Source: Pseudomonas hygromyciniae
Lineage (GTDB): Bacteria > Pseudomonadota > Gammaproteobacteria > Pseudomonadales > Pseudomonadaceae
Direction: 5' to 3'
NCBI RefSeq assembly: GCF_016925675.1
Contig: NZ_CP070506.1
Location: forward strand, 4,834,501 to 4,898,500
Length of the DNA: 64,000 bases
The notes below the pieces were generated by a model that saw only the letters and a program-made list of their open reading frames with translations, was not told the origin of the DNA and did no database searches. Each line of letters starts with the position of its first letter. Within the stretch, counting starts at the first letter, position 1. Positions 1 to 64,000 of this stretch are shown here, piece by piece. Made by a program: the position numbers and the translations under genes.

Positions 1-1424
1 TGCTGATGGGACTCGCCCTGCTGCTACCGGCGAGTACGTTCGACTCCGAGTCGAAGAATTTTATTTTCCTGATTGGCGCCGTGGGTATCTGGCGCTACTC
101 GATGGGGGCGACGCATTTCTTTCGCGGCATGCTGTTCCTGTACGTCGTCTACCCGCACCTGCGGCGCAAAGTGCGCAAGCTGGGCAAGGCGGCGGACCCC
201 TCCCATGTGTTCCTGATGGTCACCAGTTTTCGCATCGACGCGCTGACCACCGCCCAGGTCTACAGCTCGGTGATTCGCGAGGCCATTGAGTGCGGCTTCC
301 CCACCACCGTGGTCTGCTCCCTGGTGGAAATGTCCGATGAGCTGCTGGTCAAGAGCCTCTGGGAAAAGATGAACCCACCGGATCACGTCAAGCTCGACTT
401 CGTGCGTATCGCCGGCACCGGCAAGCGCGATGGCCTGGCCTTCGGCTTTCGGGCGATCTCCCGCCACCTGCCGGACGACCGCGCCGTGGTTGCGGTAATC
501 GACGGCGACACCGTGCTCGGCGAAGGCGTGGTACGCAAGACCGTGCCGTGGTTCCAGCTGTTCGGCAATGTCGGCGGCCTGACCACCAACGAGTTCTGCG
601 AAGTACGCGGCGGCTACATCATGAGCGAGTGGCACAAACTGCGCTTCGCCCAGCGCCACATCAACATGTGCTCCATGGCCCTGTCCAAGCGTGTGCTGAC
701 CATGACCGGGCGCATGTCGGTGTTCCGTGCCAGCGTAGTCACCGACCCCGGCTTTATCGCCGACGTGGAAAGCGACTCGCTGCAGCACTGGCGCCTGGGC
801 CGCTTCAAATTCCTCACCGGGGATGACAAGTCCAGCTGGTTCAGCCTGATGCGCCTGGGCTACGACACCTTCTACGTGCCCGATGCAGCAATCAACACCG
901 TAGAACACCCACCGGAAAAGAGCTTTATCAAGGCCAGCCGCAAGCTGATGTTCCGCTGGTACGGCAACAACCTGCGCCAGAACTCCCGGGCCCTGGGCTT
1001 GGGTATGCAGCGGTTGGGCCTGTTCACCAGCGTGGTGCTGTTCGACCAGCGTGTGTCGATGTGGACCTCGCTGCTGGGCCTGACCGTGGCGATCATCGCC
1101 ACCTTCAAGTACGGCGGCGCGTTCATCCTCGCTTACCTTTTGTGGATTGGCATCACGCGCCTGATCCTGACCCTGTTGTTGTCGTGCTCCGGCCACAGGA
1201 TCGGCCCCGCCTACCCGGCGATTCTCTATTACAACCAGATCATGGGCGCGCTGGTGAAGATCTACGTGTTCTTCCGCCTTGATCAACAGTCCTGGACCCG
1301 CCAGGACACCAAACTGACCCGCGATTTGGCCAGCTTTCAACGTTGGTTCAACACCTGGTCGTCTCGGACCATGACCTTCTCCGCCGGCAGCATTTTCGTC
1401 GCCGTGTTGCTGATGATGGTCTGA
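1..1424 (+). CDS. alg8: Alginate polymerase glycosyltransferase Alg8 (5' partial)
   Basis: Inner-membrane family-2 glycosyltransferase that polymerises GDP-mannuronate into polymannuronate, working with Alg44. The reading frame is open from base 3, so the N-terminus lies outside the window; the first in-frame ATG at 6 falls inside the first membrane helix and is probably not the true start. About 472 residues are visible, against roughly 490 for the family. Visible features are an N-terminal membrane segment, the catalytic cytosolic domain with a DGDT (D-x-D type) motif near visible residue 165, an acceptor-site stretch QHWRLGRF, and C-terminal transmembrane helices. It is followed after 37 bp by alg44, as in the canonical operon. 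algD is expected just upstream but is not seen. The identification is secure from sequence and gene order. Confidence 0.96.
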
Positions 1425-1461
1425 CCCTGCCAAGCCTGAATTAACTTAAGGAAATGCCCTG

Positions 1462-2631
1462 ATGAACAGTCAAGTAAACGCCAACGTTGTCCACGAATCC
1501 GAAGCCCAGCGCCAACATGCCCGGGTGAAAATCCCGGCCAAGCTGCGCTTCTTCGGTGCCGACCGCACGCCCATGGAAGTGCGGGTCATCGACCTCTCCG
1601 CCGGCGGCCTGGCTTTCAATGCCGCCCAGCAACCGCTGAAGGTCGGCGATGTGCATAAAGCGCGCCTGCAGTTTGTCATCGACAACCTCGGCCTGGCGAT
1701 GGACGTGGAGCTGTTGATCCGCTCCCACGACCGCCAGACCGGCCGCACCGGCTGCCAGTTCCAGAACCTGGATGCCCAGGATATTTCCACCCTGCGGCAC
1801 TTGATCACTTCGCACCTCTCCGGCGATATCGTGACCATGGGCGACGTACTGGCGACCCTGCAGCGCGACAACTTCACCAAGGCGCGCAAGGTCAAGGACA
1901 GCGGCAGCGGCATGAGCGCCTTTGGCCGCCTGCGCGCCGTGACCTTCAGCCTGGCAATCTTCCTGGTAGGCCTGGCCGCGTTCGGGTTTGTGTTCAAGTC
2001 GGTGTACGGCATGTACTTCGTCAGCCATGCCCAGGCCGGCCTGGTCAGCGTGCCGGGGATGAACGTCACAATGCCCCGCGACGGCACCGTGCAAAGCCTG
2101 ATCAAGGACAACGGCGTGGCCGCCAAAGGCGCGCCACTGGCGACCTTCAGCACCAGCATGCTTGATGTGCTCAAAGGCCACCTGGACGAAGACCAACTGC
2201 AACCGGCCAAGGTCGAAGAGCTGTTCGGCAAGCAAATGACCGGCACCCTGACCTCGCCTTGCGACTGCATCGTCGCCCAGCAGTTGGTGGCCGACGGTCA
2301 ATATGCAAGCAAGGGTGATGTGATCTTCCAACTGGTGCCGCGTGGCAGCCAGGCCAACGTCGAGGCGCGTTTCTCCTATCGCCAGTTCGGTGATGTGCGC
2401 CCAGGCACCCCGGTGAGCTTCCAGGTCGCCGACGAAGAACAGACCCGCACCGGCACCATCGTCAGCAGCACCAGCCTCAACAGCGCCGACCTGTCCTCGG
2501 ATATCCGCGTGCAGATCAAGCCCGATGCCCCGCTGGACAGCGCCTACGCCGGCCGCCCGGTGGAAGTGACCAGCGACCGTGGCCCGTCCCTGAACTGGCT
2601 GATCGATAAAGCCATGGCTGCTGGTCTGTAA
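1462..2631 (+). CDS. alg44: Alginate polymerisation c-di-GMP receptor Alg44
   Basis: Co-polymerase with Alg8 whose PilZ domain binds c-di-GMP and switches polymerisation on; the C-terminal part is a periplasmic HlyD-like adaptor. The protein has 389 residues, the family's usual length. The PilZ signature is intact: R17 and R21 (RQHAR), then D44 and S46 in DLSAGG, the residues known to contact c-di-GMP in P. aeruginosa. One transmembrane helix lies near residues 160-185, followed by the periplasmic domain. The start is supported by an AAGGAA Shine-Dalgarno 9-10 bases upstream. The stop is only 2 bases from the algK ATG, suggesting translational coupling. Confidence 0.97.
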   Translation: MNSQVNANVVHESEAQRQHARVKIPAKLRFFGADRTPMEVRVIDLSAGGLAFNAAQQPLKVGDVHKARLQFVIDNLGLAMDVELLIRSHDRQTGRTGCQFQNLDAQDISTLRHLITSHLSGDIVTMGDVLATLQRDNFTKARKVKDSGSGMSAFGRLRAVTFSLAIFLVGLAAFGFVFKSVYGMYFVSHAQAGLVSVPGMNVTMPRDGTVQSLIKDNGVAAKGAPLATFSTSMLDVLKGHLDEDQLQPAKVEELFGKQMTGTLTSPCDCIVAQQLVADGQYASKGDVIFQLVPRGSQANVEARFSYRQFGDVRPGTPVSFQVADEEQTRTGTIVSSTSLNSADLSSDIRVQIKPDAPLDSAYAGRPVEVTSDRGPSLNWLIDKAMAAGL

Positions 2632-2633
2632 CT

Positions 2634-4160
2634 ATGAAGACTCTAAAAACACCGCAATTGCTGTGGGAACCGCCTTTTGTGGGAGCCGGGCTTGCCCGCG
2701 ATGCAGGCGACGCGATGCATCAGACAAACCGCGGCGATGCCATCGCAGGCAAGCCAGCTCCCACAAAAGCGCGCTCCCACATCCGCCCTGTGGCGCTGCT
2801 GGCATTGGCGGTCAGCCTGGCCGGTTGCGCCGGCCTGCCCGACCAGCGCCTGGCCAATGAAGCCCTCAAGCGTGGCGATACCGCCACCGCTGCGCAGAAC
2901 TACCAGCAACTGGCAGACCTGGGTTACAGCGAGGCCCAGGTCGGTCTGGCCGATATCCAGGTCGGCAGCCGCGACCCGGCGCAGATCAAGCAGGCCGAAG
3001 CCACCTACCGTGCAGCAGCGGATACATCATCACGTGCCCAGGCCCGTCTCGGCCGCCTGCTGGTAGCCAAGCCCGGTGCCACCGAAGCCGAACACCATGA
3101 AGCCGAAAACCTGCTGAAAAAAGCCTTTGCCAATGGCGAAGGCAACACCCTGATCCCCCTGGCCATGCTGTACCTGCAATACCCCCACGATTTTCCCAGC
3201 GTCAACGCGCAGCAGCAGATCGATACCTGGCGCACCGCCGGCTACCCCGAAGCGGGCCTGGCGCAGGTGCTGTTGTATCGCACCCAGGGCACTTACGACC
3301 AGCACCTGGATGACATCGAGAAAATCTGCAAGGCCGCGCTCAGCAGCACCGATATCTGCTACGTCGAACTGGCCACCGTCTACCAGAAACGCGAGCAACC
3401 GGAGCAACAGGCCGAACTGCTCAAGCAGATGGAAGCCGGCTATAGCCGTGGCACCGTCACCGCCCAGCGGGTCGACAGTGTGGCCCGTGTGCTGGGCGAT
3501 GCTTCGCTGGGCAAGACTGACGAAAAAACCGCCCAGGCCCTGCTGGAAAAAATCGCCCCGGGCTACCCGGCGTCCTGGGTCAGCCTCGCGCAGTTGCTCT
3601 ACGACTTCCCGGAACTGGGCGATGTCGAGCAGATGATGAAGTACCTGGACAACGGCCGTGCCGCCGACCAGCCCCGCGCCGAATTGTTGCTGGGCAAGCT
3701 GTACTACGAAGGCAAGTGGGTACCGGCCGATGCCAAGGCCGCCGAAGCGCACTTCCAGAAAGCCCAGGGCCAGGAAGTGGCTGCCGATTACTACCTCGGC
3801 CAGATCTACCGCCGGGGCTACCTGGGCCAGGTCTACTCGCAAAAGGCCCTGGACCACTTGCTGACCGCCGCGCGCAACGGCCAGAACAGCGCCGACTTCG
3901 CTATCGCCCAATTATTTTCCCAAGGCAAGGGCACCCGGCCCGACCCACTGAACGCCTATGTGTTCAGCCAACTGGCAAAGATCCAGGACACCCCGCAGGC
4001 CAATGAACTGGCCGCGCAACTGGAACAACAACTGCCGCCTGCCCAGCGCGCCGAAGCCCAGCGCCTGCTGCAACAAGAACTGGCCGCCCGTGGCGCCTTG
4101 AGCCAAAGCACGCTGCAACTGCACGCCCTGCAAGAAGAAGACGGCGAGGAATCCCTATGA
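2634..4160 (+). CDS. algK: Alginate export outer-membrane lipoprotein AlgK, with REPIN in its leader
   Basis: TPR/Sel1-repeat lipoprotein that positions AlgE and bridges the periplasmic alginate complex. The body from the lipobox (LAGC) onward is a typical AlgK with Sel1-like helical repeats, for example GKLYYEGKW and GQIYRRGY. The N-terminus is odd: about 48 residues precede the lipoprotein signal core [14 protein letters not shown], and nearly all of them are encoded by a REPIN palindrome at 2662-2781 that reads through without a stop. The ATG at 2634 lies 2 bases after the alg44 stop and has no clear Shine-Dalgarno. An alternative ATG at 2715, inside the REPIN, has a weak AGG 8-9 bases upstream. 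The true start is therefore uncertain, but the C-terminus and function are not. The stop overlaps the algE ATG (ATGA). Confidence 0.93.
2662..2781. repeat. REPIN inside the translated leader of algK
   Basis: Inverted arms TGTGGGAGCCGGGCTTGC (from 2679) and GCAAGCCAGCTCCCACA (to 2764) enclose a short centre. Further partial arm copies lie outside (TGTGGGAAC at 2662, CTCCCACA ending at 2781). The arms match those at 9818-9909. Unusually for a REP element it lies inside an open reading frame, is stop-free in the algK frame, and precedes the lipoprotein signal peptide. Confidence 0.85.
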
Positions 4161-5644
4161 AACTCAATCCATTCGTCAAGGCCGGCATTGGCCTGACCTT
4201 CGCCCTGCTGTGGTCGTGCCCGACCCTGGCCGCGCTGACCGAAGACAAGAACTTTGGCCTGGAAGTGAAAGTCACCGGCCAGTCCGAAGATGACCGCGAC
4301 CTGGGCACGCAAAAAGGCGGCGACGTCAACGGCATCGGCCTGGATGTACGCCCGTGGATCTACGGTGAACGCGGCGCCTGGAGCGCCTACGCCATGGGCC
4401 AGGCGGTGGCCTCCAGCGACATCATCGAGACCGACACCCTGCAACAGTCCGATGGCGACACCACCGAGCAGTCGAGCAACAACGACCGCAAGACCAAGAA
4501 GAACTACCTGGCCCTGCGCGAGTTCTGGGTCGGCTACAGCGGTTTCACGCCCTACCCTGGCGAGATCCTCAAGCTCGGCCGCCAGCGCCTGCGCAATAAC
4601 GATGGGCAATGGCGCGACACCAATATCGAAGCGCTGAACTGGACCTTCGACACCACCCTGCTCAAGGCCAATGTCGGCGCTGCCGAACGCTTCAGCGAGT
4701 ACCGCACCGACCTCAAGGAACTGTCTCCCGAAGACAAGGACCGCCAGCACTTCTATGCCGATGCGGCCTATCAGTGGACTCCCGGCCATTGGGTCGGCCT
4801 GCGCGGGCATCACACCCATGACGACGGCAAGCTCGACTACCCGCAACCGGGTGTGGCCGCCGACTCCCTGGACAAGCGCCAAAATGGCGACCTGAGCTGG
4901 CTCGGTATCGAGGCCAACAGCGACGCCTATAACTGGCGCAACACCAACACCGTCAACTACTGGGCCAGCGTCACCGGTATGCAGGGCGAGCGCAGCAACA
5001 TCAACGCCCTGAACAACGACGGCAGCCGCCCGGCCGCCGCCAAGCGCAACACCGATGTGGATGGCTGGGCCACCGACCTCGGCGTGCGCCTGCGCCTCGA
5101 CCCGCAGTGGCAAGTGGGCGCGGCCTATGCCCGCGCCAGCGCCGACTACGAACAGAACGGCCTGCAAAGCAACCGCTCGAACTTCACCGGCACCCAGTCG
5201 CGGGTGCATCGTTTTGGCGAGGCGTTTCGCGGCGAGATGAACAACATGCAGTCCATGAGCCTGTTCGGCTCCTGGCAGTTGCGCGATGACTACGACGCCA
5301 GCCTGGTCTACCACAAGTTCTGGCGCGTGGACGGCAACAAGCCGGTGGGCAGCAATGGCATCGATGCGCTGCACAACAACTACGACGACGTCACCGGCGC
5401 CGTACTGTCCAGCGCATCCCTGCCGCTGCAAGACGGCAACAAAGACCTTGGCCAGGAGATGGACCTGGTGGTCACCAAGTACTTCAAGAAAGGCCTGCTG
5501 CCCGCAGCCCTGAGCCAGTCGATCGACGAACCGTCGGCCCTGGTGCGCTTTCGTGGCGGCGTGTTCAAACCGGGCGACGCCTATGGCAAGCAAGTCGACT
5601 CGTACATGCACCGCGCCTTTGTCGATGTGATCTGGCGTTTCTGA
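4157..5644 (+). CDS. algE: Alginate outer-membrane export porin AlgE
   Basis: Beta-barrel porin, known as an 18-stranded barrel in P. aeruginosa, through which alginate leaves the cell. The protein has 495 residues, matching the family (about 490). An N-terminal Sec signal peptide ends near SCPTLA, and the mature part alternates polar and aromatic residues as expected of a barrel, ending in a terminal aromatic residue (VIWRF) used for BAM-dependent insertion. The ATG overlaps the algK stop by 4 bases, so translation is coupled. An internal Arg-rich segment (LGRQRLRNN) fits the electropositive pore of the family. The tga stop shares its last base with an in-frame upstream ATG of algG. Confidence 0.97.
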
Positions 5645-5658
5645 TGGGAGCCTGCGCA

Positions 5659-7233
5659 ATGAATCCTCACGCCCTCAAAGGCTCGGCCCTGCTCGCTGCG
5701 GCAATGCTGCTGGCGTGCGCCCCGGCCTTTGCCAATGTCGAGCCGCAGGTCAAGGCGCCCACCATCGCCAAAGAACTGCAACAGGCCAAGACCTACACCA
5801 TCACCAGCCCGCCCACCGCGCCGCTGGAAATGGCCAAGCCTGAGCTGCCGGACCTCTCGGGCTACACCGCACAAGCCGTGGCGAAGAAAATCGTGCGCAG
5901 CAAGGCCGGCAAGGTCAGCGTGCGCCGGATGATGCAGGAAAACGCCCTCAAGGACTTTATCGGCGGCGACAACAAGATGGCCGAATGGGTGGTGCGCCAG
6001 CACGGCATCCCCCAGGCGATCTTTATCGACGACGGCTACATGAACCTCAAGGACCTGCTCAACAAGGTGCCCAAGCAATACCTGAGCGAAACCTCGCCCG
6101 GGGTATTCCTGGCCAGGCTGCCGATTGTGGTCGGCGAAAAGGGCATCCTCGAGATCGATAACCAGACCCAGGAATTGCGCCTGTCCCAGGAGGCCGGTTC
6201 GTTCCTGGTCAACGACGGCCAGCTGTTTGTGCGCGACACCAAGATCACCGGCTGGCGCGAGAAGGCCAACGGCCCGGCGACCTTTCGCTCGCCCAAGGAA
6301 TTCCGCCCGTTCCTGCTGGCCTGGGGCGGCACCCAGACCTATATCGTCAACAGCAAGATGGCCAGCTTCGGCTACGCCAACAGTAAGTCCTACGGCGTGA
6401 GTATTTCCCAGTACACGCCGAACATGGCCAAGGTCCTCAAGCGCCCGGAACCCACCGGCTGGATCGTCGATTCCGAGTTCTCGGACATGTGGTACGGGTT
6501 CTACTGCTACGAGACCACCGGTTTTGTGATCAAGGGCAGCACCTACAAAGACAACATCGTCTACGGCATCGACCCCCATGACCGTTCCCACGGCCTGATC
6601 ATTGCCGACAACACCGTCTACGGCACCAAGAAAAAGCACGGCATCATTATTTCCCGTGAGGTCAACGACAGCTTCATCTTCAACAACCGCAGCTACGACA
6701 ACAAGCTGTCGGGCCTGGTGATCGACCGTAACAGCGTGAACAACCTGATCGCCGACAACGAGATCTACCGCAACCACACCGACGGCATCACCCTCTATGA
6801 GAGCGGCGACAACCTGTTGTGGGGCAACAAGGTGATCAGCAACCGTCGCCACGGCATTCGGATCCGTAACAGCGTGAATATCCGCCTGTACGAGAACCTC
6901 GCCATGGCCAACGGCCTGACCGGCGTCTACGGCCATATCAAGGACCTGACCGATACCGACCGCGACATTGAGCTCGACCCGTTCGACGCCCAGGTCTCGC
7001 TGATCGTGGTCGGCGGCGAGCTGGCGGCCAATGGCAGCGGGCCGCTGTCCATCGACTCGCCGTTGAGCATCGAGCTGTACCGCGTGTCGATGCTCGCGCC
7101 GACCAAATCCAGTGGCATCAGCTTCTCCGGCGTTCTTGGTGAGCGCCAGGAAGAGATTCTCGACTTGCTGGTACGCCAGAAAAAAGCCGTGCTGATCGAC
7201 CCTGTCGAACGCCAGACCCCATTGCAGGACTGA
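5659..7233 (+). CDS. algG: Poly(beta-D-mannuronate) C5-epimerase AlgG
   Basis: Periplasmic enzyme converting mannuronate to guluronate residues within the polymer and forming part of the export scaffold. It folds as a right-handed beta-helix of carbohydrate-binding (CASH) repeats. With the ATG at 5659 the protein has 524 residues and a Sec signal ending at APAFA. The catalytic DPHD motif is at residues 305-308 (GIDPHDRSHG), with H307 the presumed catalytic histidine. Start choice: an ATG at 5644 overlaps the algE stop, but the one at 5659 has GATGGGAG spaced about 8 bases upstream and gives a clean signal peptide. The gene ends just before algX. Confidence 0.97.
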   Translation: MNPHALKGSALLAAAMLLACAPAFANVEPQVKAPTIAKELQQAKTYTITSPPTAPLEMAKPELPDLSGYTAQAVAKKIVRSKAGKVSVRRMMQENALKDFIGGDNKMAEWVVRQHGIPQAIFIDDGYMNLKDLLNKVPKQYLSETSPGVFLARLPIVVGEKGILEIDNQTQELRLSQEAGSFLVNDGQLFVRDTKITGWREKANGPATFRSPKEFRPFLLAWGGTQTYIVNSKMASFGYANSKSYGVSISQYTPNMAKVLKRPEPTGWIVDSEFSDMWYGFYCYETTGFVIKGSTYKDNIVYGIDPHDRSHGLIIADNTVYGTKKKHGIIISREVNDSFIFNNRSYDNKLSGLVIDRNSVNNLIADNEIYRNHTDGITLYESGDNLLWGNKVISNRRHGIRIRNSVNIRLYENLAMANGLTGVYGHIKDLTDTDRDIELDPFDAQVSLIVVGGELAANGSGPLSIDSPLSIELYRVSMLAPTKSSGISFSGVLGERQEEILDLLVRQKKAVLIDPVERQTPLQD

Positions 7234-7244
7234 GGATGACCTTT

Positions 7245-8693
7245 ATGCACCCACACATGATCAAGCTGCTCAGCCTCTCGGGTTTGACCCTCGGCATCCT
7301 GGCCGCCAGCAGCGGCGTGCGCGCCGATGAAATCAAGGCGCCGAACTTTACCGCCGAGCCGTGCTGCAACCTGTGCCCCGAGGCTCACGACGCAAAAAAC
7401 TACACCACCCGCTACCAGCAGAACTTCACCACCCTGGTACAGGCCCAGGGCGACTGGCTGTTCCGTACCCAGGAAGACCTGCGCACCGAATTCGACACCA
7501 CCCCGGCCGGCTACAAGCGCATGCAGCAACTGCACGATGCGTTCAAGAGCAAAGGCGTGGAGTTGGTGGTGGTCTACCAGCCGACCCGTGGCCTGGTAAA
7601 CCGCAACAAGCTCAACCCGGCAGAAAAAGCGCGCTTTGATTTCGACAAGGCCCTGGGCAACTACAAAACCATGCTTGGGCGTTTTGCCAAGATGGGCTAC
7701 GTGGTGCCGGACCTGTCGCCGCTGACCAACGAGCAGTTGCCCGACGCGATGCCGGCCCACGACTTCTACTTCCGTGGCGACCAGCACTGGACGCCGTATG
7801 GCGCCCAGCGCACCGCGAAAATCGTCGGGGCCAAGGTGCGGGCCATGCCTGAATTCGCCGGGATCCCCCAGCGTGAATTCGAGACCAAGAAATCCGGGCG
7901 CATGGGCAAGACCGGCACCCTGCACAACATGGCCGGGCAGTTGTGCGGCACCAGCTACGCGATCCAGTACATGGACCAGTTCAGCACCGAGCCCAAGGGC
8001 GAGGCGGCGGACGGCGACCTGTTCGGCGATTCCGGCAACCCGCAGATCACCCTGGTGGGCACCAGCCACAGCGGCAAAAACTACAACTTCGCCGGCTTCC
8101 TGGAACAGGAAATCGGCGCCGACATCCTTAACGTCGCCTTCCCCGGCGGTGGCCTGGAAGGCTCGATGATCCAGTACCTGGGCAGCGAAGAGTTCCAGAA
8201 AAGCCCACCGAAGATTCTGATCTGGGAGTTCTCGCCGCTGTATCGCCTCGACCAGGAAACCATCTACCGCCAGATGATGGCCCTGCTCGACAACGGCTGC
8301 GAAGGCAAGCCGGCGCAGATGAGCGCCAGCACCACCCTCAAGCCCGGCAAGAACGAGCTGATGGTCAACAGCAAGAACATGGACCTGCGCAATAGCCGCC
8401 ATCAGGTCGACATTCGCTTCGCCGATCCTTCGGTGAAAACCCTGCAAGCCACCCTCTGGTACATGAACGGTCGCCACGAGGACATCAAGATCGACAAACC
8501 CGAAACATCCGAGACAGACGGGCGTTTCGCCTTTGAACTGCGCACCGATGAAGACTGGGCCTCGCAGAACCTGCTGGCCGTGGAAGTGCAGGGCCCCGAA
8601 GCGGGCGCTGCCGCGCAGAAAGTCGAAGCGAAAATTTGCACACGCAACGTGTTCCCAAGCGGCGGTCAGCAGACCGCGCAACTTGGGCAATGA
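7245..8693 (+). CDS. algX: Alginate O-acetyltransferase AlgX
   Basis: Periplasmic SGNH-like O-acetyltransferase with a C-terminal carbohydrate-binding module; it is the terminal acetylase that binds the polymer. With the ATG at 7245 it has 482 residues and a signal peptide ending at SSGVRA. Catalytic residues are visible: D179 and H181 in RGDQHW, and S274 in VGTSHSG. Start choice: ATGs exist at 7236 and 7245; the only Shine-Dalgarno (TGAGG, 7231-7235) abuts 7236 but is 9 bases from 7245, so 7245 is preferred. The C-terminal ~120 residues are beta-rich, as in the family's binding module. It is followed after 8 bp by algL. Confidence 0.95.
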
Positions 8694-8701
8694 GGTTACC
8701 T

Positions 8702-9802
8702 ATGCACAAGTTACTGATTCCAACGCTGCTGGGCCTGGCGATGTTTGCAGGCCAAGTCAACGCCGCCGCGCCGCTGCGCCCGCCCCAGGGCTATTTCGCG
8801 CCGATTGAAGCGTTCAAGACCGGCGACTTCAAGAACGACTGCGACGCCATGCCGGCGCCCTACACCGGCTCGCTGCAGTTTCGCAGCAAATATGAAGGCT
8901 CCGATAAAGCCCGTTCGACCCTGAACGTGCAGTCGGAAAAAGCCTTTCGCGACAGCACCGCCGATATCACCAAACTGGAAAAGGACACCAGCAAGCGGGT
9001 GATGCAGTTCATGCGCGACGGTCGCCCGGAGCAATTGCAATGCACTCTGAACTGGCTGGTGAGCTGGGCCAAGGCCGATGCGTTGATGTCCAAGGACTTC
9101 AACCACACCGGCAAATCCATGCGCAAATGGGCGCTGGGCAGCATGGCTTCGGCCTATGTGCGCCTGAAGTTCTCCGAGTCGCAACCGCTGGCCAAGTACC
9201 CGCAGGAGTCGCAACTGATCGAAGCCTGGTTCAACAAACTGGCCGAGCAAGTGGTCAGCGACTGGGACAACCTGCCCCTGGAAAAAACCAACAACCACTC
9301 GTACTGGGCCGCCTGGTCGGTGATGGCCACGTCCGTCGCCACCAACCGTCGCGACCTGTTCGATTGGGCCGTCAAGGAATACAAGGTCGGCGCCAACCAG
9401 GTCGACGCCCAGGGCTACCTGCCCAACGAATTGAAGCGCCAGCAACGGGCCTTGGCCTACCACAACTACGCCCTGCCGCCGCTGGCGATGATCGCCAGTT
9501 TTGCCCTGGTCAATGGCGTGGATGTGCGCGGTGAGAACAACGGCGCGCTCAAGCGCCTGGGCGACAAAGTGCTGGCCGGGGTGAAGGACCCGGACATCTT
9601 CGAGCAGAAGAACGGCAAAGAGCAGGACATGAAGGACTTGAAGCAGGACATGAAATTCGCCTGGCTCGAACCCTTCTGCACCCTCTACACCTGCGCCCCG
9701 GAAGTGATCGAACGCAAGCACGACATGCAACCGTTCAAGACCTTCCGCCTGGGCGGCGACCTGACCAAGGTCTACGACCCGGCGCACGAAAAAGGCCGTT
9801 GA
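8702..9802 (+). CDS. algL: Alginate lyase AlgL
   Basis: Periplasmic polysaccharide lyase family 5 enzyme that clears misdirected alginate by beta-elimination. The protein has 366 residues, the usual size, with a Sec signal peptide ending near GQVNA. The signature NNHSYW puts the catalytic histidine at about 199, and the downstream run containing R249, Y253 and Y256 carries the other expected catalytic residues; K63 lies in RSKYEG. The start at 8702 follows a GAGG Shine-Dalgarno and sits 8 bp after algX. A longer in-frame start at 8636 would lie inside algX and lacks a ribosome site. Downstream is a 216-bp gap containing a REPIN, unlike the tight spacing earlier in the operon. Confidence 0.96.
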
Positions 9803-9817
9803 TGGAACGGGCTCCCA

Positions 9818-9909
9818 ATGTGGGAGCGGGCTTGCCCGCGATAGCGGTCTGACATTCAGCATTGATGTCACCTGACACACCGTTATCGCAGGCAAGCCAG
9901 CTCCCACAT
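9818..9909. repeat. REPIN between algL and algI
   Basis: Arm ATGTGGGAGCGGGCTTGC (9818 on) is mirrored by GCAAGCCAGCTCCCACAT (ending 9909), with an asymmetric centre. It is of the same arm class as the element within algK. It would fold into a long hairpin in the alginate mRNA. The rest of the 216-bp gap (9910-10018) is G-rich and holds no gene. Confidence 0.9.
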
Positions 9910-10018
9910 TTTGGGCCGGTTTCGACAGTGAAAAAGTAGTACCGCCCTCCCCGGTTTTTCGTGGGGGGTTTGGGGGGCCGTTGGCCCTTGACTGTTGGTT
10001 AAACATGGAGAGATCGGG

Positions 10019-11551
10019 ATGGTTTTCTCGTCCAATGTGTTCCTGTTTCTGTTCTTGCCGATCTTTCTCGGCTTGTACTATTTGAGCGGGCAACGCTATC
10101 GCAATCTGCTGCTGCTGATTGCCAGCTACGTGTTCTACGCCTGGTGGCGGGTGGACTTCCTGGCGCTGTTCGCCGCCGTGACCCTGTGGAACTACTGGAT
10201 CGGCCTCAAGGTCGGTGCCGCTGGCGTGCGCACCAAGCCGGCGCAGCGCTGGCTGTTGCTCGGGGTGGCGGTTGACCTGTGCATCCTGGGCTACTTCAAG
10301 TACGCCAACTTCGGTGTCGACAGCATCAACCTGATGATGAAATCGGCGGGCCTGGAGCCGTTTATCCTCACCCACGTGCTGTTGCCGATCGGGATCTCGT
10401 TCTACATCTTCGAGTCCATCAGCTACATCATCGACGTGTACCGCGGCGACACCCCGGCGACCCGCAACCTCATCGACTTTGCGGCGTTCGTGGCGATCTT
10501 CCCACACCTGATCGCCGGCCCCGTGCTGCGCTTTCGCGACCTGGCCGACCAGTTCAACAACCGCACCCACACCCTGGATAAATTCTCCGAGGGCTGCACG
10601 CGGTTCATGCAGGGCTTTATCAAGAAGGTGTTTATCGCCGACACCCTGGCGGTGGTGGCCGACCATTGCTTCGCCCTGCAAAACCCCACCACGGGCGATG
10701 CCTGGCTCGGCGCGCTGGCGTATACCGCGCAGCTGTATTTCGACTTCTCCGGCTACAGCGACATGGCCATCGGCCTGGGCTTGATGATGGGTTTCCGCTT
10801 TATGGAAAACTTCAAGCAGCCGTATATCAGCCAGTCGATCACCGAGTTCTGGCGGCGCTGGCATATCAGCCTGTCTACCTGGTTGCGCGACTACCTGTAC
10901 ATCACCCTGGGTGGCAACCGCAAAGGCACGCTGACCACCTATCGCAACCTGTTCCTGACCATGTTGCTCGGCGGCCTGTGGCACGGTGCGAACATCACTT
11001 ACATCGTGTGGGGCGCCTGGCACGGCATGTGGCTGGCGATTGAAAAAGCCATCGGCCTCAACACTTCGCCACGCAGCTTCAACCCGGTGCGCTGGGCCTT
11101 CACCTTCCTGCTGGTGGTGATGGGCTGGGTGATCTTCCGCGCCGAAAACCTGCACGTTGCCGGGCGCATGTACGGCGCGATGTTCAGCTTTGGCGAGTGG
11201 TCGCTGTCGGAACTCAACCGCGCCAACCTCACCGGCCTGCAAGTGGCAACCATGGTGGTGGCCTACGCCACGCTGGCGTTCTTCGGCCTGCGCGACTTCT
11301 ACCGCAATCGCCCGGCCGACAAGGCCAAGCCGGCTGACCCGAGCCTGATCAAGGCGGTGCCTGGGGATAACCCCGGCAGCATCCAGGAACCGGGTTTCAG
11401 CGTCGGCAGCAACGCCGCCGTGCAACCGGCCTACTGGACTGCCGACTGGCCACGCTATGCCATGCGCGCCCTGATTCTGCTGCTGTTCGTGGCGTCGATT
11501 CTGAAACTCTCGGCGCAAAGCTTCTCGCCGTTCCTTTACTTCCAATTCTGA
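10019..11551 (+). CDS. algI: Alginate O-acetylation membrane protein AlgI (MBOAT)
   Basis: Membrane-bound O-acyltransferase that moves acetyl groups from a cytoplasmic donor to the periplasmic acetylation proteins AlgJ, AlgF and AlgX. The protein has 510 residues with about ten predicted membrane helices, starting MVFSSNVFLFLFLPIFLG. The MBOAT core with the invariant histidine is seen in GGLWHGANITY, preceded by ITEFWRRWHISL. The start at 10019 has GGAGAG 6-7 bases upstream; a longer alternative from 9995 has no ribosome site. It lies 11 bp before algJ. Its REPIN-containing upstream gap suggests algIJF expression may be partly uncoupled from the upstream genes (inference). Confidence 0.97.
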   Translation: MVFSSNVFLFLFLPIFLGLYYLSGQRYRNLLLLIASYVFYAWWRVDFLALFAAVTLWNYWIGLKVGAAGVRTKPAQRWLLLGVAVDLCILGYFKYANFGVDSINLMMKSAGLEPFILTHVLLPIGISFYIFESISYIIDVYRGDTPATRNLIDFAAFVAIFPHLIAGPVLRFRDLADQFNNRTHTLDKFSEGCTRFMQGFIKKVFIADTLAVVADHCFALQNPTTGDAWLGALAYTAQLYFDFSGYSDMAIGLGLMMGFRFMENFKQPYISQSITEFWRRWHISLSTWLRDYLYITLGGNRKGTLTTYRNLFLTMLLGGLWHGANITYIVWGAWHGMWLAIEKAIGLNTSPRSFNPVRWAFTFLLVVMGWVIFRAENLHVAGRMYGAMFSFGEWSLSELNRANLTGLQVATMVVAYATLAFFGLRDFYRNRPADKAKPADPSLIKAVPGDNPGSIQEPGFSVGSNAAVQPAYWTADWPRYAMRALILLLFVASILKLSAQSFSPFLYFQF

Positions 11552-11562
11552 GGGAGCCGACC

Positions 11563-12753
11563 ATGACCCGTTCATTCCGCATCCTCTACACCGCGCTGTT
11601 CATGGCCCTGCTTATGGCCCTGGGCGCGTGGTCGGTGCGCAGTTTCTTCGGTTTCAATACCAACGCCGACGCCACCGTGCTCAACGGGCGCTGGGCCAAG
11701 GCGGTCGAGACCCATTACGACGATGAGTTCCCGATCAAGCGCCTGGGCACCAACCTCTGGGCGGCGCTGGACTACAAGCTGTTCAACGAAGGCCGCCCAG
11801 GCGTGGTGCTGGGCCGCGATCACTGGTTGTACAGCGACGAGGAATTCAACCCCGCCGTCAACGAAGAGCAGAACCTGCAAGACAACTACGCCCTGGTCGA
11901 AGGCGTGCGCCAGACCCTCAAGGCCAAGGGCGTGCAGTTGGTGATGGCAATTGTCCCGGCCAAGGTGCGCCTGTACCCCGAGCACCTGGGTGAAGTACAA
12001 CCGGCGAGCATTCACGCCGGGCTCTACCAGGACTTCCATGCCCGGGTTGCCGCCGACAAGATCATCGCCCCCGACCTGCTGGGCCCGCTGCAACAAGCCA
12101 AGCTCCACGGCCAGCAAGTGTTCCTGCGCACCGACACCCACTGGACCCCGGATGGCGCCGAAGTCGCCGCCAAGCAACTGGCCAGCGTGATCAACGCCAA
12201 GACCCTGCTCAGCGGCGAGCCCCAGCGGTTTGTCACCGACGCCGAAAGCATCGCCCCCCACAGCGGTGACCTGCGCCTGTTCCTGCCACTGGACCCGTTG
12301 TTCGAAAACCTGATGCCGCCCAAGGAGCCCCTGCAAAAACGCGTGACCCACGCGGTGCAAGCCCAGGCAGCCGGCGATGACGCACTGTTCGCCGACAGCG
12401 AAATGCCGGTGGCCCTGGTGGGCACCAGCTACAGCGCCAACCCCAACTGGAACTTCGTCGGTGCCCTCAAGCAAGCCCTGGGCAGCGAAGTGGTGAACTA
12501 CTCCGAAGACGGCCACGGCCCGATCCTGCCGATGCTCAGTTACCTGAAAAGCGATGACTTCAAGAACAGCCCGCCACAAGTGCTGATCTGGGAGTTCCCG
12601 GAACGCTATCTGCCGGTGAACAACGAAATCGGCGACGCCGACCCCAAGTGGGTTGCGCAACTCAAGCAAGCCGGTACACGCCAACAGAACATGGCAATCA
12701 ACACACCCGTTAAAACCCAGAAATCCGAGACGCCCGACCGGGCGCAAAACTGA
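11563..12753 (+). CDS. algJ: Alginate O-acetylase AlgJ
   Basis: Inner-membrane-anchored periplasmic SGNH-type acetyltransferase that receives acetyl groups through AlgI. The protein has 396 residues, with an uncleaved N-terminal anchor (residues 7-28). The catalytic triad residues are visible: D191 and H193 in RTDTHWTPDG and S289 in VGTSYS, each one position from the P. aeruginosa numbering. Sequence and fold resemble AlgX, which lies upstream, but AlgJ lacks the C-terminal binding module. The ATG follows GGGAG about 8 bases upstream and lies 11 bp after algI. The charged C-terminal tail (KTQKSETPDRAQN) looks disordered. Confidence 0.96.
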   Translation: MTRSFRILYTALFMALLMALGAWSVRSFFGFNTNADATVLNGRWAKAVETHYDDEFPIKRLGTNLWAALDYKLFNEGRPGVVLGRDHWLYSDEEFNPAVNEEQNLQDNYALVEGVRQTLKAKGVQLVMAIVPAKVRLYPEHLGEVQPASIHAGLYQDFHARVAADKIIAPDLLGPLQQAKLHGQQVFLRTDTHWTPDGAEVAAKQLASVINAKTLLSGEPQRFVTDAESIAPHSGDLRLFLPLDPLFENLMPPKEPLQKRVTHAVQAQAAGDDALFADSEMPVALVGTSYSANPNWNFVGALKQALGSEVVNYSEDGHGPILPMLSYLKSDDFKNSPPQVLIWEFPERYLPVNNEIGDADPKWVAQLKQAGTRQQNMAINTPVKTQKSETPDRAQN

Positions 12754-12769
12754 AAGAGAGGTAACTCAC

Positions 12770-13423
12770 ATGACTTTCACTACTACTCCGCGTCGTCTCG
12801 CCAAGACCCTGGCCCTGGCCGCCGGCTTGAGCTTCGTGTCGATGTCCGCCTTCGCCGGCGACGCCGCCCTCTACGGACCCATCGCGCCAAAAGGCTCGAG
12901 CTTCGTGCGCCTGTTCAACGCCAGCAACCAGGAAGTCAGCGCCAGCGTCGGCAACACCGCGTTGAGCGATGTGGCGCCCCTGGCCAGCAGCGACTTCAGC
13001 TTCCTGCCGGGCGGTGACTACAGCGCCAAGGTCGGCAGCCAGAACGTCACGGTCAAGCTGGCCGCCGATCATTACTACACCCTGGTCAACAGCGGCACTG
13101 GCCAGCCGCAACTGATCGAAGAACCACCGTTCAAGAACAAGCAGAAATCCCTGGTGCGCGTGCAGAACCTCAGCGACAAAGCCCTGACCCTGAAGACCGC
13201 CGACGGCAAGACCGACGTGGTCAAGGCCGTGGCCGCCAAAGGCCGTGGCGAGCGCGAGATCAACCCGGTGAAGGTCAGCCTGGCGCTGTATGACGGCGAT
13301 AAAAAAGTCGGCGACGTGAAGCCGGTGGCGCTGGAGCGTGGTGAGGCGGCGGTGCTGTATGTCACCGGTTCCGGCAGCAGCCTGTCGCCGGTGTGGGTCA
13401 AGCGCCCCGTGTCGACCCGCTGA
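12770..13423 (+). CDS. algF: Alginate O-acetylation protein AlgF
   Basis: Small periplasmic protein required for alginate acetylation and thought to bridge AlgJ and AlgX. The protein has 217 residues (family about 215) with a Sec signal peptide ending at SMSAFA. The mature part is made of two beta-rich domains with no catalytic motif visible. The start at 12770 is preceded by GAGAGG about 7 bases upstream; a longer in-frame reading from 12653 would overlap algJ and is rejected. After it there is a 220-bp gap holding a REPIN before algA, so algA is not tightly coupled to it. Confidence 0.95.
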   Translation: MTFTTTPRRLAKTLALAAGLSFVSMSAFAGDAALYGPIAPKGSSFVRLFNASNQEVSASVGNTALSDVAPLASSDFSFLPGGDYSAKVGSQNVTVKLAADHYYTLVNSGTGQPQLIEEPPFKNKQKSLVRVQNLSDKALTLKTADGKTDVVKAVAAKGRGEREINPVKVSLALYDGDKKVGDVKPVALERGEAAVLYVTGSGSSLSPVWVKRPVSTR

Positions 13424-13449
13424 TGATTTCCTGAATTGACGGCTACCCA

Positions 13450-13551
13450 CTGTAGGAGCGAGCTTGCTCGCGAAAATCGCCAACGATAACGCGGGCAGTC
13501 TGCATGAACGCGGTGTCTGGAAGTGCTTCGCGAGCAAGCTCGCTCCTACAG
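13450..13551. repeat. REPIN between algF and algA
   Basis: Arm CTGTAGGAGCGAGCTTGCTC (from 13450) is mirrored by GAGCAAGCTCGCTCCTACAG (to 13551). This is the TGTAGGAGC class, with a centre containing AACGATAACGCG; the same class recurs at 19217-19320 and 26730-26831. It lies within the alginate operon. Confidence 0.92.
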
Positions 13552-13643
13552 GGGATCAAAGTGGCAGTTCGGACCGAGACAAAAACAAGAGTGAAACGAC
13601 TGAATTTCGTTGCTCTAACCCATACAGATTCAAGGAGAAACCC

Positions 13644-15095
13644 ATGATCCCAGTAATCCTTTCCGGTGGTAGCGGCTCACGTCTTTGGCCGCTTTCCCGC
13701 AAACAGTTCCCTAAGCAGTTCCTGGCCCTGACCGGCGAACACACGCTGTTCCAACAAACCCTGGAGCGCCTGGTGTTTGAAGGCATGGACGCACCGATCA
13801 TTGTCTGCAACAAAGACCACCGCTTCATCGTCAACGAGCAGTTGAGCACGCGCAAGCTGGAGAGCCAGCGCATCCTGATGGAGCCCTTTGGCCGCAACAC
13901 CGCGCCGGCCGTGGCCCTGACCGCGATGATGCTGGTCAATGAAGGCCGTGACGAGCTGATGCTGGTCCTGCCCGCCGACCATGTACTGGACGACCAGAAA
14001 GCCCTGCAACGCGCCCTGGCCCTGGCCACCGTGGCCGCCGAGCGTGGCGAAATGGTGCTGTTCGGCGTGCCGGCCACCCGCCCGGAGACCGGCTACGGCT
14101 ACATCAAGTCCACCAACGACTCACTGCTGCCCGAAGGCGTCAGCCGGGTGCAGCAGTTCGTCGAGAAGCCGGATGAAAAACGTGCGGTGGAGTTCGTCAA
14201 AAGCGGCGGTTATTTCTGGAACAGCGGCATGTTCCTGTTCCGCGCCAGCCGCTTCCTCGAAGAGCTGAAAAAGCACGACCCGGACATCTACGACACCTGC
14301 GTGCTGACCCTGGAGCGTAGCGAACACACCGCCGACACCGTGACCTTCGACGAAGCCACCTTCGCCTGCTGTCCGGACAATTCCATCGACTACGCGGTAA
14401 TGGAAAAAACCCAGCGCGCCTGCGTGGTGCCGCTCAGTGCCGGCTGGAGCGACGTGGGCTGCTGGGCCTCGCTGTGGGCGGTCAATGACAAAGACGCCAA
14501 CGGCAACGTGACCAAGGGCGACGTGGTGATCCAGGACAGCAAGAACTGCATGATCCACGGCAACGGCAAGCTGGTGTCGGTGATCGGCCTGGAAAACATC
14601 GTGGTGGTGGAAACCAAGGACGCGATGATGATTGCCCACAAGGACAAGGTCCAGGGCGTCAAGCAGATGGTCAACACCCTCAACGAACAGGGGCGCAGCG
14701 AGACCCAGAACCACTGCGAGGTCTACCGCCCGTGGGGTTCCTACGACTCGGTGGACATGGGTGGGCGCTTCCAGGTCAAGCACATCTCGGTCAAGCCGGG
14801 CGCGTGCCTGTCGCTGCAGATGCACCATCACCGCGCCGAACACTGGATCGTGGTCAGTGGCACCGCTGAAGTGACCTGCGACGAGAACGTGTTCCTGCTG
14901 TGCGAGAACCAGTCCACCTACATCCCGATTGCCTCGGTGCATCGCCTGCGCAACCCGGGCAAGATCCCGTTGGAGATTATCGAAGTGCAATCGGGCAGCT
15001 ATCTGGGCGAGGACGATATCGAGCGGTTTGAAGATATCTACGGGCGCTCGACGCCGGTTGAGCGTGGCGTGTCGGTGAAAACCATCGCGCAGTAA
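13644..15095 (+). CDS. algA: Mannose-6-phosphate isomerase / mannose-1-phosphate guanylyltransferase AlgA
   Basis: Cytosolic bifunctional enzyme: type II phosphomannose isomerase and GDP-mannose pyrophosphorylase, catalysing the first and third steps towards GDP-mannuronate. The protein has 483 residues. The N-terminal nucleotidyltransferase carries the pyrophosphorylase signature GGSGSRLWPLSR near residue 8 and FVEKP in the sugar-phosphate site. The C-terminal cupin has the metal-binding QMHHHRAEHW segment of the isomerase. The start at 13644 is fixed by a strong AAGGAGA 6 bases upstream; an upstream in-frame extension from 13464 runs through the REPIN and is not credible. It is the last gene of the operon, followed by a strong terminator. 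Confidence 0.97.
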   Translation: MIPVILSGGSGSRLWPLSRKQFPKQFLALTGEHTLFQQTLERLVFEGMDAPIIVCNKDHRFIVNEQLSTRKLESQRILMEPFGRNTAPAVALTAMMLVNEGRDELMLVLPADHVLDDQKALQRALALATVAAERGEMVLFGVPATRPETGYGYIKSTNDSLLPEGVSRVQQFVEKPDEKRAVEFVKSGGYFWNSGMFLFRASRFLEELKKHDPDIYDTCVLTLERSEHTADTVTFDEATFACCPDNSIDYAVMEKTQRACVVPLSAGWSDVGCWASLWAVNDKDANGNVTKGDVVIQDSKNCMIHGNGKLVSVIGLENIVVVETKDAMMIAHKDKVQGVKQMVNTLNEQGRSETQNHCEVYRPWGSYDSVDMGGRFQVKHISVKPGACLSLQMHHHRAEHWIVVSGTAEVTCDENVFLLCENQSTYIPIASVHRLRNPGKIPLEIIEVQSGSYLGEDDIERFEDIYGRSTPVERGVSVKTIAQ

Positions 15096-15109
15096 AACAG
15101 TCGTACGAG

Positions 15110-15168
15110 AAGCCCCTATCCAGCCCATTGCGTCCCCTATCCGCAGTGGGCTGGGTGGGGGCTTTTTT
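15110..15168 (+). terminator. Rho-independent terminator of the alginate operon
   Basis: Outer stem AGCCCC/GGGGCT and inner stem CAGCCCA/TGGGCTG are followed by a run of six T residues (15162-15167). It begins 15 bp after the algA stop. Confidence 0.88.
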
Positions 15169-15195
15169 GGGGTTTTGGGTGATGCTGAGGGCCTT

Positions 15196-15278
15196 TTCGC
15201 GAGCAAGCCCGCTCCCACAGTTGGGCCGTGTCCATCCTTGGAATACGGTCAACCTGTGGGAGCGGGCTTGCTCGCGAA
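15196..15278. repeat. REPIN (GTGGGAGCGGG class)
   Basis: TTCGCGAGCAAGCCCGCTCC...ACAG at 15196-15220 is mirrored by CTGTGGGAGCGGGCTTGCTC...GCGAA at 15254-15278. The orientation is opposite to the element at 25313, with the TTCGCGAG ends outward. It lies between the algA terminator and the next gene. Confidence 0.9.
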
Positions 15279-15367
15279 GGCGTCAGCCCAGCCAACACAC
15301 CTCTTAAGGTAGCCAATCACGCCTACGCTTCAGTTAGGATGCTCGTTCCTTATTTGAGGTGGTCTCC

Positions 15368-15832
15368 ATGTTCTTCGGCGTTCTACTGATCATCACCTGG
15401 CTGATCCTGCTGCTGCGCTACCCCGCCAAGGCCTTGCCGGTTTCCCTGGCGGCCGCCGTGGGCCTGGGGTTCGTGGCGATGTGGGTGGTGTGGCTGGACA
15501 ACCGCGAAGCCTCGCAGCTATCGCGCCTGGAGCTGCGCATCAGCTACGCCCCCGAGCAGTGCCCCGCCGACCGCCCCTTGCAGCTCAAGCTCAACAACGG
15601 CAACGACGTGCCCCTGACCGAATTGCGCTGGCGCGTCGCCGCCTACGCGCCGGGTGACACGGTGAACCTGGCCGATAACGTCTATGCGGCCCCCCGCTAC
15701 CGCGGCCCCGGCGAGTTGCAGGCCGGTGCCGATTGGGAAGACTGCCTGCCCGTACCGCCGCTGCGTCCCGGCTATCGCCCGCAAACCCTGGAATTTCGCG
15801 CCGAGCACCTGCAAGGCAGCTTCGCCGACTGA
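15368..15832 (+). CDS. Conserved small membrane protein of unknown function
   Basis: A 154-residue protein with two hydrophobic segments near residues 1-16 (MFFGVLLIITWLILLL) and 22-42, then a soluble domain of about 110 residues with two cysteines (one in EQCPADRP, one in DWEDCLPV) and a Pro-rich end. The soluble part is presumably periplasmic, where the cysteines could form a disulphide (inference). The ATG at 15368 is preceded by TGAGGTGG about 6 bases upstream; a GTG at 15359 overlaps that site and is less likely. Similar proteins are, from memory, loosely labelled multidrug transporters in Pseudomonas, but nothing visible here supports transport. It lies 19 bp upstream of the dehydrogenase, probably co-transcribed. 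Confidence 0.8.
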   Translation: MFFGVLLIITWLILLLRYPAKALPVSLAAAVGLGFVAMWVVWLDNREASQLSRLELRISYAPEQCPADRPLQLKLNNGNDVPLTELRWRVAAYAPGDTVNLADNVYAAPRYRGPGELQAGADWEDCLPVPPLRPGYRPQTLEFRAEHLQGSFAD

Positions 15833-15851
15833 CCCGACAAAGGATTGATCC

Positions 15852-16664
15852 ATGCCCAACGTGCTTATCACCGGTTGCTCCAGCGGCATTGGCCGTGCCC
15901 TGGCTGACGCGTTCAAGTCCGCCGGCTTCGAGGTGTGGGCCAGCGCCCGTCGTGAAGACGACGTCGCCGCCCTCGCCGCTGCAGGTTTTAATGCGGTGAA
16001 CCTGGACGTCAACGACAGCGCCGCCCTGCAACACCTGGCCGAACAGTGGGGCGAGCTGGATGTGCTGATCAACAACGCCGGCTACGGCGCCATGGGCCCG
16101 TTGCTCGACGGCGGCACCGAGGCGATGCAGCGCCAGTTCGAGACCAACGTGTTTTCCATCGTCGGCGTGACCCAGGCCCTGTTCCCCGCACTGCGCGCCC
16201 GCAAAGGCCTAGTGGTGAATATCGGCAGTGTTTCCGGGGTGCTGGTCACGCCATTCGCCGGCGCCTACTGCGCCTCCAAGGCCGCCGTGCATGCCTTGAG
16301 CGACGCATTGCGCATGGAGCTGGCGCCATTTGGCGTGCGGGTGATGGAAGTGCAGCCGGGGGCCATTGATACAAGCTTTGCGAAAAACGCCGGGGCCCAG
16401 GCTGAATTGTTGATCAACGAAAAATCGCCGTGGTGGCCGTTGCGTGACGGTATTCGGGCGCGCTCCCAGGCTTCACAGAACAACCCGACTTCGGCCGAGC
16501 AATTTGCCGCTCAAGTGCTGAGGGCGGTGCAACAACCCAAACCGCCACGGCTGCTGCGTGCGGGCAATGGCAGCACAGCGTTGCCGTTGATGTCAGCGTT
16601 GTTGCCTAAAGCGTTACTGGAGAAAGTCTTGAAGAAGCGCTTCGGGCTCTCGGGTTCACTCTAG
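15852..16664 (+). CDS. Short-chain dehydrogenase/reductase (SDR)
   Basis: A 270-residue NAD(P)-dependent oxidoreductase of the classical SDR family, cytosolic. The Rossmann nucleotide motif TGCSSGIG is at residues 7-14, NNAG near residue 75, and the catalytic Ser and YxxxK in GSVSG and YCASK. An Arg-rich stretch after the second strand (ASARRED) suggests an NADP preference (inference). The substrate is unknown. AAAGGA lies about 8 bases upstream of the ATG. The stop shares the CTAG at 16661-16664 with the stop of the convergent LysR gene, so the two genes overlap by 4 bp. Confidence 0.93.
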   Translation: MPNVLITGCSSGIGRALADAFKSAGFEVWASARREDDVAALAAAGFNAVNLDVNDSAALQHLAEQWGELDVLINNAGYGAMGPLLDGGTEAMQRQFETNVFSIVGVTQALFPALRARKGLVVNIGSVSGVLVTPFAGAYCASKAAVHALSDALRMELAPFGVRVMEVQPGAIDTSFAKNAGAQAELLINEKSPWWPLRDGIRARSQASQNNPTSAEQFAAQVLRAVQQPKPPRLLRAGNGSTALPLMSALLPKALLEKVLKKRFGLSGSL

Positions 16665-17518
16665 CCCTTCATAAAATCAATAAACGCCCGCACCTTCAGG
16701 GGCAAATGCCGCGTATCCGGGTACATGGCGTAAATCCCCTGGGGGGCGAAGCGATGGTCCGCCAGCAGGCGCACCAACCTGCCCGCCTCAAGATCCTCCT
16801 GCACCAGCCATTGTGGCAGCACTGCTACGCCATGGCCGCGCAGGGCAAACGCCTGAAGCACAGACGCACTGTCGGCCGTCAGTGCAGTGGGGCCGGGGCG
16901 ATATTGATGCTCGCCACCGGCCGGGTCGCTCAGGCTTAGCTCGGTCAGGCGGCCATGGCCCAGCTTGGGCACTTGTTCCAGCTCATCGAGCGTGCGAATC
17001 CCGGCAAATGCAGGCGCTGCCACCGCAAACACCTCGAACGTCGACAACTGCACCGCACGATGGTTGGAGTCGAGCAATCGTCCCAGCCGAATCGCCACGT
17101 CAAAACGCTCCGAAATCAAATCGGCATGGGTGGAGGATGTGGATAAGTGAACATGCAGGTCCGGATGCAGACGCCGAAAGGCTTCCACTTTCGGTGCAAC
17201 CACCGCCAGCGCATATTCCACGGTGGTGGTGATACGCAGCGTGCCCTTGAGTTGGGCGTGTTCGCTGCGGGCCTCTTCCACCGCCAGCCGCGCTTCTTCG
17301 AGCATGCGCGTACAGCGTGAATAAAAGCGTTCGCCGGCGTCGGTGAGCGCCAGTTGACGGGTGCTGCGGGTCAACAGGGTAACGCCCAGCTCGGCCTCCA
17401 GGCGCTTGAGGTTGAAACTGACCACCGCGCGGGTCTGGCCCAGCAGCTCGGCAGCAGCCGTCAACGAGCCGGCCTCGACCACGGCCTTGAATGTATCGAA
17501 TCGGTCCAGGCTGACCAT
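16661..17518 (-). CDS. LysR-family transcriptional regulator
   Basis: A 285-residue regulator with an N-terminal winged helix-turn-helix (about residues 1-60, with SLTAAAELLGQTRAVVSFNL) and a periplasmic-binding-protein-like effector domain. The ATG at 17518 is preceded by AAAGGGG about 8 bases upstream; a TTG at 17539 would add seven residues but has no ribosome site. It is divergent from the MFS exporter at 17629. A perfect inverted repeat lies just upstream of its start, so it probably represses or activates the exporter and itself (inference). The effector is unknown. Confidence 0.94.
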   Translation of the reverse strand: MVSLDRFDTFKAVVEAGSLTAAAELLGQTRAVVSFNLKRLEAELGVTLLTRSTRQLALTDAGERFYSRCTRMLEEARLAVEEARSEHAQLKGTLRITTTVEYALAVVAPKVEAFRRLHPDLHVHLSTSSTHADLISERFDVAIRLGRLLDSNHRAVQLSTFEVFAVAAPAFAGIRTLDELEQVPKLGHGRLTELSLSDPAGGEHQYRPGPTALTADSASVLQAFALRGHGVAVLPQWLVQEDLEAGRLVRLLADHRFAPQGIYAMYPDTRHLPLKVRAFIDFMKG

Positions 17519-17531
17519 GGTCACCGGCCCC

Positions 17532-17554
17532 TTTGTCAAAATGAATTTGACAAA
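17532..17554. promoter_or_regulatory. Candidate LysR operator between the regulator and MFS genes
   Basis: Perfect 9-bp inverted repeat TTTGTCAAA / TTTGACAAA with a 5-bp spacer, containing a T-N11-A core typical of LysR sites. It lies 14-36 bp upstream of the LysR ATG and 75-97 bp upstream of the MFS start. Confidence 0.65.
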
Positions 17555-17628
17555 CTAGCAGGCAAACCGAGGTATCCCAAGCCCTGCAGCACGCCTACCC
17601 TGCGCGCCTCACTCGCAGGATCATGTTC

Positions 17629-18810
17629 ATGACCTACCGCTCGAAAATCGCCTGGATCTTTTTGCTGGGCTTCGCCCTCGACCTGGTGAACATGTTTGTC
17701 GCCACCGTCGCCTACCCGGATATCGCCCGCGAGCTACAGGCTTCGGTCACGCAATTGGCGTGGGTCAGCAATGCCTACCTGCTCGGGTTGACCGTGATCA
17801 TTCCCTTCAGTGTATGGCTGGCGGCAATGCTCGGAGAAAGACGTTTGATTGCCGCCAGCCTGCTGCTGTTCGCGGGCGCTTCAGTGATGGTTGGTCAGGC
17901 CGGCTCGATCGAGGCGCTGATCGGTTGGCGCTTGCTGCAAGGTTTGGGCGGTGGTCTGCTGATCCCGGTGGGGCAGGCCTTGGCTTATCGACACTTTCCC
18001 GCCGCAGAACGCAGCCAACTCACCGCCCGGGTGATGTCGGTGGCACTGCTGGTGCCGGCGCTGTCACCGGCGTTGGGCGGGTTGCTGGTCGATATGGTGT
18101 CCTGGCGCTGGATCTTCTACGCCAACTTGCCGTTGGCGTTGTTCACCCTGCTGCTGGCGTGGCTGTGGATAAAACCGGACGCGCCGGCGACTGCGCGCCC
18201 CACCCTGGAGATGGGCAACCTGTTCAAACAGATCGGCAACCCGATGCTGCGCATCGCGATGCTGGTCTACGTGTGCATCCCCGGTGTATTTATCGGCACC
18301 AGCCTGATCGCCATCCTCTACCTGCGCGGCCTGGGCTATGACGCCACGCGCACCGGCGCACTGATGCTGCCGTGGGCATTGGCATCGGCACTGGCCATCT
18401 TCCTCAGCAAGCAGCTGTTCAACCGCTGCGGCCCCAAGCCCTTGTTGCTGGCGGGCATGGGCCTGCAATGCGGCGGTATCCTGTTGCTCAACGAGCCGTC
18501 CCTGATCATTCTCGCCTACGGCCTGATGGGCCTGGGCGGCAGCCTGTGCAGCAGCACTGCACAGACCCTGGCCTTTCTCGATATCCCCGCCCAGCGCATG
18601 GGCTACGCCAGTGCGCTATGGAATATCAATCGGCAGTTGAGCTTTTGCCTCGGTGCAGCGGCACTCAGCGCCGTGCTATCGGCCTCGGATTCCTTCACCA
18701 TGACCTTCTTGATCGCGGCAGCCCTGACACTGCTGCCGCTCTTGGCAGTGCTGAGCCTGGATACCTCCAGGGTTCGCGCACTGCTTCACCCAGCCAGCGA
18801 GCCTCAATGA
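17629..18810 (+). CDS. MFS drug/metabolite exporter
   Basis: A 393-residue, mostly hydrophobic protein with about 12 predicted helices, of the drug:H+ antiporter type in the major facilitator superfamily. A membrane motif like those of DHA exporters is visible (WRLLQGLGGGLLIPVGQAL, near residues 105-123). The start at 17629 has CAGGA 9 bases upstream; the ATG at 17623 is too close to it. The substrate is unknown. The stop overlaps the ATG of the next gene (ATGA), so the exporter and the SnoaL-like protein are translationally coupled, and a LysR gene is divergent. Confidence 0.92.
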   Translation: MTYRSKIAWIFLLGFALDLVNMFVATVAYPDIARELQASVTQLAWVSNAYLLGLTVIIPFSVWLAAMLGERRLIAASLLLFAGASVMVGQAGSIEALIGWRLLQGLGGGLLIPVGQALAYRHFPAAERSQLTARVMSVALLVPALSPALGGLLVDMVSWRWIFYANLPLALFTLLLAWLWIKPDAPATARPTLEMGNLFKQIGNPMLRIAMLVYVCIPGVFIGTSLIAILYLRGLGYDATRTGALMLPWALASALAIFLSKQLFNRCGPKPLLLAGMGLQCGGILLLNEPSLIILAYGLMGLGGSLCSSTAQTLAFLDIPAQRMGYASALWNINRQLSFCLGAAALSAVLSASDSFTMTFLIAAALTLLPLLAVLSLDTSRVRALLHPASEPQ

Positions 18811-19214
18811 TGATTGATTACAGCGACTTTTTTGAAGAAGTGATCCAGACCCACATCGAGATCGAGCAATGGTTTGCCGGCACAGCCCCCGAAGGCACCC
18901 TGCAGAATCTGCTGGCGCGCTTCTCCCCCGAGTTCAGCATGATCGCTCCCGCCACCGGCGCACGGGTCAATACAGCCGGGGTCAACGCCCTGTTCACCCG
19001 CCTGGGCGGCATGCGTCCGGGGTTGAAAATCACCTTGAGCGAACTGACCGGCATTGACCGACATGCACGGGGCGCCACGGTGACCTACCGTGAACACCAG
19101 ATCGATGACAGCGGCACCCAAACAGACCGCCGCGCCACCGTGGTGTTCGAGAAACAGGCAAGCGGCGCGTTGCTGTGGCGGCATCTGCACGAGACCTACA
19201 TCCAAGGCCATTAA
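18807..19214 (+). CDS. SnoaL/DUF4440-like small protein
   Basis: A 135-residue soluble protein with the pattern of an NTF2/SnoaL-like cone fold: an N-terminal helix (FFEEVIQTHIEIEQWFAG), a strand pair with FSPEFSMIAP, then beta-strands VTYREHQID, RRATVVFEKQ and ALLWRHLHETYI. No catalytic residues can be assigned with confidence. The ATG overlaps the exporter stop (ATGA). The family includes isomerases, cyclases and ligand-binding proteins, so a role with the exporter's substrate is possible but unproven. A REPIN follows immediately. Confidence 0.85.
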   Translation: MMIDYSDFFEEVIQTHIEIEQWFAGTAPEGTLQNLLARFSPEFSMIAPATGARVNTAGVNALFTRLGGMRPGLKITLSELTGIDRHARGATVTYREHQIDDSGTQTDRRATVVFEKQASGALLWRHLHETYIQGH

Positions 19215-19216
19215 CC

Positions 19217-19320
19217 CCTGTAGGAGCCGGCTTGCCGGCGAAAATCGTCAACGCTAACACGGGGCACCAAGTACCTCGCGTTGCGCTCAGGTTCTTCGCC
19301 GGCAAGCCGGCTCCTACAGG
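19217..19320. repeat. REPIN (TGTAGGAGC class)
   Basis: Arm CCTGTAGGAGCCGGCTTGCC is mirrored by GGCAAGCCGGCTCCTACAGG. The centre AAAATCGTCAACGCTAACAC resembles those at 13450 and 26730. It lies between the convergent SnoaL-like and HlyD-type genes. Confidence 0.92.
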
Positions 19321-19360
19321 AATCGGCGAACCGATAGGCGATGTGCCTGATGCCCTTTGT

Positions 19361-20221
19361 TTAGTTCTGTGCCTGGTTGACGATCACGGTGCAGGTAATC
19401 CCCGCCGCCAACAACACCCCCTCCGGCACTTCATCGATATGAATGCGCACCGGCACCCGCTGGGCCAAACGCACCCAGTTGAACGTCGGGTTCACATCGG
19501 CAATCAGTTCGCGGCTCTCGGGGTTGTCGCGGTCGTAGATGCCCCGGGAGATGCTTTCTACGTGGCCTTTTAACGTCTCGCCGCTCATCAGTTGCATATC
19601 GGCTTTGTCGCCGACTTTGACGTGGGGCAGCTTGGTTTCTTCGAAGAAGCCATACACCCAGAACGAGTGCATATCGACCACGGCCATCTTGGCTTCGCCT
19701 ATACGCGCGTAGTCGCCGCGATGCACGTTGAGGTTGGTGACATAACCATCCACTGCCGCCAGCACTTGCGTGCGTTTCAAATTCAGCTCGGCGGCTTCCA
19801 GTTGCGCCAGCGCGTGTTGGTAATCAGCCAGCGCGGAATCGGCGATGTTGCTCGCGTCGTCGCGGTTTTCCTTGGAGATCACCAAAGCATCAAGGTCGGC
19901 GCGGCGGTGGGCGTTGACCTTGCGCATTTCCCAGGTGGCTTTGCGTGAGGCGACCAGGGACTGCGCCTGTTTGACCGCAATGCGGTAGTGCTCGGGGTCG
20001 ATCTGCATCAGCAGGTCGCCCTTTTTCACCAACTGGTTATCGCGCACCGGCACGTCGACCACTTCGCCGGTGACGTCGGCGGCGACGTTGATGATATCGG
20101 CACGCACCCGGCCATCGCGGGTCCATGGCGTCTGCATGTAATGCACCCACAGGGTGCGGCCAATCCAGATCGCCAGGGCCAACACCAGTAGAGTTGCGAG
20201 CAGGCTGAAAAACTTTTTCAT
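19361..20221 (-). CDS. HlyD-family membrane fusion protein of an AaeAB-type efflux pump
   Basis: A 286-residue periplasmic adaptor with an N-terminal anchor (FFSLLATLLVLALAIWIG), a biotinyl-lipoyl half-motif (ADVTGEVVDVPVRDNQLVKKGDLL), a coiled-coil hairpin in the middle, and the second lipoyl half (VDGYVTNLNVHRGDYA). It matches AaeA, the fusion subunit of the p-hydroxybenzoate efflux pump. The start at 20221 (MKKFFS) is chosen by analogy to AaeA; ATGs also exist at 20230. It is the last gene of a four-gene operon, beginning 11 bp after the DUF1656 stop. Substrate specificity cannot be read from the sequence. Confidence 0.9.
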   Translation of the reverse strand: MKKFFSLLATLLVLALAIWIGRTLWVHYMQTPWTRDGRVRADIINVAADVTGEVVDVPVRDNQLVKKGDLLMQIDPEHYRIAVKQAQSLVASRKATWEMRKVNAHRRADLDALVISKENRDDASNIADSALADYQHALAQLEAAELNLKRTQVLAAVDGYVTNLNVHRGDYARIGEAKMAVVDMHSFWVYGFFEETKLPHVKVGDKADMQLMSGETLKGHVESISRGIYDRDNPESRELIADVNPTFNWVRLAQRVPVRIHIDEVPEGVLLAAGITCTVIVNQAQN

Positions 20222-20232
20222 CGGGGGCATTC

Positions 20233-20433
20233 TCAACGGTAGACGGTCAGCGCCATGGCGCCGAAAAGACAGGTGAACAGGCTCAGGCGCAGCAACGCCG
20301 GGTGCCAGAAAAAACGGTACAGGTCAAAGCCGGCCAGGAAGCGATCCAGGGCCCAGGCCAGTCCCGCGGCGATGAAAAACATCAGGGTCATGGTCGGCAT
20401 GTAGATGCCATGGAAGGCGATTTCACGCGGCAT
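20233..20433 (-). CDS. DUF1656 (AaeX-like) small membrane protein
   Basis: A 66-residue protein with two predicted membrane helices (MTLMFFIAAGLAWAL and LRLSLFTCLFGAMALTVY) and a conserved start PREIAFHGIYMPTM. This is the DUF1656 family, encoded beside AaeA/AaeB pumps, where it is called AaeX; its role is unknown. AAGGAA lies about 8 bases upstream of the ATG. It overlaps the end of the FUSC gene by 11 bp and is followed by the fusion protein gene. Confidence 0.9.
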   Translation of the reverse strand: MPREIAFHGIYMPTMTLMFFIAAGLAWALDRFLAGFDLYRFFWHPALLRLSLFTCLFGAMALTVYR

Positions 20434-22606
20434 GAACGGTTCCTTCAAGCTTGAGGGCAGCCAGGGGCGATTGCGGATCCAGCAGGGATGTGCGGATAAA
20501 GTGCAGGTAGCTTTTGACCCGGCGCAGGGCCGAGGTGTCGAAGTGTGGGGCGAAGGGTTCGTCGGTGGCTTGCACGCGGCTGATGGCGTGATCGACCGCG
20601 ATCAGGGCGCGTTCCAGGTTGCTCTGGCTCGGTTGCAGGAACAGCCGCACCAGCGAACGCCCCATGACCCGGATCGCCTGGCGCCACGGTTGGGACTCGG
20701 CATACGCCGGATGCACCGGCAGGATCGCCTGCTCCTTGCGCAGCTCAATGATCGCGTGACCGACTTCCAGCACCACAAACATCCAGCGCAGCAGGTTGCG
20801 TTGCACCTGTGGTTGGCCGGCGGCCAGGCCATAAGCCTGGTGCAGCAGGTCACGGGTGCGGCTCTCGAACCCCGAGGCCAGGCCCTTGAGCTTGCCGCTG
20901 ATGGCAAACACCACTTGCTCACGCAGGTCGCGCTCCAGGCGGCGCCACAGCCAGGGGCTGTTGGGCGGCAGGATGATCGCCCCCGCCGCTGCGCACACCA
21001 GCATGCCGATGATCATGGCGATGTAGTCGTTGATAAAGGTGTAGGGGTTGTAGACCGTCAGGTTATCCGGCACGGAGCCGGTGCTGAAGAAAATCAGCAG
21101 GCCCAGGCCGACCCCAGCGTATTGCGCACGCGAGGAGAGGAACGCGCCGAGCACGATTACCGGGGCGAGCATCACGCAGAGCAAAGGGAACCCGTCGATC
21201 CAGGGAAACACGAAGAACATCTCGACGAACCCCACCAGGGCGCCGATCAAGGTGCCGCAGGCCATTTGAAAGGCCATGCGCTTGGGGTTCGGCGTGGCAG
21301 CCGACAGGCCCACGGTGGCCGCTGCGATCAGGGTCATGGTGGCGCCACTGGGCCAGGCGGTGGCCACCCAGTAACTGCCCAGCACCACCAGAATGAATGA
21401 GGCACGAATCCCCGACGCGGCGCAGGCCAGCCAGTTGGTTTTCGGCGTGTAGGGCTCGTCCCAGTGCTCACGTTCGTGGCTGTGTTCGGCCAGGGAGGCG
21501 TGGGTCTGCGCGTAGTTGTGCAGGTCGTCGACAAAGCGGTACAGCAGCTCATAAGCGGTGTGGAAATCCAACTGCTCGGCATCGCTCGGACCGCTCTCCT
21601 GGAACTGCGCCCGCAGGCTGCGGACCTTGGCGGGCAGGCTCTCTTTATAGGCCGTCAGTTGGCTCACCAGGCGCGTGGCATCGGGGCTGGTCAAGGCGCG
21701 CCCGCTGAAGCCATCGAGCAGTTCGGCCAGGTCCTGCAAACCGGGCTTGATCGCGGCCACCACATGGTCGGCAGCATCGCTGCGCAGGCGTTCAAGCAAC
21801 TGGTGCAGGGCGTTGAAGCGCGTGGTGATGCCCATGAATTCGCTGTTCAAGCGGCTGAGCCGACCATTGCGCCGACGCATATGCGGGTCTTCGAACACGG
21901 TGACACTGCGCAGCCCTTCAAGGCCCACGGCTTCGGCGATAAAGCGCACGTTGCTACTTTCAAAACCTTCGCGCTGGCTGCGGCCACGCAGGCCGTCGGT
22001 GACGAACAGGGCGAAGGTGCCGAAACGCTGGTACAAGGCGTTGCGCATGGCCGCGCTGCTGGTCTGCGGGAGGATCGCGGCGCTGACCAGGGTCGCGCAG
22101 AGAATCCCCAGGGAGATTTCCAGCACCCGCCATACCGCCGCCATAAACGCGCCGTCCGGGTGGGCCAGCGCCGGCAGGCCCACCATCGCCGCCGTGTAGC
22201 CGGCCAGTACAAAACCATAGGCGCGGAAGTTGCGGTTGCGCGTGGCGCCGGCCGTGCACACGCCCACCCAGATCGCCAGCGCACCCAAAAACAACTCGGT
22301 GTTTTGCGCAAACAGCGCGATCAACAACACCATCACCGCCGACCCCGCCAGGGTGCCGAGGAAGCGGTAGAAGCTCTTGGCAAAGACCTGGCCGCTTTGC
22401 GGTTGCATCACGATAAACACGGTGATCATGGCGGTGCGCGGTTGCGGCAGTTCCAGGCGCATGGCCAGCCACAGGGTGAGGAACGCGGCGATCAGCACTT
22501 TGAAGATGTAGACCCAGGTCACGCCATCACTGCGCGCCCAGTCGAAAAAGCCACGGCGCCATTCCAGGGAATGCAGCCAACGCAGCGGTGCAGGCAAGGG
22601 AGTCAT
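20423..22606 (-). CDS. FUSC-family inner-membrane efflux protein (AaeB-like)
   Basis: A 727-residue protein of the fusaric acid resistance / aromatic acid exporter (FUSC) family. It has two clusters of membrane helices (near residues 30-180 and 390-540), each followed by a long soluble cytosolic stretch, the usual duplicated layout. Conserved starts of the repeats are visible, for example FLTLWLAMRLELPQPRTAMITVFIVMQ (residues 42-68). The start at 22606 is an ATG with CAGG upstream. It follows the outer-membrane channel gene by 11 bp and precedes DUF1656 and the HlyD protein, making a complete three-component pump. Confidence 0.93.
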   Translation of the reverse strand: MTPLPAPLRWLHSLEWRRGFFDWARSDGVTWVYIFKVLIAAFLTLWLAMRLELPQPRTAMITVFIVMQPQSGQVFAKSFYRFLGTLAGSAVMVLLIALFAQNTELFLGALAIWVGVCTAGATRNRNFRAYGFVLAGYTAAMVGLPALAHPDGAFMAAVWRVLEISLGILCATLVSAAILPQTSSAAMRNALYQRFGTFALFVTDGLRGRSQREGFESSNVRFIAEAVGLEGLRSVTVFEDPHMRRRNGRLSRLNSEFMGITTRFNALHQLLERLRSDAADHVVAAIKPGLQDLAELLDGFSGRALTSPDATRLVSQLTAYKESLPAKVRSLRAQFQESGPSDAEQLDFHTAYELLYRFVDDLHNYAQTHASLAEHSHEREHWDEPYTPKTNWLACAASGIRASFILVVLGSYWVATAWPSGATMTLIAAATVGLSAATPNPKRMAFQMACGTLIGALVGFVEMFFVFPWIDGFPLLCVMLAPVIVLGAFLSSRAQYAGVGLGLLIFFSTGSVPDNLTVYNPYTFINDYIAMIIGMLVCAAAGAIILPPNSPWLWRRLERDLREQVVFAISGKLKGLASGFESRTRDLLHQAYGLAAGQPQVQRNLLRWMFVVLEVGHAIIELRKEQAILPVHPAYAESQPWRQAIRVMGRSLVRLFLQPSQSNLERALIAVDHAISRVQATDEPFAPHFDTSALRRVKSYLHFIRTSLLDPQSPLAALKLEGTVHAA

Positions 22607-22617
22607 GGGAAACCTGA

Positions 22618-24129
22618 TCAGTGATCGAACACGGCCAACGCCGCCGGGGTCTTGTTCGCGACGGTGGTGCCTGCCGCCGGCGCATCGTTGCCTGCGCCGA
22701 GGCCGCCGCCCAGGGCAGTGACCAGTTCGGCATGGGCACTCAGGCGCGCGGCCTGGACCTGCTGCTCGACCTGTTGCTGGCGAAACAGCAAGGTCTGGGC
22801 ATTGAGCACATTGAGGTAATCGGTCAGGCCACGCTGGTAGGCGATCATCGCGATGTCATAGGTTTTCTGCGCCGAGGCCACCGATTCGGCGGCGAAGGTC
22901 TGCTGCTTGGCCATGGATTCACGGCGGATCAGTTGTTCGCTGATGCCCTTGAGCGCATTGACCAGGGTCTGGTTGTAGCGGGCCACGGCAATGTCGTAGC
23001 CGGCGCTGGCTTCGCCCAATTGCGCGCGCAGGCGGCCACCGTCGAAGATCGGCAGGGTGATCGCCGGGCCAACGCTGTAGTTGAGTTTCTTGCCGGTGAG
23101 AAAGCCCAGCATGCCGCCGCCGGTGGCGACGTAGCCGAGACTGCCCACCAGGTCGACATTGGGATAGAAACCGGCATGGGCCACGTCGATGCCCCGGGCC
23201 TGGGCCGCCACTTGCCAGCGGCTGGCGACCACATCCGGGCGCTGGCCGAGCAGTTGCGCGGGCAGTGCCGATGGCAATTTCAGCGGCGCGCCGAGGGCCA
23301 GGGTCGGCCGCTGCAATTTCGCGCCCTCCCCCGGGCCCTTGCCGGCCAAGGCCGCCAGTTGGTTGCGGGTCAGGGCGATTTCTTCGTCGAGGGCGTCCAG
23401 TTGCCGATGGGTTTCGGGCAATGGGGTCTGGGCCTGGCTGACTTCAAAGTGGGTGCCGATGCCGCCATCCAGGCGCTTTTGCGCCAGGTCGAGGATCTGC
23501 TGTTGCTGGGCCAGGGTGGCGGCGACGATATCGCGCTGGGCGTAATGCAGCGACAGTTGGATGTAGGCGTGTACCACGTTGTTCTGCAGTTCCAACTGGG
23601 CCTGGCGCGCTTGGGCCACACTCATATGGGCCAGGTCCACCGCCCGCTCGCTGGCATTGCGCTCGCGTCCCCACAGGTCGAGGGCGTAGCTCAGGCCCAG
23701 GGCGGCGTTGTTGTCCCAGGTGGTGGCGTTGTCCAGTTTGCCGGGGCCGTAGAATTGATCGCTGGGCCAGTTGTGGCGCTTGAGCGTGGCATCGCCGTTG
23801 ATCTGCACGGCCTCGGCGGACTCGGCAAGCCCGGCCATGGCCCGCGCTTCGCGCACCCGGGCGGCGGCTTCGGCCATGCTGGGGCTGCCTTGAACGGCGA
23901 GGTCGATCCAATGGTTGAGTTGCGGATCACCGTAGGCTTGCCACCACTGGGTGGTCGGCCAGTTCGCATCCCTGGCGGCGCTCTGGATTGCGTCGTCGGT
24001 GGCCAAGGTATTGGCGGCGAGACTCTTGCCTTGGGGGGCAATTGCTCCGGTTCCGATGCAGCCGCTGATTGCTAACGATAAAGCCCAAACACTGAGAGTC
24101 TTCAGCTCTCTGCTGATGCGACGCGGCAC
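22618..24129 (-). CDS. Outer-membrane efflux lipoprotein (OprM/NodT family)
   Basis: A 503-residue TolC-like channel. The N-terminal lipoprotein signal ends at LAISGC (lipobox), and two OEP repeats follow with the typical long periplasmic helices (QQILDLAQKRLDGGIGTHFEVSQAQ and YDIAMIAYQRGLTDYLNVLNAQ). The start is a GTG at 24129, supported by AGGAA 9 bases upstream. It is the first gene of the pump operon. AaeAB systems in enterobacteria lack their own channel, so a dedicated channel here makes the operon self-sufficient. The operon promoter presumably lies in 24130-24310, shared with the divergent LysR gene. Confidence 0.93.
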   Translation of the reverse strand: MPRRISRELKTLSVWALSLAISGCIGTGAIAPQGKSLAANTLATDDAIQSAARDANWPTTQWWQAYGDPQLNHWIDLAVQGSPSMAEAAARVREARAMAGLAESAEAVQINGDATLKRHNWPSDQFYGPGKLDNATTWDNNAALGLSYALDLWGRERNASERAVDLAHMSVAQARQAQLELQNNVVHAYIQLSLHYAQRDIVAATLAQQQQILDLAQKRLDGGIGTHFEVSQAQTPLPETHRQLDALDEEIALTRNQLAALAGKGPGEGAKLQRPTLALGAPLKLPSALPAQLLGQRPDVVASRWQVAAQARGIDVAHAGFYPNVDLVGSLGYVATGGGMLGFLTGKKLNYSVGPAITLPIFDGGRLRAQLGEASAGYDIAVARYNQTLVNALKGISEQLIRRESMAKQQTFAAESVASAQKTYDIAMIAYQRGLTDYLNVLNAQTLLFRQQQVEQQVQAARLSAHAELVTALGGGLGAGNDAPAAGTTVANKTPAALAVFDH

Positions 24130-24310
24130 TGCTGCGAATTCCTGAGGTGGTGTTGCGGGGACGGTGCGGCAATTCTAGGGGGCGCGAGGAATGGCGATAA
24201 GGTGGGATTCCTGTGAATCTTTGTTACCGTTCAGGCGATAATCCATTGGTCGGGGTCACTGGCCACCGTAACTTCGTGTCACAATTTGCCATCTCCCTTG
24301 AGAGCACCCC

Positions 24311-25279
24311 ATGGACACTTTGCAAAATATGCGCGCCTTCAGTTGTGTCGCCGAAGCCGGCAGCTTCACCGCCGCCGCGGTGCAACTGGACACCACCACA
24401 GCCAACGTCTCGCGCGCGGTCTCCAACCTGGAGGCCCATCTGCAAACCCGCTTGCTCAACCGCACGACCCGCCGCATCGCCCTGACCGAGGCTGGCAAGC
24501 GCTATTTATTGCGTTGCGAGCAAATCCTGGCCTATGTCGAGGAAGCCGAGGCCGAGGCCAGCGACGCCCATGCGCGCCCCGCCGGGCAGCTCAAAGTGCA
24601 TACCATGACCGGCATCGGCCAGCATTTCGTGATCGATGCGATTGCCCGCTACCGCCGCACCCATCCCGATGTGACCTTCGACCTGACCCTGGCCAACCGC
24701 GTGCCGGACCTGCTGGACGAGGGCTACGACGTGTCCATCGTGCTCGCCAGCGAGTTGCCGGATTCGGGGTTTGTCTCCCAGCGCCTGGGGATCACCTACA
24801 GCATCGTCTGTGCCTCGCCGGCCTACGTCAAAGCCAACGGCTGCGCGCAGCGGCCCAGTGATTTGCTCAACCATGCGTGCCTGCGCCTGGTCAGCCCGGT
24901 GATCCAATTGGACAAATGGGTGTTCAACGGCCCCGATGGCCAGGAAAGCGTGAGCATCAACAGCTCACCATTTTTGGTGAACTCCGCCGACGCGATGAAG
25001 ACCGCGATCATCAGCGGCATGGGCGTTGGCCTGCTGCCGGTCTACGCGGCCATCGAAGGCCTGCGCAATGGCACCCTGGTGCGGATGATGCCGACTTACC
25101 GCTCCCAGGAACTGAACCTGTACGCCATCTACCCATCGCGTCAGTACCTGGATGCGAAGATCAAAACCTGGGTGGAATACCTGCGTGGCTCGCTGCCGGA
25201 GATCCTCGCGGCGCACCAGGCGGAACTCGCGGCGTATGAGCTAAGTGGCAGTTTGGGGGCGGTGCGCCTTACAACCTGA
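24311..25279 (+). CDS. LysR-family regulator divergent from the FUSC pump (AaeR-like)
   Basis: A 322-residue LysR-type regulator: N-terminal winged helix (GSFTAAAVQLDTTTANVSRAV at residues 17-37) and a C-terminal effector-binding domain with GMGVGLLPVYA. The gene is divergent from the efflux operon with a 181-bp shared region, the usual arrangement of AaeR and its pump operon, so activation of the pump by an aromatic acid is likely (inference from context). GAGAG lies 8-9 bases before the ATG. The C-terminal ~20 residues beyond the usual end are probably unstructured. Confidence 0.93.
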   Translation: MDTLQNMRAFSCVAEAGSFTAAAVQLDTTTANVSRAVSNLEAHLQTRLLNRTTRRIALTEAGKRYLLRCEQILAYVEEAEAEASDAHARPAGQLKVHTMTGIGQHFVIDAIARYRRTHPDVTFDLTLANRVPDLLDEGYDVSIVLASELPDSGFVSQRLGITYSIVCASPAYVKANGCAQRPSDLLNHACLRLVSPVIQLDKWVFNGPDGQESVSINSSPFLVNSADAMKTAIISGMGVGLLPVYAAIEGLRNGTLVRMMPTYRSQELNLYAIYPSRQYLDAKIKTWVEYLRGSLPEILAAHQAELAAYELSGSLGAVRLTT

Positions 25280-25312
25280 TTTGGAACACAGCCCCCCAAT
25301 ATTGAAAGTCCC

Positions 25313-25403
25313 CTGTGGGAGCGGGCTTGCTCGCGAAAGCAGTGGGTCAGTCAACATCAATGTTTGTTGGGCCGACGTCTTCGCGAGCAAGCCCGCTCCC
25401 ACA
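25313..25403. repeat. REPIN (GTGGGAGCGGG class)
   Basis: Arm CTGTGGGAGCGGGCTTGCTC is mirrored by GAGCAAGCCCGCTCCCACAAG, here with the TGTGGG ends outward. It follows the LysR gene. Confidence 0.92.
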
Positions 25404-25477
25404 AGTAAGCAGCCAGCTCCGCACTCTTGCGTTGCTGTTGCTTTTGATCTTAAGCGCCCCGTTAAACCACGCTGGCC

Positions 25478-25600
25478 GCAGGCAGGTATTGCGCAGTGGG
25501 CACCCCGGCAGGATGCCGGGGTAGCCGCGACACGGCCATGGATGGCCGATCGCGGCGGGCCCACGGAGCAATGCCTGACTGCGGGCATGCCGCGATAGCG
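25478..25600. repeat. Multi-hairpin intergenic element, not a standard REP
   Basis: Three consecutive palindromes: CCCCGGCA-GGA-TGCCGGGG (25503-25521), CGGCCAT-GG-ATGGCCG (25532-25547) flanked by GCGA/TCGC, and GCGGGCATGCCGC (25581-25593). The strand carries no Shine-Dalgarno/ATG pair that would make it a gene. From memory similar GC-rich segments recur between genes in fluorescent pseudomonads, so it is called a repeat with caution. Confidence 0.5.
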
Positions 25601-25639
25601 GAGGATCAGTACGCAATCTATCCACGGACACACCACCAT

Positions 25640-25662
25640 CGCGGGCTAGCCCACTCCCACAT
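25640..25662. repeat. Lone degenerate REP arm
   Basis: ATCGCGGGCTAGCCCACTCC followed by CACA resembles a REP arm (GCGGGCTTGCCC..CTCCCACA) with substitutions and has no partner arm nearby. Confidence 0.5.
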
Positions 25663-25743
25663 TGGTGATGCGGTGTCCTGACAAGTGGGTGCAGGAATGT
25701 TAGCTTGCTTGGCATTCTTCCCTGTCGATGAGCCCCACTTGCG

Positions 25744-26718
25744 ATGAAAAAGACTGTCCTCGCCTTCAGCCGTGTCACCCCCCAGATGATCGAACGCCTG
25801 CAACAGGACTTCGAGGTCATCGTCCCCAATCCCAAGCAAGGCGATATCAACGCGCAGTTCAATGAAGCCCTGCCCCACGCCCACGGTTTGATCGGGGTGG
25901 GCCGCAAGCTGGGCCGTGCGCAGCTCGAAGGGGCGAGCAGGCTTGAGGTGGTGTCCAGCGTCTCGGTGGGTTATGACAACTACGACGTGGACTACTTCAA
26001 CGAACGCGGGATCATGCTCACCAATACCCCCGATGTGTTGACCGAAAGCACCGCCGACCTGGCCTTCGCCCTGTTGATGAGCAGCGCCCGCCGGGTGGCC
26101 GAACTGGATGCGTGGACCAAGGCCGGGCAGTGGAAAGCCAGCGTCGGTGCGCCGTTGTTCGGCTGTGATGTGCACGGCAAGACCCTGGGCATCGTCGGCA
26201 TGGGCAATATCGGCGCAGCCATTGCTCGCCGTGGGCGCCTGGGCTTCAACATGCCGGTCCTCTACAGCGGCAACAGCCGCAAGACTGCGCTGGAACAGGA
26301 ACTGGGCGCGCAGTTTCGTAGCCTGGACCAGTTGCTGGCCGAAGCGGATTTCGTGTGCCTGGTGGTGCCCTTGAGTGAAAAGACCAAGCACCTGATCAGC
26401 CATCGCGAGTTGGGCCTGATGAAATCCAGTGCGATCCTGGTGAATATTTCCCGTGGCCCGGTGGTGGACGAGCCGGCGCTGATCGAGGCCCTGCAAACCC
26501 AGCGCATTCGCGGCGCCGGGCTGGATGTGTATGAGCGCGAGCCCCTGGCTGAGTCGCCGCTGTTCCAACTGAGCAATGCCGTGACCTTGCCGCATATCGG
26601 TTCGGCCACCCATGAAACCCGCGAAGCCATGGCCAACCGCGCCCTGGACAACCTGCGCAGCGCCCTGTTGGGCCAACGCCCGCAGGATCTGGTGAACCCG
26701 CAGGTGTGGAAGGGCTAA
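25744..26718 (+). CDS. D-isomer-specific 2-hydroxyacid dehydrogenase (GhrB/2-ketogluconate reductase type)
   Basis: A 324-residue cytosolic NAD(P)H-dependent reductase of glyoxylate, hydroxypyruvate or 2-ketogluconate type. The Rossmann motif GMGNIGAAIARR lies near residue 155. The catalytic triad of the family is present: Arg in NISRGPVVDE, Glu in YEREPL, and His in LPHIGSATHETR. Length and motifs fit GhrB and the 2-ketoaldonate reductase TkrA; the exact substrate cannot be fixed. The ATG has only a weak ribosome site. A REPIN whose hairpin is followed by six T residues lies 12 bp after the stop and may act as a terminator. Confidence 0.93.
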   Translation: MKKTVLAFSRVTPQMIERLQQDFEVIVPNPKQGDINAQFNEALPHAHGLIGVGRKLGRAQLEGASRLEVVSSVSVGYDNYDVDYFNERGIMLTNTPDVLTESTADLAFALLMSSARRVAELDAWTKAGQWKASVGAPLFGCDVHGKTLGIVGMGNIGAAIARRGRLGFNMPVLYSGNSRKTALEQELGAQFRSLDQLLAEADFVCLVVPLSEKTKHLISHRELGLMKSSAILVNISRGPVVDEPALIEALQTQRIRGAGLDVYEREPLAESPLFQLSNAVTLPHIGSATHETREAMANRALDNLRSALLGQRPQDLVNPQVWKG

Positions 26719-26729
26719 GACACAACCCA

Positions 26730-26831
26730 CTGTAGGAGCGAGCTTGCTCGCGAAAAACATTAACGATAACGCGTCTATCCTGAACAAACGCAGCGTACTC
26801 GGGTTTTTCGCGAGCAAGCTCGCTCCTACAG
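26730..26831. repeat. REPIN (TGTAGGAGC class) with a T-run
   Basis: Arm CTGTAGGAGCGAGCTTGCTC is mirrored by GAGCAAGCTCGCTCCTACAG, with centre AACGATAACGCG as at 13450. It is followed by TTTTTT, so the hairpin could terminate transcription from the dehydrogenase gene. Confidence 0.92.
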
Positions 26832-26896
26832 TTTTTTGGGCCGGCGTCGATAACCTGCCATAGAAGATTGTTATCGCCGATCCACAGAAGGTTTTT

Positions 26897-27799
26897 ATGT
26901 CCACCACCAAAGCCCGCGCAGATTCACTCTCGCTTCTGCTCTTTACCTTGCGCAGCGGCAAGCTGATGGCCATCAACCTGCTGAAAGTCAGCGAGATCAT
27001 TCCCTGCCCGCCGCTGACCAAGCTGCCGGAGTCCCACCCCCACGTCAAAGGCATCGCCACCCTGCGTGGCGCGGCCCTGTCGGTGATCGACCTCAGCCGT
27101 GCCCTGGGCGAGATGCCCCTGCAAGACCCCGACGGCGGCTGCCTGATTGTTACCGATGTCAGCCGCTCCAAGCAGGGCCTGCATGTGCAGGCAGTGAGCC
27201 GGATCGTGCATTGCCTGACCACGGACATCCGCCCGCCGCCCTTTGGCTCCGGCGGCACGCGCTCGTTTATCACCGGCGTGACCCAGGTGGACGGCGTGCT
27301 GGTGCAAGTGCTGGACATCGAAAAAGTCATCCACGCCATTGCCCCCGCGCAAATCGAAGTCGCGCCCACCGACCTGACCATGGAAGAAGCCGAAGTGCTC
27401 GGCCATGCGCGCATTCTGGTGGTGGACGACAGCCAAGTGGCCCTGCAGCAATCGGTGCACACCCTGCGCAACCTCGGCCTGACCTGCCACACCGCACGCA
27501 GTGCCAAGGAAGCCATTGATGTGCTGCTGGAGCTGCAAGGTACCGCCGGGCAGATCAATGTGGTGGTGTCTGACATCGAAATGTCGGAAATGGACGGTTA
27601 CGCCCTCACCCGCACCCTGCGTGAAACCCCAGACTTCCAGGACCTCTACGTGCTGTTGCACACCTCCCTGGACAGCGCGATGAACAGCGAAAAAGCGCGC
27701 CTGGCCGGGGCCGACTCGGTGCTGACCAAGTTTTCGTCGCCCGAGCTGACCAAATGCCTGGTGGTCGCGGCCCAGACCGTGGCGAAAAAAGGCCTGTAA
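26897..27799 (+). CDS. Chemotaxis coupling protein CheV (CheW-receiver)
   Basis: A 300-residue protein joining a CheW domain (about residues 10-155) to a response-regulator receiver (about 170-300). It couples chemoreceptors to CheA, with phosphorylation tuning the link. Receiver residues are intact: acidic pair D177/D178 (VVDDSQ), phospho-acceptor D226 (VVSDIEM), and T256 followed by a conserved Lys (LTKFSS). AGAAGG lies 7-8 bases before the ATG. It is encoded away from any flagellar cluster in this window. The next gene begins 3 bp after its stop. Confidence 0.94.
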   Translation: MSTTKARADSLSLLLFTLRSGKLMAINLLKVSEIIPCPPLTKLPESHPHVKGIATLRGAALSVIDLSRALGEMPLQDPDGGCLIVTDVSRSKQGLHVQAVSRIVHCLTTDIRPPPFGSGGTRSFITGVTQVDGVLVQVLDIEKVIHAIAPAQIEVAPTDLTMEEAEVLGHARILVVDDSQVALQQSVHTLRNLGLTCHTARSAKEAIDVLLELQGTAGQINVVVSDIEMSEMDGYALTRTLRETPDFQDLYVLLHTSLDSAMNSEKARLAGADSVLTKFSSPELTKCLVVAAQTVAKKGL

Positions 27800-27802
27800 A
27801 TA

Positions 27803-28285
27803 GTGACAGCGTATTACCAACTGCTGCGCCGCGACCTCACCGGCAGCCTGCCCGCGCCGCAGTGGCCAGCCGACACCCGTCTGGATCATTACCGCAATGA
27901 GCTGGCCCCGGCGATCCATGCAGTATTGCGCATGACCCAGGCACAGGGCGGCGGCCACGTAGCCAACCTGGACACCTGGCAGCAGCAGTTCATCACTGAT
28001 GCAGAGTTCGACCCCACGCTGTGCCTGGTGGCGAGCAATGCCGACGGCATACTCGGCGTAGCCCAATGCTGGACCAGTGCCTTTATCGAGCACCTTTGCA
28101 TCCACCCTTGCGCCCAGGGCCAGGGCCTGGGGCGCGCCTTGTTGCTCCATAGCTTCCAGGTGTTCAAGCAGCGTGGCGAACCCTACGTGGACCTCAAGGT
28201 GCTGGAAAGCAATCAGCGCGCACGCCAACTGTATGAGAGCGCCGGCATGGTCTTGGTGCTGCGCGACGTGGTCAGCGAAGACTGA
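27803..28285 (+). CDS. GNAT-family N-acetyltransferase
   Basis: A 160-residue acetyltransferase of the GNAT fold. The acetyl-CoA binding motif is seen as HPCAQGQGLGRALL (Q/R-x-x-G-x-G/A) near residue 108, with a family-typical C-terminal motif NQRARQLYESAGMV. The start is a GTG at 27803, 3 bp after the cheV stop, without a clear ribosome site, so it depends on coupling to cheV. The substrate is unknown. A link with chemotaxis is suggested only by position. Confidence 0.88.
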   Translation: MTAYYQLLRRDLTGSLPAPQWPADTRLDHYRNELAPAIHAVLRMTQAQGGGHVANLDTWQQQFITDAEFDPTLCLVASNADGILGVAQCWTSAFIEHLCIHPCAQGQGLGRALLLHSFQVFKQRGEPYVDLKVLESNQRARQLYESAGMVLVLRDVVSED

Positions 28286-28292
28286 GCGGCGC

Positions 28293-28308
28293 TGGCGCAT
28301 AACTTGCT
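28293..28308 (+). promoter_or_regulatory. Candidate sigma54 promoter upstream of the YkgJ-type gene
   Basis: TGGCGCATAACTTGCT matches the RpoN consensus TGGCACG-N4-TTGCW at all but two positions, with the GG and GC elements 12 bases apart. It lies 86 bp before the YkgJ-type start, just after the acetyltransferase stop. Confidence 0.45.
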
Positions 28309-28393
28309 TCCAGAGTCTGCGAGCGGCGGATAGAGGTAAAAACCCGTCACCGCGCAAGAGCGCCCTCTGACCTGGCCTGGTAGCAGATCCTCC

Positions 28394-29137
28394 ATGAATA
28401 CCCAGTTTTCCTGCGTTGGTTGCGGCAAATGCTGCACCGACCATCATGTCCCCCTGACCCTTGACGAAGCCCGCCAGTGGGCGGCGGATGGCGGCAATGT
28501 CATCGTGTTGGTGGAAGGTTTCCTGGGCAATGGCCTGGGCCTGCCACTGCAGCAACGCGAGCATGCCGAACGGCGTTCGGTGGTAGTGCCCAGCGGTAAC
28601 ACCCAGGCGTTCGTGGCGATCACCTTTGCCGCCTACAACGCCGGGCGCTGCCGGAATCTTGACGAAGACAACCGCTGTGGCATCTATGAGCGCAGGCCGC
28701 TGGTCTGTCGCATCTACCCGATGGAGATCAACCCGCATATCCCGCTGAACCCGGCCGCCAAGGATTGCCCGCCGCAATCCTGGGAACAGGGCCCGGCGCT
28801 GATCGTCGGCGGTGAACTGATAGATCAGGAACTGGCGCAATTGATCCGCCGCTCGCGCCAGGCCGACCGTGATGATGTGCAGACCAAGGAGGCGGTGTGC
28901 GCCCTGTTGGGTATTCGGACGACAGCGCTCAAGGGCGATGGGTTTACCGCCTACCTGCCGGATATGAGCGCCTTCGCCCAGGCCATTGAGTTGGCCGCAG
29001 AACAACCGGCCATGGCCCACGAATGGGTGTTTCATGTATCCGGGATGGATATTGCCGAACAGTTGCTGGACGCCGGCGCGCAGATAGCCACTGAAGTACC
29101 CGCCAACTATGCGTTTATCTCGCTACGCGCTGCCTGA
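28394..29137 (+). CDS. YkgJ-family cysteine-cluster protein
   Basis: A 247-residue protein whose N-terminal half has the UPF0153/YkgJ signature: CVGCGKCC at residues 7-14, then CRNLDEDNRCGIYERRPLVCRIYP (cysteines near 91-113), thought to bind a zinc or iron-sulphur centre. The C-terminal half (about residues 130-247) is less typical and ends in a small domain with no motif I recognise. The function of the family is unknown; some members sit beside flagellin N-methylase genes. The ATG is preceded by GATCCTCC, a weak site. A possible sigma54 promoter lies upstream. Confidence 0.88.
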   Translation: MNTQFSCVGCGKCCTDHHVPLTLDEARQWAADGGNVIVLVEGFLGNGLGLPLQQREHAERRSVVVPSGNTQAFVAITFAAYNAGRCRNLDEDNRCGIYERRPLVCRIYPMEINPHIPLNPAAKDCPPQSWEQGPALIVGGELIDQELAQLIRRSRQADRDDVQTKEAVCALLGIRTTALKGDGFTAYLPDMSAFAQAIELAAEQPAMAHEWVFHVSGMDIAEQLLDAGAQIATEVPANYAFISLRAA

Positions 29138-29736
29138 GGGTCGTCAACCTGTCATTGTGGCGAGCGGGCTTGCCCCGCGCTGGGCTGCGTAGCAGACCCA
29201 CTCCAGGCTCCGCGGTTGTTGCAGATACACCGAGCCAGCAGGTTTTGGGGCGGCTTCGCCACCCAACGCGGGGCAAGCCCGCTCGCCACAACAAGCGCTT
29301 GCGGCAGGTCGAGATTTTGGGGGGGCTGCAGCACAGCAGTTTTTTGGACTGTAGATTTCCTGTGGCGAGCGGGCTTGCCCCGCGCTGGGCTGCGTAGCAG
29401 CCCCTCCCCAGGCACCGCCGTTGTTTCAGATACACCGAGCCAGCAGGTTTTGGGGCGGCTCCGCCACCCAACGCGGGGGCAAGCCCGCTCGCCACAACAA
29501 GCGCTTGCGGCAGGTCGAGATTTTTTTGGGGATAGCTGCAGCACAACAGTTTTTTTGGACTGTAGATTTCCTGTGGCGAGCGGGCTTGCCCCGCGCTGGG
29601 CTGCGTAGCAGACCCAATCCAAGCACCGCCGTTGTTGCAGATACACCGAGCCAGCAGGTTTTGGGGCGGCTTCGCCACCCAGCGCGGGGCAAGCCCGCTC
29701 GCCACAACCAGAGCGCTTGCTCGCCACTGCCACAGG
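29138..29736. other. 599-bp non-coding convergent region filled by a REPIN array
   Basis: Lies between the stops of the YkgJ-type gene and the chemoreceptor gene, which point at each other. Almost all of it is three REPIN copies and their spacers. Frames open across it on both strands consist of repeat translations. Confidence 0.85.
29156..29707. repeat. Tandem array of three REPINs (GTGGCGAGCGGG class)
   Basis: Copies at 29156-29290, 29361-29496 and 29572-29707, each about 135 bp. Each has arm TGTGGCGAGCGGGCTTGCCC at the left and GGGCAAGCCCGCTCGCCACA at the right and an internal segment with ACACCGAGCCAGCAGG. Two similar 70-75-bp spacers (with AAGCGCTTGCGGCAGGTCGA and TTTGGACTGTAGATTTCC) join them, giving repeat units of about 205 and 211 bp. 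A partial start of a further spacer (GAGCGCTTGC) follows the third copy. Confidence 0.93.
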
Positions 29737-31311
29737 TTAGCGGCGTTTGCCCCAGAACTCTTCCGCCAAGCGCCGCAGGTCTTCCGCAAGCGCCGCCACG
29801 TCGCCGGAGCTGAGCTGGCTCTGCTGACCGGCGCTGACGGTCGCCTCGCCCGCATTGCGGATGCCGACGATATTGCGATTGATGTCCTCGCTCACCGCGC
29901 TCTGTTCTTCCACCGCCGCCGCAATCTGCACACTCATGGCCGTGATCTGGTTGACCCGCTGACTGATGCCATCCAGGGCCGACGCGGCGCGCTGGGCATG
30001 GTCGACGCTGACTTCGACATGCTGGCTGCTTTGTTCCATGGCCATCACCGCATCACGGGCGCCGCCCTGCAAGGTGCTGATCATGCGTTGGATTTCATTG
30101 GTCGATTGCTGGGTACGTTGCGCCAGGCCACGCACTTCGTCGGCCACCACCGCAAAGCCACGGCCCTGCTCGCCAGCCCGCGCCGCCTCGATGGCCGCGT
30201 TGAGGGCCAACAGGTTGGTCTGTTCGGCAATCGCCCGGATCACTTCCAGCACGCTGGAGATATCCCCGCTGTGGCTTTCCAGTTGATGGATCACGCTGGT
30301 GGCCCTGGCCAGTTCCTGGGACAGGCGCAGTACCGCATCGCGGCTTTCGTCCACGCGCTGATGGCCTTCACGGGTCTCGCTGCCGGCCTGGTCTGCCGCT
30401 TTCGAGGCTTGTTGGGCGTGGTTGGCGACTTGCGCCACGCTGGCCGCCATCTGTTGGATGGCGGTCGCCACTTGGTCGGTCTGGCTCTGCTGGCCCAGGC
30501 TGCTGGTGTGGCTGCTGTCCAGTTGCTGGGCCAGGGCGGCGGCGTGCCCTGATAAACGCTGCGACGCATCGCCAATCCGCCCAACCACTGCGCCCACCTG
30601 GGCTTCGAGCATTTGCATGGCAAATTCGATTTGCCCCAGCTCGTCCGCGCGTCCGGTGTAGATCGCCTGGCTGACGGGGTTGTCGGCAATCTGCCGCGCC
30701 CGCTCGCTCAATTGCCTCAGGGGCCGCAACAAAAGATTGATGCCCAAGACGCCTGCCGCGCCCACCGCAGCCAGGCCCAGCACCTGCAACGCCCATGAAT
30801 AACTGGCCAACCCGGCCCCCACGCCCCAGGTCAGCGCGCACGTCGCGCCAGTGACCAGCGACAACTTCATAGGCATTTCCAGCACTGGCCGCAAGCGCCG
30901 GGAACCTGCGCGCAAACGCGCATAGGCGCGCTCCGCAGCCAACACCCGCCGCGCATCGGGCTTGGTGCGCACCGACTGGTATTCCACCGCCACACCGTCA
31001 CGTGTGACCGGCGAGGCATAGGCGCTGACCCAATAGTGATCACCGTTCTTACAGCGATTTTTCACCATGCCCATCCACGAGCGGCCACTTTTGAGGGTCT
31101 GCCACATGTGGGCAAAAGCCGCCGACGGCATGTCCGGATGGCGTAGCAGATTATGTGGCGCGCCCAGCAGCTCCTCACGGCTGTAGCCACTGACGTCGAT
31201 AAAGTCCTGGTTGGCGTAAGTAATCGAACTGCCTAGGTCAGTGGTCGAAAGGATGTTGGCGTCTTGGGCAATGTCCACACTTCGACCCGTGACCGGGAGA
31301 TTGATCTTCAT
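29737..31311 (-). CDS. Aer-like methyl-accepting chemotaxis protein with PAS domain
   Basis: A 524-residue chemoreceptor. The N-terminal PAS domain (about residues 10-110, with [24 protein letters not shown]) is of the Aer redox-sensing type and may bind FAD. A central pair of hydrophobic helices (about 150-200), a short HAMP-like linker and the signalling domain follow, with the hairpin tip [20 protein letters not shown]. It signals energy or redox state to CheA. The ATG at 31311 (MKINLPVTG) is chosen because Aer proteins begin about 10 residues before PAS; a longer reading from 31368 is not supported. It lies 96 bp downstream of the solute-binding/Rid fusion gene. Confidence 0.94.
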
Positions 31312-31337
31312 GGAAAGCGCGCTCGGGATTATTGGAG

Positions 31338-31359
31338 GAGTCGGCAGGGGCACCGACTC
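31338..31359 (-). other. Hairpin between the SBP-Rid fusion and chemoreceptor genes
   Basis: Perfect 7-bp stem GAGTCGG/CCGACTC with an 8-base loop, in the gap between the two minus-strand genes. There is no T-run, so it may be an mRNA processing or stability element rather than a terminator. Confidence 0.4.
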
Positions 31360-31407
31360 TAAGCGCACCGGTTGAGCAAATACTGATCCAGCTCATGTTC
31401 CACGCAT

Positions 31408-32619
31408 TTAGTTGCCCGGTGCCCCGGCCATGGATCCGGGAGGATCCTCGACCATGGCCACGCACTCGACCGCCACCCGTGCGCCGTGCGGCAGCCGGCG
31501 CACGGTCAGCACACTGCGGGCGGGCAGCCGACCTCGGGCGAAATAACCCAGGTACACGTCGTTGACCAGGTTCAGGTCCTCCAGCTCGACCAGCATCAAG
31601 GTGCACTTGACCACCCGGTCCAGCGAGGACTGATGACGCGACAATAGTTCGCGCAGCGTGTTCATCACCTGCCTCATCTGCGCGCCCGTGCCGCCCTTCA
31701 CGAGGTTGAGCCTGGCATCCACCCCCGCAATGCTGGAGGTGTACAGCATGCTACCGACCCGCACGGCCTCGGAAAACGGCAGGTCCAGGTCCCCGGGGTA
31801 AAACTGCGGCCCGTCCTGGTCCTGGGCGTTGGCGGCGTCAGGTTCCTCCTGTGGATAACCCTGGAGAATGCGCTGATACTCGCCACTCTGCTTGAGCTGC
31901 TCCAGTGCGCGGTTCAGCTCGCTGCGCAACTCGGGGTCGGACTTGCGCACGCCGATGGCCACGGCGGTGCCCATCTGCTGGCCGGTCACCGGTGGGCCGA
32001 CGAAATCAAAAGTCTGGCCCCGCTCAGTGTCGAGCAACTCCTGGCGGATTTCGGCCTTGCCTTGCAACGTGGCGTCGATATCACCGGCTACCAGGCTGCG
32101 GATCAACTGGTCGTTGAGCCAGAAGCTCTTGATGATCACCCCGGCGGGCGCCCATTGCGCCAGGGCGAAGGCTTCACGATTGCTGCCGGTCAGCACCCCG
32201 ATGCGCTTGCCCTTGAGGGCGCGCACCGTGGGCAGCAGCCCAGAGTACTTGCGGGCCACCAGGTGGGTGGTGAGGGGATAGAGGTCGTCGGTGAAGTCGA
32301 TCAACTGCCGGCGCTGGGGAGTGGATGCCATGCCCATGATTGCATCGAAACGCCGGCTTTCCAGGGCATCGATGCTGCGGGTAAATACCTGGTCGACCCA
32401 GGTGCAGCGCACATCGAGCTGGGCGCATAGGGCATCGCCCAGTTCGATGTTCAAGCCCACCAACTGCCCTTGGGCATTGCGGCTTTCATAGGGCGGGAAC
32501 TGCGGGGAGATTGCGAAGCGGATCTCGCTGCGCGGCGCAGTATCAGCCACCGCCCCCACAAAAAAGCCGCTCGACAGCAGCGACCCAACAGACAATACAA
32601 AGATCTTTGCCAAAGCCAT
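31408..32619 (-). CDS. Secreted fusion: amino-acid-type solute-binding protein plus Rid (YjgF) domain
   Basis: A 403-residue protein in three parts. Residues 1-25 are a Sec signal peptide (FFVGAVA). Residues 31-258 are a family-3 extracellular solute-binding domain (PPYESRNAQGQLVGLNIEL, then FDAIMGMASTPQRRQLIDFT). After a Q/D/P-rich linker, residues 276-392 are a Rid/YjgF domain that keeps the catalytic arginine (R368 in LPARSVLTV) and the conserved glutamate (E385 in VECVA). Rid proteins deaminate reactive enamines or imines in the cytosol; here the domain would be periplasmic. The start at 32619 has AAAGGGA 7-8 bases upstream. No ABC transporter gene is adjacent. The domains are recognised with confidence; the joint function is unknown. 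Confidence 0.85.
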   Translation of the reverse strand: MALAKIFVLSVGSLLSSGFFVGAVADTAPRSEIRFAISPQFPPYESRNAQGQLVGLNIELGDALCAQLDVRCTWVDQVFTRSIDALESRRFDAIMGMASTPQRRQLIDFTDDLYPLTTHLVARKYSGLLPTVRALKGKRIGVLTGSNREAFALAQWAPAGVIIKSFWLNDQLIRSLVAGDIDATLQGKAEIRQELLDTERGQTFDFVGPPVTGQQMGTAVAIGVRKSDPELRSELNRALEQLKQSGEYQRILQGYPQEEPDAANAQDQDGPQFYPGDLDLPFSEAVRVGSMLYTSSIAGVDARLNLVKGGTGAQMRQVMNTLRELLSRHQSSLDRVVKCTLMLVELEDLNLVNDVYLGYFARGRLPARSVLTVRRLPHGARVAVECVAMVEDPPGSMAGAPGN

Positions 32620-32765
32620 GCAGACATCCCTTTCTTGAAAGATCAACGCCTTCAACCGGTACTGCTGCCAACCAGGCGCGGCAAAGGGGTATCAGGCAAG
32701 CTTTCAAGAAAAGGTCGTGGACCGACAAGACGAAAAGTCAGCAATGGCTGTAGGCACAACCGCCG

Positions 32766-32999
32766 TCAGCGTTTACCCATCGAGCGACGGGTGCCTGGCG
32801 GCGCCATACCCGGGGTTTTAGTGTGACCGTTCTTCGCGCCGTTTTTGTACCACGGCTGATTGCTGTCTTTCGCCCCGGCCAGTTCACCCGGTTTGAAAGG
32901 GAATTTGAAGGCCGGGATCACCGGTTTGGCTTCACTGTCGAGGCTGTCTGGATCAGCCAGTTCGGCGCTTTCAACAGGCGGTTGTGTGGGGCAATTCAT
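32766..32999 (-). CDS. Small hypothetical protein
   Basis: A 77-residue, Pro/Lys-rich protein without membrane segments or known motif (FKFPFKPGELAGAKDSNQPWYK is the most ordered-looking part). It ends in a basic tail (GTRRSMGKR). It is probably largely disordered, with an acidic N-terminal third and a basic C-terminus. GGAG lies 6 bases before the ATG, which supports translation. It is monocistronic, divergent from the RND operon and upstream of the solute-binding/Rid gene on the same strand. No function is proposed. Confidence 0.65.
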   Translation of the reverse strand: MNCPTQPPVESAELADPDSLDSEAKPVIPAFKFPFKPGELAGAKDSNQPWYKNGAKNGHTKTPGMAPPGTRRSMGKR

Positions 33000-33116
33000 G
33001 GAAGCTCCGGAACGTGCAAAAAATGACGCGGGCCCGACTTGCGGGCCACACTGGCGCGCAGTATACCTGCGCGCCCTGGTTCTTTAACCTCTGCCCGTAC
33101 GAATGGTCGACCTTTG

Positions 33117-33132
33117 CTGACAGCGCTGTCAG
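33117..33132. promoter_or_regulatory. Candidate response-regulator box upstream of the RND operon
   Basis: Perfect 16-bp palindrome CTGACAGCGCTGTCAG, containing TGACA-N4-TGTCA, the spacing of CusR-type boxes. It lies 83 bp upstream of the adaptor gene start; the operon encodes a CusR/IrlR-like regulator. Outer bases (GACC ... GGTC) extend the dyad imperfectly. Confidence 0.6.
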
Positions 33133-33214
33133 TTAACGGTCACTCTGCTGACCGGGTTTGCCGGCTATAAAGAGCCTTCACTCTTCCCATTCTCTGTCCG
33201 GACGTCGCGAGCCC

Positions 33215-34381
33215 ATGCACATTCAACGCAAAACCACCTTGATTGTGCTCGCCGTCGTGGCCCTGGCGGTCGTGGCCTGGGTCGCGACCCGGCCGGCCAA
33301 GACCAAGCTGTCCGCCGCCACCGCGATCCCGGTGCGGGTGGTCAGTGTCGCTCAGCAGGACGTTCCGCGGTTTGTCAGCGGCATCGGCTCGGTGCTGTCG
33401 CTGCACAGTGTGGTGATTCGCCCGCAAGTCGACGGCATCCTCACCCAATTGCGGGTCAAGGAAGGGCAACTGGTCAAAGCCGGCGACCTGTTGGCGAGCA
33501 TCGATGACCGGGCGATCCGCGCCAGCCTCGACCAGGCCAAGGCCCAGTTGGGCGAAAGCCAGGCGCAGTTGCAGGTGGCGCAGGTCAATCTCAAGCGCTA
33601 CAAGGCGTTGAGCATCGACGATGGTGTGTCGAAGCAGACTTACGACCAGCAGCAAGCCCTGGTCAACCAGCTCAAGGCCACGGCCCAGGGCAACCAGGCG
33701 GCGATTGATGCGGCCCAGGTCCAGCTTTCCTACACACAGATTCGCTCCCCCGTCAGCGGTCGGGTAGGGATTCGCAATGTGGATGAAGGCAATTTCCTGC
33801 GTACCAGCGACACCCAAGGCCTGTTCTCGGTGACGCAGATCGACCCGATCGCAGTGGAGTTTTCCCTGCCACAGCAGATGCTGCCCACCCTGCAAGGCCT
33901 GATCGCCGCGCCACACCCGGCCAGTGTCGATGCGTTCCTGGGTGCCGACACCGATAGCCCGGCGGCGGTCCTGCTCGGCGAGGGCCGCCTGAGCCTGATC
34001 GATAACCAGATCAGCGCCAGCACCGGCACCATCCGCGCCAAGGCCGAGTTCAGCAATACCGCGCAAACACTGTGGCCGGGGCAATTGGTCACGGTGAAGA
34101 TTCAGACCGCCCTCGACCAGGCCGCCCTGGTGGTGCCGCCGACGGTGGTCCAGCGCGGCATGGACTCGCACTTCGTGTACCGCCTCAATGGCAACAAGGT
34201 GGACGTGGTGCCCGTGCAGGTGACCTACCAGAACAGCGACCTGACGATTGTCACCGGCGTGCAGCCCGGTGATGTGCTGGTCAGTGACGGCCAGTCACGC
34301 CTCAAGGCCGGCGCCCAGGTGGAGGTGCTCAAGGAGCCGCCGCAAGTGATCCAGACCGCCCAAGCGCAGGCCCAGCCATGA
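33215..34381 (+). CDS. RND efflux periplasmic adaptor protein
   Basis: A 388-residue membrane fusion protein with an N-terminal anchor (TLIVLAVVALAVVAWVA), a first lipoyl half (VDGILTQLRVKEGQLVKAGDLL), an alpha-hairpin (ASLDQAKAQLGESQAQLQVAQ), and a second lipoyl half (SPVSGRVGIRNVDEGNFL), then a beta-barrel domain. It most resembles MdtA/MuxA adaptors. The ATG at 33215 (MHIQRKTT) is chosen over a TTG at 33158; the ribosome site is weak. The end overlaps the pump ATG by 4 bp (ATGA). No lipobox is visible. Confidence 0.94.
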   Translation: MHIQRKTTLIVLAVVALAVVAWVATRPAKTKLSAATAIPVRVVSVAQQDVPRFVSGIGSVLSLHSVVIRPQVDGILTQLRVKEGQLVKAGDLLASIDDRAIRASLDQAKAQLGESQAQLQVAQVNLKRYKALSIDDGVSKQTYDQQQALVNQLKATAQGNQAAIDAAQVQLSYTQIRSPVSGRVGIRNVDEGNFLRTSDTQGLFSVTQIDPIAVEFSLPQQMLPTLQGLIAAPHPASVDAFLGADTDSPAAVLLGEGRLSLIDNQISASTGTIRAKAEFSNTAQTLWPGQLVTVKIQTALDQAALVVPPTVVQRGMDSHFVYRLNGNKVDVVPVQVTYQNSDLTIVTGVQPGDVLVSDGQSRLKAGAQVEVLKEPPQVIQTAQAQAQP

Positions 34382-37300
34382 AGGGCCGTGGCTCGGTTTC
34401 GGCCTGGTGCGTCGACCATCCAGTCGCCACCCTGCTGCTGACTTTTGCCCTGGTGCTGCTGGGGTTGATCGCCTTCCCGCGCCTGCCAGTCGCGCCCTTG
34501 CCGGAGGCGGAGTTCCCGACGATCCAGGTCACCGCCCAACTGCCCGGTGCCAGCCCCGACACCATGGCGTCCTCGGTGGCAACGCCCCTGGAAGTGCAAT
34601 TCAGCGCCATCCCCGGCATGACCCAGATGACGTCCAGCAGCGCCCTGGGTTCCAGCCTCCTGACCCTGCAATTCACCCTCGATAAGAGCATCGATACCGC
34701 CGCCCAGGAAGTACAGGCGGCGATCAACACCGCGGCCGGCAAGTTGCCCAGCGATATGCCCAACCTGCCAACCTGGCGCAAGGTCAACCCGGCGGACAGC
34801 CCGGTGCTGATCCTTAGCATCAGCTCCAACAACATGCCCGGCACCGAACTGAGCGACTATGTGGAAACCCTGCTGGCCCGGCAGATCAGCCAGATCGACG
34901 GGGTCGGCCAGATCAGCATCACCGGCCAGCAACGCCCGGCGATCCGCGTACAGGCCTCGCCGGACAAGCTCGCCGCCATCGGCCTGACCCTGGCCGACAT
35001 CCGCCTGGTGCTCCAGCAATCGAGCCTGAACCTGGCCAAGGGCGCGCTGTATGGGCGCGACAGCGTGTCGACGCTGTCGACCAACGATCAACTGTTTCAC
35101 CCCGAGGAATACGGCGACCTGATCGTTTCCTACAAGGACGGCGCGCCGGTGCAATTGCGCGATGTGGCCCGGGTGATCAATGGTTCGGAGAACGCCTACG
35201 TGCAGGCCTGGTCCGGTGATACGCCGGGGGTCAACCTGGTGATTTTCCGCCAGCCGGGGGCCAACATCGTCGACACCGTGGACCGCATCCAGGCCCAGTT
35301 ACCGCACTTGCAGGCGATGCTGCCGGCGTCGGTAGAAGTCAGTTCGCTGTCGGATCGCACCAAGACCATTCGCGCCTCGCTGCATGAAGTGGAAATCACC
35401 CTGTTGATCGCCGTGTTGCTGGTGGTGGCGGTGATGGCGCTGTTCCTGCGCCAGTGGTCGGCAACCCTGATTGTTTCCAGCGTGCTGGGAGTATCGCTGG
35501 TGGCCACTTTTGCCTTGATGTACGTGATGGGTTTCAGCTTGAACAACCTGACCCTGGTGGCCATCGTCATCGCCGTGGGTTTTGTGGTGGACGATGCGAT
35601 TGTGGTGGTGGAGAACATCCACCGTCACCTTGAGGCCGGCCTGGACAAGCGCGAAGCCGCGATCAAGGGCGCCGGCGAGATCGGGTTTACCGTGGTGTCC
35701 ATCAGCTTCTCGCTGGTGGCAGCGTTTATCCCGTTGCTGTTCATGGGCGGTGTGGTCGGGCGTCTGTTCAAGGAATTTGCCCTGACCGCAACTTCGACCA
35801 TCCTGATTTCGGTGGTGGTGTCCCTGACCCTGGCGCCGATGCTGGCCGGGCAGTTTATGCGCGCCCCCACCCACCATCCCCATGACAAGCCGGGTTTTGG
35901 CGAGCGCCTGCTGGCCGGCTATGCGCGCAACCTGCGCCGGGCACTGGCCCATCCGCGCACGATGCTCGGTATTTTCACCGTAACCCTGGGCCTGGCCGTG
36001 GCCGGTTATGTGTTTATTCCCAAGGGATTTTTCCCGGTACAAGACACCGGCTTTATTCTTGGCACCAGCGAGGCGGCGGCCGATGTGTCCTACCCGGATA
36101 TGGTGGCCAAGCACCAAGCCCTGGCCGAGATCATCAAGGCTGACCCGGCGGTGGAAAACTTCTCCCACTCCGTGGGTGTCACCGGCAGCAACCAGACCAT
36201 CGCCAATGGCCGCTTCTGGATTGCCTTGAAGGATCGTGGCGAGCGTGACGTGTCGGCCAGCCAGTTTATCGACCGGATCCGCGCCAAACTGGCCCAGGTC
36301 CCGGGGATCGTGCTGTACCTGCGCGCCGGCCAAGACATCAACCTCAGTTCCGGGCCCAGCCGCAGCCAGTACCAGTACGTGCTCAAGAGCAACGACGGCG
36401 CGACCCTGAACACCTGGACCCAGCGCCTGACCGAAAAACTGCGCGCCAACCCGGCCTTTCGCGATCTGTCCAACGACCTGCAACTGGGCGGCAGCATCAC
36501 CCACATCAGCATCGACCGCCAGGCCGCCGCGCGTTTCGGCCTGACCGCCACCGATGTGGATCAGGCGCTGTACGATGCGTTCGGCCAACGTCAGGTCAAT
36601 GAATTCCAGACCGAGACCAACCAGTACCAGGTGGTGCTGGAACTGGACAGCCAGCAACGGGGCAAGGCCGAGAGCCTGAATTATTTCTATCTGCGCTCGC
36701 CGCTCAGTGGCGAGATGGTGCCGCTGTCGGCCCTGGCCAAGGTCGATCCGCCGACCGTCGGGCCGTTGTCCATCAGCCATGACGGGATGTTCCCGGCGGC
36801 CAACCTGTCGTTCAACCTGGCGCCGGGCGTGGCCCTGGGCGATGCGGTGATCATGCTCGACCAGGCCAAGAACGAGATCGGCATGCCAAGCACCATCATC
36901 GGTAACTTCCAGGGCGCGGCCCAGGCGTTCCAGAGTTCATTGGCCAGCCAGCCATGGCTGATCCTCGCGGCGCTGGTGGCGGTCTATATCATCCTCGGCG
37001 TGCTGTATGAGAGCTTCGTGCATCCGCTGACGATCATCTCGACCCTGCCCTCGGCCGGCCTGGGCGCGCTGATCATGCTATGGCTGCTGGGCCAGGACTT
37101 TTCCATCATGGCGTTGATCGGCCTGGTGCTGTTGATCGGCATCGTCAAGAAAAACGGCATCCTGATGATCGACTTTGCCCTGGAAGCCCAGCGCGTGCGT
37201 GGGCTGGCGCCTAGCGACGCGATTTATGAAGCCTGTGTCACGCGTTTTCGGCCGATCATCATGACCACCCTCGCCGCCCTGCTGGGCGCGGTGCCGCTGA

Positions 37301-37473
37301 TGCTCGGCGCAGGCCCCGGCGCGGAACTGCGCCAGCCCCTGGGGATCGCGGTGGTCGGCGGGTTGCTGGTGAGCCAGGCGCTGACGTTGTTCACCACGCC
37401 GGTCATATACTTGTACCTTGAGAAACTTTTCCACAGACCCAAACCGGCCCTCGGGCTGGCGACCACACATTGA
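34378..37473 (+). CDS. RND multidrug efflux permease (HAE-1, MdtB/MuxB-like)
   Basis: A 1031-residue proton-driven inner-membrane transporter, full length for the family. Twelve membrane helices with two large periplasmic loops are readable. The proton-relay acidic pair in helix 4 is present in GFVVDDAIVVVENI, near residue 406. Similarity is to the MdtB/MdtC or MuxB type, not to metal-exporting CzcA pumps. It overlaps the adaptor gene by 4 bp and is followed after 9 bp by the response-regulator gene. No outer-membrane channel gene is in the operon, so a channel encoded elsewhere must serve. P. aeruginosa PA1435-PA1438 has, from memory, the same layout. Confidence 0.95.
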   Translation: MKGRGSVSAWCVDHPVATLLLTFALVLLGLIAFPRLPVAPLPEAEFPTIQVTAQLPGASPDTMASSVATPLEVQFSAIPGMTQMTSSSALGSSLLTLQFTLDKSIDTAAQEVQAAINTAAGKLPSDMPNLPTWRKVNPADSPVLILSISSNNMPGTELSDYVETLLARQISQIDGVGQISITGQQRPAIRVQASPDKLAAIGLTLADIRLVLQQSSLNLAKGALYGRDSVSTLSTNDQLFHPEEYGDLIVSYKDGAPVQLRDVARVINGSENAYVQAWSGDTPGVNLVIFRQPGANIVDTVDRIQAQLPHLQAMLPASVEVSSLSDRTKTIRASLHEVEITLLIAVLLVVAVMALFLRQWSATLIVSSVLGVSLVATFALMYVMGFSLNNLTLVAIVIAVGFVVDDAIVVVENIHRHLEAGLDKREAAIKGAGEIGFTVVSISFSLVAAFIPLLFMGGVVGRLFKEFALTATSTILISVVVSLTLAPMLAGQFMRAPTHHPHDKPGFGERLLAGYARNLRRALAHPRTMLGIFTVTLGLAVAGYVFIPKGFFPVQDTGFILGTSEAAADVSYPDMVAKHQALAEIIKADPAVENFSHSVGVTGSNQTIANGRFWIALKDRGERDVSASQFIDRIRAKLAQVPGIVLYLRAGQDINLSSGPSRSQYQYVLKSNDGATLNTWTQRLTEKLRANPAFRDLSNDLQLGGSITHISIDRQAAARFGLTATDVDQALYDAFGQRQVNEFQTETNQYQVVLELDSQQRGKAESLNYFYLRSPLSGEMVPLSALAKVDPPTVGPLSISHDGMFPAANLSFNLAPGVALGDAVIMLDQAKNEIGMPSTIIGNFQGAAQAFQSSLASQPWLILAALVAVYIILGVLYESFVHPLTIISTLPSAGLGALIMLWLLGQDFSIMALIGLVLLIGIVKKNGILMIDFALEAQRVRGLAPSDAIYEACVTRFRPIIMTTLAALLGAVPLMLGAGPGAELRQPLGIAVVGGLLVSQALTLFTTPVIYLYLEKLFHRPKPALGLATTH

Positions 37474-37482
37474 GGCGGGGTC

Positions 37483-38160
37483 ATGCGCGTCCTGATTATT
37501 GAAGACGAAGAAAAAACCGCCGACTACCTGCATCGCGGGCTGACGGAACAAGGCTACACGGTAGACGTGGCCCGCGACGGCATCGAAGGCCTGCACCTGG
37601 CCCTGGAAAGCGACTACGCGGTGATCGTGCTCGATGTGATGCTGCCCGGCCTCGACGGCTTTGGCGTGCTGCGCGCACTGCGGGCCCGCAAGCAGACCCC
37701 GGTGATCATGCTCACCGCCCGCGAGCGTGTGGAAGACCGTATTCGCGGCCTGCGCGAAGGTGCCGACGATTATCTGGGCAAGCCGTTTTCCTTCCTCGAA
37801 CTGGTGGCGCGCCTGCAAGCCCTGACCCGGCGCAGCGGTGGGCATGAGCCGGTACAGGTGAGCATCGCCGACCTGTGGATCGACCTGATCAGCCGCAAGG
37901 CCAGCCGCGCCGGCTTGCGCCTGGACCTGACGGCCAAGGAGTTCTCGCTGCTCAGCGTCCTGGCCCGGCGCCAGGGCGAAATCCTGTCGAAGACAGCGAT
38001 TGCGGAAATGGTCTGGGACATCAATTTCGACAGCGATGCCAATGTGGTCGAAGTGGCGATCAAGCGCCTGCGGGCCAAGCTCGACGGGCCATTTGAGCAC
38101 AAGCTACTGCACACCATCCGCGGCATGGGCTATGTGCTGGAGAATCGCAGTGTCGAGTAA
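37483..38160 (+). CDS. OmpR-family response regulator (CusR/IrlR type)
   Basis: A 225-residue regulator: receiver domain (residues 1-115) with D51 as phospho-acceptor (VIVLDVMLPG), T at LTAR and K at GKPFSF; C-terminal winged helix (about 125-222, ending TIRGMGYVLE). It belongs to the heavy-metal-type subgroup that includes CusR, CopR and IrlR. The start is an ATG 9 bp after the pump stop, with GGCGGGG as a poor ribosome site. Its end overlaps the kinase gene by 11 bp. It probably binds the palindrome at 33117 and regulates its own operon (inference). Confidence 0.95.
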   Translation: MRVLIIEDEEKTADYLHRGLTEQGYTVDVARDGIEGLHLALESDYAVIVLDVMLPGLDGFGVLRALRARKQTPVIMLTARERVEDRIRGLREGADDYLGKPFSFLELVARLQALTRRSGGHEPVQVSIADLWIDLISRKASRAGLRLDLTAKEFSLLSVLARRQGEILSKTAIAEMVWDINFDSDANVVEVAIKRLRAKLDGPFEHKLLHTIRGMGYVLENRSVE

Positions 38161-39514
38161 CTCCATTGCCCTGCGCCTGAGCGGCATGTTCACCCTGGTG
38201 GCGCTGGTGATTTTCCTGTTGATCGGTGGCGCGCTGTACCAGCAGGTGGACCGTGGCCTGGGCTTGTTGCCGGGGGCCGAACTGGATGCGCGCTACAGCG
38301 TGCTGGAATCGTCGATCACGCGTTTCGGCACGCCGGATCATTGGGTGAAGATGGCCAGCAAACTCAAGCTGCTGGGGGAAGAGGACACACGCATTCGTTT
38401 CTGGGTGGTGAGCAGTGACCCGACCTACGAATACGGCAAACCCGACGCACGCATCCGCGAATTCGCCGCCGGCCCCACGGGCAAACGAGATTTGTACCTG
38501 CCGGGCCACGCCTATCCGTTCAAGGTGCTGGTCAGTCAGTTCCCGGCCAAGGACCAGCGCCCGCCGCTGCGCTTTATGATCGCCATCGACACCGCCAACT
38601 TCCGCGCCACCCAGCACCATCTGCTGATGGCGCTGATCAGCCTGGCGTTTGTCGGCGTCGTGCTGGCTTCGCTGCTGGGCTTCTGGGTCGCGCGCATCGG
38701 TCTCAAACCGCTGATCAAACTGTCGGATGAGGCGCAAAAACTGGCACCGCCAAAACTCTCGGGGCGCTTGCAGTTGTCGCCATTGCCACCGGAGCTCAAG
38801 CAGTTCGTCAACGCCTTCAACTCAACCCTGGAGCGGGTGGAAACCGCCTACTCACGCCTGGAGTCCTTCAATGCCGACGTGGCCCACGAACTGCGCTCGC
38901 CACTGACCAACCTGATCGGCCAGACCCAGGTGGCGCTGACCCGTGGCCGCTCGGCCGAGCATTACTTCGAAGTGCTGCAATCGAACCTGGAAGAGTTGGA
39001 GCGCCTGCGCTCGATCATCAACGACATGCTGTTCCTGGCCAGCGCCGACCAAGGCAGCAAGGCCACCAAACTGATTGAATGCTCCCTGGCCGATGAAGTG
39101 GCGACGACCCTCGACTACCTGGACTTCATCCTCGAAGACGCCCAGGTGCGGGTTGCAGTGATCGGCGATGCCCAGGTCCAGATCGAAAAGGCCCATTTGC
39201 GCCGGGCCCTGATCAACCTGCTGAACAATGCCGTGCAACACACCTCGCCGGGGCAGGTGATCGAGGTGCGGATTGAAGTGCAGGAGCAACAGGTGCTGAT
39301 CGGCGTGACCAATCCAGGGGAGCTGATTGCCAGCGAACATCTGCCCCGGTTGTTCGAGCGTTTCTACCGCGTCGACGCCTCGCGCAGTAACAGCGGGGCC
39401 AATCATGGGTTGGGGCTGGCCATCGTCAAGGCGATTGCATTGATGCATGGCGGGGATGTGTTCGTGCGCAGTGAACACGGTGGCAATACCTTTGGTATCA
39501 CCCTGCCCATGTGA
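38150..39514 (+). CDS. Heavy-metal-type sensor histidine kinase
   Basis: A 454-residue membrane kinase with two membrane helices (about residues 11-30 and 158-180) around a periplasmic sensor domain, a HAMP segment, a dimerisation domain with H236 (NADVAHELRSPLTN), and an ATPase domain with N-box (LINLLNNAVQHTS) and G-box (NHGLGLAIVKA). The start is a GTG at 38150 overlapping the regulator gene by 11 bp, with GGAGA about 7 bases upstream. The partner is the upstream response regulator. The signal is unknown; the kinase class senses metals or envelope stress, but the linked pump is a drug-type RND. Confidence 0.94.
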   Translation: MSSNSIALRLSGMFTLVALVIFLLIGGALYQQVDRGLGLLPGAELDARYSVLESSITRFGTPDHWVKMASKLKLLGEEDTRIRFWVVSSDPTYEYGKPDARIREFAAGPTGKRDLYLPGHAYPFKVLVSQFPAKDQRPPLRFMIAIDTANFRATQHHLLMALISLAFVGVVLASLLGFWVARIGLKPLIKLSDEAQKLAPPKLSGRLQLSPLPPELKQFVNAFNSTLERVETAYSRLESFNADVAHELRSPLTNLIGQTQVALTRGRSAEHYFEVLQSNLEELERLRSIINDMLFLASADQGSKATKLIECSLADEVATTLDYLDFILEDAQVRVAVIGDAQVQIEKAHLRRALINLLNNAVQHTSPGQVIEVRIEVQEQQVLIGVTNPGELIASEHLPRLFERFYRVDASRSNSGANHGLGLAIVKAIALMHGGDVFVRSEHGGNTFGITLPM

Positions 39515-39563
39515 TTTTTTAAACCACCACACAAGCCCATACCCATAGGTAGATCGCCGTCTC

Positions 39564-39588
39564 GACTGTTGCGATTTGGGCAACAGTC
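39564..39588. promoter_or_regulatory. Inverted repeat overlapping a putative -35 element
   Basis: Perfect 9-bp dyad GACTGTTGC / GCAACAGTC with a 7-base centre. It covers the proposed -35 hexamer at 39576, the position expected for a repressor site. Confidence 0.45.
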
Positions 39589-39604
39589 ATTATCTTGTTA
39601 CACT
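39576..39604 (+). promoter_or_regulatory. Candidate sigma70 promoter
   Basis: TTGGGC (39576-39581) and TACACT (39599-39604) are separated by 17 bp. A start site near 39611 is implied. Confidence 0.45.
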
Positions 39605-39610
39605 CTGTAC

Positions 39611-39757
39611 CGTACCGCTCGCCTGCGCCAATATGTCGCATCGACGAGCGAGACGGCAAAGACAGCCGACCCGCCCTGCTATTTCCCTCGACTTATTTCC
39701 AGGGCTCTACACTGGGAATCTGTCTTAAAGCCGCTGACTTCAGCGGCTTTTTTTTGC
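39611..39757 (+). ncRNA. Candidate small RNA or attenuated leader upstream of the porin gene
   Basis: A span of about 145 bases runs from a putative promoter to a strong terminator and has no open frame. It does not match a small RNA I recognise. It could equally be a 5' leader of the porin mRNA carrying an attenuator, because the porin lies 66 bp further on in the same direction. Confidence 0.35.
39727..39757 (+). terminator. Rho-independent terminator upstream of the porin gene
   Basis: AAAGCCGCT-GACTTC-AGCGGCTTT followed by further T residues. The stem is perfect and the T-run long. Confidence 0.85.
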
Positions 39758-39822
39758 CGTAAAAAAGGCCAGGAACACCCCACAACATTGGCCATTTAGA
39801 CTTACCCAAAGGAGCTCCCCCG

Positions 39823-41145
39823 GTGAAAACCGCGCTGACATTCACCCCGTTATTCCTCGCGATTGCAGCAACTATCTCCCCTCTCGCCCATGCCGCAGAT
39901 GCCCCTCCCACCGACGGATTCGTCGAAGGCTCCAGCCTCACAATCAACACCCGCAACTACTACATGAACCGCGACCGCCGCGACATCCACACTGATGACA
40001 GCAAAGAGTGGGGCCAAGGCTTTCTCGGGATCTTCGAGTCCGGCTACACCCAAGGCACCGTGGGTTTTGGCCTGGACGTCCATGCCATGCTCGGCCTGAA
40101 ACTGGACGGTGGCGGCGGTACCGACGGCTCCAGCATCCTGCCGTACGGCAGCGGCAACGGCAAAGCGCCGGGCTCGTTTTCTAGCGGTGGCGGCACCCTG
40201 AAAATGCGCGCCTTCGACACCGAACTCAAAGCCGGTGACCTATTTCTCAACAACCCGGTGATTGCCGGTGGCATGACCCGCATGCTGCCCGAGACCTTTC
40301 GTGGCGTCAGCCTGACTAATCACAGCCTTGATGGCTGGATGTTCGAAGGCGGCCAGGCGAGTTTTGCCAAGCTCTATAACCAGAGCGGCCACGGGCGTAT
40401 CGGCACCAGCTATGGCGCGCTGCCCAAGGGCCAGGACAGCCAGCACATGAACTGGGCCGGCGTGGCCTGGAGTGGCCTGCCAGGATTGACCAGCAACCTG
40501 TACGCCTCCGAACTCAAAGATGTGTGGAACCAGTACTACTACGACCTGGACTACACCTACGCGCTCAATGACCTGGTCAGCCTCAACCCCGGCCTGCACT
40601 TCTACCACACCCAAGAAACCGGCAATGCCCTGCTGGGGGATATCGACAACAACACCTACAGCCTGCATTTCACCGTGGGCGTGGGCAATCACGCCATCAC
40701 GGCCGCGTATCAGCGGGTCAATGGCAACACCCCGTTCGACTACATTGCCCAGGGCGACAGCGTGTACCTGGACAACTCCCAGCAATACTCGGACTTCAAC
40801 GGTCCCAACGAGCGCTCGTGGAAGCTCAAGTACGCCTATGACTTCGCAGGCCTCGGCGTACCCGGCCTGACGTCGGCGGTGTCGTACATCAGCGGCAAGA
40901 CCGACTTGACCAAGGTCGACCCCAACAGCCGCGGCTACTCGGCCTGGTACAGCGCCGACGGTAAGAACGCCAAGCACTGGGAGCGGGACATCGACCTCAA
41001 GTACGTCGTGCAGGGTGGCAAGGCCAAGGACCTGGCGGTGCGCCTGCAATGGGCGACCAACCGTGGCAGCAATGGCTACTCGGCGGTGGACCGTGATGTG
41101 GATGAGTACCGGGTGATCGTCGACTACCCGATCAATGTGTTCTGA
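39823..41145 (+). CDS. OprD-family outer-membrane porin
   Basis: A 440-residue substrate-specific porin with a Sec signal peptide ending at SPLAHA and a beta-barrel ending in a terminal Phe (YPINVF). Family motifs include [19 protein letters not shown] near the mature N-terminus and [12 protein letters not shown]. OprD homologues take up basic amino acids or small organic acids; the substrate cannot be told here. The start is a GTG at 39823 with a strong AAAGGAG 8 bases upstream. A terminator and a possible small RNA lie in its upstream region, hinting at leader control. Confidence 0.95.
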
Positions 41146-41229
41146 CGGCGAATTATCTTTTTCGGCGATGACTTAATTTCAGGCGCGCGGAATTAAACTG
41201 CCATTATCGTCACCGCCGAAGTCAGTCCG

Positions 41230-42741
41230 ATGAGTCAACGCCGCGTCCTTAACCTGCCTGCACGCCCGGAGCTTTTGCTGATTCTGGGCAGTGGCCTCAC
41301 CGCTGTGCTGATTCTGATCATCGTCGCTGTGCTGCTGATCCGCGAGCATGCCAGCACGCTGCAGACCGCCCAGCGCTCCACCAGCAATATCACCCAGTTG
41401 ATCAATGCCGATGTGCTGCGCAACGTCGAGCTCTATGACCTGGCACTGCAAGGTCTGATTACGGCGGCAGGCAAGGACTTGTCGGGCCTGCCGAGCGATG
41501 TGCGCCACCAACTGCAATTCGACCAGTCCACCGCGGCGCCCTACAAAGGCGAAGTACTGCTGCTGGATGCCCAGGGCGCAGTGCTGGCCGACTCGTCGAC
41601 GCAGACCCCCACCCGGCGCAACTTCGCCAACCGCGACTACTTCCAGGTCCATCTGCAAAACCCCGAGGCCGGCCTGTTTATCAGCCGTCCATTCAAGATC
41701 CGCTGTGACTGCGAGCAAATCTGGCGCATCGCTTTCAGCCGCCGCGTGACCGGCCCCAATGGCGAGTTTGCCGGGGTAGCGGTGGCGACCATGCGCCTGG
41801 CGTATTTCGACCAGTTGTTCAGCAGCCTGACCATTGGTAGCGGCAACACCATCAACCTGCTGAACAACCAGGGGATCCTGCTGGCCCAGCAGCCCCTGCT
41901 CGAACGGGACATGATCGACAAGGACCTGAGCTCGCGCCCCAACTTCAAGCGCATGCTGCAAGAGGGCAGCGGCAGCTTCCGGGCCATCTCTGCGATCAGC
42001 GGCATCCCACGGCTCTACACCTTTACCAATGTCGGCCAGTTGCCATTGATTGTAGTGGTGGCCTTGGCCAGCGACGATGTATTCGCCGCCTGGCAACGCG
42101 CCGCATGGCTGACGGCGGGCGCCACCGGGGTATTGTGTGTGGGCCTGTTGTGGCTGAGCTGGATGTTGCGCCTGGAACTACGGCGACGTTACCGCGCCGA
42201 GAAGGTGCTGTCAGAACTGGCAGCCACCGACGGCCTGACTGGCCTGGCCAACCGCCGTATCCTCGACCAGCGCCTGAGCCTGGAATGGGACCGTGCCCGC
42301 CGCTCGGCCGAGCCCTTGGCGCTGCTGATGATCGATGTCGACCACTTCAAAGCCTTCAACGATCGCCATGGTCACCTGGGCGGCGACGAAGCGCTACGCA
42401 GCGTGGCGCAGGTGATCAGCAGCCACATCCGTCGCCCGGCGGACCTGGCGGCGCGTTATGGCGGCGAAGAATTTGCGGTGATCCTGCCGCACACTGATGC
42501 CAACGGCGCCAGGGTAATTGCCGAACATATCCGTCAGGGCATCCAGCTCCTGCCGCCGGTTGCCGGCGATAGCCAGCCGATTACCGTGAGTATCGGCCTC
42601 AACACCTGGGACAAACGCAGCAGCGCGTCATTGGAACAATTGTTGCTCAGTGCGGATCGGGCCTTGTATGAAGCGAAAAACAGCGGACGCAACCGCGTCG
42701 TCGACGCGGCCACACTGCCGGCTCCTACAGTTTGCCAATAA
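41230..42741 (+). CDS. Membrane diguanylate cyclase with Cache-type sensor
   Basis: A 503-residue inner-membrane enzyme making c-di-GMP from GTP. A first helix (about residues 16-38), a periplasmic Cache-type sensor (about 40-285, with QTPTRRNFANRDYFQVH), a second helix (about 290-315), and a GGDEF domain follow. The active-site loop is GGEEF at 411-415, and the product-inhibition I-site RxxD (RPAD) lies five residues earlier, so an active, feedback-controlled enzyme is predicted. The ATG has only a weak ribosome site. It lies 84 bp after the porin gene and converges on lpxC. It could feed Alg44 in the same window, but that is only a possibility. Confidence 0.94.
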   Translation: MSQRRVLNLPARPELLLILGSGLTAVLILIIVAVLLIREHASTLQTAQRSTSNITQLINADVLRNVELYDLALQGLITAAGKDLSGLPSDVRHQLQFDQSTAAPYKGEVLLLDAQGAVLADSSTQTPTRRNFANRDYFQVHLQNPEAGLFISRPFKIRCDCEQIWRIAFSRRVTGPNGEFAGVAVATMRLAYFDQLFSSLTIGSGNTINLLNNQGILLAQQPLLERDMIDKDLSSRPNFKRMLQEGSGSFRAISAISGIPRLYTFTNVGQLPLIVVVALASDDVFAAWQRAAWLTAGATGVLCVGLLWLSWMLRLELRRRYRAEKVLSELAATDGLTGLANRRILDQRLSLEWDRARRSAEPLALLMIDVDHFKAFNDRHGHLGGDEALRSVAQVISSHIRRPADLAARYGGEEFAVILPHTDANGARVIAEHIRQGIQLLPPVAGDSQPITVSIGLNTWDKRSSASLEQLLLSADRALYEAKNSGRNRVVDAATLPAPTVCQ

Positions 42742-42768
42742 AAAAAGGCCACCCGAAGGCAGCCTTTA
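42738..42768 (-). terminator. Terminator at the end of the dcw cluster
   Basis: Stem AAAGGC/GCCTTT with an inner CC/GG pair around CGAA. On the minus strand it is followed by a run of seven T residues, fitting termination after lpxC. It may also work weakly for the convergent diguanylate cyclase gene. Confidence 0.8.
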
Positions 42769-42793
42769 AAAACTAAAGAAAGAGAGTTGTTAC

Positions 42794-43741
<948 letters not shown>

Positions 43742-43817
43742 TCAACAAAGGCTGGCGATAATAACAGACCAGACCTTTGCTGAACACCAATCACCTTCAT
43801 AGCCCTGATACATTCCA

Positions 43818-45008
43818 TTAATCGGCCTGACGACGCAAGAAAGCCGGGATGTCCAGGTAATCCAGATCATCTTGCGGATTCGGGCTACGGGACGCCGCAG
43901 CACCGGCCTGAGCCTGGTTGCGCATCACGGTCGGACGATCCAGGTCACGGTAGTTCACCGACGGCAGTTCCTGGCGAGCAGGTGCTGGAGCGGCGGCTGT
44001 GGCCTGGCTGGTGTGCACGGTATTGTCGATAACCTTCACAGGCTTCTCGATTTTTGCGCCCAGACCAGTGGCAACCACGGTCACATGCAGTTCGTCGCGC
44101 ATGTCTGGATCGATAACGGTACCGACCTTGACCATCGCGTGCTCGGAAGCGAAGGCTTCAATGATGCTACCCACGTCGGAGTACTCACCCAGGGACAGGT
44201 CGGGACCGGCGGTGATGTTCACCAGGATGCCGCGTGCGCCTTGCAGGTTCACGTCTTCGAGCAACGGGTTGCGGATGGCCGCTTCGGTCGCTTCACGTGC
44301 ACGGTTAGGACCGCTGGCGCAGCCAGTGCCCATCATCGCCATGCCCATTTCGCTCATGACAGTACGTACGTCGGCAAAGTCGACGTTGATCATGCCCGGG
44401 CGCTTGATGATGTCGGAGATACCGCGAACGGCACCGGCCAGTACGTCGTCAGCCTTGGCGAAAGCCGACAGCAGGCTTGCGTCTTTACCGAGGATGGTCA
44501 GCAGTTTCTCGTTGGGGATGGTGATCAACGAGTCCACGCTTTCAGACAGCAGACGGATACCTTCGTCGGCGATCTGCATGCGCTTGCGGCCTTCGAACGG
44601 GAACGGACGGGTCACGACCGCGACTGTCAGGATCCCCATTTCCTTGGCCACTTCGGCAATGATTGGTGCCGCACCGGTACCGGTACCGCCGCCCATGCCG
44701 GTGGTGATGAACACCATGTTGGTGCCTTGCAGCACTTCAGCAATACGCTCGCGGTCTTCCAGGGCGGCTTGACGGCCGACTTCCGGATTGGCGCCAGCGC
44801 CCAGGCCCTTGGTCACCGCAGTGCCCAATTGCAGGATGGTCCGCGCGCCGATGCTCTTCAGCGCCTGGGCATCAGTGTTGGCGCAGATGAATTCAACGCC
44901 TTCAATGTTGCTCTTGACCATATGGTTGACAGCGTTGCCGCCGCCACCGCCGACACCGATTACTTTGATAACCGGGCTTGCGGGGATGTTGTCTACGAGT
45001 TCGAACAT
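43818..45008 (-). CDS. ftsZ: Cell-division tubulin homologue FtsZ
   Basis: GTPase that polymerises into the Z-ring. The protein has 396 residues. The tubulin signature GMGGGTGTGAAP (about 103-114) and the N-terminal GVGGGGGNAVNHM are intact. The C-terminal variable linker ends in the conserved tail YLDIPAFLRRQAD, which binds FtsA and ZipA. An AGGAGAGGG site precedes the ATG. There are 65 bp between ftsA and ftsZ, more than the overlaps upstream, so a local promoter is possible. Confidence 0.99.
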   Translation of the reverse strand: MFELVDNIPASPVIKVIGVGGGGGNAVNHMVKSNIEGVEFICANTDAQALKSIGARTILQLGTAVTKGLGAGANPEVGRQAALEDRERIAEVLQGTNMVFITTGMGGGTGTGAAPIIAEVAKEMGILTVAVVTRPFPFEGRKRMQIADEGIRLLSESVDSLITIPNEKLLTILGKDASLLSAFAKADDVLAGAVRGISDIIKRPGMINVDFADVRTVMSEMGMAMMGTGCASGPNRAREATEAAIRNPLLEDVNLQGARGILVNITAGPDLSLGEYSDVGSIIEAFASEHAMVKVGTVIDPDMRDELHVTVVATGLGAKIEKPVKVIDNTVHTSQATAAAPAPARQELPSVNYRDLDRPTVMRNQAQAGAAASRSPNPQDDLDYLDIPAFLRRQAD

Positions 45009-45073
45009 TTTCCCTCTCCTTTCATTTCTCTAGTTTTTTCGCCTACTGCTTGAAACGGTGTTGCGGTAAATCT

Positions 45074-46333
45074 TTAGAAATTGCCTTTCACCCAGGCTTG
45101 CAGGCGCTCCAGCAACGGCGCTTTAGGCTCGTCACTGCTGTAGCTTTCGCGGCTGCCAATGCCCGACAGGGAAATGCCGTCGGTCTGCTTTTGCAGGCCG
45201 TACAACAGCAAGCCCACACCGGTGGAATAAATCGGGTTGCGCACCACGTCGCCCAGGCCCTTGACGCCATGGGGCACGCCCAGGCGGACCGGCATGTGGA
45301 AGATTTCCTCGGCCAGTTCGACCGCGCCTTCCATCTTCGAGGTGCCACCGGTCAGCACGATGCCGGCCGGGATCAAATCTTCGTAGCCACTGCGGCGCAG
45401 TTCAGCCTGGATCAGGGTGAACAGTTCGTCGTAGCGCGGCTCGACCACTTCGGCCAGGGCCTGGCGCGACAGTTCGCGCGGTGGACGATCGCCCACGCTT
45501 GGCACCTTGATGGTTTCACCGGCACCGGCCAGCTTGGCCAGGGCGCAGGCGTAGCGGATCTTGATTTCTTCGGCGTACTGGGTCGGTGTACGCAACGCCA
45601 TGGCGATGTCGTTGGTCACCTGGTCGCCGGCAATCGGGATCACGGCGGTGTGACGGATCGCACCCTCGGTGAAGATCGCGATGTCGGTGGTGCCGCCGCC
45701 GATGTCCACCAGGCACACGCCCAGTTCTTTTTCGTCGTCGGTCAGGACCGAGTAGGCCGAGGCCAGTTGCTCAAGAATGATGTCGTCGATTTCCAGGCCG
45801 CAGCGGCGCACGCATTTTTCAATGTTCTGTGCGGCATTCACGGCGCAGGTCACCACGTGGACCTTGGCTTCCAGACGTACGCCCGACATACCCAGGGGCT
45901 CACGTACGCCTTCCTGGTTATCGATCACGTAGTCCTGCGGCAGGGTGTGCAACACGCGCTGGTCAGCCGGGATCGCCACGGCCTGGGCGGCGTCAAGGAC
46001 GCGCTCAAGGTCGGCCGAGCTGACTTCACGGTCGCGGATCGCCACGATGCCGTGGGAGTTCAAGCTGCGGATGTGATTGCCCGCCACGCCGACGAACGCC
46101 GAGTGGATCCGGCAGCCGGCCATCAGTTGCGCTTCTTCGATGGCGCGCTGGATCGATTGCACAGTGGATTCGATGTTGACCACCACGCCCTTCTTCAGGC
46201 CCCGGGACGGATGCGTGCCGATACCGACGATTTCCAGCGTGCCGTCGTCCGCGACCTCGCCTACCAGCGCCACCACCTTGGAGGTGCCGATATCGAGACC
46301 GACGATCATTTTGCCGCTTTGCACGTTTGCCAT
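45074..46333 (-). CDS. ftsA: Cell-division actin homologue FtsA
   Basis: Actin-like ATPase that tethers FtsZ to the membrane and recruits late division proteins. The protein has 419 residues. The phosphate-1 loop VGLDIGTSKVVALVGE (near residue 11) and phosphate-2 VDIGGGTTDIAIF (near 205) are visible. The C-terminus LLERLQAWVKGNF is the amphipathic membrane-targeting helix. The gene begins 15 bp after ftsQ. Confidence 0.98.
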   Translation of the reverse strand: MANVQSGKMIVGLDIGTSKVVALVGEVADDGTLEIVGIGTHPSRGLKKGVVVNIESTVQSIQRAIEEAQLMAGCRIHSAFVGVAGNHIRSLNSHGIVAIRDREVSSADLERVLDAAQAVAIPADQRVLHTLPQDYVIDNQEGVREPLGMSGVRLEAKVHVVTCAVNAAQNIEKCVRRCGLEIDDIILEQLASAYSVLTDDEKELGVCLVDIGGGTTDIAIFTEGAIRHTAVIPIAGDQVTNDIAMALRTPTQYAEEIKIRYACALAKLAGAGETIKVPSVGDRPPRELSRQALAEVVEPRYDELFTLIQAELRRSGYEDLIPAGIVLTGGTSKMEGAVELAEEIFHMPVRLGVPHGVKGLGDVVRNPIYSTGVGLLLYGLQKQTDGISLSGIGSRESYSSDEPKAPLLERLQAWVKGNF

Positions 46334-46348
46334 GGGTCCTGCCTCTTC

Positions 46349-47215
46349 TTAATTCTTCGCGACAGCGGGTTGCGCTGCCGTGGGCGCAGCCGGTTCGCGC
46401 CAGCTAACGGCCAGGCCGTTGGCGTAACGCAGGTCGATGCTCGCAATGTTCGTAATCTGTTCTTTCAGGGTTTTGTCGTAGATGGCGATAAAGCGGCGCA
46501 TCTTCTCCACCAAGTGGTCGCGTCCCAGCAACAACTCGATGCCCGGGCCGGAACTGCCTGCCCCGGTGGTCAGGAACCAGCTGCCCCGCTCGCGCAATTC
46601 CAGGCGCGCAATGGAGAAGCCCAGTGGCCGCAGCATCTGGCTCAAAGCCTGGTACTGCTGCATCACTTGCTGCTGTGCCCGTTGTGGCCCGAACAACTGC
46701 GGCAAATGCTCGTAGTTGGCCAGCTCACGCGGGTTGAACGCCTGGCCCTGGTTGTTCAACAGCGCCTCGTCGCCCCAACGGGCTACAGGCAGTTGTTCTT
46801 CCAGGCGGATCGTCACTTGATCCGGCCACACGCGCCGTACTTCGGCGTGGGCAATCCACGGCATCTGTTCCAGTTCGGCACGCATGCCTGCCAGGTCGAT
46901 GGTGAAGAAGCTCGCGGCCACAAAAGGCGCGATCCGCTGCTGCACCGCTTGCTGGCTGATGTAGCTCAAGTCGCCCTGCACGCTGATCTTGGTGATCGGG
47001 CGGTCGGCATACGGCAACAGGCGCTGCGCACCTTCATAGGTACCAAAGCCCAACGCCACCAACAGCACCGGCCAGAACAGGGCCTTGAGAAAACCAAAGT
47101 TGGCTTTCGGCAGGCGCGCCGACATCGGCTCTTTAGCCACCATTCGACTGGCACCACGCGGCACCGGCTTGCGGCCGGGAGCGGGTTGCTGATGACGAAG
47201 CGATGCGCCTTGCAT
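46349..47215 (-). CDS. ftsQ: Cell-division protein FtsQ
   Basis: Bitopic divisome protein that links early and late assembly. With the ATG at 47215 it has 288 residues: a basic cytosolic tail (residues 1-40), one membrane helix (about 45-62), a POTRA domain (starting [14 protein letters not shown]) and a beta domain. The start is supported by GAGGT 7 bases upstream and lies 4 bp after the ddlB stop; upstream ATGs at 47239 and 47251 lie inside ddlB and have no site. The C-terminal Ala/Pro-rich end is probably disordered. Confidence 0.96.
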
Positions 47216-47219
47216 GGTC

Positions 47220-49631
<2,412 letters not shown>

Positions 49632-49639
<8 letters not shown>

Positions 49640-50702
49640 GGGCCACCTCCAGGCAGATATCGACCACGCTGCGGGTGGCGTCGGGTTTGGCCAGGCGGCT
49701 TGCGGTGCTCGCCATGCTGTTCAGTCGTTCGGGTTGCATCAAAACCTCAGTCAGGCGTGCAGCCAGATCGGCGGCGCCAGTCGTTCTTTGCGGCAGCAGG
49801 AAGGCAGCGCCCTCTGCGGCCAAATATTCGGCGTTGCGGGTCTGGTGATCGTCAATCGCATGGGGCAATGGCACCAGCAAGGACGGCAGACCGGCAGCAG
49901 CCAGTTCACTGACGGTCAACGCACCTGCGCGACAGACCACCAGGTCGGCCCAGCCATAGGCATGGGCCATGTCTTTGATAAAGGGCTCTACCGTCGCCTC
50001 GACACCAGCCTCGCGATAGCGGGCGGCAGTCACTTCATCGTGGTTTTTGCCAGCCTGGTGGAAGATCTCGGGACGCAGTTCCACCGGCAGTTGCGCCAGC
50101 GCTTCTGGCAGCAATTTGTTCAACGGCTCGGCGCCCAGGCTTCCGCCCAGGATCAGCAGATGCGCCTTGCGCCCGGCCAGGGCCTGGCGGGCAATGTCCA
50201 TGAACAATTCGGTACGCACCGGGTTGCCGGTTGTACGCCGCTTGTCCATGGCCGCAAACGTATTCGGGAACGCCTCGCAGACCCGCGCCGCCAATGGCGC
50301 CAACAAACGGTTGGCAGTACCTGCCACGGCATTTTGTTCGTGGACGATCACCGGTACACCGCTCAACCGTGCAGCGACGCCGCCCGGGCCGGTGACGTAG
50401 CCACCAAAGCCCAGCACACACACAGGCTTCAGCTCGCGGATGACCTTGCGCGCCTGCCACACCGCCTTGAGCAACACGAACGGTGCCTTGAGCAGGGACA
50501 ATTTGCTCTTGCCGCGCAGGCCGCTGACATTGATCAGGTGCAGGCGCAAACCGGCCGCCGGGACCAATTCATTTTCAATGCCACGGGGCGTACCCAGCCA
50601 ATGCACGGTGTAGCCACGGGCCTGGAACTCACGGGCACAGGCCAGCGCCGGGAACACGTGGCCGCCGGTACCGCCGGCCATGATCAGTACGTTAGCGCCC
50701 AT
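49632..50702 (-). CDS. murG: Lipid II synthase MurG (GlcNAc transferase)
   Basis: Membrane-associated family-28 glycosyltransferase turning lipid I into lipid II. With the ATG at 50702 the protein has 356 residues, starting [21 protein letters not shown] with the family's glycine-rich loop; a second G-loop is in [13 protein letters not shown]. Longer readings upstream would lie inside ftsW and are rejected. The start overlaps the ftsW end by 11 bp. Confidence 0.97.
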
Positions 50703-51915
50703 GGGTCGGCTCCTCGGCAAAATCGCTCTCGCTGAATTCCATCTCTTCGCTGCCCAAGTGGGTTCGACTCTCCCATTCGATACGCAGCAACAAGCCCAGA
50801 CAGGCACAGCAGATCACCAACGAGCTGCCGCCGTAGCTGAGAAACGGCAAGGTCAGGCCCTTGGTCGGCAGCAAGCCGACGTTCACGCCGATGTTGATCA
50901 GGAACTGGCCGATCCACAGGAAGGCCAGGCCGTACGCGACATAGGCAGCAAAGAATTGCTTGGCTTTCTCCGCCCACAGGCCGATGTACATGGCCCGCAC
51001 GCAGACGAACACGAACAGCCCGACGGTGGCCAGGGAACCGACCACGCCCAACTCTTCGGCGAGTACCGAGAACACGAAGTCGGTATGGGCTTCCGGCAGG
51101 TAGAACTGCTTCTGCACACTGTTGCCCAGGCCCACGCCCAGCCACTCGCCGCGACCGAAGGCAATCAGCGCCTGGGTCAACTGGTAGCCGGAACCGAACT
51201 GGTCGGACCACGGGTCGGTAAAAGTGATCAGTCGCGCCATACGGTAGGGTTGCGCCTGCACCAGGATCGTCACGGCCGCCACGGCCAGCCCGACCATCAG
51301 GGCAAAGCGGAACAAGCCCACCCCGCCAAGGAACAGCATCGCGGCAGCGGCGCCCATCATCACGACGGTGGCGCCGAAGTCCGGTTCCATCAGCAACAGG
51401 CCCGCCATGGGCAGCAGCACGATGAAGGGCTTGAAGAAGCCCATCCAGCTTTCCCGCACTTCTTTCTGACGACGCACCAGGTAACCGGCCAGGTAAATCA
51501 CCACGAAGACCTTGGCGATTTCCGAGGGCTGCACGTTGAAGGCACCGAAGCCGATCCAACGCATCGAACCGTTCACTTCGCGGCCGATGCCAGGGACGAT
51601 CACCATCACCAGCAGGCCAAAGGCACCGATCAGCATCAGCCAACCCAGGCGCTGCCAGGTGGCGATAGGAATCATCATGGTGACGACGCAGGCGCCGAGG
51701 CCGATCACCAGGTAAATCAGGTGGCGAATCATGTGGTACAGGGTGTTGCCCGACTGTACCGCGGCCACTTCCGAGGAAGCCGAGGTGATCATCACCAGGC
51801 CCAGGCCCAGCAATGCCAGGCAACCGGCGAGCATCGGGAAGTCGAGGTCGATCCCGCGCCCGGTGATGATCGGCGATGGGTACGGCTTGATGATGTTCTT
51901 CAGGTCCAGACTCAT
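50692..51915 (-). CDS. ftsW: Septal peptidoglycan glycosyltransferase FtsW
   Basis: SEDS-family polytopic membrane protein that polymerises lipid II at the septum with FtsI. With the ATG at 51915 it has 407 residues and about ten helices. Conserved SEDS segments are present: NVQPSEIAK, MEPDFGATVV and GLTLPFLSYGGSS. The start overlaps the murD stop (ATGA). A charged C-terminal tail ([20 protein letters not shown]) is typical of Pseudomonas. Confidence 0.97.
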   Translation of the reverse strand: MSLDLKNIIKPYPSPIITGRGIDLDFPMLAGCLALLGLGLVMITSASSEVAAVQSGNTLYHMIRHLIYLVIGLGACVVTMMIPIATWQRLGWLMLIGAFGLLVMVIVPGIGREVNGSMRWIGFGAFNVQPSEIAKVFVVIYLAGYLVRRQKEVRESWMGFFKPFIVLLPMAGLLLMEPDFGATVVMMGAAAAMLFLGGVGLFRFALMVGLAVAAVTILVQAQPYRMARLITFTDPWSDQFGSGYQLTQALIAFGRGEWLGVGLGNSVQKQFYLPEAHTDFVFSVLAEELGVVGSLATVGLFVFVCVRAMYIGLWAEKAKQFFAAYVAYGLAFLWIGQFLINIGVNVGLLPTKGLTLPFLSYGGSSLVICCACLGLLLRIEWESRTHLGSEEMEFSESDFAEEPTHGR

Positions 51916-53258
51916 GCCAAGCCCTCCACGGCACGGGCGAACAACTGGCCGCGCTCTTCGTAGTTCTTGAACATGTCGAAACTGGCGCACGCCGGCGACA
52001 GCAGCACGGCATCGCCGGGCTGGGTCAGGGCACGGCATTGGGCGATGGCATCATCCAGTGAGGTGGCGCGCACTTGCGGCACAGCGTCACCCAGGGCGGC
52101 GGCGATCAAGTCGCTGTCACGGCCCATCAACACCACAGCGCGGCAATGGGCAGCCACCGGGCCCTTGAGGTCCTTGAAGTCGGCACCTTTGCCATCGCCA
52201 CCGGCGATCAGGACCAGCTTGCCTTCGATATCGGCGCCCAGGCCTTCAATGGCGGCCAGTGCCGCACCGACATTGGTGGCCTTGGAATCGTTGTAGTAGC
52301 TCACGCCGTCCAGGTCTCGCACCCACTGGCAGCGGTGTTCAAGGCCGGCAAAGGTGCGCAGGCTCGACAGCATCGCGTCGAACGGCAAGCCGACCGCATG
52401 CCCCAACGCCAAGGCCGCCAGGGCATTGGACTGGTTATGGGCGCCACGGATCTTCAGTTCACGTACCGGCATCAGGTTCTGGAATTCGAAGGCCAGGTAT
52501 TTCTCGCCATTCTCTTCACGGATACCAAAGGCCTTGAAATCGGGTTTGCTCAGGCCGAAGGTCCAGCATGGCAGGCCTTCACCCATCAACGGACGGCTCA
52601 AGGCATCTTGGCGGTTGACCACCACTTGCCGCGCACCCCGGAAGATCCGGTGCTTGGCCAGGTGATAAGCCGGCAGGCCGCTGTAGCGGTCCATATGGTC
52701 TTCGCTGACGTTCAACACGGTGGCCACTTCGGCGCCGAGGTGATCGGTAGTCTCCAGCTGGAAGCTCGACAGCTCCATGACGTACAGCTCGATATCGTCG
52801 CTGAGCAAATCCAGCGCCGGCGTACCGAGGTTACCGCCCACGGCCACGCGCTTGCCGGCCGCAGCCGCCATTTCGCCGACCAGGGTGGTGACGGTGCTCT
52901 TGGCGTTGGAGCCGCTGATCGCCACGATAGGCGCCTTGGCGTTACGCGCAAACAGCTCGATATCCCCAGACATCTTCACCCCACGCGCCGCTGCCGCTTG
53001 CAGGGCCGGGGTCGCCAGGGCCAGGCCGGGGCTCACGTAGAGCTCGTCGGCACGGCATAGAAACTCGACATCCAACTCGCCACAACGCACTTCCACGTGC
53101 GGGTAGTCACGGCGCAGCGTGACCAGCTCCGGTGGATTTTCCCGCGTATCGGCCACGGCAAACGACGTGCCCCGGTTCGCCAGGAAGCGAACCAGGGACA
53201 TGCCGCTCTTGCCGAGGCCGACAACGATGCGGAAGTGGTCTGAAGCGATCAGGGACAC
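51912..53258 (-). CDS. murD: UDP-MurNAc-L-Ala--D-glutamate ligase MurD
   Basis: Mur ligase adding D-Glu. The protein has 448 residues with the N-terminal VVGLGKSGMSLVRF and the ATP loop SGSNAKSTVTTL. The start is a GTG at 53258 with GAGGT about 8 bases upstream. It lies 6 bp after mraY and overlaps ftsW by 4 bp. Confidence 0.97.
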   Translation of the reverse strand: MSLIASDHFRIVVGLGKSGMSLVRFLANRGTSFAVADTRENPPELVTLRRDYPHVEVRCGELDVEFLCRADELYVSPGLALATPALQAAAARGVKMSGDIELFARNAKAPIVAISGSNAKSTVTTLVGEMAAAAGKRVAVGGNLGTPALDLLSDDIELYVMELSSFQLETTDHLGAEVATVLNVSEDHMDRYSGLPAYHLAKHRIFRGARQVVVNRQDALSRPLMGEGLPCWTFGLSKPDFKAFGIREENGEKYLAFEFQNLMPVRELKIRGAHNQSNALAALALGHAVGLPFDAMLSSLRTFAGLEHRCQWVRDLDGVSYYNDSKATNVGAALAAIEGLGADIEGKLVLIAGGDGKGADFKDLKGPVAAHCRAVVLMGRDSDLIAAALGDAVPQVRATSLDDAIAQCRALTQPGDAVLLSPACASFDMFKNYEERGQLFARAVEGLA

Positions 53259-53264
53259 TCGTTT

Positions 53265-54347
53265 CTACCTCAGTTTCAGGGTGGCAAGGCCAACCAGCAC
53301 AAGAATCACGGTGATGATCCAGAAACGGACGATCACCCGAGGCTCCGGCCAGCCCTTGAGTTCAAAGTGGTGATGAATCGGCGCCATGCGAAACACACGG
53401 CGGCCAGTCAACTTGAAGGACGCAACTTGGATTACCACCGACAGGGTCTCCATCACGAACACACCGCCCATGATGAACAGGACGATTTCCTGGCGCACGA
53501 TCACGGCGATGGTGCCCAGGGCCGCGCCCAGCGCCAGGGCGCCGACGTCGCCCATGAACACTTGGGCCGGATAGGTGTTGAACCACAAAAAGCCCAGGCC
53601 GGCACCGATCAGCGCGCCGCAGAACACAATCAATTCACCGGCGCCGGGTACATAAGGGATCAGCAGGTATTCGGCGAACTTCACGTTACCCGACAGGTAG
53701 CAGAAGATGCCCAGGGCGCCGCCCACCATCACTGTCGGCATGATCGCCAGGCCATCGAGGCCATCGGTCAGGTTGACCGCGTTGCTGGAGCCGACGATCA
53801 CAAAGTAAGTCAGCACCACGAAGCCAATGCCCAACGGGATGCTGGCATCCTTGAGCATCGGGAAAATCAGGGTGGTTTCTACAGCGCTGGGCGCCGTCAT
53901 ATAAAGGAAGATCGCCGCGCCCAGGCCGAACACCGACTGCCAGAAGTATTTCCAGCGACTTGGCAGGCCCTTGGAGTTCTTCTCGATCACCTTGCGATAG
54001 TCATCGACCCAGCCGATGGCGCCGAACAGCAGGGTTACCAGCAACACCACCCACACGTAGCGGTTGGCCAGGTCGGCCCAGAGCAAGGTGCTGATGCCGA
54101 TGGACGACAGGATCAACGCGCCGCCCATGGTCGGTGTGCCGGACTTGGACAAGTGCGACTGCGGGCCGTCATTGCGCACAGACTGGCCGATCTGCAGGTT
54201 TTGCAGAGTACGGATCATCCATGGCCCGAGAAACAGCGACAAACACAGCGCGGTCAGCACACCCAGAATCCCGCGCAGGGTCAGGTACTGAAAGACCGCG
54301 AAGCCTTTGTGGAACTGTTGCAGATACTCAGCCAGCAGCAGCAGCAT
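53265..54347 (-). CDS. mraY: Phospho-MurNAc-pentapeptide transferase MraY
   Basis: Polytopic enzyme making lipid I from UDP-MurNAc-pentapeptide and undecaprenyl phosphate. With the ATG at 54347 it has 360 residues and about ten helices. Signature aspartates are seen in GWVDDYRKV and [10 protein letters not shown]. The start overlaps the murF stop by one base (TAATG). An upstream extension to 54374 is inside murF and is not needed. Confidence 0.98.
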
Positions 54348-55717
54348 TAATGTTTCTCCGTACTTGAGCCACACAAGGCCGCGACGACGTTTTCCATCAC
54401 CGCGCTGCGCGATCCCTTGATCAAAATGGTTGTGTGTTTGTCTTGTTCGGCCATACCCAGCGCCTGGATCAATTCAGCCTGGGTCGCGAAATGCCGCGCG
54501 CCTGCACCGAATGCGGCGACAGCGTGGGCCATGTTCGGGCCAACGGCGTAGAGCGCGTCGACTTTACCGCCGGCATAAGCACCGACTTCACGGTGGGACT
54601 GTTCGGCCCAGTCGCCCAGTTCGGCGATATCGCCCAGCACCAGGACCTTGCGACCGTCGAAGCCTTTGAGCAGGTCAATGGCCGCGCAGACCGAGGACTG
54701 GTTGGCGTTGTACGTGTCATCAATCACGCGCATGCCGTTGGTCGCCAGTTGCGCCACGGTGCGGCCCTTGACCGGCTGCACGGCGCCAAGGCCGGTGGCG
54801 ATGCCAAACAGCGACACACCCAGGGCGTAGGCGGCAGCCGCAGCGGCCAAGGCGTTGGCAACGTTATGATTGCCCAGCAGGTTCAGTTGCACATGCTCGT
54901 CACCTTGCGGGCTGTGCAGGGTAAATGCCGGGCAGCCACGGGCGTCGACGCTGATGTTCAAGGCATGGAAATCGGCCGCCGCGTTGTGCACGGCGAAGCT
55001 CAGGACCTTGCGCCCGGCGGCACGTACACGCCAGGTTTCGAAGGCTTTGTCATCGAGATTCAGGACTGCAGTGCCGGAAGCGTCCAGGCCCTCAAGGATT
55101 TCACCCTTGGCCTGGACGATCTTCTCGGGGCCGCCAAACTCGCCAACATGGGCGGTACCGGCGTTGTTGATAATGGCAACGTGGGGCCGGGTCATGGCCA
55201 CGGTGTAGGCAATTTCGCCAATGCGCGACGCGCCCAGCTCGATGACCGCCGCCGTGTGTTCCGGGGCCAGTTCGAGCAGAGTCAGCGGTGCGCCAAAATC
55301 GTTGTTGAGGTTGCCACGGGTGGCAAGCACCGGCCCGCGCGTGCGCAGGATGCCGGCGAGCAATTCCTTGACCGTGGTTTTGCCACTAGAACCTGTGATC
55401 GCCGCAACCGGGTTGGTAAACGTTGCGCGGTTAAGGGCTCCCAGTTGGCCAAGGGCCAGGCGAGTGTCGGCCACCAGCAACTGCGGCAGTGTCGAGTCAG
55501 CGACTTCACGCTGTACCAAGGCACCGACGGCACCTTTGGCAGCCACCTCATTCAAATAGTCATGCCCGTCGAAACGCGGGCCGGCCAAGGCGACAAACAG
55601 TTGCCCCGGCTTGATGTTGCGACTGTCGATGCTGACGCCGTCGAAGCTGCAATCGCTCGACAACATACGGGCAGACAAGGCCTGGGCCAGTTCGCTGAAC
55701 CGCATGGCCTTAAGCAT
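54347..55717 (-). CDS. murF: UDP-MurNAc-tripeptide--D-Ala-D-Ala ligase MurF
   Basis: Last cytosolic Mur ligase, adding the D-Ala-D-Ala made by DdlB. The protein has 456 residues with the N-terminal [20 protein letters not shown] and ATP loop [11 protein letters not shown]. The ATG at 55717 is supported by a strong GGAGGT 6 bases upstream, preferred to the ATG at 55705. It overlaps murE by 8 bp. Confidence 0.97.
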
Positions 55718-57172
55718 GGGTCACCTCCCACGCGGTCAAAGCGCGATCGGCCTCGACCAGATCGGAGAAGGCGTGGCGCTCGCCGTTGATTTCCTGATAG
55801 TCCTCATGGCCTTTACCGGCCAGGACCACCACGTCGTCTGCGCTGGCGCTGGCGATCAATTGGGCAATGGCTGCACCGCGACCGGCAACAAAAGTCACTT
55901 GGGAGGCGTCTTTGAAGCCTGCACGAATATCATCGAAAATCTGGCTCGGTGCTTCGCTGCGCGGGTTGTCGTCGGTGACCAGCACGCCATCGGTCAGGCG
56001 TTCGACGATTTCGGCCATCAGCGGGCGTTTGCCGCGATCACGGTCGCCACCGCAGCCGAACAGGCACAGCAACTTGCCCTTGGCGTGAGGGCGCAAGGCT
56101 TCGAGCACTTTTTCCAGGGCATCGGGGGTGTGGGCGTAATCGACCACCACCAGCGGTTGCGTCCCGCCACCCAGGCGCTGCATACGCCCGGCCGGGCCTT
56201 CGAGCTTGGGCAGTACGCGCAGGATTTCGTCCAGGGCGTAATCCAGACCCAGCAAGGCGCCGATAGCGGCGAGGACGTTGCTCAGGTTGAAGCGCCCCAG
56301 CAGTGTGCTGCGCAAGTGGTGCTCGCCCTGGGGCGTGACCAGCGTTGCGAGCACGCCTTCATCATTGAACTGTGCTTCGCGGCAATACAGGTAGGCGCTG
56401 GAATCTTCCAGGCTGTAGCTGATCAGGCGCGCTTCGCTTTTTTCTGCGGCCAGTTGGCGACCGAATGCATCGTCCAGGTTCACTACCCGGCACTTCAGGT
56501 CGGTCCAGGCGAACAGCTTGGCCTTGGCGGCGGCGTACGCCTCCATGCTGCCGTGGTAGTCCAGGTGGTCGCGGGACAGGTTGGTCATCACCGCCACGTC
56601 GAACGCCAGCGCGGTCACCCGCCCCTGATCCAGGCCGTGGGACGACACCTCCATGGCGACGGCCTTGGCCCCGGCCTTTTTCAGGTCGGCCAGGGTCGCC
56701 TGCACGGCAATCGGGTTCGGCGTGGTATGCAGGCCGCTTTGCAGCGCGCCATAGAAACCGGTGCCCAGGGTACCGACGATGCCGCAGTGCTGACCCAGCA
56801 GGTCCAGCGCCTGTGCCACCAGTTGGGTGACGCTGGTCTTGCCGTTGGTGCCAGTGACGCCAATCAGGTTGAGCTGGCGGCTCGGGTCGCCATAAAAACG
56901 CCCGGCGATATCCGACAACTGCGCCGCCAGGCCCTTGACCGGAATCAACGGCACATCGGTAATCGGTAATACAGTGGCGCCTTCGACTTCATAAGCCACG
57001 GCCGCTGCGCCGCGCTGCAAGGCGTCGGCGATATGGGCGCGGCCATCGAGCTTGCCACCCGGCACGGCCAGGAACAGGTCGCCGGCACGTACGTTGCGGC
57101 TGTCCAGGCTCAGTTCGCGAATCAACAGATCGCGGCCAGCGTGGGCGAAAATCTTGTTCAGGCTAAGAGACA

Positions 57173-57173
<1 letters not shown>
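55710..57173 (-). CDS. murE: UDP-MurNAc-L-Ala-D-Glu--meso-diaminopimelate ligase MurE
   Basis: Mur ligase adding the third peptide residue. The protein has 487 residues with ATP loop GVTGTNGKTSVTQL and the DNPR motif (DDNPRSEAP), which marks meso-diaminopimelate specificity. It starts at an ATG overlapping the ftsI stop by one base. Confidence 0.98.
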
Positions 57174-59204
<2,031 letters not shown>

Positions 59205-59208
<4 letters not shown>

Positions 59209-60152
59209 CGCAGCTTCTCCGCAACGCGCATGACGGCGCTGCGAGCACGTGGGTTGGCCTTGAGTTCAGCTTCGGAAGCGAACTGCGCTTTGCCATGGAT
59301 TTTGATTTTCGGCACAAAGGCTTCGAAACGTACCGGCAGGTTGCGCGGCAGGTTATCGGTTTCGCCCTTGACCAGGCGACGCATGAACAGTTTGACGATG
59401 CGGTCTTCCAGGGAGTGGAAGCTGATCACTACGAGGCGACCGCCCACTTCCAGGGACTCCAGGGCAGCCTCAAGGCCAGCCTCCAGGTCACCCAGTTCGT
59501 TGTTGACGTGAATGCGCAGGCCCTGGAACGCGCGGGTTGCCGGGTTCTTGCCCTTTTCCCACGCCGGGTTGGCGACTTTCAGCACTTCAGCCAGGTCGGC
59601 AGTGCGTTCGAACGGCTGGATTTCCCGGCGTTCGACCACGGCACGGGCCATGCGCCCGGCGAAACGCTCTTCGCCGTATTCCTTGAATACGCGGGTGATT
59701 TCTTCGTGGGGCGCGGTGGCGATGAACTGCGCGGCGCTGATGCCACGGCTCGGGTCCATGCGCATGTCCAGCGGGCCGTCGTTCATGAAGCTGAAGCCGC
59801 GCTCAGGGTCGTCAAGTTGCGGCGAAGACACGCCCAGGTCCAGCAAAACCCCGGCCACCTTGCCCGCCATGCCGCGCTCGGCAACTTCCGCGCCCAGCTC
59901 GGCAAAGCTACGCTGCACAACGACAAAGCGGCCGTCTTCGGCCGCTAGCGCTTGCCCGGTGGCAATCGCCTGGGGATCCTTGTCGAACCCGAGAAGTTTG
60001 CCCTCCGGACCGAGCTGGCTAAGGATCAACCGGCTGTGCCCCCCGCGCCCGAACGTGCCATCCAGATAGCAGCCATCAGGGCGCACGGCGAGAGCCTCGA
60101 CGGCTTCGTCAAGCAGCACGGTGATGTGGTTAAAGCCGCTATCAATAGTCAC
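59205..60152 (-). CDS. rsmH: 16S rRNA m4C1402 methyltransferase RsmH
   Basis: S-adenosylmethionine-dependent methyltransferase acting on N4 of C1402, the same nucleotide that RsmI (61408-62280) methylates on its ribose. The protein has 315 residues with the SAM motif [11 protein letters not shown]. The start is a GTG at 60152 overlapping the mraZ stop (GTGA). Confidence 0.97.
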
Positions 60153-60604
60153 AGGATCAAATCACGCAGTTCATCAGGCATGGCGCCCGGTTGTTGAATA
60201 GCAGCCAGGTCAGCTGCAGAAACAGCATCCCAGGCATCTTCGTCCCACAATTGGAACTTGTTCAGTTGGCCTACCAGCATCGCGCGCTTATCGAGCTTGG
60301 CGTATTCGCGCAGACGCGGTGGAACCAGGAAACGACCACTGCCATCGAGTTCGAGGTCGACGGCATTGCCAATCAGCAAACGTTGCAGACGGCGGTTTTC
60401 TTCACGTAACGAAGGCAGAGCGCGCAACTTGGTTTCAATCAACTCCCACTCATCGAGGGGGTAAACACACAAACAGGGATCAACGGCATCAATCGTGATG
60501 ATTAACTGGCCTGAACTTCGCGAAATGAGCTCGTCACGATACCGGCTCGGCATGGCGAGACGGCCTTTTGCATCGAGACTTATAGCGTTAGCTCCGCGAA
60601 ACAC
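60149..60604 (-). CDS. mraZ: Transcriptional regulator MraZ
   Basis: A 151-residue AbrB-fold DNA-binding protein made of two SpoVT-AbrB repeats (about residues 5-50 and 78-125, with [15 protein letters not shown] and [15 protein letters not shown]). It represses the dcw promoter in E. coli. The start is a GTG at 60604 with GGAG about 10 bases upstream. Its own target repeats lie immediately upstream, suggesting autoregulation. Confidence 0.96.
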
Positions 60605-60645
60605 AGATGCGTTTCTCCAAATTTTAGCGTTTTACGTTCAAAAAA

Positions 60646-60670
60646 CCCACTTTGTGCCACTTTCCGCCAC
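60646..60670 (-). promoter_or_regulatory. Three phased MraZ boxes
   Basis: On the minus strand, GTGGC-GGAAA-GTGGC-ACAAA-GTGGG: three GTGGN repeats spaced by 5 bases, one per helical turn. A degenerate fourth (GTGTG) precedes them. They lie at or just after the predicted transcription start, upstream of mraZ. The pattern matches the known MraZ operator layout. Confidence 0.75.
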
Positions 60671-60678
60671 TTGCGCAC

Positions 60679-60708
60679 ACTATAGGAATGCGCCCACCAC
60701 ACCGTCAA
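60679..60708 (-). promoter_or_regulatory. Sigma70-like promoter of the dcw cluster
   Basis: On the minus strand, TTGACG (60703-60708) and TATAGT (60679-60684) with an 18-bp spacer, giving a start near 60672 and placing the MraZ boxes at the start site. Confidence 0.7.
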
Positions 60709-60957
60709 GGCGCGGATTAAAGGAAAAGCCTTACAGAACGGAGATTTAGGAGCGCAAAAGGAGGAGAAACGAGAGTTCGGCGATGTTTTTGACTCAACAA
60801 CCCCAAATAGCTCAAAGAGCTAGAGGCCGAACTTAAAGTAATTTGTTAAGAGTAAGATTTTTTCGGTATTACGAAGACGCATCTGCCAATGATTTGGCAG
60901 GGAGGGATTCTTGCGTTGCTACCTGGTTTCTGCCCGAGACTCGTGCAGAAGGAAAAA
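60709..60957. other. Non-coding gap between the dcw promoter and rnpB
   Basis: About 250 bp, AT-richer than its surroundings, with no gene seen. A hairpin with TTCTGC/GCAGAA arms and an inner CGA/TCG lies at 60928-60950, and CTGCCAA..TTTGGCAG lies near 60881-60900. With the mraZ promoter and leader it completes the gene-free stretch 60605-60957. Confidence 0.6.
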
Positions 60958-61316
60958 GGTGGAGAGTCGATCTATAAGCCGGGTTCTGTCTTGAACAGTC
61001 ATTCGTCTACGATGGCCATCACTGGACATCTTTAGCAACCTACCCGGTTCCAGCGCGGGCCACGCCTTGGAACCCTATTTGGTCTTGCTCCAAGTGGGGT
61101 TTACCTAGCCACGAACTGTTGCCAGTCGTGCGGTGCGCTCTTACCGCACCTTTTCACCCTTACCGGCACCGAAGTGCTTAGGCGGTTATTTTCTGTGGCA
61201 CTTTCCGTAGGCTCACGCCCCCCAGGCATTACCTGGCACTTCGCCCTATGGAGCCCGGACTTTCCTCCCCCCCCTAATTTTCATAGAGGGCAGCGACTGT
61301 CCAATCGACTCTCCGC
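60958..61316 (-). ncRNA. rnpB: RNase P RNA (M1 RNA), class A
   Basis: The RNA subunit that matures the 5' ends of tRNAs. On the minus strand it contains the conserved GAGGAAAGTCCGGGCTCC near the 5' end and ACAGAA in the core, and the 5' segment GGAGAGTCGAT pairs with the 3' segment ATCGACTCTCC (the P1 helix), followed by five T residues. The length of about 355 bases is normal. The 5' end is estimated from the P1 helix and promoter spacing. Confidence 0.95.
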
Positions 61317-61321
61317 CGCGA

Positions 61322-61350
61322 AGGTTAACGGCACGGCGGTCTTAGAACAA
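61322..61350 (-). promoter_or_regulatory. rnpB promoter
   Basis: On the minus strand, TTGTTC (61345-61350) and TAACCT (61322-61327), 17 bp apart. The implied start near 61315 agrees with the RNA's 5' end. Confidence 0.65.
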
Positions 61351-61407
61351 GTATTAAAAGACAGCATTGCCATCATGTTCCGACGTCGTGCACGTTAAAC
61401 CCAGGAA

Positions 61408-62280
61408 CTATTCGTTCTTTTGCTTATCAAGCGCGGCCTGATACAACACATTCTTGCGCACTCCGGTTATTTCCGCCGCCAGGGCCGCCGCACGCTTGAG
61501 CGGCATCTCCTTGAGCAGCAGGTCCAGCACGCGCATGGCCTCGCTGCCCACGGCGTCTTCGCTTTGCGGGGCAGTCCAGCCCGCGACCAGTACAACGCAC
61601 TCGCCACGCTGCTGATTGCTGTCACCCTCGACAAAGGCGCGCAGCTCCTCCAGCGGCAGACCCTTGAGGGTTTCAAAGGTCTTGGTCAGCTCCCGCGCCA
61701 GCAACGCCAGGCGCTCACCACCAAAGACCAGCTCCATGTCTTGCAGGCATTCAAGGATACGGTGCGGTGCTTCGTAGAAAATCAGAGTGCGCGGCTCCTC
61801 CTTCAACAACTCCAGACGCGCCCGCCGCCCCACGGCCTTGGCAGGCAGGAAACCTTCGAAGATAAAGCGGTCGGACGGCAGGCCTGCCGCCGACAACGCC
61901 GCAATCAGCGCGCACGCCCCGGGAACGGGTACTACATTGATACCAGCGGCACGCGCCTGGCGCACCAGGTGGTAGCCAGGGTCGGAGATCAGCGGCGTAC
62001 CGGCGTCGGAAATCAACGCCACGTCGTCGCCCGCGAGCAGGCGGGTGATAAAGCGACTGCCCTCTTCACGCTCATTGTGTTCATGGCAGGCGGCCAATGG
62101 CGTGGCAATACCAAAGTGCTGCATCAGGCGCTGGGAGTGCCGGGTGTCTTCCGCCGCAATCAACTTGGCCTCACGCAACACTTTCAGCGCCCGCGCACTG
62201 ATGTCGTCCAGGTTGCCAATGGGCGTCGCCACCACAAAAAGCGAGCCAGCAGTGGAATTCAAAGGACCTGGAGCAGTCAA
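61408..62280 (-). CDS. rsmI: 16S rRNA C1402 ribose methyltransferase RsmI
   Basis: SAM-dependent tetrapyrrole-methylase-fold enzyme that 2'-O-methylates C1402 of 16S rRNA, partnering RsmH in the same window. The start chosen is a TTG at 62280, giving 290 residues (MTAPGPLNS) with GAGG 8 bases upstream; a TTG at 62304 is the alternative. The N-terminal VVATPIGNLDDISARA and the glycine-rich AGTPLISDPGY motif identify the family. It is divergent from lpoA, with the intergenic region holding both promoters, though I could not place them. Confidence 0.93.
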   Translation of the reverse strand: MTAPGPLNSTAGSLFVVATPIGNLDDISARALKVLREAKLIAAEDTRHSQRLMQHFGIATPLAACHEHNEREEGSRFITRLLAGDDVALISDAGTPLISDPGYHLVRQARAAGINVVPVPGACALIAALSAAGLPSDRFIFEGFLPAKAVGRRARLELLKEEPRTLIFYEAPHRILECLQDMELVFGGERLALLARELTKTFETLKGLPLEELRAFVEGDSNQQRGECVVLVAGWTAPQSEDAVGSEAMRVLDLLLKEMPLKRAAALAAEITGVRKNVLYQAALDKQKNE

Positions 62281-62499
62281 AGCGCACACCTCGAAGATTG
62301 GCAAAAGCCATATTGTAGCGCGTAGACGTCCAGAAAATGCGCCGACGAGGTTGCGTCCAGAGGGTCTGTTTGCAGTGGTTACCGACGCCCTGCAACATTT
62401 AAACGATCTAAATAGACGGTTTCACGCCACTAACATCGCGCCCCGGCCAGTGCTTGGGTACAATTCCACGCTAATTTGATCGGTATCAGGAACACTTAC

Positions 62500-64000
62500 A
62501 TGATCGCTTGCCTGCGGCTGTTCTCTGCCCTTTGCCTGGCTGCCCTGTTGGCGGCTTGCGCAAGCTCGCCCTCGTCAAGCCTTGGCGAACTCCCACGGAC
62601 CCCGGATGCCACCATCGAGCAACTGCTCGAACAGGCGACTTCGGCCAAGACCCCGGAAAAAGCTGCACTGCTGCGCCTGAGCGCGGCGGACATGGCCTTT
62701 CACCAGAATAATCCCGGCCGCTCTGCGCAGATCCTCGCGCAAGTGCCACTGGACAGCCTCAAGCCGGCCGCCCAGGTCTTTGCCAGCACCCTGGCGGCAG
62801 AACTGGCCATGACCCGCAACCAGCCCAAGGCAGCGTTGACGGCACTGGACCATCCAAGCCTGCAAAACCTCAAGCAATTGCCGCCGGAGCAACAGATCCG
62901 CACCGGCACCGTGCATGCTCGCGCCTATGAAGCCGACGGCCAGACCCTGGCTGCCGCTCGTGAACGCGTGGCCATGGCGCCGCTGCTCACCGGCGATGCC
63001 GCTGCCAGCAACCACGAAGCCATCTGGAGCCTGATTGCCGCCGTGCCTGGCGAGCAGTTGCAAGCCACCGGCAACCCTACCCTCGACGGCTGGATCAGCC
63101 TGGCCCAGGCCGTGAAAAACGCCGGCACCCTGGAGCAGCAACAAGCTGCCATCGACACCTGGCGCGCGCAGAACCCTGCGCACCCGGCGGCGGTACAACT
63201 GCCTATGCAGTTGACCAAGCTCAAGGAACTGGCCAGCCAGCCACTGAATAAAATCGCCCTGCTGCTGCCACAACAAGGACCGCTGGCCAGCGTGGCCAAG
63301 GCCCTGCGCGAAGGTTTCATGGCTGCCCACTACCAGGCGCAACAGGCCGGGCAGAAGCCGCCGGTCATCGAGGTCTATGACAGCTCGCGCGTCAGCTCCA
63401 TCGATGAGTTCTACAAACAGGCCCAGGCTGACGGTGTGCAATTGGTTGTCGGCCCATTGGAAAAACCGCTGGTCAAGCAACTCAGCGCCCGCCCCCAATT
63501 GCCTATCACCACCCTGGCCCTGAACTACAGCGAAGGCGATCAAGGCTCGGCCCAACTGTTCCAGTTTGGCCTGGCGGCCGAAGACGAAGCACGCGAAGTA
63601 TCGCGCCGCGCCCGTGCCGACGGCCTGCACCGCGCCGCTGCCATGGTGCCCAAAGGCGAATGGGGCGAGCGCGTGTTCAAGGCATTCCGCCAAGACTGGG
63701 AAGCCAATGGCGGCACCCTGATCGGCGTCGAGTATGTCGACCAGCCTGTGGCCCTGGCCCAGCAGATCGCTGACCTGTTCAAGCTGCGTCAGAGCGAAGG
63801 TCGCGCCAAGAGCCTGCAAAGCACGGTTGGCGCTGACGTCGCGGCACAGCCATCGCGTCGCCAGGACATCGAGTTCATCTTCCTCGCCGTGACACCGCAA
63901 CAGGCCCAGCAGATCAAGCCGACGCTGAACTTCCAGTACGCGGGTGATGTGCCGGTGTACGCCACGTCCCACGTGTTTAGCGCCAGCGGCGACAAGAACC
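62500..64000 (+). CDS. lpoA: Penicillin-binding protein activator LpoA (3' partial)
   Basis: Outer-membrane lipoprotein that activates PBP1a. The frame is open from the ATG at 62500 to the end of the window (500 codons), so the C-terminus is missing. A lipoprotein signal ends at ALLAAC. Residues about 30-240 are the TPR-like N-terminal domain, and from about 245 (NKIALLLPQQGPLASVAKALREGF) a periplasmic-binding-protein-like domain begins. AGGAA lies 7 bases before the ATG. It is divergent from rsmI, the usual context of this gene (yraM beside yraL). Confidence 0.93.
   Translation, partial: MIACLRLFSALCLAALLAACASSPSSSLGELPRTPDATIEQLLEQATSAKTPEKAALLRLSAADMAFHQNNPGRSAQILAQVPLDSLKPAAQVFASTLAAELAMTRNQPKAALTALDHPSLQNLKQLPPEQQIRTGTVHARAYEADGQTLAAARERVAMAPLLTGDAAASNHEAIWSLIAAVPGEQLQATGNPTLDGWISLAQAVKNAGTLEQQQAAIDTWRAQNPAHPAAVQLPMQLTKLKELASQPLNKIALLLPQQGPLASVAKALREGFMAAHYQAQQAGQKPPVIEVYDSSRVSSIDEFYKQAQADGVQLVVGPLEKPLVKQLSARPQLPITTLALNYSEGDQGSAQLFQFGLAAEDEAREVSRRARADGLHRAAAMVPKGEWGERVFKAFRQDWEANGGTLIGVEYVDQPVALAQQIADLFKLRQSEGRAKSLQSTVGADVAAQPSRRQDIEFIFLAVTPQQAQQIKPTLNFQYAGDVPVYATSHVFSASGDKN

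Follow-up and report, generated by a model that had tools for sequence, protein, structure and literature searches.

Periplasmic solute-binding proteins (SBPs) of the HisJ and LAO (ArgT) type (PF00497, TIGR01096) and Rid proteins such as RidA, YjgF and UK114 (PF01042, TIGR00004) are the closest described counterparts of the two halves of the protein analysed here. Rid proteins are guards against the imines and enamines that arise from cytosolic enzymes, and the family is normally thought to be intracellular; we know of no pathway that supplies reactive imines in the periplasm. The D-glutamate locus dguRABC of Pseudomonas aeruginosa would offer a precedent for pairing a Rid protein with a periplasmic SBP: the Rid protein DguB, which we take to be PA5083, lies beside the SBP DguC, the two being separate genes there. 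No paper on dguB with D-glutamate in P. aeruginosa was found in the open-access literature. PA5083 is classed as Rid2 and was purified and assayed, according to the accessible part of the source (PMC5619798).

Open-access literature, with subscription papers and supplements outside the search, yielded no paper on an SBP-Rid fusion or on exported Rid proteins and no functional description of the stand-alone Rid proteins that carry leaders, in keeping with the preliminary description of this DNA, which held the architecture to be seemingly undescribed. The accessible portion of a survey of the Rid family mentions tandem Rid fusions and lacks the terms 'signal peptide', 'periplasm' and 'secreted' (PMC4433059), and that of an article on gene fusions has Rid terms only in its reference list (PMC4921024). 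In the parts available, the RidA protein of one pathway is not described as periplasmic (PMC9537276) and nicotine breakdown is predicted to involve a Rid6 protein (PMC7688666).

The stretch of DNA analysed (hereafter the window) covers 64,000 nucleotides of a Pseudomonas hygromyciniae contig and carries a gene in which a HisJ/LAO-type SBP is joined to a C-terminal Rid domain. The fusion differs from HisJ and LAO by this addition, by replaced pocket residues, by scores below the cut-offs of the NCBIfam SBP models compared and by having no PF00528 permease nearby. It shares with RidA, YjgF and UK114 a sequence match to solved Rid proteins and the active-site Arg and Glu/Asp, whereas its leader, Cys pair, Phe in place of a Tyr, SBP partner and score below the TIGR00004 cut-off set it apart. 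With the stand-alone leader-bearing Rid proteins, relatives of which kind group with the fused Rids, it has the leader, the Cys pair, the Arg and the Glu/Asp in common, although they are without an SBP domain. That members of a Rid clade mostly bear leaders, and that one has been joined to a solute trap, implies that reactive imines occur in the periplasm or that Rid proteins do another job there, for example chaperoning.

The fusion gene and its product

The fusion gene, delimited by ORF analysis, Pfam and orthologues, occupies positions 31408-32619 on the minus strand, with its ATG at 32619 and its stop codon at 31408, and encodes 403 amino acids in one intact open reading frame. Pfam matches were obtained to SBP_bac_3 (PF00497; residues 33-255, E 5.9e-30, 104.2 bits against a cut-off of 26.4) and to Ribonuc_L-PSP (PF01042; residues 281-390, E 1.7e-19, 70.5 bits against 27.3), and the two-lobed fold of the former half agrees with its family. 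Together with alignments, these delimit a HisJ/LAO-type domain at residues 31-256 (31852-32529) and a Rid domain at residues 279-392 (31444-31785), the latter with R368, E385 and the clade-specific C339 and C386; a variable linker of high dN lies between them (residues 257-278, 31786-31851). The architecture, the coordinates and the catalytic residues R368 and E385 in one frame thus agree with the preliminary description, from which the strand was absent. No Rfam match was found near the gene. Automatic names of such fusions include 'transporter substrate-binding domain-containing protein' and 'lysine-arginine-ornithine-binding protein/reactive intermediate/imine deaminase'.

The finer family models fit less well. 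The Rid part scores 78.7 against TIGR00004 (NCBIfam cut-off 106.25), a threshold passed by one stand-alone Rid (L052, 115.5) and narrowly missed by another (L066, 106.2), and the fusion scores under the cut-off of every NCBIfam SBP model compared. AlphaFold2 predicted two confident domains (mean pLDDT 83.3, pTM 0.56) joined by a disordered segment at 259-269, where pLDDT falls below 50. Since the VIA rows mostly cover model residues 27-262, the Rid fold is assigned from sequence, through the match of the window protein to 1oni (E 3.8e-16) and that of a profile of 30 fused Rids to solved Rid proteins (E 6.4e-31). Both domains are under purifying selection, with dN/dS of 0.09-0.36 for Rid and 0.05-0.14 for SBP in 15 pairs, among which Rid is the faster-evolving domain.

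A putative Sec signal peptide spans residues 1-25 (32545-32619), with a 10-residue hydropathy of 2.51, low confidence in the AlphaFold2 model and a hydrophobic core followed by an A-V-A site before residue 26, recognised with a script and visual inspection rather than SignalP. A hydrophobic N-terminal stretch is present in all 30 fused proteins (10-residue hydropathy of at least 2.18) and a lipobox-like Cys in 13 of these 30. A periplasmic location of the fusion is well supported by inference, and export, as proposed in the preliminary description, is most likely.

Distribution of the fusion and its leader-bearing Rid relatives

The fusion was identified in at least 30 of 298 genomes of the genus Pseudomonas, the window included; six copies are of the window type (type-1) and 24 of a second type (SBP2-Rid). 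The figure is a lower bound, since only the 32 strongest places outside the window were fetched, of which 29 are fusions; the other three hold a leader and a Rid domain without an SBP (L035) and two stand-alone Rids with leaders judged by eye (L051, L052). In L035 (8357-8869), the fusion gene is without its SBP part and a lipobox leader is joined to the Rid domain. A sequence matching the Rid part with an E value of 1e-10 or lower is present in 107 of the 298 genomes. Both domains are present in all 15 protein clusters matching the Rid part (402-405 aa) and in 113 of the 119 clusters obtained with a distant fused relative as query. The recurrence of the same fusion in these genomes and clusters rules out a frameshift or an assembly or sequencing error, against which the preliminary description had cautioned, and the domain search that it proposed finds the fusion to be frequent in Pseudomonas.

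The names of the 119 clusters are mostly Pseudomonas, along with one Nitratireductor thuwali (P0129), the only fusion outside Pseudomonas relied on here, and one Rhodococcus sp. IEGM1300 (P0062), whose Pseudomonas-like fusion is probably mislabelled or contaminated. Among the best 80 of 512 Rid-part relatives in named genomes, 23 are fusions, all titled Pseudomonas. An SBP was found in none of five long open frames fetched outside the genus, a check covering the stronger long frames, and in none of five further ones within it; L066 and L069, likewise long frames, appear by eye to be stand-alone Rids.

A phylogenetic tree of 174 Rid rows, built from few columns and with several fused rows representing the same genome from two collections, places the fused Rids in one group (58 rows including L035, SH-aLRT 93). 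Within it, the 12 rows of the window type (support 100) are sister to the 46 of the SBP2-Rid type (88), and the whole group belongs to a branch (134 rows, SH-aLRT 93) that is separate from canonical RidA. Leaders were searched for with a 10-residue hydropathy scan at a threshold of 1.8, applied uniformly to 57 stand-alone members of this clade in named genomes and to 36 control Rids taken by Pfam family (L193 gave no match, and L191, the fusion itself, was left out). They were found in 39 of the 57 relatives and in one of the 36 controls. Homologues of one stand-alone Rid (P0135-P0254, the 120 among the matches listed; 8000 candidates were scored, 7913 of them at E 1e-20 or better) carry a leader in 118 of 120 cases and the Cys pair, the Arg and the Glu/Asp in all 120. 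The preliminary description treated Rid proteins as cytosolic, in line with the usual view of the family; the leader, however, is not peculiar to the fusion gene and is common in its Rid clade. The relatives that passed the scan include members of the cyanobacteria, Acidobacteria, Gemmatimonadetes, Phycisphaerales and Proteobacteria. The 18 that failed include three Chloroflexi (L104, L153, L154), three with weak-looking leaders (L114, L121, L152) and one masked sequence (L131).

Cys at both 339 and 386 was observed in all 57 fused rows, in 53 of 57 and all 16 rows of two stand-alone sets (L035 being counted in the second) and in none of 41 controls. By its place in the tree, these two Cys and its hydropathy-predicted leader, the window Rid belongs to the leader-bearing clade. 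C339 and C386 lie in model strands 336-343 and 382-389, which adjoin each other in the Rid fold, and a disulfide between them is therefore plausible; the other two of the exactly four Cys residues in the protein, C65 and C72, align with two Cys of HisJ. Seven relatives have an in-frame stop at most 29 residues upstream of the matched start (L092, L096, L104, L106, L107, L147, L153), and because six of these keep both Cys, the Cys pair and export are not strictly linked. One control has a leader without the Cys pair (L157), and a long-branch control (L184) groups inside the leader-bearing clade.

R368 and E385 of the window protein occupy the conserved Arg and Glu/Asp columns of the Rid family, with Arg in all 57 fused rows and Glu (54) or Asp (3) at position 385. 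The Tyr usual in RidA (31 of 41 controls), presumably Tyr17, has given way to Phe in all 57 fused rows; in the S-G motif, all six fused type-1 copies have Ser, Thr, Asn or Asp where Gly is expected. Owing to these two replacements, Rid activity could be altered or lost, and the conserved Arg368 and Glu385 are what points to catalysis.

No recurring partner gene was detected beside the stand-alone relatives, the best being GMC oxidoreductase with three of 82 neighbouring proteins; this tally applied Pfam to ORFs chosen crudely as the longest nearby, 82 of 99, after 17 had been dropped by hand (14 cyanobacterial, mostly near-duplicates, and three others). The leader-bearing stand-alone Rids go by the name 'Rid family hydrolase', for example in Congregibacter.

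Organisation and history of the locus

Downstream of the fusion and on the same minus strand lies a gene for a PAS-HAMP-MCP chemoreceptor (29737-31311; Pfam and synteny), in which Pfam detects no periplasmic domain, the PAS sensor being cytosolic. The conserved leader between the fusion stop and the MCP start (31312-31407, minus strand; nine loci aligned) is nearly identical in five loci with a fused and four with an unfused type-1 SBP, so the MCP gene may have its own promoter within it. Between MCP and YkgJ, 29156-29714 holds three direct repeats of 143 nt whose long halves are inverted (REP/BIME-like), at the position where some genomes carry the second fusion, SBP2-Rid; no credible remnant of it was found there in the window (best E 0.12). 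Upstream of the fusion, a conserved gene for a small protein of 77 aa (32766-32999, minus strand) is present; the protein has no NCBIfam match.

None of the genome's 72 PF00528 permease matches falls in the window, and the preliminary description was right, for permeases of this type, that none lies beside the gene. As each of the seven closest unfused SBP paralogues has a PF00528 permease within about 1 kb, the fusion does not have the setting of an ABC substrate-binding subunit, a distant shared permease being possible. Apart from the fusion, no Rid gene of this genome lies within 10 kb of an SBP match. The genome has eight other Rid genes, including the RidA-like L158 (the best PF01042 match), and the fusion therefore need not be a housekeeping deaminase.

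Across 33 loci (the 30 fusions, L035, L051 and L052), the 77-aa gene, CheV and GNAT were each found in 28, YkgJ in 27, the RND pair in 23 and a full-length MCP in eight. The fullest order along transcription is an unfused SBP1, the PAS-HAMP-MCP gene and SBP2-Rid (L037, L048, L050); SBP1 and SBP2-Rid occur without MCP in L042, L043, L046 and L049. In L041, all that is left of the MCP gene between the two SBP genes is a pair of fragments (7148-7483). A fused type-1 copy with MCP behind it and no SBP2-Rid is the arrangement of the window and of L021-L024; in L025 the fused type-1 copy stands alone.

A search of an equal number of genus genomes (298) with an unfused SBP1, the classes being assigned by reading the match table, gave 57 genomes with matches at 1e-75: 38 with an unfused type-1 SBP, six with a fused type-1 copy and the rest with SBP2-Rid alone. 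Among the 38, eight also hold SBP2-Rid, 29 are without a Rid at the locus (as judged in the 7 kb fetched) and one has a Rid remnant; in the last (L252, 2369-3122), the type-1 SBP gene breaks off around residue 209 and the last part of a Rid domain comes next, which looks like the outcome of a deletion. No Rid remnants were detected behind the unfused SBP1 of the eight SBP2-Rid loci, in four of which the MCP leader comes next. The remaining 30 unfused loci occupy the same place, with the 77-aa gene and the RND pair in 30 of 30 and CheV, GNAT and YkgJ in 29 of 30, and MCP lies directly behind SBP1 in nine of them. The Rid part is often dispensed with where the SBP relative stays. The view that it is always kept at the locus, to which earlier loci collected by a Rid search had led, is thereby refuted. 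The fusion presented as a unit in the preliminary description is real and frequent, but related genomes often carry the SBP without a Rid at the same place; that 29 of 38 unfused loci lack it speaks against a vital role of the Rid half.

In the SBP tree, which took in eight of the 38 unfused SBP1, the window type (seven rows, 91/85) and these eight (100/99) form one side of a branch (100/100). One fusion followed by duplication and loss of the Rid part from SBP1 would explain these patterns; alternatively, the window type may have regained its Rid by recombination. A recent independent fusion in this lineage is not favoured, the fused Rids forming one group and the window SBP being sister to the unfused SBP1.

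Ligand pocket and probable function

The SBP pocket was compared with that of HisJ in a numbering counted on the alignment. R77 of HisJ is taken here as the Arg that binds the carboxylate, D161 as the Asp that holds the alpha-amino group and D11 as the other acidic residue that binds an amino group. R103 of the fusion corresponds to R77, which is kept in 38 of 38 proteins, and G187 to D161. At the latter position all 14 type-1 proteins, the window copy included, have Gly, and the 24 SBP2-Rid proteins have Asp (19) or Asn (5); at D11, type-1 proteins have Ser, Ala or Val and all 24 SBP2-Rid proteins Glu. The window copy has replacements at D11, S69, S70, T121 and D161, and of the pair that marks an alpha-amino acid pocket it retains the Arg and has Gly for the Asp. 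In a lysine sensor based on LAO, according to the accessible text, D161I raised the Kd from 97 to 2000 uM and R77L to 306 uM (PMC4917951). The 'amino-acid-type' binding domain of the preliminary description is thus apt for the HisJ/LAO fold; the ligand class is not safe, the pocket being without the Asp for the alpha-ammonium group. An ordinary amino acid is an unlikely ligand of the window type and a free basic amino acid probably is not bound; an alpha-imino or alpha-keto acid would fit better. On the D161/D11 pattern, SBP2-Rid may bind a basic amino acid.

The reading we prefer, at a probability of roughly 0.45, is that of a periplasmic bifunctional protein that would both bind and deaminate; we infer its periplasmic location, disulfides, trimer, ligand and catalysis from the features described above. 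The fusion would be exported by Sec, its SBP domain would close on a small carboxylate, possibly an alpha-imino or alpha-keto acid that is substrate or product of the Rid reaction, and a flexible linker would join it to the Rid domain, presumably a trimer like other Rids, for the hydrolysis of imines or enamines. The protein would thereby trap reactive imino acids and render them harmless outside the cytosol, an accessory role that many relatives lack. Iminoarginine is a substrate in vitro for Rid2 and Rid3 proteins of Pseudomonas, as stated in the available part of PMC5619798, which would suit fusion to an LAO-type SBP. A wider scenario, rather doubtful as a whole, would have a disulfide-bonded exported Rid clade hydrolysing imino acids outside the cytosol in several phyla, which Pseudomonas wired to a rebuilt former amino-acid SBP (Arg kept, both amino-group acids lost) that passes imino or keto acids to the enzyme. 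The SBP of the fusion hints at the ligand class within one protein amenable to testing, and a natural comparison is offered by genomes that differ in whether this locus includes the Rid part.

Four other explanations were weighed against the bifunctional reading. The protein could be an orphan SBP that does no more than bind, its Rid domain serving for trimerisation without catalysis or being a relic, as might be expected from an unfused type-1 SBP in 38 of 298 genomes (29 without Rid at the locus), from the faster evolution of Rid than of SBP and from the Tyr and Gly replacements at active-site positions; yet Arg368 and Glu/Asp385 are invariant among the 57 fused rows, Rid is under purifying selection and L035 has lost its SBP and kept its Rid, all of which makes this explanation unlikely. 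Cytosolic Rid proteins reportedly act as holdases, and an exported Rid might be a holdase under oxidising or chlorinating conditions with the SBP as its tether. The width of the leader-bearing clade, its want of a recurring partner and, in the available part of the source, the chlorination-linked activity of a Rid protein (PMC6435465) agree with such a stress chaperone. It is nevertheless quite improbable, given that the catalytic residues are conserved and that the conserved SBP fold suggests a ligand.

A role in transport, with the orphan SBP feeding a distant permease of the HisQMP/AotQMP type and Rid clearing imines en route, has a parallel in HisJ and ArgT, which share one permease in enterobacteria, and the closest SBP paralogue (C1:3741092) has permease genes beside it; the empty window with respect to PF00528 and the pocket changes in the type-1 copies nonetheless leave it with slender odds. 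Least probable by a little is that the ligand-loaded SBP, fused or not, signals as a chemotaxis co-receptor through the adjoining MCP: this receptor, whose PAS sensor is cytosolic and in which Pfam recognises nothing periplasmic, is absent from most loci and fragmentary in L041, even though it is full-length at eight of 33 loci, directly follows the unfused SBP1 at nine of 30 and has CheV nearby at 28 of 33 and 29 of 30 loci.

Rid domains of this kind were also observed in other architectures (P0130, P0132, P0133), namely a short-chain dehydrogenase with Rid, Rid with an extra C-terminal part and Rid with PF03724.
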